A DNA stretch of 37,863 nt, from contig NZ_JALUKE010000063.1 of the NCBI RefSeq assembly GCF_027056685.1, positions 1-37,863 on the forward strand, given 5' to 3'. This document shows positions 1-37,863 of this stretch, in pieces. The notes under the pieces are model-generated. The model was not told where the DNA came from, did not search any database, and was given only the letters and a program-made list of their open reading frames with translations. The first letter of the stretch is position 1. Each line of letters begins with the position of its first letter. The stretch is from Sulfurimonas sp. (GTDB taxonomy: Bacteria; Campylobacterota; Campylobacteria; Campylobacterales; Sulfurimonadaceae). The translations under genes were made by a program, and so were the position numbers.

Positions 1-721
1 GATCAATTCCATATGCTTGCGATGCTGTAAACTCTCCAACTCTATAAACACCAGTTTGCACTTCATCTATTATAAGAGGAATCTCTTTAGCTTTTAAAAG
101 TTTTGCCAGTTTTTGTACTTTTTCTCTGTCTTGAGGCTCAACACCACCCTCACCTTGAATCAGTTCTATCATAACGCCTGCAGTATGGTCATCTAAAAGA
201 GACTCTATTGCATCAATACCATCTGCATATACAAAACCATCAGGAAAAGGTCCAAAATAGTTATGCATAGACTCCTGTCCTGTTGCTTTTACCGTTGTAA
301 TTGTGCGTCCATGAAAAGAGTGGTTCAGTGTAATGATTTTGTATCGTTTTATCTTTCCATCTCGTTCACCATGTTTTCTTGCAATTTTAATAGCACCCTC
401 ATTTGCTTCAGCACCGCTATTTGCGAAAAAACATTGCATGTCATATCCACTCGCTTCTACAACTTTTTGGGCAGCTTTCGCTTGTGGTGCAATATAGTAA
501 AGATTTGAAGTATGTGTAAGTTTAGAGACTTGTTCACAAAGAGCCTTAGCCACTCTTTTGTTTCCATGACCAACCGAGACAACCCCTATACCCGAAGTAA
601 AATCAATATATTTTTTACCATTAGCATCAGTAAGTGTTGCGTTTGATCCACTTACAAACTCTACATCTGCTCTTGCATATGTAGGAAGTACATATTTTTT
701 ATCTAACTCTTTTATATTCAT
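1..721 (-). CDS. argD: Acetylornithine aminotransferase family protein (N-terminal part; runs off the left window edge)
   Basis: Absent from the ORF track; minus strand translated by hand from ATG at 721: MNIKELDKKYVLPTYARADVEFVSGSNATLTDANGKKYIDFTSGIGVVSVGHGN...FFANSGAEANEGAIKIAR...LNHSFHGRT...LIIDEVQTGVYR, typical class III aminotransferase/ArgD motifs. Confidence 0.9.
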   Translation of the reverse strand, partial: MNIKELDKKYVLPTYARADVEFVSGSNATLTDANGKKYIDFTSGIGVVSVGHGNKRVAKALCEQVSKLTHTSNLYYIAPQAKAAQKVVEASGYDMQCFFANSGAEANEGAIKIARKHGERDGKIKRYKIITLNHSFHGRTITTVKATGQESMHNYFGPFPDGFVYADGIDAIESLLDDHTAGVMIELIQGEGGVEPQDREKVQKLAKLLKAKEIPLIIDEVQTGVYRVGEFTASQAYGID

Positions 722-828
722 AACTTTTCTCACTTATAGGTATCTTATTTAATTACTTAAATTATATCACACAAAAGGTTTATATTTATAAATAAAATTG
801 CTTAAAAAAAAAGGGGATTTAAAGAGGA

Positions 829-851
829 GCTATCCCGCGAAAGGGGATAGC
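829..851 (-). terminator. Hairpin terminator-like inverted repeat downstream of the DUF302 gene
   Basis: GCTATCCC-GCGAAAG-GGGATAGC perfect 8-bp stem; T-rich tract follows within ~20 nt on the minus strand. Confidence 0.55.
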
Positions 852-874
852 AAAAAAGAACCTAAAAATGATTC

Positions 875-1459
875 TTAAAAGTCACCATTCGCAGCACGCT
901 TAGTAATTTCAGTCATTGCTGTTTCAACTTTTGTTGCAAGTTTTAACATTTTAGGAGGGAGAGGATAGCCACCGTGAATTGCTAAAGTTAAATCCATAGT
1001 AATTAGGTAAGCATCACCATTTCCATATTGAATATACATAATTCTACATGGCATAAAACCACCGAAATAACGAGAGTGATTTAAAAATGTTTTTGCAATT
1101 GGTAGAGAACAAAGAGAGAAAATTCTAGCCTCTTTTACTTCTGTTGGTTTTGCATCTTTTTTTGTAAACATTTTTACATAGTTAGTAAGTCTCATGTTAT
1201 ACTCTTCTGTAAGCGCAGTAATAGATTCTTTTACATCATCGCCACTTACATCATCAGCAACTTTAAATTCCATCATCATAGCTTTAGCCGGATCACCATC
1301 CTTCACTACTTTACTAAACATATCATCATATGCTTTCATAGCACCATCATCAAGCTTATGCTGACCTGTCACTGCAGTCCAACCCATGTGCATTGTAGAA
1401 CACCCAGACATAAACATCATAATCGCTAACGCGCTTAATCCTAAAACTAACTTTTTCAT
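875..1459 (-). CDS. DUF302-like putative lipoprotein
   Basis: N-terminal lipoprotein signal MKKLVLGLSALAIMMFMSGC; C-terminal segment (SLCSLPIAKTFLNHSRYFGGFMPCRIMYIQYGNGDAYLITMDL) resembles DUF302 proteins. Confidence 0.65.
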   Translation of the reverse strand: MKKLVLGLSALAIMMFMSGCSTMHMGWTAVTGQHKLDDGAMKAYDDMFSKVVKDGDPAKAMMMEFKVADDVSGDDVKESITALTEEYNMRLTNYVKMFTKKDAKPTEVKEARIFSLCSLPIAKTFLNHSRYFGGFMPCRIMYIQYGNGDAYLITMDLTLAIHGGYPLPPKMLKLATKVETAMTEITKRAANGDF

Positions 1460-1567
1460 ATATTTCCTTTGTCACCACGAATATCTTCACTGGCATAATT
1501 TGAGCTTTACCTAAGTAAAGAGGAGGTAATTATAACACTTCAATATAAAAGTAAATTTAAAATAAAA

Positions 1568-1586
1568 TCATAAGATAATCTTATGA
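1568..1586 (-). terminator. Terminator-like inverted repeat after the molybdopterin oxidoreductase gene
   Basis: TCATAAGAT-A-ATCTTATGA perfect 9-bp arms, followed on the minus strand by a T-rich stretch. Confidence 0.45.
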
Positions 1587-1597
1587 AAATTATAAAT

Positions 1598-3343
1598 TTA
1601 CTTTTTTATTTTCACCCTATTTTCCTGATATACAGCATTTTTTCCCTCATAAGAGTGTTTTGAAGATGTAAGATTATTTACACCCTTTGTGCCACTATAA
1701 ATTACTATAGTATCTTTTCTTAATGCATCACTATTTTTAGCACGCAATAACACTTCTCCATTATCAGAACTGATACAGAGTATTTCTCCATCATCATAAC
1801 CTAAAGAGGGATGAAGAAGCACCTCTGTGCTGCGTTTAAATTGTGAATTAAGAGATGAGGGACTCTTTGGAGTAATAAGATAAAACTCATCATCATTGCT
1901 ATTTTGCTGCGTTTCAAACTCCTCAAGAAAAACAAATTCTCCATCATCTGTATCAAAACCATCTTTATAAGGTTCTACATCTCTACCCTCAACCTGCACA
2001 CTACCATCAATATGCCTTACACCAAAATTTTTATAATGTTGTAAATATTCACTCTCTGATTTTAATACAACACCAAATTCTTCACAAAGATAAGCTGCTA
2101 AATCATATTCACTAATGCCTATTGCACTCTCTATCTGTTTATTCATTACTAAAAGCCCATTATGAGAATAAGAACTTCTTACATCATTTTTTTCTAAAAA
2201 ATTCTTCGCAGGAATAACTAAATCAGCAATTTCACTCGTCTCATTTTCATATAATCCAAAATAAATTACATTTTCACTCTTTTGTATTGCATTTTTTACA
2301 CGAGAACCATCAGGCATTTGTGCTAGTGGATTTGCCCCTTGAATAAAAACAGTTGCAAACTCATCGAATTTTGTATTTACCTTAGAGACTCGTTTTGCTT
2401 TTGTCATAAATGCAGACTCTATATTCTCTTTTGAATTTCCAAGATAAGCAACACCACTCCCCTCTTTTGCAAAAAGTCCTAAAGATACGGCGAAGGCATC
2501 AATAGCGCGTAAAATATCAGCTCCATCTCTATATTTTTGGACACCAACACCACACACTATTGCAACTTTTTTATTGATACACAACTCTAAGATATCACCA
2601 ATTTGACCAAGTGAAACACCAATATTTTCTAAAGTAGCCTTAATTCTAACCCCTTGTGTAAGTTCGTAATACTCTTCAAATTCACTTGCATATTTCTCTA
2701 TAAATTCTTCATCTAAACTATCATTAATTGAGACAAACCGTGTCAAAAGTAGTGCTAAAAAAATATCAGTGTGGGGTTTTATCTGTACAAATATATCTGC
2801 ACTTTTTGCAATCTTTGTTGCAACAGGATCAATAACAATCACTTTTTTATCTTTTATAAGTGGTAAAATGTGCGAAGATGTCACATGAGGATTTCGTCCC
2901 CAAAAAATCACAACCTCAGACTTGGCTATTTCACTCAGTGGCATATTTTTATTGCTACCGCGTCCATTAATAATGCCTGCCTCCCCTGCTCCATCACAAA
3001 GACTACCATCCGTTAGCACCGCTCCAAAATTTGCAAAGAAATGATCAGTCACCTCCTGCATTAAAGCAAAATTACCACTCCCTCTATAGTGAAGAATATC
3101 ACTTTTTAAAGAAGAAGATAAAATCTCTTTTAATTTATTTAATGCCTCTTGCATAGAGATATTTTCGCCTTTATATCGTGGTAGTTCTATTCTCTTATTT
3201 TCCAAATAATGGTTCAAATGAGGGCATAAAAATCCATTTGTATGCCCCTCTTTCATCGGTTTTATCTTCCCCTCATCGTAAATAATTCCACAAGCATCAT
3301 AACAATCAAGAGGACAGGCTGTAATACTACTTACTTTCATCAT
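1598..3343 (-). CDS. Molybdopterin-dependent oxidoreductase with N-terminal [4Fe-4S] motif
   Basis: N-terminus CPLDCYDACG...FLCPH Cys pattern; GSGNFALMQEV, SLCDGAGEAG, VVIFWGRNPHVTSSH, FIQGANPLAQMPD are typical molybdopterin oxidoreductase segments; no evident Tat signal. Confidence 0.88.
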   Translation of the reverse strand: MMKVSSITACPLDCYDACGIIYDEGKIKPMKEGHTNGFLCPHLNHYLENKRIELPRYKGENISMQEALNKLKEILSSSLKSDILHYRGSGNFALMQEVTDHFFANFGAVLTDGSLCDGAGEAGIINGRGSNKNMPLSEIAKSEVVIFWGRNPHVTSSHILPLIKDKKVIVIDPVATKIAKSADIFVQIKPHTDIFLALLLTRFVSINDSLDEEFIEKYASEFEEYYELTQGVRIKATLENIGVSLGQIGDILELCINKKVAIVCGVGVQKYRDGADILRAIDAFAVSLGLFAKEGSGVAYLGNSKENIESAFMTKAKRVSKVNTKFDEFATVFIQGANPLAQMPDGSRVKNAIQKSENVIYFGLYENETSEIADLVIPAKNFLEKNDVRSSYSHNGLLVMNKQIESAIGISEYDLAAYLCEEFGVVLKSESEYLQHYKNFGVRHIDGSVQVEGRDVEPYKDGFDTDDGEFVFLEEFETQQNSNDDEFYLITPKSPSSLNSQFKRSTEVLLHPSLGYDDGEILCISSDNGEVLLRAKNSDALRKDTIVIYSGTKGVNNLTSSKHSYEGKNAVYQENRVKIKK

Positions 3344-4163
3344 GTTCTTCTTTTAATTCAATTTTAATAAGATTTGAAAAGATCTTTGGTGCTTTCATAA
3401 CAATCTGAGCACTGTATCTTGAAATATTTTTACCATCAGCAATTTTAGATATTCTTGAAAGTTTATAGCTACTCTTTTTTCCATTTATATACAAAACTTC
3501 ATGTTTTAGATTTATAAGATCATTTTCATCAAGATAAACAACAGCTATAGCCTTGCTCACATCAGCAACAGTTGCTAATGGCGTACCAATATTGACTACA
3601 CTTTGTGGTTTCACTTTTATTTCATAAAGAACAAAACCATTTGCTACAATACTTTTATCTTGAATCATCTTCATAAGCTGTTTTTCTCTAAATGCTAAAT
3701 CACTTATATTTGTTTTTAAAGAGTTCATCTCTTTTAAAGTAGCAAGGTAACTATTTTCACTCGCTACCAAATCATAAAATTCTCTATCTTTTTCAACTTT
3801 TGATTTTATACTTAAAGCCATAATCTTTTTAAAATTCTCTTTTTTCCTCGCCAATGCTTCTTTCAAATTTTTTAAAATTTTTTCATTTGTTGTAAGAGTA
3901 TTTTTTAGATAGCTCATTTTTTTTCTTACAGATTCTAGTTCATCGCGATTAAGCGTATCATCAATCTTAATAAAGGCTCTATTTGAAAGTTTTTTTCCCA
4001 ACATATTTTCATTTGTATAGAGTACTTTACCCGATACATCAGATGTAATATTACGCACTTCATAAGGTTCCACTCTGGCATAGTAAACTTTTGCAAAACT
4101 AACTGTAGTTAAAAGAAATAGTAAACTTAATATTTTTAACAAAAAAGACTCCTCATATGACAA
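3327..4163 (-). CDS. Periplasmic adaptor / membrane fusion (HlyD/RND-type) protein
   Basis: Signal-peptide-like LLKILSLLFLLTTVSFA; lipoyl-like VYYARVEPYEVRNITSDVSGKV, central coiled coil, IVANGFVLYEIKVKPQSVVNIGTPLATVADVS. The true start is probably internal to the listed ORF. Confidence 0.7.
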   Translation of the reverse strand: MSYEESFLLKILSLLFLLTTVSFAKVYYARVEPYEVRNITSDVSGKVLYTNENMLGKKLSNRAFIKIDDTLNRDELESVRKKMSYLKNTLTTNEKILKNLKEALARKKENFKKIMALSIKSKVEKDREFYDLVASENSYLATLKEMNSLKTNISDLAFREKQLMKMIQDKSIVANGFVLYEIKVKPQSVVNIGTPLATVADVSKAIAVVYLDENDLINLKHEVLYINGKKSSYKLSRISKIADGKNISRYSAQIVMKAPKIFSNLIKIELKEEHDESK

Positions 4164-4261
4164 TCATAAATTTTATTATTTTAACATTTCCTTACTAATA
4201 TTCAAGCATATTTCATTTTCTTTCTGGTACTATTAAGAGATATTTAATATAAAGGTAATTA

Positions 4262-5215
4262 ATGTCTGTACTTGACAATGTTGATGCTGCAACAAATTTA
4301 GCAAAAAATAATGAGCTACAGCTTTTAGTTTTTAGAGTGAGTCAAAATGATAGTTCTGCTTACTATGCTGTAAATGTTTTTAAAACACGAGAAGTTGTAG
4401 AATCAAAAAATCATTATCTCACACAACTTCCTTCATCGCACCCTCTGCTTGAAGGCACAATTGTTTTAAGAGATATGCAAATTCCAATTCTAAATTTACC
4501 TGCTTGGCTTGGTATTACATTAACAAAAGAAGAGATCCAAAAATCAAATATTTTAGTCTGTGATTTTAATGGGGTCATCATTGGCCTTAGAATTATGTCA
4601 GCATACAGAGTAATCAAAAAAAATTGGAATGAAATGCATGCACCAGATAGCTATAGACTTAAAGATGATGGTGTTGTCATAAATGACACACGGCTAGAAG
4701 ATGGCAGTTTATGTCTTATTCTTGATTATGAAAAGCTTCTTGCAGATGTCCTGCCTCAGGCACTTGTAAATGTAGATAAAGATTTAGAAGTACTAAAAAC
4801 TTTAGACCTTCCTAAAAAGCTCAAAGATGGGACTGTTCTTATTGCTGAAGATTCAAAAACAGCACAAAGACACCTTACACAAATATTTGAAAAAGCACAT
4901 CTAAAAATGCAACTTTTTTCTAATGGTAAAAAACTTATTGATTACATTTTTGCTCTATCTGATGCACAAAAAGCACAAATTCCTGCTGTTATTACAGATA
5001 TAGAGATGCCAGAGATGTCAGGATTTACTGTTATTCAAAAATTAAGAGCAAACAAATCTACACAAAATATTCCTATTATTGTAAATAGCTCTATGACTGG
5101 AGATAATAATAAAAGAGAAGCGCAGGGACTTGGAGCAGATGACTTTATAGACAAAACAAAAAGTCATAATGTTATTCCACTAATCTTATCTGTAATGAAA
5201 AAAAGAAACGCATAA
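4262..5215 (+). CDS. cheV: Chemotaxis protein CheV (CheW domain plus response-regulator receiver)
   Basis: CheW-like N-terminus (VFKTREVVE...GTIVLRDMQIPILNL) and receiver domain (LIAEDSKTAQR...AVITDIEMPEMSGFTVIQKLR...IIVNSSMT). Confidence 0.93.
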   Translation: MSVLDNVDAATNLAKNNELQLLVFRVSQNDSSAYYAVNVFKTREVVESKNHYLTQLPSSHPLLEGTIVLRDMQIPILNLPAWLGITLTKEEIQKSNILVCDFNGVIIGLRIMSAYRVIKKNWNEMHAPDSYRLKDDGVVINDTRLEDGSLCLILDYEKLLADVLPQALVNVDKDLEVLKTLDLPKKLKDGTVLIAEDSKTAQRHLTQIFEKAHLKMQLFSNGKKLIDYIFALSDAQKAQIPAVITDIEMPEMSGFTVIQKLRANKSTQNIPIIVNSSMTGDNNKREAQGLGADDFIDKTKSHNVIPLILSVMKKRNA

Positions 5216-5268
5216 AGAGACAATGTAATCACTACATTGTCTCTACAACTCAATGTTGAAACATTGAG
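5216..5268. terminator. Twin hairpins between convergent cheV and oadB
   Basis: AGAGACAATGTA-ATCAC-TACATTGTCTCT (5216-5244, 12-bp perfect stem) and CTCAATGT-TGAA-ACATTGAG (5249-5268); the second overlaps the oadB stop. Confidence 0.7.
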
Positions 5269-6587
5269 ATTAATACACCAGCCGCAACTGCTGAACCAAT
5301 AACACCTGCCACATTTGGACCCATAGCATGCATTAAAAGCATATTTGTACGGTCATATTCCATACCTACTTTGTTTGATACACGCGCCGCCATTGGAACG
5401 GCTGAAACACCCGCTGAACCAATAAGTGGATTAATTTTATGACCTGGAAAAAGATTCATAATTTTTGCCATTAATACACCTGCTGCAGTACCTACACCAA
5501 ATGCAATGATACCAAGAACCATAATAAATAAAGTCTCAGGTACTAAAAATTGATCGGCTGCAAGTTTAGAACCAACACCAAGACCTAAGAAGATAGTCGT
5601 AATATTAATAAGTGAATTTTGAAGTGTATCATTTAGACGCTCAACAACACCAGACTCTTTTAAGAAGTTACCAAACATAAAAGCACCAATAAGAGGTGTT
5701 GATTCTGGTAAAACTAAAATTGCAAGTCCTAAAACTAAAAGAGGAAAAATCAATTTCTCTAAACGAGATACATGACGAAGCGTAGTCATTTTAATTTTTC
5801 TCTCTGCATCAGTTGTTAATGCTCTCATAATTGGAGGTTGAATGATAGGCACCATTGCCATATAAGAGTATGATGCAACTGCAATTGCTCCTAAAAGTTC
5901 AGGTGCAAGTTTTGTAGCAATAAAAATAGATGTCGGACCATCGGCACCACCAATAATAGAGATAGCACTTGCTTGTTTTAATGTAAAATCAACAAGTCCC
6001 ATTTGTGCTAAAACCATAGCACCAACAAGTGTTCCAAAAATACCAAACTGTGCAGCACCACCTAAGAGTGCAGTTTTAGGATTTGATAGAAGTGGACCAA
6101 AGTCAGTCATAGCACCAACACCCATAAATATGATAATAGGGAAAAGCTCATTTGAGAGACCAGCCTGATAGATAACACCTAAAAAGCCATGAGGTCCGCC
6201 AATGCCGGCAATTGGAATATTTGCCAACAATCCACCAAATGCAATCGGTAACAGAAGCAGTGGCTCAAAACCTTTCGCAATAGCAAGCCAAAAGAGAAGA
6301 AAAGTTACAAGTATCATAATAATACGACCAAGACCTTTACTAAAATCACTCATAGGCTTACCTGTTGCACTCATCTCATCTGCACGAGGATGTACCAAAG
6401 CAACAATACCAGTTGATTTTAAAAAGCTTATAATCATATCACCCATAGGTTGAGATTTATATGTCTCTACCTGATGCGTTGAAGCTTTTGTTGATTCTAC
6501 CGCATGTTCTGAAGCCACTGCGTTTACAGTAAATGCAAACGCAAACAGCATCATAGATGCGAAAAATTTAATTAAAATACTTTTCAT
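5250..6587 (-). CDS. oadB: Na+-translocating oxaloacetate/methylmalonyl-CoA decarboxylase beta subunit
   Basis: Multi-TM protein with [73 protein letters not shown], which are OadB signatures. Confidence 0.95.
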
Positions 6588-6590
6588 TAA

Positions 6591-8393
6591 TTATCCTATA
6601 ACTGCTACGACTTGACCTTCTACAACTTTGTCATTTGTAGCTACATTTATACTTTTTAGTACACCACCAGTTGGTGCAACAACATCAATTTCCATTTTCA
6701 TAGATTCAAGAATCATAATTACATCACCTTCATTTAGGCTTTGACCTGGATTAGCAACTATTTTCCAAACACTGCCAGGAAGAAGTGCTTTAATTTCAAC
6801 ACCATCACCAACAGGTGCATTTGGCGTTGGTGCTGCAACTGCTGTCTCACCTTCAACTGCTACCACTTGAACATCACCACTACCTTCAGCAACCTGAACA
6901 CTAAACTTTTGACCATCTACTACAACTGTATAATTTCCACTCATTTCTTTTCTTTCTCCTTTGCCTTTGCAATCTTCTTCCATTTGAGATATTTTTCGTA
7001 CGTTTAATTCACCTTCACCTTTAAGAAAAGCGATACCTTTATCGTGACATGCCGCAGCAATAAAAATATTTTCCTCAGTGATTTCTATATTTTCTTCTTT
7101 AAGTCTATTAATCCAACTCTCTAAAGATTTTGCAGGATCAGCATCTGCTAAATCTAAAGCTTTTTCTGTTGTTGGTAAAAGATTTAACTTTTCTGAAGCT
7201 ATTTTTACTATTTCTGGATCCGGAGCAACTGGTGTTTTCCCAAAATAACCAAGAACCATACGACCATATCCCGGAGCTATTGCTTCCCACGGACCTTGCA
7301 TTACATTATTTAATGCTTGTTGGAAGTAAAATTGTGAAACAGGAGTTACTGATGTACCATAACCACCTTTTTCAACGACCTCTTGCATAGCAGCAATAAC
7401 TTCTGGAAATTTATCTAAAATACCATTATCACGCATCATTTGTGTATTTGCAGTTAATGCCCCACCTGGCATTGGTGAAAATGGCATAATAGGAGATACT
7501 TTCGTTGCCTCTGGTGGAACAAAATAATCTGCCAAGCATGATTGAAGTTCTTTCTCGTATGTTAAAATTTTTCCAAGTTCTAAGCCACCAAGATCATAGT
7601 TCATTCCCTTTGTAGCATGAAGCATTGTCAAAATATCTGGTTGTGCTGTTCCACCACTTACAGGATTTGCAGCCATATCAATTCCATCAACACCAGCTTC
7701 CAATGCCGCCATATAAGCAGCTACAGACACACCAGCAGTCTCATGCGTATGTAGACGAATATGAGTATCATCACCAAGAAGTTTTCTTGCCATTTTAATA
7801 GTTTCAAAAACTTTTTGAGGATTTGAGGTACCAGAAGCATCTTTAAAACAGATACTATCAAACGGAAGTCCACTATCTAAAATATCGCGTAATGTTTTTT
7901 CATAAAATTCGACTGTATGTGCGCCATGGCATCCTGGAGGTAAATCCATCATGGTAATTGCCGCTTCATGCTTAAGACCATGATGTGTAATGCGTTCAGC
8001 TGAATATTTTAGGTTTTCAACATCATTTAAGGCATCAAAGTTACGGATTGTATTTGTTCCATGTTTTTTAAACATTTTAGCATGTAAGTCAATAAGCTCT
8101 TTTGAACCAGTATCAAGCATAACAGTATTTACACCACGAGCAAGTGTTTGAAGATTTGCATCAGGTCCTACAATTTTACGAAACTTATCCATCATTTCAA
8201 ATGCATCTTCTCGTAAGTAAAAGTAAAGCGATTGAAATCTTGCTCCACCACCAAATTCAAAGTGATTTATTCCTGCTATTTTGGCTGCCTCTACTGCTGG
8301 AAAAAAGTCATCCATCAGTACACGACCACCAAATACAGATTGAAAACCATCTCTGAATGTTGTATCCATTACATCTATAAATTTTTTAGCCAT
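6591..8393 (-). CDS. oadA: Oxaloacetate decarboxylase alpha subunit / pyruvate carboxylase subunit B-like, biotin carboxyl carrier
   Basis: DTTFRDGFQS, CFKDASGTSNPQKVFETI, RLHTHETAGVSVAAYMAALEAGVDGIDMAANPVSGGTAQPD and C-terminal biotinylation motif ESMKMEIDV. Confidence 0.95.
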   Translation of the reverse strand: MAKKFIDVMDTTFRDGFQSVFGGRVLMDDFFPAVEAAKIAGINHFEFGGGARFQSLYFYLREDAFEMMDKFRKIVGPDANLQTLARGVNTVMLDTGSKELIDLHAKMFKKHGTNTIRNFDALNDVENLKYSAERITHHGLKHEAAITMMDLPPGCHGAHTVEFYEKTLRDILDSGLPFDSICFKDASGTSNPQKVFETIKMARKLLGDDTHIRLHTHETAGVSVAAYMAALEAGVDGIDMAANPVSGGTAQPDILTMLHATKGMNYDLGGLELGKILTYEKELQSCLADYFVPPEATKVSPIMPFSPMPGGALTANTQMMRDNGILDKFPEVIAAMQEVVEKGGYGTSVTPVSQFYFQQALNNVMQGPWEAIAPGYGRMVLGYFGKTPVAPDPEIVKIASEKLNLLPTTEKALDLADADPAKSLESWINRLKEENIEITEENIFIAAACHDKGIAFLKGEGELNVRKISQMEEDCKGKGERKEMSGNYTVVVDGQKFSVQVAEGSGDVQVVAVEGETAVAAPTPNAPVGDGVEIKALLPGSVWKIVANPGQSLNEGDVIMILESMKMEIDVVAPTGGVLKSINVATNDKVVEGQVVAVIG

Positions 8394-8401
8394 TATAATC
8401 C

Positions 8402-8635
8402 TTAACCTTCTCTATGATGTGTAATTGCTGCAGTTATCGCCGCGACTATTTTTTTATTATTTACTTGTGCATTTGATGTTGTAGCATCTGCACTTGATTG
8501 CGGTTCAGGGAAATATCTGTTTATAATTGAAGACATTATGTTCATACATGCTATCATCACTACTAAGAATACGAACACAGTTCCCATTCCTAAAAACATA
8601 AATTTTACCCCCTCTATTATGAGGTTAGTTTCCAT
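8402..8635 (-). CDS. oadG: Decarboxylase gamma subunit (OadG family)
   Basis: Single-TM small protein (GVKFMFLGMGTVFVFLVVMIACMNIMSSII) immediately upstream of oadA-oadB. Confidence 0.82.
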   Translation of the reverse strand: METNLIIEGVKFMFLGMGTVFVFLVVMIACMNIMSSIINRYFPEPQSSADATTSNAQVNNKKIVAAITAAITHHREG

Positions 8636-8794
8636 ACAATTACCTTTTATATAATTTGTCTCTTAGTATAGTATAAAGATGTTTAAATAAAGTTTTTACT
8701 CTTCTTTTTTATTGCCAAGAGAGAATGTATGTTACTTTTTAGTAATATTTTGATATTATTATATTATATAAATAAAATATATAGGATTTAGATT

Positions 8795-9100
8795 ATGGTA
8801 GCTGGTATGTATGAACAGGATTTTATGGCTTATATGATTTTTGGATTAATTTTAAACTTTGCTTTTTCAATACTCTTTGGTATCTATTTAAGTAGAAATA
8901 TTGGTATGCAAGAGATGATGGAATCCAAAGGCGATAAACAGCAGTCTATACTTGTAAGTCTAAGCCTTTTTATTCCATATGCTAAGATGTTAATTACCCT
9001 TTACAGAGTAACAATTTTACAAATTTATTTTTTAAATAAGGGCTATACGCATAAAGAATTTTGGATTTATATAACAAATGATAAGCAAGAAAATCGCTAA
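8795..9100 (+). CDS. Hypothetical small membrane protein
   Basis: ORF with two predicted hydrophobic segments (FGLILNFAFSILFGIYLS; ILVSLSLFIPYAKMLI). Confidence 0.65.
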   Translation: MVAGMYEQDFMAYMIFGLILNFAFSILFGIYLSRNIGMQEMMESKGDKQQSILVSLSLFIPYAKMLITLYRVTILQIYFLNKGYTHKEFWIYITNDKQENR

Positions 9101-9101
9101 A

Positions 9102-9269
9102 ATGAGAGATTTTAGATTAAAAATAATTTTAAGCGCTCTTCTTGCACTTGTATTCTCACTTATTTTCATTCTATTGGCATTCGTCCTTCCAGTTGATAAA
9201 AAAGAGGTAAAAATAATTAATAATCATAAAGGAAAATTAGAACAAATTTCGGATTCACTGAAAAATTAG
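9102..9269 (+). CDS. Hypothetical small single-TM protein (alternative start at 9078)
   Basis: MRDFRLKIILSALLALVFSLIFILLAFVLPVDKKEVK...; start lies 2 nt after the stop of the preceding ORF. Confidence 0.55.
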   Translation: MRDFRLKIILSALLALVFSLIFILLAFVLPVDKKEVKIINNHKGKLEQISDSLKN

Positions 9270-9283
9270 TTTTTTAATGAATC
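9252..9283. terminator. Bidirectional terminator-like inverted repeat spanning both convergent stop codons
   Basis: GATTCACTGAAAAA-TTAG-TTTTTTAATGAATC: arms match 12 of 14; contains both stops (TAG on +, TAA on -). Confidence 0.65.
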
Positions 9284-9784
9284 TTTCACTTCAATCAGCT
9301 TGAGAGTGTTGTAAGCTACTTCTGTATTGAGTTTAATTGTAGAAACTTCTAATGCCTCAAGACATAACATCAAATAATCTAAATCTTCACCTTTCATCAT
9401 TTCATAAAGCAGTATCTCTGCATTTTTAATGCGTAAATTTCTTGCAACACCTAAGTTTTTATGAGCAAGTTCTCTAAAAGGAGTATAGTCTAGATTAGTT
9501 TCATTATTATTTTTAGATTTTTGTAAATTATTTAATTTTACTTCAAACTGTACTAGAGATTTAATAATTTGAGAGACATAGTCTGCTACTAATTCATTTA
9601 TTAACGCTTCATCCAATCCTAACTCTTCTACAGCTTGTGCAGGGGCATAAGTATATTCTGATAAGTTCAAATCAGCCAGTTCATTTGTAATAAGATCCGT
9701 ATAAATACGCGAAGCTTCTTCCTGCATTAATTGCACATCCTCTTTTTCTACTGATTTATTTAAAAGTTCAAATTTCTTTATCAT
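9266..9784 (-). CDS. Hypothetical helical protein
   Basis: 172-aa ORF, Leu/Glu-rich, downstream of htpG on the same strand; no family recognised. Confidence 0.65.
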   Translation of the reverse strand: MIKKFELLNKSVEKEDVQLMQEEASRIYTDLITNELADLNLSEYTYAPAQAVEELGLDEALINELVADYVSQIIKSLVQFEVKLNNLQKSKNNNETNLDYTPFRELAHKNLGVARNLRIKNAEILLYEMMKGEDLDYLMLCLEALEVSTIKLNTEVAYNTLKLIEVKDSLKN

Positions 9785-9846
9785 AGATATAAAATAACAT
9801 ATTTTTATGTGATATACAATTTATTTGTAGTTTTATTTGAAGAGAA

Positions 9847-9881
9847 TTGAATGAGTGTGCTTTTATTATACACTCATTCAA
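9847..9881 (-). terminator. Hairpin downstream of htpG
   Basis: TTGAATGAGTG ... CACTCATTCAA, 11-bp perfect arms just after the htpG stop. Confidence 0.5.
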
Positions 9882-9886
9882 AAATT

Positions 9887-11779
9887 TTATAACGCTTTAG
9901 CAATAATTCTATTTAAGCGTACAACAAAATCTGCTGTATCATCAAGTTCTTGACCATCATATAATTTTGCTTGATCTAAAAGGACATGTGCTGCATCTTC
10001 TATTAAATTAACATCAGCACTCTCTTTGAGTTTTTCCACAAGCTCATGCTTAGGATTAATCTCTAAAATTGGTGCAGGCTCTGGTGCATCTGTTGCTTGC
10101 CCCATCTGTTTCATCATTTGAGCCATCATATAAGCTGGATCTTCTTTATCAATTTTAATAGCAACAGGAGAGTCTGTAAGTTCAGTTGTTACATCAACTT
10201 CTTTTACGCTATCACCAAGAATTTCTTTAAGTTTTTTTGTAAAATCTTCATACGATTTTGCTAACTCTTCTTTCTCCTTTTTATCATCTTCGCTCTCGTC
10301 AAATTTTGCATCTGCAGCAGGAATAAGTTTATACTCTTTATATTCAGTTACCATTGGGAAAATGATAGTATCTACCTCTTCATTAAGAAGAAGAACATCA
10401 ATGCCACGAGCTTTAAATTTTTCTAAGATTGGTGAGTGTTTTAGTAAATCAAGAGATGTTTTTGCTGCCAAATAATAAATCTCTTTTTTCTCTTCATCCA
10501 CATTTTTCACATAATCTTCAATAGTAATCATCTCGTCACTATTAAGAGAGTTAAATTTAAGAAGTTCTAAAATTTTCTCACGGTTCCCCATATCACTATA
10601 AAGTCCCTCTTTAAGTACATTACCAAACTCTTTGTAGAAAGTATTGTACTTATCTGAATCTTTTTTCATCATTTTAGAGAGTTCAGAAAGCACTTTTTTC
10701 ACAGATGCATTTCTAATTTTACTCATCACTGGATTTGATTGTAAAATTTCACGACTTACATTCAATGGTAAATCTGCTGAATCAATCACACCACGCAAGA
10801 AACGCAAGTATGTTGGCATAAGCTCTTTTTCATCATCTGTAATAAATACACGATTAATGTAGAGTTTAATACCTGGTTTATAATCAACTCTATAGATATC
10901 CATAGGTGCTTTACTTGGAATATAAAATAGCGTTGTATATTCAATAGCACCTTCTGCTTTATGATGTGTCCATGCAAGAGGCTCTTCTGATGAGTGTGCA
11001 ATTGTCTCATAAAATGATTTGTAATCTTCATCTTTTAGTTCACTTTTTGAGAGTGTCCAGAGTGCATTTGCAGCATTGATCTGTACATTTTCTATCTCAG
11101 TTTTAGCAGGCTCTATCTCTTTGCCATCATCATCTGTTTTTGCTGGAATTGTTTTCTCTTTATCCATAAAAATTGGAAATGCAATGTGATTAGAGTATTT
11201 TTTAATAATGCTCTCAACTCGATAAGTCTCTAAAAATTCCTCTTCACCATCATTTAAGTACATAATAATTTCAGTACCATGAGAATCTTTTGAAGCATCT
11301 TCAATTTCAAATTCACCTGTACCATCACTTATCCATTTATAAGCTTTTTCCTCACCTGCTTTTTTAGTAATAACTTCTACTTTTTTTGCAACCATAAATG
11401 CAGAGTAGAAACCAACACCAAACTGACCAATAAGATTAGAATCCTCTTTTTGATCACCTGTAAGATTTTCTAAAAATGCTTTCGTTCCAGATTTTGCAAT
11501 AGTTCCAAGATTATTCATTAAATCTTCTTCATTCATACCAATACCAGTGTCACTAAGAGTAAGAGTTTTTTTCTCTTTATCTATTTTAATGTCAATACGA
11601 GGGTTAAATGAAACATTCTTATATTTTTCATCTGTTAAAACAAGCATATTGAGCTTATCCATAGCATCAGATGCATTAGAGACTAATTCACGAAGAAAAA
11701 TCTCCTTATTTGAATATAGAGAGTGTATCATAAGTTGTAAAATTTGATTTGCTTCTGTTTGAAATTGATGTTTAGCCAT
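9887..11779 (-). CDS. htpG: Chaperone HtpG (Hsp90)
   Basis: QTEANQILQLMIHSLYSNKEIFLRELVSNASDAMDKL, DTGIGMNEEDL, GQFGVGFYSAFMVA, SREILQSNP. Confidence 0.98.
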   Translation of the reverse strand: MAKHQFQTEANQILQLMIHSLYSNKEIFLRELVSNASDAMDKLNMLVLTDEKYKNVSFNPRIDIKIDKEKKTLTLSDTGIGMNEEDLMNNLGTIAKSGTKAFLENLTGDQKEDSNLIGQFGVGFYSAFMVAKKVEVITKKAGEEKAYKWISDGTGEFEIEDASKDSHGTEIIMYLNDGEEEFLETYRVESIIKKYSNHIAFPIFMDKEKTIPAKTDDDGKEIEPAKTEIENVQINAANALWTLSKSELKDEDYKSFYETIAHSSEEPLAWTHHKAEGAIEYTTLFYIPSKAPMDIYRVDYKPGIKLYINRVFITDDEKELMPTYLRFLRGVIDSADLPLNVSREILQSNPVMSKIRNASVKKVLSELSKMMKKDSDKYNTFYKEFGNVLKEGLYSDMGNREKILELLKFNSLNSDEMITIEDYVKNVDEEKKEIYYLAAKTSLDLLKHSPILEKFKARGIDVLLLNEEVDTIIFPMVTEYKEYKLIPAADAKFDESEDDKKEKEELAKSYEDFTKKLKEILGDSVKEVDVTTELTDSPVAIKIDKEDPAYMMAQMMKQMGQATDAPEPAPILEINPKHELVEKLKESADVNLIEDAAHVLLDQAKLYDGQELDDTADFVVRLNRIIAKAL

Positions 11780-11898
11780 AATTTAATTCCTTCTTTTTTA
11801 AAATTTAAGTGTATTTTAGCAAAAAAAGTTAATAGTTGCAAGTTTTATCAAAAAACTTTAGTCTTATTCACTAAAGTTTGTTTAGCTTACTATTTTGC

Positions 11899-11904
11899 TA
11901 TAAT
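11899..11904 (+). promoter_or_regulatory. -10 element (TATAAT) with its last base 7 nt before an ATG
   Basis: TTTGCTATAATACTTTCTATGG; extended -10-like TGCTATAAT. Confidence 0.5.
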
Positions 11905-11911
11905 ACTTTCT

Positions 11912-12271
11912 ATGGAAAATGATTACATAGATTTAATAGAACCAACCCCAATACTTCACTCAAAAAAATGCAAGTTGATTGCGTTTAGCATAAAACTTTT
12001 ACTGCAATATTCTAGCTTTGTCACTGCGTTTATAGCTTGGTATTTGTATGATTATTTTATAGCAGGAGCAACACTACTCATCACATTCTTAATTATTGGA
12101 ATAGTCCGTGCGAAGATGAGAAATAGTGTTATTCCTCCCCATCAGAGGGAGTACCACTATACGGATGAAGGGATTGCCAACTGGTTTAGTGCAAAAGAAC
12201 TCTGTCCTAACCAAGAATGGAACGAATCACAATCGCATAATGCAATACAAAAAGGTTTAGAAAGAAAATAA
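11912..12271 (+). CDS. Hypothetical membrane protein (start reassigned from 11744)
   Basis: MENDYIDLIEPTPILHSKKCKLIAFSIKLLLQYSSFVTAFIAWYLYDYFIAGATLLITFLIIGIVRAKMRNSVIPP...; the upstream extension overlaps htpG antisense and is unlikely. Confidence 0.65.
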   Translation: MENDYIDLIEPTPILHSKKCKLIAFSIKLLLQYSSFVTAFIAWYLYDYFIAGATLLITFLIIGIVRAKMRNSVIPPHQREYHYTDEGIANWFSAKELCPNQEWNESQSHNAIQKGLERK

Positions 12272-12683
12272 GCAGTGAAGAACCACGAGAAATAATGTTT
12301 TGTAATTTCGTTCTCTCTACATTATTTGTTTTAAACGCAATAATAAAATGAATGACTGTTGCAATTACAATCACGAGAACAATCCATAATTTTTTTCGTA
12401 AAGTATCTATAACTAGGGAATGATCACTAGTAAAAAGTTGTGATAAAAGTCCATCGTTTGTTATCATAACAGTTCCAGTTATTAGTAAAATCACAATAGA
12501 AACGACTTCAAAATAACCAAAAATAGGTCCAATATGAGGATAAACCTGCTTTTGTTTCTCTTTATCTCTAAGTGAAACTCCTAAAACAAACATAAAAACG
12601 GAACCACCAATCCATGCAATAGCAGCAATTAAATGTATATGTATAAAAATACCCAAAAATCTTCCTTTTAATAAATCGTGCAT
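12207..12683 (-). CDS. CopD-like/DUF2269-like integral membrane protein
   Basis: FIHIHLIAAIAWIGGSVFMFVLG...ILLITGTVMITNDG...LWIVLVIVIATVIHFIIAF: His-containing TM pattern typical of CopD-type proteins. Confidence 0.65.
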   Translation of the reverse strand: MHDLLKGRFLGIFIHIHLIAAIAWIGGSVFMFVLGVSLRDKEKQKQVYPHIGPIFGYFEVVSIVILLITGTVMITNDGLLSQLFTSDHSLVIDTLRKKLWIVLVIVIATVIHFIIAFKTNNVERTKLQNIISRGSSLLIFFLNLFVLHYAIVIRSILG

Positions 12684-12772
12684 ATATTATAGCAACTTCA
12701 ACAACAGAGAGTTGATACAGGACAATATTTATAAAAAAGTTTATCCTAACCTCACAATGGGTATTATTCCAA

Positions 12773-14716
12773 ATGGCATTAATTGATTTACAAAAAGTTT
12801 CAAAACACTATTCGGCACAAAAAATTCTTACTGAAGTTGATTTTCATGTAGATGAGGGTGAACGCATCGTTATTATTGGTAAAAATGGTAGCGGTAAATC
12901 AACTCTTATGAAAATTGTCAATGGCACACTCGATTTAGATGGCGGCAGACGCATCACTAAAAATGATTTAGAAGTTAAAATGCTTGATCAGCGTCCAGAA
13001 TTTGAAGAAGGACACACAGTTCGTCAAGCTGTCGAAGCGGGACTCAAAGAGCTAAACGCAGCTAAAGAGCGCTATAATGAACTCTCTTTACTTTTAGCGC
13101 AAGATTTTGAAAACAAGATTTTACTTGATGAGCATGAACAACTCTCTCGCTACATAGAACACCATAAAGCTTGGAATCTTGATGATAAGATAGAACGCAT
13201 TATTCAACATTTTGATCTGAAAAAGTATGAAGAGAAACCCATTGCACTTCTAAGTGGAGGAGAACAACGCCGTGTTGCCCTTGCCTCTTTACTTTTACAA
13301 AAACCAGATATTTTACTTCTTGATGAACCAACCAATCACCTTGATGTTTATATGGTTGAGTTTCTTGAAGAACTTCTTTTAAAAGAGAAATTCACTCTTG
13401 TTTTTATCTCTCATGATAGATACTTTATAGACAGAATTGCTACTAAAAGCATTGAAGTTGATGATTGTACACTCCATGAATATAGTGGAGGATATTCCAG
13501 CTATCTTACACAAAAAGAGGAGTACTTAAGAACGCTGCAAAAACAACATGATAATCTCTTAGGAGTTCTCAAAAGAGAAAATGAGTGGTTTGCCCGTGGT
13601 GTTCGAGCAAGACTTAAACGCAACGAGGGCAGAAAAGAGCGTCTTATGCAACTGCGTGATGCAGCAAAAACAAACCCAGCAAAAATAAGAAAAATGTCCG
13701 TAGAGCTCCAAAGAGAAGCGAAACATTTTAACAGAGATAAAAGCGTAAACAGACAAAAGATGCTTTTTGAAGTAGAAGATTTAGCTCTTACACTTGGAAG
13801 TAAAGAGTTACTTCATGATTTTTCAACACGAATATTACAAAAAGATGTCATTGCTATTGTTGGCCCAAATGGAAGTGGAAAATCAACTCTACTAAAAGCA
13901 CTTTTAGGAAGATTAGACCCAACTAAAGGCATCATCAAACGCGGTGAATTTAAAGTCGGCTACTTTGATCAACATCGTGAAATGCTTAATGATGATAAGA
14001 ACCTTATAGAGACTTTTTGTCCACATGGAGGGGACCGTGTTAATGTACGAGGAAGTGACCTTCATGTCTATGGATACCTAAAAAACTTTCTCTTTCCACG
14101 AGAATTTTTAGATAAAAAGATTGGCGTACTAAGTGGTGGAGAGAAAAACCGTGTAGCTTTAGCCCTCCTCTTTACACAAGATGTAGATATACTTATACTT
14201 GATGAACCTACCAATGACCTTGATATTCCTACTATCAATATTTTAGAAGAACAGCTGACAAACTTTGCAGGAGCCGTAATCATAGTCTCTCACGATAGAT
14301 ACTTTGTTGATAAAATTGCTAAAAAACTCTTTATATTTAAAGCAGATAAAACCATAGAAGAATCACACCAACTCTACTCTGAGTACCTTGAACTAGAAAA
14401 AGAGTTACAAGAGCTTGATAGTATGGAAAAAGAGGCGACACAAGAGAAGCCAAAAGAGCAAAAAAGAGAAAAAGAGAAAAAACTTAAACTCACTTTTAAA
14501 GAGAAAATGGCACTTGAAAAACTCCCTGAAGAAATAGATGCACTTGAAGAGGAGATAGAGAAGATGAATATTTGCCTTACAAATCCAGCATGCTATGAGG
14601 AGAGAGGTATTACAGCCCTTGCAGGAGAGCTTGCAAGCCTTGAAACAGAGTATGAAGAAAAAGTTGAAGAGCTTTTAACAATCCAAGAAAAAGAGGAAGA
14701 GATAGAGAATGGATGA
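12773..14716 (+). CDS. ABC-F family ATPase (Uup-like, duplicated ABC domains)
   Basis: Two Walker A motifs (GKNGSGKST, GPNGSGKST), two LSGGE signatures, LLDEPTNHLD/LILDEPTNDLD, C-terminal coiled coil. Confidence 0.94.
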   Translation: MALIDLQKVSKHYSAQKILTEVDFHVDEGERIVIIGKNGSGKSTLMKIVNGTLDLDGGRRITKNDLEVKMLDQRPEFEEGHTVRQAVEAGLKELNAAKERYNELSLLLAQDFENKILLDEHEQLSRYIEHHKAWNLDDKIERIIQHFDLKKYEEKPIALLSGGEQRRVALASLLLQKPDILLLDEPTNHLDVYMVEFLEELLLKEKFTLVFISHDRYFIDRIATKSIEVDDCTLHEYSGGYSSYLTQKEEYLRTLQKQHDNLLGVLKRENEWFARGVRARLKRNEGRKERLMQLRDAAKTNPAKIRKMSVELQREAKHFNRDKSVNRQKMLFEVEDLALTLGSKELLHDFSTRILQKDVIAIVGPNGSGKSTLLKALLGRLDPTKGIIKRGEFKVGYFDQHREMLNDDKNLIETFCPHGGDRVNVRGSDLHVYGYLKNFLFPREFLDKKIGVLSGGEKNRVALALLFTQDVDILILDEPTNDLDIPTINILEEQLTNFAGAVIIVSHDRYFVDKIAKKLFIFKADKTIEESHQLYSEYLELEKELQELDSMEKEATQEKPKEQKREKEKKLKLTFKEKMALEKLPEEIDALEEEIEKMNICLTNPACYEERGITALAGELASLETEYEEKVEELLTIQEKEEEIENG

Positions 14717-15206
14717 AAAAACATACAAAGCTAAAAGAGCCTCTGAAGTAACACAACTCGGTAGCAAACAAACACAATACAAATACGAATACGACCCAAC
14801 TCTGCTTGAAACATTTGAAAATGTTCACCCTCAAATGGATTACTGGGTAACACTTAATGCCGATGAGTTCACTTCACTCTGTCCTAAAACAAATCAACCC
14901 GATTTTGGTACGCTCATTATCAACTATATTCCAGATATTCAAATGGTTGAGAGCAAATCGCTCAAACTCTATCTCTTTAGCTTTATGAATAGTGGAGAGT
15001 TTCATGAAGATGTTGTCAATAAAATTGGAAAAGATTTAGTAAAACTGATGGAACCAAAATATCTTGAAGTTATTGGACTCTTTTATCCACGAGGCAACAT
15101 TAGCATACATCCTGCGTTTAGCTACTCTAATGAAGAGGAAAAGTATAAGGACATAGAAAAGTATAGATTTTTAAACCGTAATCTCAACCCTCAAAGGATA
15201 GGCTAG
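14709..15206 (+). CDS. queF: NADPH-dependent 7-cyano-7-deazaguanine (preQ0) reductase, type I
   Basis: SLCPKTNQPDFGTL (catalytic Cys), SFMNSGEFHEDVVN (QueF motif), VIGLFYPRGNISIHP. Confidence 0.93.
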   Translation: MDEKTYKAKRASEVTQLGSKQTQYKYEYDPTLLETFENVHPQMDYWVTLNADEFTSLCPKTNQPDFGTLIINYIPDIQMVESKSLKLYLFSFMNSGEFHEDVVNKIGKDLVKLMEPKYLEVIGLFYPRGNISIHPAFSYSNEEEKYKDIEKYRFLNRNLNPQRIG

Positions 15207-15565
15207 TGCAACTTCAAAAAGTAGATATAGTAAAAAATACAAAACTTCAATACCTCTCTCATGAGTTACTCTTTCTTGCAAAGAGTGGACAACCTTATCG
15301 TGGTAGTGTCTATGTTAATTTTATGAGTTTAGGGGAAACTTTTAATCTTTTAGACTTTAAAAAATATATTACTTCACTTCGAGATAAAAAACTAAACGCA
15401 GAAGATATTGCTTATGAGATATTTTCAACTATTACAAAAAATATTGAGACGCAAAATTTAGGAATTGTTGTAGATTTGACAGCCCGTGGAGGGATACAAC
15501 AAAGAATCTGCTATGGAACAGAGTTCATCGTTGTACAAAAAGAGAATATTTTTCAAGTAAGATAA
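15206..15565 (+). CDS. Putative QueF-like tunnelling-fold (T-fold) protein lacking the catalytic Cys
   Basis: GTG start immediately after queF. QPYRGSVYVNF...DFKKYITSLRDKKLNAEDIAYEIFSTITKNIETQNLGIVVDLTARGGI aligns by eye with QueF QPDFGTLIINY...SLKLYLFSFMNSGEFHEDVVNKIGKDLVKLMEPKYLEVIGLFYPRGNI. Confidence 0.6.
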   Translation: MQLQKVDIVKNTKLQYLSHELLFLAKSGQPYRGSVYVNFMSLGETFNLLDFKKYITSLRDKKLNAEDIAYEIFSTITKNIETQNLGIVVDLTARGGIQQRICYGTEFIVVQKENIFQVR

Positions 15566-15579
15566 AAATATCTTACTTG
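15554..15579. terminator. Inverted repeat spanning both convergent stop codons
   Basis: CAAGTAAGATA-AAAA-TATCTTACTTG, perfect 11-bp arms between the QueF-like ORF and the DAHP synthase gene. Confidence 0.6.
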
Positions 15580-16922
15580 TGTGCATCTTTTAAAGAGTCT
15601 GCAATTAAAAATGCAAGCTCTAGTGATTGGTCTGCGTTTAGACGAGGATCACAATGTGTATGGTAACGAGAACTTAAATCCTCTTCTCTTACTGTAAAGC
15701 TACCACCAATACACTCAGTAACATTTTTACCCGTCATCTCTAAGTGAACACCACCACCAAAAGTTCCCTCAGAACGATGCACTTGAAAGAACTGTTTCAT
15801 TTCGGTTAAAACATCATCAACAGGACGAGTTTTATAACCATTTGAAGATTTAATAGTATTTCCATGCATTGGGTCACATGACCAAACAACATTTAACCCT
15901 TCTCGCTCAATAGCCCGAATAAGCTGTGGCATATGCTCACCAACTTTGTTTGCACCCATTCTTACAATGATATTTAAGCATCCTGCTTCATTATCAGGAT
16001 TTACAGCTTGAGCCAATCTTACTAAATCTTCAGGATCCATAGATGGTCCAGCTTTAATTCCAATAGGATTTTTAATTCCTCTCATATACTCAACATGAGC
16101 ACCATCAAGTTGACGTGTTCTATCCCCTATCCAAACCATATGTGCTGCTACATTGTACCAATCACCAGTAATAGAATCTTTACGAGTAAATGCCTCTTCA
16201 TATGGAAGTAAAAGTGCTTCATGTGAAGTAAAGAAGTCTGTCTCACGAAGTGTTCTGTATGTTTTTGAAGTCACACCACACGCTTCCATAAATTTTAAAG
16301 ATTTTTCAATATCTTCAGCAATAGCTTCATATTTTTCACCTATTTCACTTTTATGAGCAAAATCAAGATTCCACTTACTTACTTTATGTAAATCAGCCAA
16401 ACCACCCGATGCAAAAGCACGGAGCAAATTTTGTGTTGCAGTCGCTTGATTATACGCTCTTATCATGCGTTCAGGATCAGGAACACGCGCCTTTTCATTG
16501 AAGTCTATACCGTTAATAATATCACCACGGTAAGAGTCAAGTGTTATGCCATCTAAGGTCTCTGTGTTTGATGAACGAGGCTTTGCAAACTGACCGCCAA
16601 GGCGCCCTACTTTCACAACAGGAAGTCCACCAGCATAGGTCATGACAACTGCCATCTGCATCAATGCTTTAAAAGTATCACGAATGTTATCCGCATGAAA
16701 CTCTGAAAAGCTCTCAGCACAATCCCCACCTTGCAGTAAAAAAGCCTTCCCTTGTGCAACATTTGCAAGTTGTTCTTTTAAAGAACGGGCTTCTCCAGCA
16801 AACACTAATGGTGGATAGTTTCTCAATTCTGAAAGAACTGACTCCAATTTTACCTGATCAGGATAAGTTGGTTGTTGTAATATTGGTTTTTCTTTCCAGC
16901 TAGATGGACTCCAAGTACTCAT
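15573..16922 (-). CDS. 3-deoxy-7-phosphoheptulonate (DAHP) synthase, class II
   Basis: [85 protein letters not shown]. Confidence 0.97.
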
Positions 16923-17064
16923 TGTAGAACCTTATTAAATTATATTTTTGTTATTTTAGCTAAAATATCACTCAGAAAAGCTTTTTTTATGCTTAAAAAT
17001 GTATAATTGCGTAAATTCATGCTATTACTTTTGACGGCTTTTGCCAAAAGTTATTTGGAGACAT

Positions 17065-17988
17065 ATGAACAAAGATGATTTAAAATCTTTAGTAACTCAA
17101 ATTTATAACGATATTTTACACAATATTGACACTCATAATGAGACTACAAAAGAAGAGGTAGCAGATGCACTCAAACATGCTTCAGATACGCTACTCACAA
17201 TATCTAATTCACAAGTAGATTCTGTAGACCAAGCAAAAGCAATTCTTGCGAATTCCTATAAAGAGCTTGCAGAAAAATCATTATCATCTTATAAAAGCAC
17301 TAATGACTCGTTTGAAAAGATTACAAAAGAACATCAGGAGACATTGAGTCAACATCAAAATGAGTTAATAGATTATCCATCTATTAAAAATAAATTTGAT
17401 GCATTACAAAATAATATGTCTGATGAAGTAAAAAAAGCAAATGAACTTATAACAAAACTTTCAAAAGAGGTTAGAGAGTTAGAAAAAAATTCTAATTTAG
17501 ATCCACTAACAAAAGTTTTCAATAAAGGTGCCTTAGATAAATACTTGGCAAAAATATGTAATAAAGGTTATATAAAGCATGAACTACACCTGCTTATATT
17601 AGATGTAGATGACTTTAAACAGGTAAATGATTTACATGGTCATTTAGCTGGGGATAAGGTACTTATTTATCTTACAAAATTACTACGCAACACACTCCGA
17701 GATGGAGATAAACTATTTCGTTTTGGTGGTGAAGAGTTTGTAATAATCCTTAACAGAGTAGAAGAGAAATCTTGCCTTGAAATTACACAGCGTATTTTAA
17801 ATTTAGTACGCTCAAACCGTTTGATTTATAAAGGTAAGTCACTATCTATAACGATAAGCATAGGGGCAACTTCTTATCAAGACGGAGATACTCCTACTAC
17901 ACTTATAGAAAGAGCCGACAGAGCGCTTTATGTATCAAAAAACTCTGGAAAAAATCAAATGAATGTGGAGATGAAAAATGGAATTTAA
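17065..17988 (+). CDS. GGDEF-domain diguanylate cyclase with N-terminal coiled coil
   Basis: DPLTKVFNKGAL, LLILDVDDFKQVNDLHGHLAGDKVL, RFGGEEFVIIL. Start reassigned to ATG 17065 (GGAG upstream). Confidence 0.92.
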   Translation: MNKDDLKSLVTQIYNDILHNIDTHNETTKEEVADALKHASDTLLTISNSQVDSVDQAKAILANSYKELAEKSLSSYKSTNDSFEKITKEHQETLSQHQNELIDYPSIKNKFDALQNNMSDEVKKANELITKLSKEVRELEKNSNLDPLTKVFNKGALDKYLAKICNKGYIKHELHLLILDVDDFKQVNDLHGHLAGDKVLIYLTKLLRNTLRDGDKLFRFGGEEFVIILNRVEEKSCLEITQRILNLVRSNRLIYKGKSLSITISIGATSYQDGDTPTTLIERADRALYVSKNSGKNQMNVEMKNGI

Positions 17989-18703
17989 TTATTTTGACCT
18001 TATTGCATCAGTAATAATATTGTTACTTGGGCTAAAAGGGATACTTAACGGTTTATTTAAAGAAGCATTTGGGCTTATTGGCATAATCGGAGGTCTCTTT
18101 GTCGCTTCTCGCGTGGGAGATAAGGTGGGAACATATTTAAATGATCACATATTTAACTTTTCTAATGCCTCAGCAATAAGCTTTACAGGCTTTTTATTTA
18201 CATTAGCAGTTTTTTGGCTAGCTATGATAGCAATTGGATTTGCTTTTAAAAAGTTAAGTTCTCTTAGTGGTCTCGGTCTAGTTGATAAAATCCTCGGATT
18301 TGTCTTTGCTGCAGGTAAATTTTTTCTTATTGCTGCCGTTATTGCATTTGCCATATATAATGTTAAAGCCCTTAGAACTACTATTGATTCTGCTATGAAA
18401 GGAAGTGTTCTTTTTCCTGTACTAGTTGAGACTGGTGGATATATCATGAAAATCGACCCGACTGAAGTTAGTAATGAAATTAATACAAGCATAGATAAAA
18501 CGACTCAGAAAGTTAGAGAAAACATTCAAGAAAACATTCAAGAAAATGTGCAAGAACAAGTGAAAAAAGTAGTCAATAGCGCTAAAGAGCAGATGCAACA
18601 ATCCGAACCAGAAGCGGAATCAGAAGCAAAAGCGGAACCAGAAACAAAAGTAAAACAAGAATTAGAACCAGAACAAGAATCAGAAAAAACTACAGAGAAG
18701 TAA
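17978..18703 (+). CDS. cvpA: CvpA family membrane protein with repetitive charged C-terminal tail
   Basis: N-terminal FDLIASVIILLLGLKGILNGLFKEAFGLIGIIGGLFVASRVGDKVG typical of CvpA; ENIQ and EPE-type repeats in the tail. Confidence 0.85.
   Translation: MEFNYFDLIASVIILLLGLKGILNGLFKEAFGLIGIIGGLFVASRVGDKVGTYLNDHIFNFSNASAISFTGFLFTLAVFWLAMIAIGFAFKKLSSLSGLGLVDKILGFVFAAGKFFLIAAVIAFAIYNVKALRTTIDSAMKGSVLFPVLVETGGYIMKIDPTEVSNEINTSIDKTTQKVRENIQENIQENVQEQVKKVVNSAKEQMQQSEPEAESEAKAEPETKVKQELEPEQESEKTTEK
18518..18565 (+). repeat. In-frame ~12-nt tandem repeat (encodes ENIQ-ENIQ-ENVQ-EQVK)
   Basis: GAAAACATTCAA GAAAACATTCAA GAAAATGTGCAA GAACAAGTG... Confidence 0.75.
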
Positions 18704-18704
18704 G

Positions 18705-19184
18705 ATGCCAAACATTACAACTGACTTTAATGACAGAACCATTAAATATGAGCAGCTTTTAGAAAATTTCAAAAGACTGCTTAAGGCTAATAGTCTGAAA
18801 TTTACTATACAGCGCGAAGTTATTTTAGAAACACTCTATAATTCGGATGAACATCTCACTCCAGAGTCTTTGCACCATCTTATACAAGAAAAGTATCCGG
18901 AATTAAAAACTGGAATTGCTACCGTGTATAGAACCCTCTCTTTACTTGAGGATTCAAATGTCGTCACTTCTCTCTCTTTTGGTGCACAAGGAAAAAAATA
19001 TGAACTTGGTGCAAAAGAGCATCATGACCATCTAATATGTACTGAATGTGGCGAGATTACAGAGTTTGTAGATGAAGAAATAGAAAAACGCCAACATGCC
19101 ATTACCGATGAACTTGGTTTTAAAATGAAAGACCATTCTATGCAGATATATGGTATCTGCAAAAAATGTCAAGAAACAAAATAG
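18705..19184 (+). CDS. fur: Fur family transcriptional regulator
   Basis: FTIQREVILETLY, TGIATVYRTLSLLE, EHHDHLICTECGEITEFVDEEIE. Confidence 0.92.
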   Translation: MPNITTDFNDRTIKYEQLLENFKRLLKANSLKFTIQREVILETLYNSDEHLTPESLHHLIQEKYPELKTGIATVYRTLSLLEDSNVVTSLSFGAQGKKYELGAKEHHDHLICTECGEITEFVDEEIEKRQHAITDELGFKMKDHSMQIYGICKKCQETK

Positions 19185-19207
19185 ATAATTATAAAAAGGA
19201 AAATTGA

Positions 19208-20728
19208 TTGTTTAGTAATAAATTTATACAACAAAGAATTGAGAAAGCAAATGTACTAAGAGAAGCAGGAATAAACCCTTACTCAAACCAGTCTCAAAGA
19301 AATACAACTATAGAAAAATTTTTAAATGTAAACGCAGATATTGAGCAAAAAGAAGATAAGCGAGATGCAACACGCCTCTATGTTGTTAGTGGGCGTATAA
19401 AATTTCTTCGCATTATGGGAAAAGCAAGTTTTGTTAAGATAGAAGATGAGAGTGGAATGCTACAACTTTATGTAGCAAGAGACAATCTTGCTGAAGGTTT
19501 TTACAATACTATTTTCAAAAAAAATATTGAAGTGGGAGATATTATAGAAGTGCATGGCTACCCTTTTGTTACAGGTCAAGGAGAACTTTCTCTTCATGCT
19601 GATGATTTAAAGATTCTGACAAAAGCAATTAGTCCACTTCCTGAAAAATTTCATGGTATTACAGATAAAGAGGTTCGATACAGAAAACGCTACCTTGATT
19701 TAATTATGAATACAGAAGTGAGAAAAACTTTTCAAACTCGTTCTCGTGTTATTTCTCTTACAAGAAGATTTTTTGAAGATAAAGGATTTTTAGAAGTAGA
19801 AACTCCAATGATGCACCCAATAGCAGGTGGAGCAAATGCAAAACCATTTGTTACACACCATAATGCACTTGATGTAGATAGATACCTAAGAATTGCTCCA
19901 GAACTTTACCTAAAACGACTTATAGTTGGTGGTTTTGAGGCTGTTTTTGAAATAAATAGAAACTTTAGAAATGAAGGAATGGATGCAACACATAACCCTG
20001 AATTCACCTCTATAGAATTTTATTGGGCATATAAAACATACAAAGATTTAATAGAAATTACAAAAGAGTATTTCCAATATCTCTTTGAACATTTAAAACT
20101 ACCAACACTCTTGCCTTATGGAGATTTAAAAGTTAATTTTAACAATTTTCAAGAGATTCCACTTATTGAATCACTTACTCTTATTGGTGGAGTACCATCT
20201 GATATAGTAAACAATAAAGCAAAAATCATTGCATATTTAAAAGAGAATAATCTTGATGTTAATGAGAAAATGAATCTAGGACAACTTCAAGGTGAACTCT
20301 TTGATGAATTTGTAGAGGAAAAACTCATTGACCCTACTTTTATAACAGAGTATCCAGTTGAAATTTCACCACTTGCAAGAAGAAGTGATACGAATCCAGA
20401 AATTACTGAAAGATTTGAACTTTTTATTGCAGGGCGTGAGATTGCAAATGCTTTTTCAGAGCTTAATGATCCACTTGACCAACTAGAGCGCTTTGAGGGA
20501 CAGATGGCTGCCAAAGATTGTGGTGATGATGAAGCACATGAAATGGACAGTGACTTCGTTGAAGCATTAAGCTATGGTATGGCTCCAACAGCTGGACAAG
20601 GAATCGGAATCGACAGACTTGTTATGCTTCTTACAAATGAGCATAGTATCCGTGATGTATTACTTTTCCCTGCTATGAAACCTCTAAATGGTGATATATG
20701 TGAAGAGGCTTCCCAAGAAGAAGAGTAG
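19208..20728 (+). CDS. lysS: Lysyl-tRNA synthetase, class II (TTG start)
   Basis: [96 protein letters not shown]. Confidence 0.98.
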
Positions 20729-20743
20729 AAGAAATTCTACTCT
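20722..20743. terminator. Hairpin overlapping the convergent lysS and desulforubrerythrin gene ends
   Basis: AGAGTAGAA-GAAA-TTCTACTCT perfect 9-bp stem containing the lysS TAG stop. Confidence 0.6.
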
Positions 20744-21398
20744 ATTTCGTCTCAACTAAACGAGACTGATACTCTTTTGGATGTTTACACACAGGGCATT
20801 TTTCAGGAGCTTTTTTCCCATAATGAATATGTCCGCATACTTCACAAATCCACGCTTCTTCTTCATCACTCTCAAACTCATGATCGGCATTCAATCGTTC
20901 TAAAAGCATTCTATACATTTTCTCATGTTCTACTTCTACTTTTCCAATAGCACTAAAGAGTCTTGCAGCTTCCTTATCACCCTCTGCTTTCGCAACCGCA
21001 GCAAAATCAGGATACATACTAGAATTTTCGTAATGTTCACCATTAATAGCATCTTGTAAGTTTTCAGCAGTTGTGCCAAAATTATTTTCTCTCTCAAACT
21101 TCATTCTATTATGCAGTGCTAATTCAAGTTTTGCATGCTCTTTTTCATTATTTGCTGCTCTTTGAAAATGTGCTGCTATATCTCTATACCCCTCTTTTTG
21201 AGCTGCTTTTGCATAATACTCATATCTATTTCTTGCTTGAGATTCTCCTGCAAATGCTTTCATAAGGTTCACTAAAGTAAGTGATTTTGTGACCATTTCC
21301 ATAGCCTCACCACAACAATGAAGCTCTCCTCCACCCACACTTTGCACTTCCACTATATTACCACATTTGTTACATCTATATGTTTCATATTGTCTCAT
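20742..21398 (-). CDS. rrc: Desulforubrerythrin (desulforedoxin + ferritin-like diiron + rubredoxin domains)
   Basis: N-terminal YRCNKCG...LHCCGEAM (desulforedoxin), LMKAFAGESQARNRYEYYAKAA and KVEVEHEKMYR (rubrerythrin), C-terminal WICEVCGHIHYGKKAPEKCPVCKH (rubredoxin). Confidence 0.93.
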   Translation of the reverse strand: MRQYETYRCNKCGNIVEVQSVGGGELHCCGEAMEMVTKSLTLVNLMKAFAGESQARNRYEYYAKAAQKEGYRDIAAHFQRAANNEKEHAKLELALHNRMKFERENNFGTTAENLQDAINGEHYENSSMYPDFAAVAKAEGDKEAARLFSAIGKVEVEHEKMYRMLLERLNADHEFESDEEEAWICEVCGHIHYGKKAPEKCPVCKHPKEYQSRLVETK

Positions 21399-21562
21399 GT
21401 TTTATCCTTTTTTGACGATGAATTAATGTATTATTACATAGATAGACTTAAAGGAAAATTATTTTCTTTTACTTAGTCTAGACTGCTGATAGTATTCAGA
21501 ACTTTATTATTATATTTTTAGTACAATGAGCATATTTTAATTTTTACAAGGAATTTACCCCT

Positions 21563-22810
21563 ATGAGTTTTTTAAAAGAGTTTGACGAAGAAGTATTTAA
21601 CTTATGCGAAAAAGAGCTAGAGAGACAAACTGACCATTTAGAGATGATTGCATCTGAAAATTTTACACTTCCTGCAGTTATGGAAGCTATGGGCTCTGTT
21701 TTTACAAACAAATATGCCGAAGGATACCCTGCTAAACGCTACTACGGCGGATGTGAGTATGCAGATGGTGTAGAACAATTAGCAATTGACAGAGCATGTG
21801 AACTTTTTGGTTGTAAATATGCAAATGTACAACCACACTCAGGTTCTCAGGCAAATGGTGCCGTCTATGCAGCACTTATTAAAGCTGGTGATAAACTTCT
21901 AGGTATGGATTTAAGCCATGGTGGGCATCTTACTCATGGTTCAAAACCATCATTTTCTGGTAAAAACTACAGCTCATTTACTTATGGTGTTGAGCTTGAT
22001 GGTCGCATCAACTACGACAGAGTTTTAGACATTGCTAAGATTGTACAACCAAAAATCATCGTTTGTGGTGCTTCTGCGTATGCACGAGAGATTGACTTTA
22101 AACGCTTTCGTGAAATAGCTGATGAAGTTGGTGCTATTCTTTTTGCTGACATTGCACACATTGCTGGTCTTGTTGCTGCTGGTGAACACCCTAGTCCATT
22201 CCCTTATGCACATGTTGTTACAACAACTACTCATAAAACTCTTGCAGGTCCTCGTGGTGGTATGATTATGACAAATGATGAAGATATTGCAAAAAAAATC
22301 AACTCTGCAATTTTCCCTGCCCTTCAAGGTGGACCACTTGTTCATGTAATTGCAGCAAAAGCAGTTGGATTTAAACATAATCTTAGCCCTGAATGGAAAG
22401 AGTATGCGAAACAGGTAAAAGTAAACGCAGCGATTCTTGCAGATGTGCTTATGAAAAGAGGATACAATGTAGTCTCCGATGGAACAGACAATCATCTTGT
22501 ACTTGTAAGCTTTGTTGGTAAAGAGATCTCAGGAAAAGAGGCTGATGCAGCTCTTGGAAACGCAGGTATAACAGTAAATAAAAACACTGTTCCAGGTGAG
22601 ACAAGAAGTCCATTTGTTACTTCTGGTATTCGCGTTGGTTCTCCTGCACTTACTTCTCGAGGAATGAAAGAGAAAGAGTTTGAACTCATTGCAAACAAAA
22701 TGGCTGATGTTTTAGATGACATTACCAACACAGAGTTACAGGCACAAATCAAAGAAGAACTAAAAGAACTTGCACAAAACTTTGTAATTTATAACCAACC
22801 AACATACTAA
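21563..22810 (+). CDS. glyA: Serine hydroxymethyltransferase
   Basis: [57 protein letters not shown]. Confidence 0.98.
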
Positions 22811-22819
22811 GGTATTTTT

Positions 22820-23362
22820 ATGACTGCCATGGATTTAAAACTTATAAAGATGGTGAGTGACCACTACTGGATCAAGCGTGATTCAGTAGTAGATAAAATC
22901 TCTTTTAAAGGGCGTACTTTTTATAATAAATTTGAAAAAGTAAATGCTCCTCTCACGCAAGCAATTATTAACAAACACATCAAAGGTGAAATCACTGTTG
23001 CACACTCTGTTGCAGACAAAAAAGGTGTAGTTGAAAATATTGTTATTGATTATAATGGAAGAGATCCTGAAAGATTTTATCATCGTGCACAACTTCTTCT
23101 TCGCGAAGAGGGTTATATCAACTTTACAGCGTATGAGACAAAGACTAAAGGGCATCTCCATCTTTATATCCATAAAGGGCATACTACGCTGCAAGAAGCT
23201 ATACAACTTGGAAAGATGATAAGTATGAAACTTGCTGCTAAACAGCCAAAACAGTGGAAGATGTTTCCTAACAACGATACTCCAGAAGAGTACAACATAC
23301 TGACACTCCCTTATGAGGTTTATGCAAAAGAGCGTGGAGCATCTTGGTCAAAACATATGTAA
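22820..23362 (+). CDS. DUF1882-type conserved hypothetical protein (Cj0403-like by position)
   Basis: Conserved-looking 180-aa ORF directly after glyA, matching the position of a DUF1882 protein in Campylobacter. Confidence 0.7.
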
Positions 23363-23400
23363 AATATATTAGACTTCTTGCAGAACTTAGATATGTTTCA

Positions 23401-23501
23401 GAGGAAAGAAAAAAAGATGAAATTGTGCAAAATCTTTTTTGAAGCGTAGCTACAGCTACGGTGAGAAAAAGTTTTGTGCAAGTTCGCTTTTTTTATTCCT
23501 C
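23401..23501. repeat. Internal imperfect hairpin (left arm of the element)
   Basis: GAGGAAAG-A7-... pairs with ...T7-ATTCCTC; apex CGTAGCT-AC-AGCTACG at 23445-23460. Confidence 0.65.
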
Positions 23502-23508
23502 CCTTTGG

Positions 23509-23607
23509 GCAATTTATAGAGAGCTTTACTCTGCGTTAGATAACCTTCACCGTAGCTACGGCTACGCTGAAGAACATCTGCCTTAATTAAAACTCTCTAT
23601 AAATTGC
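23509..23607. repeat. Internal hairpin (right arm of the element)
   Basis: GCAATTTATAGAGAG (23509-23523) pairs perfectly with CTCTCTATAAATTGC (23593-23607); apex TTCACCGTAGC-TACG-GCTACGCTGAA. Confidence 0.7.
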
Positions 23608-23703
23608 TGAAACATATCTAAGTTTTGCAAGAAGTCTATTTATAACTTGTAACATTGTAATATTTTTGGTATTATTGAAAAAATAAAAAATTGAGGTGAA
23701 ATT

Positions 23704-24381
23704 ATGGATGAGAAAAACGAACTGAGTGACATTGTACTAAACAAAGGTGGTTCATCGAATTCCAATAAAAAAATTATATTAGCTATTGCGACACTTGGCG
23801 TTGTGCTCATTGTAGTCGTTATGCTTATGAACTCAATAAATTCAAAAGGAACAGGTAATCTACCTCAAGCTGTTCTTCCTCCTGAACCAAAAGCACAAGT
23901 GGCAAGTGAAAATGCCCTCGATAAAGAACCTCTTTTTGAAGATGTTCCTGTAGTACAAGAGAACAAACAAGAAGATACAAATCTTGACCATATTGCAAAA
24001 AAACTCAAACAAGAGAGTGCAGCGACACAGGTAGAAAATATAGAAGAACCTGTAAAAACTACTCCAACAATACAAACTGTACAAAAAAAACAAAGAGTAG
24101 TAAAAGCTAAAGTTTTACCTAAAAAAGTTAAAAAAACTCATGAAAAAGTTGCAATACTAAAGCACGCTTATTTTGTACAGGTAGGTTCTTTTTCAAGATA
24201 TAAACCAAATAAAAAGTTTTTAAATTCAATTACAAAACTAGGCTATAAATATTCTTATCATAAAATTAAAAATATCAATAAAGTATTGGTAGGTCCTTTT
24301 AAGACAAGAAAAGAGGCAAACAAAGCAAAAGCGATACTACGTTCAAAAGTTGTGCGTGGAGCATTTTTAGTTAAACTATAA
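23704..24381 (+). CDS. SPOR-domain membrane protein
   Basis: Single N-terminal TM (IILAIATLGVVLIVVVMLM), low-complexity linker, C-terminal SPOR-like HAYFVQVGSFSRYKPNKKFLNSITKLGYKYSYHKI...KVLVGPFKTRKEANKAKAILR. Confidence 0.88.
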   Translation: MDEKNELSDIVLNKGGSSNSNKKIILAIATLGVVLIVVVMLMNSINSKGTGNLPQAVLPPEPKAQVASENALDKEPLFEDVPVVQENKQEDTNLDHIAKKLKQESAATQVENIEEPVKTTPTIQTVQKKQRVVKAKVLPKKVKKTHEKVAILKHAYFVQVGSFSRYKPNKKFLNSITKLGYKYSYHKIKNINKVLVGPFKTRKEANKAKAILRSKVVRGAFLVKL

Positions 24382-24401
24382 TTCATTACTTAAGGCAGAA
24401 A

Positions 24402-25811
24402 TTGATACATTCTAAGCAATTTACACTAGACCAACTCGCGCCCATAGCTGTTTATTCAGAACTCAAAAAGATGTTTGAAAATGAAATCACATATCTTTTT
24501 GAAAGTGCTGGGCAAAGTGAAGGAAATTACAGTTTTATCTGCATTGGGGCAAGACAAAGACTTCAATATATAGATAACAAAACAGTATATACTGACGAAA
24601 ATTCTAAAACTACAGTTATAGATGAAAACCCTTTTGAGTTTCTTAAAAAGTATTATGCGAATATAGATACTACCATTTATAAAGAAGCAACAAAAAAATT
24701 AAATGTTGGCTATGTTGATGGTTTCATAGGCTATATCGGCTATGATATGGTGAAGGTCTTTGAGCCGAAATTGCAATCATTTATGCAAAATCTCAAAGAT
24801 GAGTTAAACACACCTGATTTAGATCTTATTTTACCAAAACTTATACTTGTCTATTCCCATAAAAATCATCAAATTACACTTATCTCAACACTTAGTGAAT
24901 ATGCAAATAAATTTCAAAGTATTGAAGAGACCCTAAAAGGTATCTATACATACAAACACAGAGTTTATAATGTTGGTAATGATAAAGGTACTTTTGCACA
25001 CTCTAAAGAGAAATTTTTTGAGATGATTGACAAATCAAAAGAGATGATTAAAAGTGGTGATGTTTTTCAAATACTTATGACAAATCGCTTTACAAGGTAT
25101 ATTAAAGTAGATCCTTTTAGTTTTTATAGAATTTTACGCACTAAAAATCCCTCTCCATATATGTTTTTAATGGAGTATGAAGATTTTAGTATTGTAGGTT
25201 CTTCTCCTGAAGTTATGGTAAGACTTACTGAAGATGAAATTCTTTTGCGTCCAATAGCGGGGACAAGAAAAAGAGGTGATACAAAACAGAAAGATAAAGA
25301 GCTTGAAATTGAACTACTCAATGACCCCAAAGAGCTGGCAGAACATCTTATGCTTATAGACCTTGGTCGTAATGATGTTGGTCGCGTTGCAAAAACAGGC
25401 AGTGTAAAAGTTGAAGATATAATGCATATTGAGCGATTCTCTCATGTTATGCACATTGTCTCTGATGTAGTTGCACGAATAAATGAAGACAAAGATATGT
25501 TTGACCTTTTTATGGCTACTTTTACAGCAGGGACAATGACAGGTGCTCCAAAAATTCGTGCTATGGAACTCATTGCAGAGTATGAAGGAATTAAACGAGG
25601 CTTTTACAGTGGTAGTGTCGGTTACTTTGGATTTGATGGCAATATGGATAGTGCCATAACTATTAGAACAGCCATGGTAAAAGAGGACAAAGTAGTGCTT
25701 CAGGCTGGTGCGGGCATAGTGGCTGATAGTCAAAATGAACTAGAGTATCTTGAAGTAAACAATAAACTTGGAGCATTAATAAACTCTCTTGAAGATTTGG
25801 ATAAAAAATAG
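24402..25811 (+). CDS. trpE: Anthranilate synthase component I (TTG start)
   Basis: FQILMTNRFTR, SPYMFLMEYEDFSIVGSSPEVMVRL, RPIAGTRKRG, GTMTGAPKIRAMELI, YFGFDGNMDSAITIRT. Confidence 0.9.
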   Translation: MIHSKQFTLDQLAPIAVYSELKKMFENEITYLFESAGQSEGNYSFICIGARQRLQYIDNKTVYTDENSKTTVIDENPFEFLKKYYANIDTTIYKEATKKLNVGYVDGFIGYIGYDMVKVFEPKLQSFMQNLKDELNTPDLDLILPKLILVYSHKNHQITLISTLSEYANKFQSIEETLKGIYTYKHRVYNVGNDKGTFAHSKEKFFEMIDKSKEMIKSGDVFQILMTNRFTRYIKVDPFSFYRILRTKNPSPYMFLMEYEDFSIVGSSPEVMVRLTEDEILLRPIAGTRKRGDTKQKDKELEIELLNDPKELAEHLMLIDLGRNDVGRVAKTGSVKVEDIMHIERFSHVMHIVSDVVARINEDKDMFDLFMATFTAGTMTGAPKIRAMELIAEYEGIKRGFYSGSVGYFGFDGNMDSAITIRTAMVKEDKVVLQAGAGIVADSQNELEYLEVNNKLGALINSLEDLDKK

Positions 25812-26602
25812 TGCAACTTTTCTCCATATTTGGCAATCCAGTCGCACACTCTCGTAGTCCTTTAATGCACAACTCTGTTTTTAAACACCTCAACTACAAA
25901 GCGTGCTACACCCGTACACTTTTAGAGGATTCCACAAAACTAAAAGAGACTTTTTTCAAACTCAAACTCTCTGGTGCGAATGTTACTGTTCCACATAAAG
26001 AGGCTGCGTTTAGAGCGTGTGATGAAGTGAGAGGCTTTGCCAAAAAAATTGGCGTTGTCAATACTCTTATTAATGAAAATGGCAAACTTATTGGCTACAA
26101 TACTGATGCAGACGGATTTTTATTTGCTATTGGTGAATTTAAGAATATCAAAAATATTTTAATTATCGGTGCAGGTGGTACGGCAAAAGCACTTGCAATC
26201 CGCTTCTTAGAAGAGAACATCAATGTCTCAGTACTCAATAGAAGTACAAAACGACTTGCATATTTCAAAAAGTTTGGCTGTAAAACAAGTTCTTGGGATG
26301 ATTTTAAAATAGCATCATATGATTTGGTAGTAAACACCACAAGTGCTGGTCTTGAAGATAACTCCCTTCCTGCACCAAAAGAGCTACTTGAAGAGATTTT
26401 AAATAATACCAGATATGCAGCCGATGCAATTTATGGCAAAGTTACACCTTTTTTACAACTTGCCTCTAAACATAAACTTACGTATAAAGATGGTGCAGAT
26501 ATGCTCCTAGGTCAAGGTGTTCTTGCAAATAAACTCTTTACAAATAATACACTTAAGACAGAGCAAATTAAACTCTATATGCGAAAGAGCTTCGAGCTTT
26601 AG
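25811..26602 (+). CDS. aroE: Shikimate dehydrogenase (GTG start)
   Basis: FSIFGNPVAHSRSPLMHN, GANVTVPHKEAA, GYNTDADGF, IIGAGGTAKALA, NTTSAGL. Confidence 0.96.
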   Translation: MQLFSIFGNPVAHSRSPLMHNSVFKHLNYKACYTRTLLEDSTKLKETFFKLKLSGANVTVPHKEAAFRACDEVRGFAKKIGVVNTLINENGKLIGYNTDADGFLFAIGEFKNIKNILIIGAGGTAKALAIRFLEENINVSVLNRSTKRLAYFKKFGCKTSSWDDFKIASYDLVVNTTSAGLEDNSLPAPKELLEEILNNTRYAADAIYGKVTPFLQLASKHKLTYKDGADMLLGQGVLANKLFTNNTLKTEQIKLYMRKSFEL

Positions 26603-27516
26603 CGAGAGAAACTAAACCCAATAGAAAACTTTGTTAAATTACGATTGTAATCAATCAGAGACTCCCCATATCCACTAAAAAATTTTATATATAGATTCGT
26701 TTCATCTTGGAGAGGATATGAATATGTTGCTTCTAACGCTCCTCTTCGTGTCCCAAAGTTACCTCTTCCCATAAAAGTCAATATACTTTTTTTATAAAAA
26801 TAGGTAAGCTTAATATTGCTATATCCTAAATAATCCATAATATCCGGGTTATCACTTAAATTATCTCCAGCTCCTAGTGGAGCCTGCAGTCTCAAATCTA
26901 CAATAAGCGTATCATGCTGCATTCGTATTGTTGAATAAAAATAATTTATACTTTTAGAAAGATTATTCATTTTCCCTCCATCCACATAAACATCAGAGGT
27001 GTTTGGTTGACCATTAGACATATGCGCGAGGGCAAACTTTACTGAGCGTATTTTCATAAAATATTTATCATCATTTACAGGAAATACCACAAATCCTTCT
27101 GGATTATAATTTGTCTCTCTAAACGGTGCAGAATCTGTATATAACTGCCAAAAAGATTTATGAGAATAAGCAAGATAATAGGAGCCATGCAAACCAAAGA
27201 GATTTTTTGCTATTTTGCGTTTCAGACTCACTTGTAACTCTGCTTCTATCTTTCTATACTTGACTGGACGACCATTTGAGAGATACTTTTTATTTGAGTA
27301 ACCATAAGGAAGTAAATAGTTTACCTTATATGCTTCAAGAGCAATGCCCCCAGCAAGCCACTTTTCCATACTCTCTTTAGATTCGTCATTTTTAATATGC
27401 TTTATATCAATTTTACTCTTTGTTCCATCATATTTTTTAGCAGATTCACAAAATTCATAATCATCAGCATAACTATATACAAACAACAGTAATAGTAGTA
27501 AAAAAATTCTCATCAT
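26599..27516 (-). CDS. pldA: Outer membrane phospholipase A family protein
   Basis: Signal peptide; SLKRKIAKNLFGLHGSYYLAYSHKSFWQLY; NYNPEGFVVFP; HMSNGQ catalytic motif; beta-barrel-like C-terminus ending in SFSR. Confidence 0.88.
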   Translation of the reverse strand: MMRIFLLLLLLFVYSYADDYEFCESAKKYDGTKSKIDIKHIKNDESKESMEKWLAGGIALEAYKVNYLLPYGYSNKKYLSNGRPVKYRKIEAELQVSLKRKIAKNLFGLHGSYYLAYSHKSFWQLYTDSAPFRETNYNPEGFVVFPVNDDKYFMKIRSVKFALAHMSNGQPNTSDVYVDGGKMNNLSKSINYFYSTIRMQHDTLIVDLRLQAPLGAGDNLSDNPDIMDYLGYSNIKLTYFYKKSILTFMGRGNFGTRRGALEATYSYPLQDETNLYIKFFSGYGESLIDYNRNLTKFSIGFSFSR

Positions 27517-28082
27517 ACACTCACCCTATCCTCTAATGCTCTTGTTAAAGAGAGCAAATCAATATTTTCCAAACTTACACCCGTTGGAACACCTTGTGCA
27601 ATTTTTGAAAAATTAATCTCATAAGCACTCAATTTATCTTCAATGTAGAGCATAACTGCATCATTTGAAATTGATGGAGTCAAAGCAAAGAGAACTTCTT
27701 GCACACCATTTCTAGCAATATTTTCTAAATGCTCAATACTCAACTCTTCTAAAGAGTCCAAAACAAAATACTTTCCATCAAAAAGTCCATTCTCCTCTAA
27801 AAGTAAAATGTCTTTTGCATTCTCAACTATACATAAAAAAGAGCTGTTACGAGATTCATCGGAGCAGATATGACATAATTCATCTTCACTCATTCCACCA
27901 CATTCCCTACATTTCTTCAAGCTGCCTATGGCATCTTCAATAGCATGTGATATTTTCATACCAGTGTAAGTATCATTCATTATCATATAGTATGCAAGTC
28001 TTGTTGCTGATTTTTTTCCTATCGTAGGAAGCTCACCAAGAGCATCTACCAGCCTATTAAATTTTTCTAGCGAATTATTCAT
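27513..28082 (-). CDS. recR: Recombination protein RecR
   Basis: LVDALGELPTIGKKSATRLAYYM, CRECGGMSEDELCHIC zinc finger, Toprim-like VENAKDILLLE, QGVPTGVSLENID. Confidence 0.95.
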   Translation of the reverse strand: MNNSLEKFNRLVDALGELPTIGKKSATRLAYYMIMNDTYTGMKISHAIEDAIGSLKKCRECGGMSEDELCHICSDESRNSSFLCIVENAKDILLLEENGLFDGKYFVLDSLEELSIEHLENIARNGVQEVLFALTPSISNDAVMLYIEDKLSAYEINFSKIAQGVPTGVSLENIDLLSLTRALEDRVSV

Positions 28083-29178
28083 TCATAAATCTTTCTTCTT
28101 TTGGTAAAATTATCCACATTTTCAGAGGTGCTTTGAGTTTTCCTGCTATTTGCATTGCTTGCTCTCCACTGCCTAAAAAATAGTCTGCACGAAGAGAACC
28201 TTTTATAGCGCCCCCAACATCCTGTGCAAAAACAAATTTATCAATTTTTCTATTTTTAAAATTTGAACTTAAGTATAACATACTTCCAAGTGGAATATAT
28301 TGACCATCAACTGCTACAGAACTTTTTGCTCTTAACTCTAACCCGAGAGCACCCGTTGCACCTTGACTGCGTTTAGCAAAGAAAACCATTGCTTTATTTT
28401 GGTTAAGAACAGTATCAATTTTTTTAGGATGCGCTTCTAACCAGGCTTTTATGGACTGCAAAGAGATATTGTTTGCAGATATATCCCCATGATTTATAAG
28501 ATATTTTCCAATGGAGCTATATTTATATCCATTTTGATTCGCATACCCAACATAGATTGTTTTATTGTTATCCAATACAACTTTTCCAGAACCCTGCACC
28601 TCTAAAAAAAATCTATCTATTTTTGATTTGCAGTAACATATAACAGAACTATTAATATCGCTGCGTTTAATCTCTGCTCTACTATCATAAGGAACAATTT
28701 TATTTCCCTCTAATCTGCCACGAAGTCTATAGTGTTTCAGTTCTGGGTAAATAGCACTTAAATCCACATTCACCAAATCTTTTGGTGTAGCATAAAGTGG
28801 ATATTTATAGACACTGCTCTTTTTCAGAGATCCTTGTAATTCTGGTTCAAAATAGCCGGTAAGCAGCCCCTCTTTTGCACCGTTTTTCTTATAAACTCTA
28901 TAAACTTGAAAATTATTAAGTAAAAACTCTTTTGCATTACTACTATTTTTTGCTTCTTGACATAAAGAACTATATATCTTTTGTGCTTTAGTACTTCTGC
29001 AATTATTTATAAAATCATCTAAAACATTTTGAAAATTATTTTTTTGTAAGCCAGGAAGTTCACTAAACACAACGGGTATACCATAGGTATTTGGAAGTTT
29101 AGGTAAGGGTGTTTCTACTTGCTTTGAGCAGCCTAAAATTAGGAGTGATAAAACGAGAATTAATGTATTGCTTTTCAT
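28075..29178 (-). CDS. mltA: Membrane-bound lytic murein transglycosylase A (MltA) lipoprotein
   Basis: LILVLSLLILGCSK lipobox; LLTGYFEPELQGS; FFLEVQGSGKV; FVFAQDVGGAIKGSLRADYFLGSGEQA. Confidence 0.93.
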   Translation of the reverse strand: MKSNTLILVLSLLILGCSKQVETPLPKLPNTYGIPVVFSELPGLQKNNFQNVLDDFINNCRSTKAQKIYSSLCQEAKNSSNAKEFLLNNFQVYRVYKKNGAKEGLLTGYFEPELQGSLKKSSVYKYPLYATPKDLVNVDLSAIYPELKHYRLRGRLEGNKIVPYDSRAEIKRSDINSSVICYCKSKIDRFFLEVQGSGKVVLDNNKTIYVGYANQNGYKYSSIGKYLINHGDISANNISLQSIKAWLEAHPKKIDTVLNQNKAMVFFAKRSQGATGALGLELRAKSSVAVDGQYIPLGSMLYLSSNFKNRKIDKFVFAQDVGGAIKGSLRADYFLGSGEQAMQIAGKLKAPLKMWIILPKEERFMNE

Positions 29179-29214
29179 AAAAAGAATTATACAAAAACTC
29201 AGTGAAAAATTTGC

Positions 29215-29220
29215 TATAAT
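29215..29220 (+). promoter_or_regulatory. Extended -10 promoter element upstream of dnaJ
   Basis: TTTGCTATAAT, 31 nt upstream of the dnaJ ATG. Confidence 0.55.
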
Positions 29221-29250
29221 TGCAAAAAAATTATATAGGATTTTACGACA

Positions 29251-30375
29251 ATGGAAAACCTAAGCTATTATGAAATATTAGAAGTATCAAGTGATGCTGA
29301 TAAGACTACAATTAAAAAAGCGTATAGAAAAATGGCAAAACAGTATCATCCAGATAAAAATGCTGGTGATAAAGAGGCAGAGTATAAGTTTAAACTTGTA
29401 AATGAAGCATATCAATGTCTTAGCGATGAGCAACAACGAAGTATTTATGACCGTTATGGAAAAGAGGGTCTTCAAGGAATGGGAGGTAGCTCTCGTTCAT
29501 CTTCTGGTTTTGATGATTTAGGCAGTATGTTTGAAGAGATGTTTAGTGGATTTGGTGGAGGGGGCGGAAGAAGACGCCAAAACCCCGCAGATATGGATAA
29601 ATACCCACTTGACATCAATGTAGATATGTATATTAATTTTAATGAAGCTATCTTTGGATGTGAAAAAGAGATAGAATTCACTTACAAAAAATCTTGTCAA
29701 AAATGTAAAGGCACCGGTGCAAAAGACGGAAAACTTTCAACCTGTTCACAATGTAAAGGTCAAGGCCAAATTTACATGAAACAGGGCTTTATGACATTTT
29801 CACAGACCTGTCCAGTTTGTAATGGAACAGGAACTGCAGCAACAGAGCCTTGTAAAACTTGTAATGGACACGGCTATGAAGAGGTAAGAGAAACAGTCAA
29901 AATCAGTGTACCAAAAGGTATTGACAGTGGTAATCGCCTAAGAGTATCAGGCAAAGGAAATATTGGCAAGAAAGGGCATCGTGGAGATTTATATGTCACT
30001 TTTGAGGTAAAACCAGACAAACATTTCATAAGAGATGACAATGATGTATACATAGAAATTCCTGTATTTTTTACGCAGGCAATCAAAGGTGATACACTTA
30101 CAATTCCATCACTCACAGGTGAACTAGAACTCAAACTTGATGTTGGAACAAAAGACAAACAACGCTTTACTTTTAGAGGCGAGGGAATTGAAGATGTACA
30201 TGGACATGGCAAAGGTAACCTTATTGCGGTAGTAAATATTCAGTATCCTAAAAAGCTCAATGATGAGCAACTCGAACTCTTAAATAAACTTCAAGAATCA
30301 TTTGGAATAGAATCAAAACCACATGAAGGTGTTTTGGATTCCGTAATAGACAAAATGAAAAACTGGTTTAAATAG
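29251..30375 (+). CDS. dnaJ: Chaperone DnaJ
   Basis: J domain with HPD ([10 protein letters not shown]), Gly-rich linker, four CxxCxGxG repeats. Confidence 0.98.
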
Positions 30376-30376
30376 C

Positions 30377-31678
30377 TTAGAGGTGCTTTAGAGCCTCATA
30401 AGCACAATCCATCATTATATCTATCTCCTCTTTTGTGATAATATAAGGCGGCATAAAATAGACAATATGCCCAAGTGGTCGCAGTAAAACGCCATGTTTC
30501 AAACCGTACTTATAAACTTTTAAGCCTATTCTCTCTTGCGGTTCATACCCTTTTAATTCTACCACAGCCACCATGCCCGTTTGACGGATCTCTTTTACAT
30601 TTGGAAGTTTCTCAAATTTTTGAAGTTTTTGTGCCATATAGCTAGAGAGTTCTCTATTTTTTTCTATAATATTTTCATTTTCAAAAATATCGAGTGTTGC
30701 GTTTGCAGCAGCACAAGCAAGAGCATTTCCTGTATAAGAGTGTGAATGTAAAAAGGCTTTATGTTTGTTATAATCACAATAAAATTTCGCATAAATTTCA
30801 TTTGAAGTCAGTACAACAGAGAGTGGCAGATACCCTCCCGTAAGCCCTTTTGAAAGCACTAAAAAATCAGGAGAAATACCCGCTTTTTGCGATGCAAATA
30901 GCTCGCCTGTACGCCCAAATCCAACCATTACTTCATCGGCGATAAGATGCACATTATATTTTGTACAAATTTCTCGAACACGCACCAAAAAGAGAGGATG
31001 ATACATATGCATATACCCTGCTCCTTGAATCAATGGTTCAAGAATTATAGCGCTTATTGCATCAGCTCTTTGCTCACATAGAGTCTCAAACGCAGCAGCT
31101 GCGTTTAGTGCAGCTTCTTCACTCATATCTTTGGGAACCTGCGTTTGAATAGTTTCAAGAAGAAGTGGTGCATAGGTATCTTTGTAAAGTTCTACATCCC
31201 CAACACTAAGCGCACCGATTGTCTCACCATGATATGAATTTTTGAGCGATACAAACAGGGGTTTTGTTATACCATCATTCAAATGTGCATGAAAACTCAT
31301 CTTAAGCGCTACTTCAACAGCAGAAGAGCCATTGTCTGAATAAAAACATTTATCTAAATGTGGCGGTGTTAGCTCTACAAGTCTCTCAGAGAGTTTTACC
31401 ACCTGTTCATGTGTAAATCCGGCAAGTATGACATGTTCAAGGCTCTCTAACTGCTCTTTTATCTTCTCATTTATATAACTGTTAGTGTGTCCAAACATAT
31501 TTACCCACCAACTACTAATGGCATCTATATATCTATTACCCTCAAAATCTTCCAAGTAAATTCCATGTGCTTTTTTTATAGGAATAAGAGGAAGTGTTTC
31601 ATGATCTTTCATTTGAGTACAAGGATGCCAAAGGACATCTAGGTCTCTATTTTTCAATTCTTCATTTTTCATAAGCAA
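30377..31678 (-). CDS. bioA: Adenosylmethionine-8-amino-7-oxononanoate aminotransferase
   Basis: LWHPCTQMKDHE, YIDAISSWWVNMFGH, SDNGSSAVEVALKM, LIADEVMVGFGRTGELFA. Confidence 0.96.
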   Translation of the reverse strand: MLMKNEELKNRDLDVLWHPCTQMKDHETLPLIPIKKAHGIYLEDFEGNRYIDAISSWWVNMFGHTNSYINEKIKEQLESLEHVILAGFTHEQVVKLSERLVELTPPHLDKCFYSDNGSSAVEVALKMSFHAHLNDGITKPLFVSLKNSYHGETIGALSVGDVELYKDTYAPLLLETIQTQVPKDMSEEAALNAAAAFETLCEQRADAISAIILEPLIQGAGYMHMYHPLFLVRVREICTKYNVHLIADEVMVGFGRTGELFASQKAGISPDFLVLSKGLTGGYLPLSVVLTSNEIYAKFYCDYNKHKAFLHSHSYTGNALACAAANATLDIFENENIIEKNRELSSYMAQKLQKFEKLPNVKEIRQTGMVAVVELKGYEPQERIGLKVYKYGLKHGVLLRPLGHIVYFMPPYIITKEEIDIMMDCAYEALKHL

Positions 31679-31764
31679 ATTATAGCTTTGTAGCGCCTCT
31701 TTATCAAGTTTTAATACGAATTTACATAGAATTACATAAATTTGATACAGAAGGTATAATTTAT

Positions 31765-33231
31765 ATGATTACGTGGATGCAAAGGCACAAAAAGTGGCTA
31801 ATAATAACTATTTGGATTTCAACTATCGCTTTTATTGGTGCTGGTTTTGTAGGATGGGGGCAATATAGCTACGGAAACAAAGCTGGAGCAGTTGCAAAAG
31901 TAGGAGATATTAAAATTTCTCAAAGTCAACTTCAAAAAGCTTACTCTCGTTTATACAGCCAATATAGCCAAGCACTACAGGGTAATTTTGATGAAGAAAA
32001 AGCAAAACAATATGGACTAAAACAACAAGCACTTCAAAGTTTACTCCAACAAGCACTCATTTTAAACCTTGCTTCTTCATATGATTTACTTACAACAAAT
32101 GATGAACTAATAAAAGCCTTGGAAGCACAAAAAGCTTTTCAAGAAAATGGTGTTTTCAATAAAGAAGTATACAAACAAGTACTTGCACAAAATAGACTCA
32201 CACCTACAGAGTATGAAACTGAATTAAAAAAAGAGTTATTAATAGAAAAAACTCTTAAACTCCTTCCTATTGAAGTCTCAAAAAATGAGCAAAATATTCT
32301 TGCTTCAATATTTAAAATAGCAGATAAAATCAAATATAAAAAAATTACACTTAATAATATTAAAGTAAATATTACAGATGAAAAACTCAAAAAATTCTGG
32401 CAAAGCCGCAAAAATGATTTTATGAGTGATGTTATATACCAAGTAAAGTTTATAAAACAAGCTCCTGTTACAAAAGAGTATGATACGAAAAAAATAACAA
32501 ACTACTACCAAGAAAATAAAACACACTATAAAGCAAAAGATGGAAAAATTCTTCTTTTAGCAAAAGCGAAAAAACAGGTTATTCAAGAATTAAATCAAAA
32601 AGCAACAAAAGAACAAGCGTTAAGAATGTATATAGCATTTAAAAAAGATAGACTAAAAGCTGATGTTACACCAACAGAAGCTACTGTTTCTAAATCTAGT
32701 AATCCTTTTACTCCCGAAGCATTAGTAAAAATATCAAAACGCTCACTTGCAGATCCATTTATGAAACCTATTAAAGTTGGTGAGAGTTACTATATATTCA
32801 AACTAACAAAAATCACACCAGCGCAAGCAAAGAGTTTTACTGCTGCAAGAAAAGAACTTCTACCAATATATATGACAGAGATGAGAAAAGCAAATATTGT
32901 GAAACTAGCTACAAATTCTTTGAAGAATTTTTCAGGTAATACCACAGGGTTTGTTACTATAAACGCAGTAGATAAACTCACAGCTTTAGATAAAGTAGAA
33001 GCAACAAACTTTTTACAAAAACTTTTTGTTAGTGATAAGAAAAAAGGTTTTATAACGCTTAATGATGGAAATGTTATTTTGTATAACATTTTGGAACAAA
33101 AAATGCTTCCTAACACTAACATTAAATTGAATGGTGAAATGCGTAAGCTAAAAAGTGCAATGTTCAATGAAGGCTTAATTAAAAAGCTTCAAAAAATGTA
33201 CAAAACTGAGATATATATCAAAGGACTCTAA
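31765..33231 (+). CDS. PpiD/SurA-like periplasmic peptidyl-prolyl isomerase/chaperone (SurA_N-type)
   Basis: MITWMQRHKKWLIITIWISTIAFIGAGFVGWGQYSYG TM anchor and SurA_N-type helical region (AVAKVGDIKISQSQLQKAYSRLYSQY...QQALILNLASSYDL). Confidence 0.88.
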   Translation: MITWMQRHKKWLIITIWISTIAFIGAGFVGWGQYSYGNKAGAVAKVGDIKISQSQLQKAYSRLYSQYSQALQGNFDEEKAKQYGLKQQALQSLLQQALILNLASSYDLLTTNDELIKALEAQKAFQENGVFNKEVYKQVLAQNRLTPTEYETELKKELLIEKTLKLLPIEVSKNEQNILASIFKIADKIKYKKITLNNIKVNITDEKLKKFWQSRKNDFMSDVIYQVKFIKQAPVTKEYDTKKITNYYQENKTHYKAKDGKILLLAKAKKQVIQELNQKATKEQALRMYIAFKKDRLKADVTPTEATVSKSSNPFTPEALVKISKRSLADPFMKPIKVGESYYIFKLTKITPAQAKSFTAARKELLPIYMTEMRKANIVKLATNSLKNFSGNTTGFVTINAVDKLTALDKVEATNFLQKLFVSDKKKGFITLNDGNVILYNILEQKMLPNTNIKLNGEMRKLKSAMFNEGLIKKLQKMYKTEIYIKGL

Positions 33232-33232
33232 G

Positions 33233-34594
33233 TTGAGTAGAACTGTTTTAGCCATCGATATTGGCTCTACAAAAATCTGTGCAATAACTGCTGAAATAGA
33301 TAACAATAATGACATCTCTATAACAGGGGCTGGAACAACAAAGGCACAAGGGCTAAAAAAAGGTAGTATTACCAATATTGAATTAGCTTCTCGCAGTATT
33401 AAAACTGCAGTAGAAGATGCCAAACGAGTTTCAGGCAGTTCTATTTCAACTGCCATTGTCTCTATATCTGGAGCTTATACAAAAAGTTTAAACTCTAACG
33501 GTATAGTAAATATACAAAGTAAAGAAATATCTCTTGAAGAGATAAAACGTGTTATGCATACATCTTTATATAATGCTAACATTCCAAATGAATATGAAGT
33601 ACTTCATGCGCTTCCTTTTAATTTTAAAGTGGATGATCAAGATTACATTGAAGATCCATTGGGAATGAATGCCTCACGCTTAGAAGTTGAAACACACATC
33701 ATTACAACACAAAAATCAAATCTAAATAATCTAAAAAAAGCGGTAAAAGGAGCAGGCATTGAAGTAGAGAATATTGTGCTCAATAGTTATGCTTCTGCTA
33801 TTGCAACGCTTAATGAAGATGAAAGAGAGTTAGGTGCTGCTGTAATTGATATGGGTGGCAACACAAGTAACATTGCTATCTATTCAGGCAACTCAATAAG
33901 ATACAATGAATATCTTGGTGTCGGTTCAAATCATGTTACAAGTGATTTGTCGATGGCACTGCATACACCGCTTAATGTTGCAGACAAGGTCAAGTTGACT
34001 TATGGTTCATTACTTACACCTAGTAATGAACTTATTGAGTTACCTATAATTGGAGATGAGAACACTACACATGAGGTTTCTCTTGAAGTTGTACACAATG
34101 TCATCTTTGCTCGTGTGGAAGAGACCCTTATGATTTTGGCACAGTTTATTGAAAATAGTGGCTTAAAAGATCAAATTGGTGCAGGGATTGTCCTGACTGG
34201 TGGTTTTTCAAAAATGGATGGTATTAGAGACTTAGCTGTTGCTACTTTTGGTTCAATACCTGTGAGGCTTGCAAAACCAATGGAGATGAATGGACTTTTC
34301 GACTCTCTTAGAGGACCGGAATTTTCTAGTGCTATTGGTCTTATTATGTATTCTGCAAATGCATATACAAGATATGAAATTGATGTAAATAAACGTGTAC
34401 GCCATACAAATGAGATGCCAGTAGAACAAAGTAGTGTTGATTTTAGTAACACTCCAGATATTCCAGTTGCACCATCTGAAGAACCGAAAAAAGCAAAAAT
34501 GATTAATCTGGCAGTGGAAGATGCAAAAGAGAAGAAGAGTGATGAAGCAAGTAGCTTGAACAAGTTTTGGAACTGGGCGACCCAGTTATTTTAA
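33233..34594 (+). CDS. ftsA: Cell division protein FtsA (TTG start)
   Basis: VLAIDIGSTKICAITAE, AAVIDMGGNTSNIAIY, GIVLTGGFSKMDGI. Confidence 0.97.
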   Translation: MSRTVLAIDIGSTKICAITAEIDNNNDISITGAGTTKAQGLKKGSITNIELASRSIKTAVEDAKRVSGSSISTAIVSISGAYTKSLNSNGIVNIQSKEISLEEIKRVMHTSLYNANIPNEYEVLHALPFNFKVDDQDYIEDPLGMNASRLEVETHIITTQKSNLNNLKKAVKGAGIEVENIVLNSYASAIATLNEDERELGAAVIDMGGNTSNIAIYSGNSIRYNEYLGVGSNHVTSDLSMALHTPLNVADKVKLTYGSLLTPSNELIELPIIGDENTTHEVSLEVVHNVIFARVEETLMILAQFIENSGLKDQIGAGIVLTGGFSKMDGIRDLAVATFGSIPVRLAKPMEMNGLFDSLRGPEFSSAIGLIMYSANAYTRYEIDVNKRVRHTNEMPVEQSSVDFSNTPDIPVAPSEEPKKAKMINLAVEDAKEKKSDEASSLNKFWNWATQLF

Positions 34595-34606
34595 AGGAGT
34601 GAGATA

Positions 34607-35725
34607 ATGGAACCATTTATAGTTGAAGAAGCACATAATCCTAACGGAGCAAGAATTATAGCAGTCGGTGTTGGCGGTGGCGGCGGTAATATGATAGGTC
34701 ACATGATCAATGAGAATGTGACAGGCATTGAAATGATGCTTATCAATACTGATGCACAGGTCTTAAGTGAGACAAACGCAGCAACACGCATTCAGATAGG
34801 AGCAAAGCTCACTAAAGGTCTTGGTGCAGGAATGAAACCAGAGATTGGTAAAGATTCTGCATTGGAGAATTATGATGAGATAAGAGAAGCACTTGATGGC
34901 GCAGATATTGTATTTATCTCTGCTGGTTTAGGTGGTGGTACAGGAACAGGAGCTGCTCCAGTTGTTGCACAAATTGCAAAAGAGGTTGGTGCGCTGACTA
35001 TCTCTGTCGTCACAAAACCTTTCCGCTTTGAAGGAAACAGAAGGCTCAAACTTGCTGAGAGTGGATTGGAAGAACTTAAAAAAGAGAGTGATTCTATTGT
35101 AGTTATTCCAAATGATAAACTTCTCTCTATCATAGACAGAAAACTTGGATTGAAAGAGAGTTTTAAGATTGTAGATGCAATTTTAGCACAAGCTGTTAGT
35201 GGCACTTCTGGTGTTATCCTCTCAAGTGGAGATAATGACATCAACCTTGACTTTGCTGACTTACAAACTGTTATGAGTCATAAAGGTATGGCACTTATGG
35301 GTGTTGGCGAACATGAGGGAGAAAATGCTGCTTATGAAGCTATTAAAGCTGCTATTGAATCTCCACTACTTGATAATATGTCTATTAATGGCGCAATGGG
35401 TGTGTTAGTTCATTTTAGTATGCATCCAGACTTTCCAATGTTAGAGCTTGCGGATGCCATGGATGTTGTTCATGAAAGTGCGCATGATGATGCTGAAGTT
35501 ATCTGGGGAACATCAACAGACACTACACTTCCTGAAAATTATGTGAAAATTACTATTGTCGCTACTGGCTTTGAAAGAGATCTTGCCACTACAAATAATG
35601 AAGACTTTGTAAGTGAAACTCCAGTAGCTCCTCGTGCAAAGGTTCGTCCACGACTTGTTGTTGGTGGAGACTTAGACAGCGACTATCTTGATATTCCAGC
35701 ATATATGAGAAATCAACAAGACTAA
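34607..35725 (+). CDS. ftsZ: Cell division protein FtsZ
   Basis: IAVGVGGGGGNMIGHM, GLGGGTGTGAAPVVAQIAKE tubulin signature, KPFRFEGNRR, C-terminal DIPAYMRNQ. Confidence 0.99.
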   Translation: MEPFIVEEAHNPNGARIIAVGVGGGGGNMIGHMINENVTGIEMMLINTDAQVLSETNAATRIQIGAKLTKGLGAGMKPEIGKDSALENYDEIREALDGADIVFISAGLGGGTGTGAAPVVAQIAKEVGALTISVVTKPFRFEGNRRLKLAESGLEELKKESDSIVVIPNDKLLSIIDRKLGLKESFKIVDAILAQAVSGTSGVILSSGDNDINLDFADLQTVMSHKGMALMGVGEHEGENAAYEAIKAAIESPLLDNMSINGAMGVLVHFSMHPDFPMLELADAMDVVHESAHDDAEVIWGTSTDTTLPENYVKITIVATGFERDLATTNNEDFVSETPVAPRAKVRPRLVVGGDLDSDYLDIPAYMRNQQD

Positions 35726-35731
35726 TCTTCA

Positions 35732-36031
35732 TTGAACTCTTTTTCTAAAATTATGAAGGCCAAATCACTCCTTGGTCTTCGTGAAAAATCTTCTCTAAAA
35801 GAGATTAAAAACAGATACAAAAACCTTATGAAAAAATGGCATCCAGATAAGCACAGAGATGATATTGAAAAAGCAAATCAGATGAGTATGCAGATAAATG
35901 AAGCATATGAAACTATACTCAAATACTGCAATAATTATGAATACCCTTTTGATGAAGAAAGTGTTAAAAAAAGCACTTATACTCCAAATGAGTGGTGGAA
36001 CGACAAATTTGGTACAGGTAACAATATCTAA
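35732..36031 (+). CDS. Small J-domain protein (TTG start)
   Basis: SLLGLREKSSLKEIKNRYKNLMKKWHPDKH...INEAYETIL: J domain with HPD and no zinc-finger region. Confidence 0.85.
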   Translation: MNSFSKIMKAKSLLGLREKSSLKEIKNRYKNLMKKWHPDKHRDDIEKANQMSMQINEAYETILKYCNNYEYPFDEESVKKSTYTPNEWWNDKFGTGNNI

Positions 36032-36987
36032 AGAAAAACTCCATTTTTAAAATAATAAAAGAGAGGATACGCAGTTATAACAATAACATAAAGTGTGTCA
36101 AAAAATAGTGAAATCTTAAATCTTAAATCATTCTCTTTTTTACTAAACGCAATAAGCCCTAGAACAATTCCATAAAATGTCCCTGCAAAAAGAAGAGTAT
36201 ATAAGAAATACCCTACATAATGATAATCTTTTTGTAACATACAAAATGGACAATGATGCGTTGGTAATTCATAAATATATGTTCCAAAAAACCCAATCAA
36301 AGAGATAAGAGCAATAATCATAAACAGAAGATTAAAAATAGAATAGAAGTATCTATTTTTAGCAATATAGGCAGCAATGATAAAAAGATAAATACCATAA
36401 AAAAGAGTTAGCAAATAGAGCGGTTTCGCTCCTATAATATCTGCCATATATGTTCCACTTGTTGTAGAGTAAATAGAACCACAGCAATCAACTACACTAT
36501 TTACATCAATAGAAAAGAACATACTCATCTGCAAAATAATTTCAATAAGTAGTAAAATATAGGCAAAACTAAAGATAAAAAATTTCAATTTTAAATATCT
36601 TCTATCTTCAAGCTTCATATCTTCATTATTTAAAACTATCCAGTAACCAAAAAGATATAGATTAAGTATTTTCAACATTATAAGTGGTGTACCATATTGC
36701 GTTGCGTTTACAACCCCTGCCCCACACATAGCCCCTGGTAAAACAGTAGAAATTTTATCTAAGGTAAATATAAAAAAGATAAATAGTGGAATTTTAATAG
36801 CAAAAATAAACTTTATAATTGTTGCAACAAGATAACTCTGCTTTTCAAGTTTATACTGTAGTGCCGTCGTTTCATCTGCCTTATACTGCAGTAATATCTT
36901 GACAGCAAAATAAAATGCCACAGTTGCAAAAAGTAAAAATAGAATATTTAAAATATCAAGTGTGAGTATTTCAGGTGTTAGTAACAT
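36028..36987 (-). CDS. Polytopic membrane protein of unknown function with several Cys pairs
   Basis: Multiple hydrophobic TM segments; GAMCGAGVVN, VVDCCGSIYS, LPTHHCPFCMLQKDYHY; overlaps the adjacent ABC ATPase gene start. Confidence 0.75.
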   Translation of the reverse strand: MLLTPEILTLDILNILFLLFATVAFYFAVKILLQYKADETTALQYKLEKQSYLVATIIKFIFAIKIPLFIFFIFTLDKISTVLPGAMCGAGVVNATQYGTPLIMLKILNLYLFGYWIVLNNEDMKLEDRRYLKLKFFIFSFAYILLLIEIILQMSMFFSIDVNSVVDCCGSIYSTTSGTYMADIIGAKPLYLLTLFYGIYLFIIAAYIAKNRYFYSIFNLLFMIIALISLIGFFGTYIYELPTHHCPFCMLQKDYHYVGYFLYTLLFAGTFYGIVLGLIAFSKKENDLRFKISLFFDTLYVIVITAYPLFYYFKNGVFL

Positions 36988-37634
36988 TGTCCATCTTTTA
37001 CTTCAATAATTCTATCTACAAAATCCAAATGAAAAAAGAGTGGGTCATGCGTTGCTAAAATAATTGTTTTATTTGTTGCTTTTAGCCCTCTCATAATCTC
37101 TATAAAATCCAAAGAGAGTTTTTCATCCAAATTCGCTGTTGGTTCATCTGCTAGTATAATTTTAGGATTATTTACATTTGCACGGGCTATTGCCACCCTT
37201 TGTTGTTCACCACCCGAGAGATTTTTAACCAAGCTCTCCTCTTTATGCTTGATATTAAATAGCGTTACTGTTCTTTGAAATTTCTCTTCAAGTAACTCTC
37301 TCTCTAAGTTTTCAGGAAATAGAGGCAGTACAATATTATCATGCACACTCAATGTAGAGATAAGATTGTACCTTTGAAATATAAATCCAATATTATCGCG
37401 TCTAAATTCACTACAAAAATGGTCAGGCAGTTTTGAGATTTTTTTATTATCTACTATAACCTCTCCAGATGTTGGTTTTAAAAGTCCTGCAATCAAAGAG
37501 AGAATGGTACTTTTTCCACTTCCACTCACCCCTTTTAAAACAATAAACTCACCCTCTTTAAATTGTAAATCAACACCTTTAAGTGCCTGTACTTTATCGT
37601 CATAAGTTTTTATAACATTGTGTAGTTGTATCAT
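36978..37634 (-). CDS. ABC transporter ATP-binding protein (MacB/LolD-type)
   Basis: Walker [38 protein letters not shown]. Confidence 0.95.
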
Positions 37635-37863
37635 CGCATCACCTCATCCGCATCAATAGTAGCAACACGCCAGGAAGGAATGATTGTCGCTGCAATATAA
37701 ATAGGAACAGACAAGAAGAAAAGTAAGAAGAGCGTATCATAATCCATGACAAACGGAAGTGTAATGCTCTGCATACTATTATAGGATAAAAAGATATTTT
37801 TAATAATTGGAGCATTTAAAATATAGACATAAAAGAGTGCAAATAATACACCCATCAAATAAG
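37631..37863 (-). CDS. FtsX/MacB-type ABC transporter permease, C-terminal part (extends beyond the window)
   Basis: Hydrophobic C-terminus ending in [25 protein letters not shown]-like motif, typical of FtsX-family permeases; coupled to the ATPase ORF by a 4-nt overlap. Confidence 0.8.

Follow-up and report, generated by a model that had tools for sequence, protein, structure and literature searches.

The window, by which we mean the whole stretch of DNA analysed (37,863 nucleotides) from a sulfur-oxidising bacterium, carries between a DUF1882 gene and a SPOR-domain gene a small gene-free element that we read, with a probability of roughly 85%, as a non-autonomous type II MITE, mobilised in trans by an IS5-type transposase and bearing a portable core that is selected for its folded single strand. 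Two lines of evidence carry this reading. The ends of the element, its target-site duplication and its distribution are those of a mobile element with an identifiable partner insertion sequence (IS), whilst its interior shows extensive covariation and is found, at almost the same length, between many unrelated ends.

Much of the preliminary description of this DNA is borne out by the sequence and by its predicted fold: the 32-bp inverted repeat and the two hairpins within it are present, and the element lacks a credible ORF. Folded as RNA, positions 23370-23638 reach -130.9 kcal/mol, against -56.9 ± 4.6 kcal/mol for dinucleotide shuffles (z = -16.2), with none of 200 shuffles equally low. The intergenic setting is likewise upheld by Pfam domain matches, the upstream neighbour (22820-23362) matching PF08966 (DUF1882; E = 2e-37) and the downstream neighbour (23704-24381) matching PF05036 (SPOR; E = 2.8e-11). 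Residues 39-175 of the DUF1882 protein also show a weak match to an AEP-TOTE primase domain (E = 0.0006), which falls short of the cut-off. Alignment of copies sets the limits of the element proper at AGACTTC...GAAGTCT, and two details of the earlier description change as a result of the closer analysis. The junction is four-way rather than three-way, since a CCC-TTT-GGG mini-hairpin separates the two long hairpins. In place of TA, the sequence repeated at both ends is the 3-bp ATT, the TA falling within an ANT pattern. The features are as follows.

23368-23370, no strand: left target-site duplication, ATT (type ANT), 3 bp, the same as 23638-23640
23371-23637, no strand: whole element, a gene-free and putatively trans-mobilised MITE of 267 bp, with copies of constant length elsewhere
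23371-23402, + strand: left terminal inverted repeat, which is the 5' arm of stem P1; this helix (helix 1) is 98.3% paired, with compensatory change at 17 of 20 pairs
23403-23500, + strand: left hairpin P2, the better fold being on the + strand; the strand designated a (reading AATCAAGGC..AACGCAGAGT) is the better one in all 22 nonredundant copies from Campylobacterales
23501-23509, + strand: mini-hairpin P3, CCC-TTT-GGG, at the junction, found throughout the family
23510-23605, + strand: right hairpin P4, the module matched by covariance models R1 and R2; the better fold is on the - strand
23528-23537, + strand: 5' side of the conserved internal loop of P4, ACTCTGCGTT, which also served as a search pattern
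23580-23588, + strand: 3' side of the same loop, GCCTTAATT; the consensus is GCCTTGATT, from which the window copy differs by one base
23606-23637, - strand: right terminal inverted repeat, the 3' arm of P1, placed by complementarity and by alignment of copies
23638-23640, no strand: right target-site duplication, ATT, 3 bp, matching the left copy

Mobility and the partner insertion sequence

The preliminary description had proposed looking for further copies of the element, for empty sites in relatives and for full-length transposase elements sharing its ends, and all three exist. The other copies in the source genome comprise one that is complete (98%), one that is diverged (78%) and two truncated where a contig stops (96% and 99%). 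Among 198 relatives, 59 have related copies, mainly those of the same genus, and two genomes from another family of the order (G122 and G157) hold full-length copies at 71-72%, with at least three per genome. The site occupied in the window is empty in 28 of the 30 relatives that have the orthologous gene, and in the closest relative (97% flank identity) it carries an internally deleted copy. This deleted copy (G022:C10, 4330-4492; locus L354) is 163 bp long and lacks bases 96-191 of the element, a loss that recombination between the two similar hairpin tips (CGTAGCTAC) might have produced. Exact 3-bp repeats flank 31 of 50 AGACTT-ended copies and every one of these repeats is ANT; when right flanks were swapped at random (2000 trials), exact repeats averaged 13.2 and never exceeded 23.

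The complete transposons with the same ends are found in relatives and are 896-949 bp long, mostly with ANT duplications (L137, L174, L175, L130, L179 and L199). Each has two overlapping reading frames carrying HTH_Tnp_4 and DDE_Tnp_4, for which the best model is the IS5 transposase model NF033581 of NCBIfam; because the gene is split, each ORF falls below the whole-protein cut-off of that model. The outer ~17 bp of the left repeat, AGACTTCTTGCAGAACT, is the counterpart of the ends of four of these transposons (L137, L174, L175 and L130), and the end variants TTGCATAACC, TTTCATAACC and TTGCAAAAC seen among the small elements also have counterparts among the IS. Given ANT duplications and IS5-family transposases in the end-matched IS, the element is not of the IS630/Tc1-mariner type with TA that had been suggested for it. 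ISL2-type, which we take to be the subgroup name for IS5-family elements with ANT duplication, would be the appropriate label.

The MITE proposed at the outset, and its mobilisation in trans, are established about as well as sequence evidence allows: the element is short and gene-free, shares its ends with an IS, is flanked by a target duplication, and is present in multiple copies with empty sites elsewhere. In the mechanism we envisage, an IS5-family DDE transposase would recognise AGACTTCTTGCA(A/T)AAC ends, duplicate ANT and move the element in trans. The source genome (a 92%-complete assembly) yielded no transposase associated with such ends, and the enzyme has presumably been lost there, been missed, or been a horizontal visitor. 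A different origin, in which the element is a decayed insertion sequence (a type I MITE or relic IS, the latter also raised in the preliminary description), would account for ends that match an IS, but it is hardly credible: BLASTN finds similarity to the partner IS only within the terminal ~19 bp, with nothing significant beyond, and a decayed element would be expected to show neither constant length nor strong covariation. As far as tested, a relic IS is rejected for the family as a whole. Coreless simple MITEs of 59-130 bp with AGACTTC ends are present in several genomes (L106-L108, L110, L143, L144, L148, L153 and L163).

Covariation, symmetry and strand preference of the fold

Compensatory change, which had been named as the check on a structural RNA, is abundant. 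In an alignment of 55 copies found without use of the loop motif (A1), 96.6% of pair cells hold standard pairs and two-sided compensatory changes are seen at 62 of 95 pairs; cells changed on both sides total 740, compared with 212 in shuffles and no more than 155 in controls with one side slid. Amongst copies at least 97% alike, pair differences are almost always single (47 single, 2 double), whereas amongst copies 70-80% alike, double differences predominate (about 4,100 single, 12,000 double). Single changes in recent copies and double changes in old ones indicate mutation followed by compensation.

Conservation is not confined to pairing. Loop bases in A1 are more conserved than stem bases, and nothing in the family is more constant than the mini-hairpin, CCC-NNN-GGG. 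Of 91 copies, 54 have GNA or its complement TNC as the triloop, where 12.5% would be expected. Across a broader set of 51 aligned elements, sequence is conserved almost solely at the mini-hairpin and the motif, whilst 60 of 69 consensus pairs are seen as two or more Watson-Crick types; motif conservation in this set is biased by the search, although the motif is likewise conserved in A1. Maintenance of the core fold by selection is strongly supported. The preliminary description had set structured RNA and MITE against each other as readings: the conserved single-strand structure stands, the choice between the two does not, since the element is a MITE with such a core. Rfam 15, searched at permissive and gathering thresholds with 18 diverse loci besides the window copy, gave nothing at gathering score and only chance-level miRNA matches.

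The core has a two-fold design. In 55 of 60 loci fetched from gammaproteobacterial genomes, the broad covariance model R2 matches on both strands, with the CCC-NNN-GGG mini-hairpin common to both matches, so that the element can be written as end, reversed module, CCCNNNGGG, module, end. Gammaproteobacterial elements use one module twice, in inverted orientation, for their two hairpins; divergence of the left module sets the window copy and its relatives apart. Several groups also have single-module elements of about 160-176 bp with ends of their own. The ancestral design would have been two inverted copies of the module around CCC-NNN-GGG, an arrangement in which each DNA strand, and RNA read in either direction, has one a-oriented module.

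Folding of the two strands separately reveals a clear asymmetry within the module. The a strand is the better fold in 42 of 47 single modules, in 22/22 left and 21/22 right modules from Campylobacterales, and in 41/49 and 39/49 others; RNA and DNA folding parameters give the same sign. Swapping the conserved loop for a perfect stem makes the preference grow, G-U pairs then being about twice as common on the a strand (117:55, 98:53 and 45:17), which speaks against an artefact of the loop. This preference implies that the selected form is single-stranded. By contrast, the outer stem P1 has no excess of G-U over A-C (16:26 in cluster counts), so that its structure could be kept at the DNA level; a pure RNA reading of the whole element is rejected for the same reason. 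For the module itself, RNA is somewhat favoured over DNA, because tolerance of G-U is the usual mark of RNA and because, in the few copies lying in tRNA operons, the a strand is the tRNA strand.

One core between many ends

In other genomes of the same genus, the core recurs with up to 87% identity (query 29-244) between ends GGGCACCTCTAAAA. Copies with GGGCACC ends have exact 4-bp duplications in five of six cases (TTAA, TTAA, TTTA, TTTA and ATAA), and complete IS with GGGCACC-type ends also exist (L115, L117 and L123). Transposases of this type fall under the same broad IS5 model as the L137 protein but have almost no detectable similarity to it. With the same core lying between the ends of different transposases, the core behaves as a module riding several transposon systems.

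The source genome itself contains another element built in this way, also 267 bp long, on contig C7 at 10168-10377 (L476, 1473-1739), with ends AAGTGCCTGATCATAAT. Both modules are recognisable in this C7 element between unrelated 27-bp ends (AAGTGCCTGATCATAATAAATGTCATA), and a clear target duplication is absent. More widely, elements of this architecture, 263-273 bp long and with at least six unrelated kinds of end sequence, occur in Campylobacterota, Gammaproteobacteria and Betaproteobacteria, and at least 41 motif matches fall in elements of 258-273 bp with many unrelated ends. Elements with AGGGCCTGTT ends have CTAG duplications, and those with T(T/C)ACCGCACC ends have TA duplications in about half of copies, as judged by eye. 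In one Sulfurimonas genome, STE_9 (L255, L307 and L101-L103), the module is found under two kinds of end, GGGCACC and ATTACCGCACC, and in both two-module and single-module forms, the single form being 166 bp long with a TTAA duplication.

It is an even bet, in our judgement, that what is really inherited as a unit here is the core: a portable, two-fold-symmetric module, selected as folded RNA or single-stranded DNA, that would repeatedly have taken on new transposon ends and so parasitised several unrelated transposase families across several phyla. If so, it would define a class of selfish nucleic-acid modules that ranks above the MITE family.

The taxonomic range is broad. The covariance model of the right hairpin, R1, finds matches in 108 of 399 Campylobacterales genomes (27%), spread over 30 of 87 genera. 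A scan of named genomes with the motif ACTCTGCGTT N40-44 GCCTTGATTR, for which about five chance matches are estimated, returned at least 119 stretches from Campylobacterota, Gammaproteobacteria, Betaproteobacteria, Bacteroidota, Desulfobulbaceae and others. R2 matches 51 of 185 genomes (28%) in the class of Colwellia, the Gammaproteobacteria, against 6 of 148 in the class of an Oscillospiraceae genome and 8 of 149 in that of a Saprospiraceae genome; a single genome can contain up to 137 matches, the number found in Colwellia demingiae. A full-length relative (72%) of a Kosakonia element is located on a plasmid of Citrobacter braakii (NZ_CP136728.1, 89794-90061), which is a plausible carrier between genera.

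What may read the core, and its relation to known elements

What might such a core do? The most likely choice, although we hold it only tentatively, is that it acts as an RNA hairpin whose purine-rich internal loop would be recognised by a ribonuclease or RNA-binding protein common to many hosts, with the result that the element might be tolerated or amplified. A simple role in host transcripts is a different matter. Single-module elements show no preferred orientation relative to neighbouring genes, which argues against such a role, as does the location of intergenic copies, mostly between divergent gene pairs (38 of 89, by crude ORF calling), where read-through transcription is least expected. 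By the same crude calling, the preference for divergent over convergent pairs rules out a general role as terminator.

The choice we place next, possible and somewhat less probable, is that the core acts as DNA, its cruciform or single-stranded hairpins being bound by transposase or by a replication protein during transposition or replication and raising the frequency of transposition. Its two-fold symmetry fits a DNA site, P1 is free of G-U bias and there is no preferred orientation relative to genes; moreover, in 54 of 91 copies the triloop on one strand is GNA, an unusually stable DNA triloop. The loop is not decisive, however, since the strand opposite GNA reads UNCG, a stable RNA loop. 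Against a DNA role, the ends of clearly different transposases carry the same core, so that any transposase-specific role would have to be shared among them, and the G-U bias of the module fits RNA better, though G-T pairs in DNA are possible. Considerably less probable again is a fold that nothing reads, a by-product in an ordinary type II MITE whose palindromes were perfected by template switching or hairpin-copy repair in replication. The P1 arms, 98% complementary despite freely varying inner sequence and without strand bias, are what such repair might leave, and transcripts of bacterial MITEs often fold (PMC10969869). This explanation does not sit well with unpaired loops (ACTCTGCGTT / GCCTTGATT) that exceed the stems in conservation in copies found independently of the motif, with a G-U preference on the a strand that strand-symmetric repair would not produce, with recent copies that differ by single changes rather than instant double ones, or with a length fixed at 263-273 bp across phyla.

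The least probable of these alternatives, and one we consider very unlikely, is that the module was originally a host RNA element, such as a processing hairpin of tRNA operons, that was captured by transposon ends. It draws on modules without recognisable ends in tRNA operons of named Campylobacterota genomes (L239 3405-3475 and 3775-3850; L271 3835-3900; L290 2600-2680). Each is sited 15-27 nt upstream of a tRNA-Val or tRNA-Met, and in every one of them the tRNA strand is the a strand. Only 7 of 180 motif matches, however, have a tRNA within 700 bp, a figure that also eliminates tRNA operons as the main habitat; the source genome has no module at that tRNA position, and the tRNA-operon copies are equally well explained as old insertions whose ends have been lost.

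To return to the MITE with a selected core, its interior appears to be previously undescribed as a component of otherwise unrelated small mobile elements in very different bacteria. Searches of freely accessible literature, by words and by literal sequence, returned no description of the core, which may have an earlier local name; the MITE papers on Thiomargarita and P. syringae concern other elements. MITEs are usually defined by their ends and seen as passive IS leftovers. Here the ends are exchangeable and it is the folded interior that is constant, at near-fixed length, in around a quarter of the sampled Gammaproteobacteria and Campylobacterales, implying either a widespread host factor that reads the hairpin or a new route by which non-autonomous elements switch transposases. 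The covariance models should allow easy annotation of the family where genomes now show unannotated intergenic DNA.

Amongst known elements, the two-ORF, ~900 bp IS5 elements with ANT duplications (L137, L174, L175 and L130) share terminal sequence and duplication with the window element, which is non-coding and has the ends alone in common with them. REP, BIME and REPIN sequences are also intergenic palindromic repeats. They are short, linked to RAYT (HUH) transposases and without terminal repeats or target duplication, whereas the ends and duplications of the window element are of DDE type, so that the REP-like character once suggested for it falls away. MITEPsy1 of Pseudomonas syringae, a 100-bp element with CTAG/YTAA duplications that was observed transposing into sacB (PMC3189936), is similarly small and gene-free with IS5-type terminal repeats, a short duplication and mobilisation in trans, the last of which is probable for the window element; the latter differs in its length (267 bp), its ANT duplication and its structure-conserved core shared across ends. 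Correia elements of Neisseria, ERIC and QMITE2 are, like the window element, intergenic and foldable, and effects on transcripts via RNase III or RNase E have been reported for Correia elements and ERIC (PMC10969869). Each is described from certain genera or groups and has a single set of ends, unlike the present core with its many ends, its presence in several phyla and its covariation in nearly every helix (for Correia and ERIC, the distinction is drawn from descriptions). Finally, the MITEtron of Thiomargarita, which combines a group I intron with a MITE and has TATAG direct repeats, is an isolated case from one genome (PMC4853749); it also joins a structured module to MITE ends, the structure being a different one.
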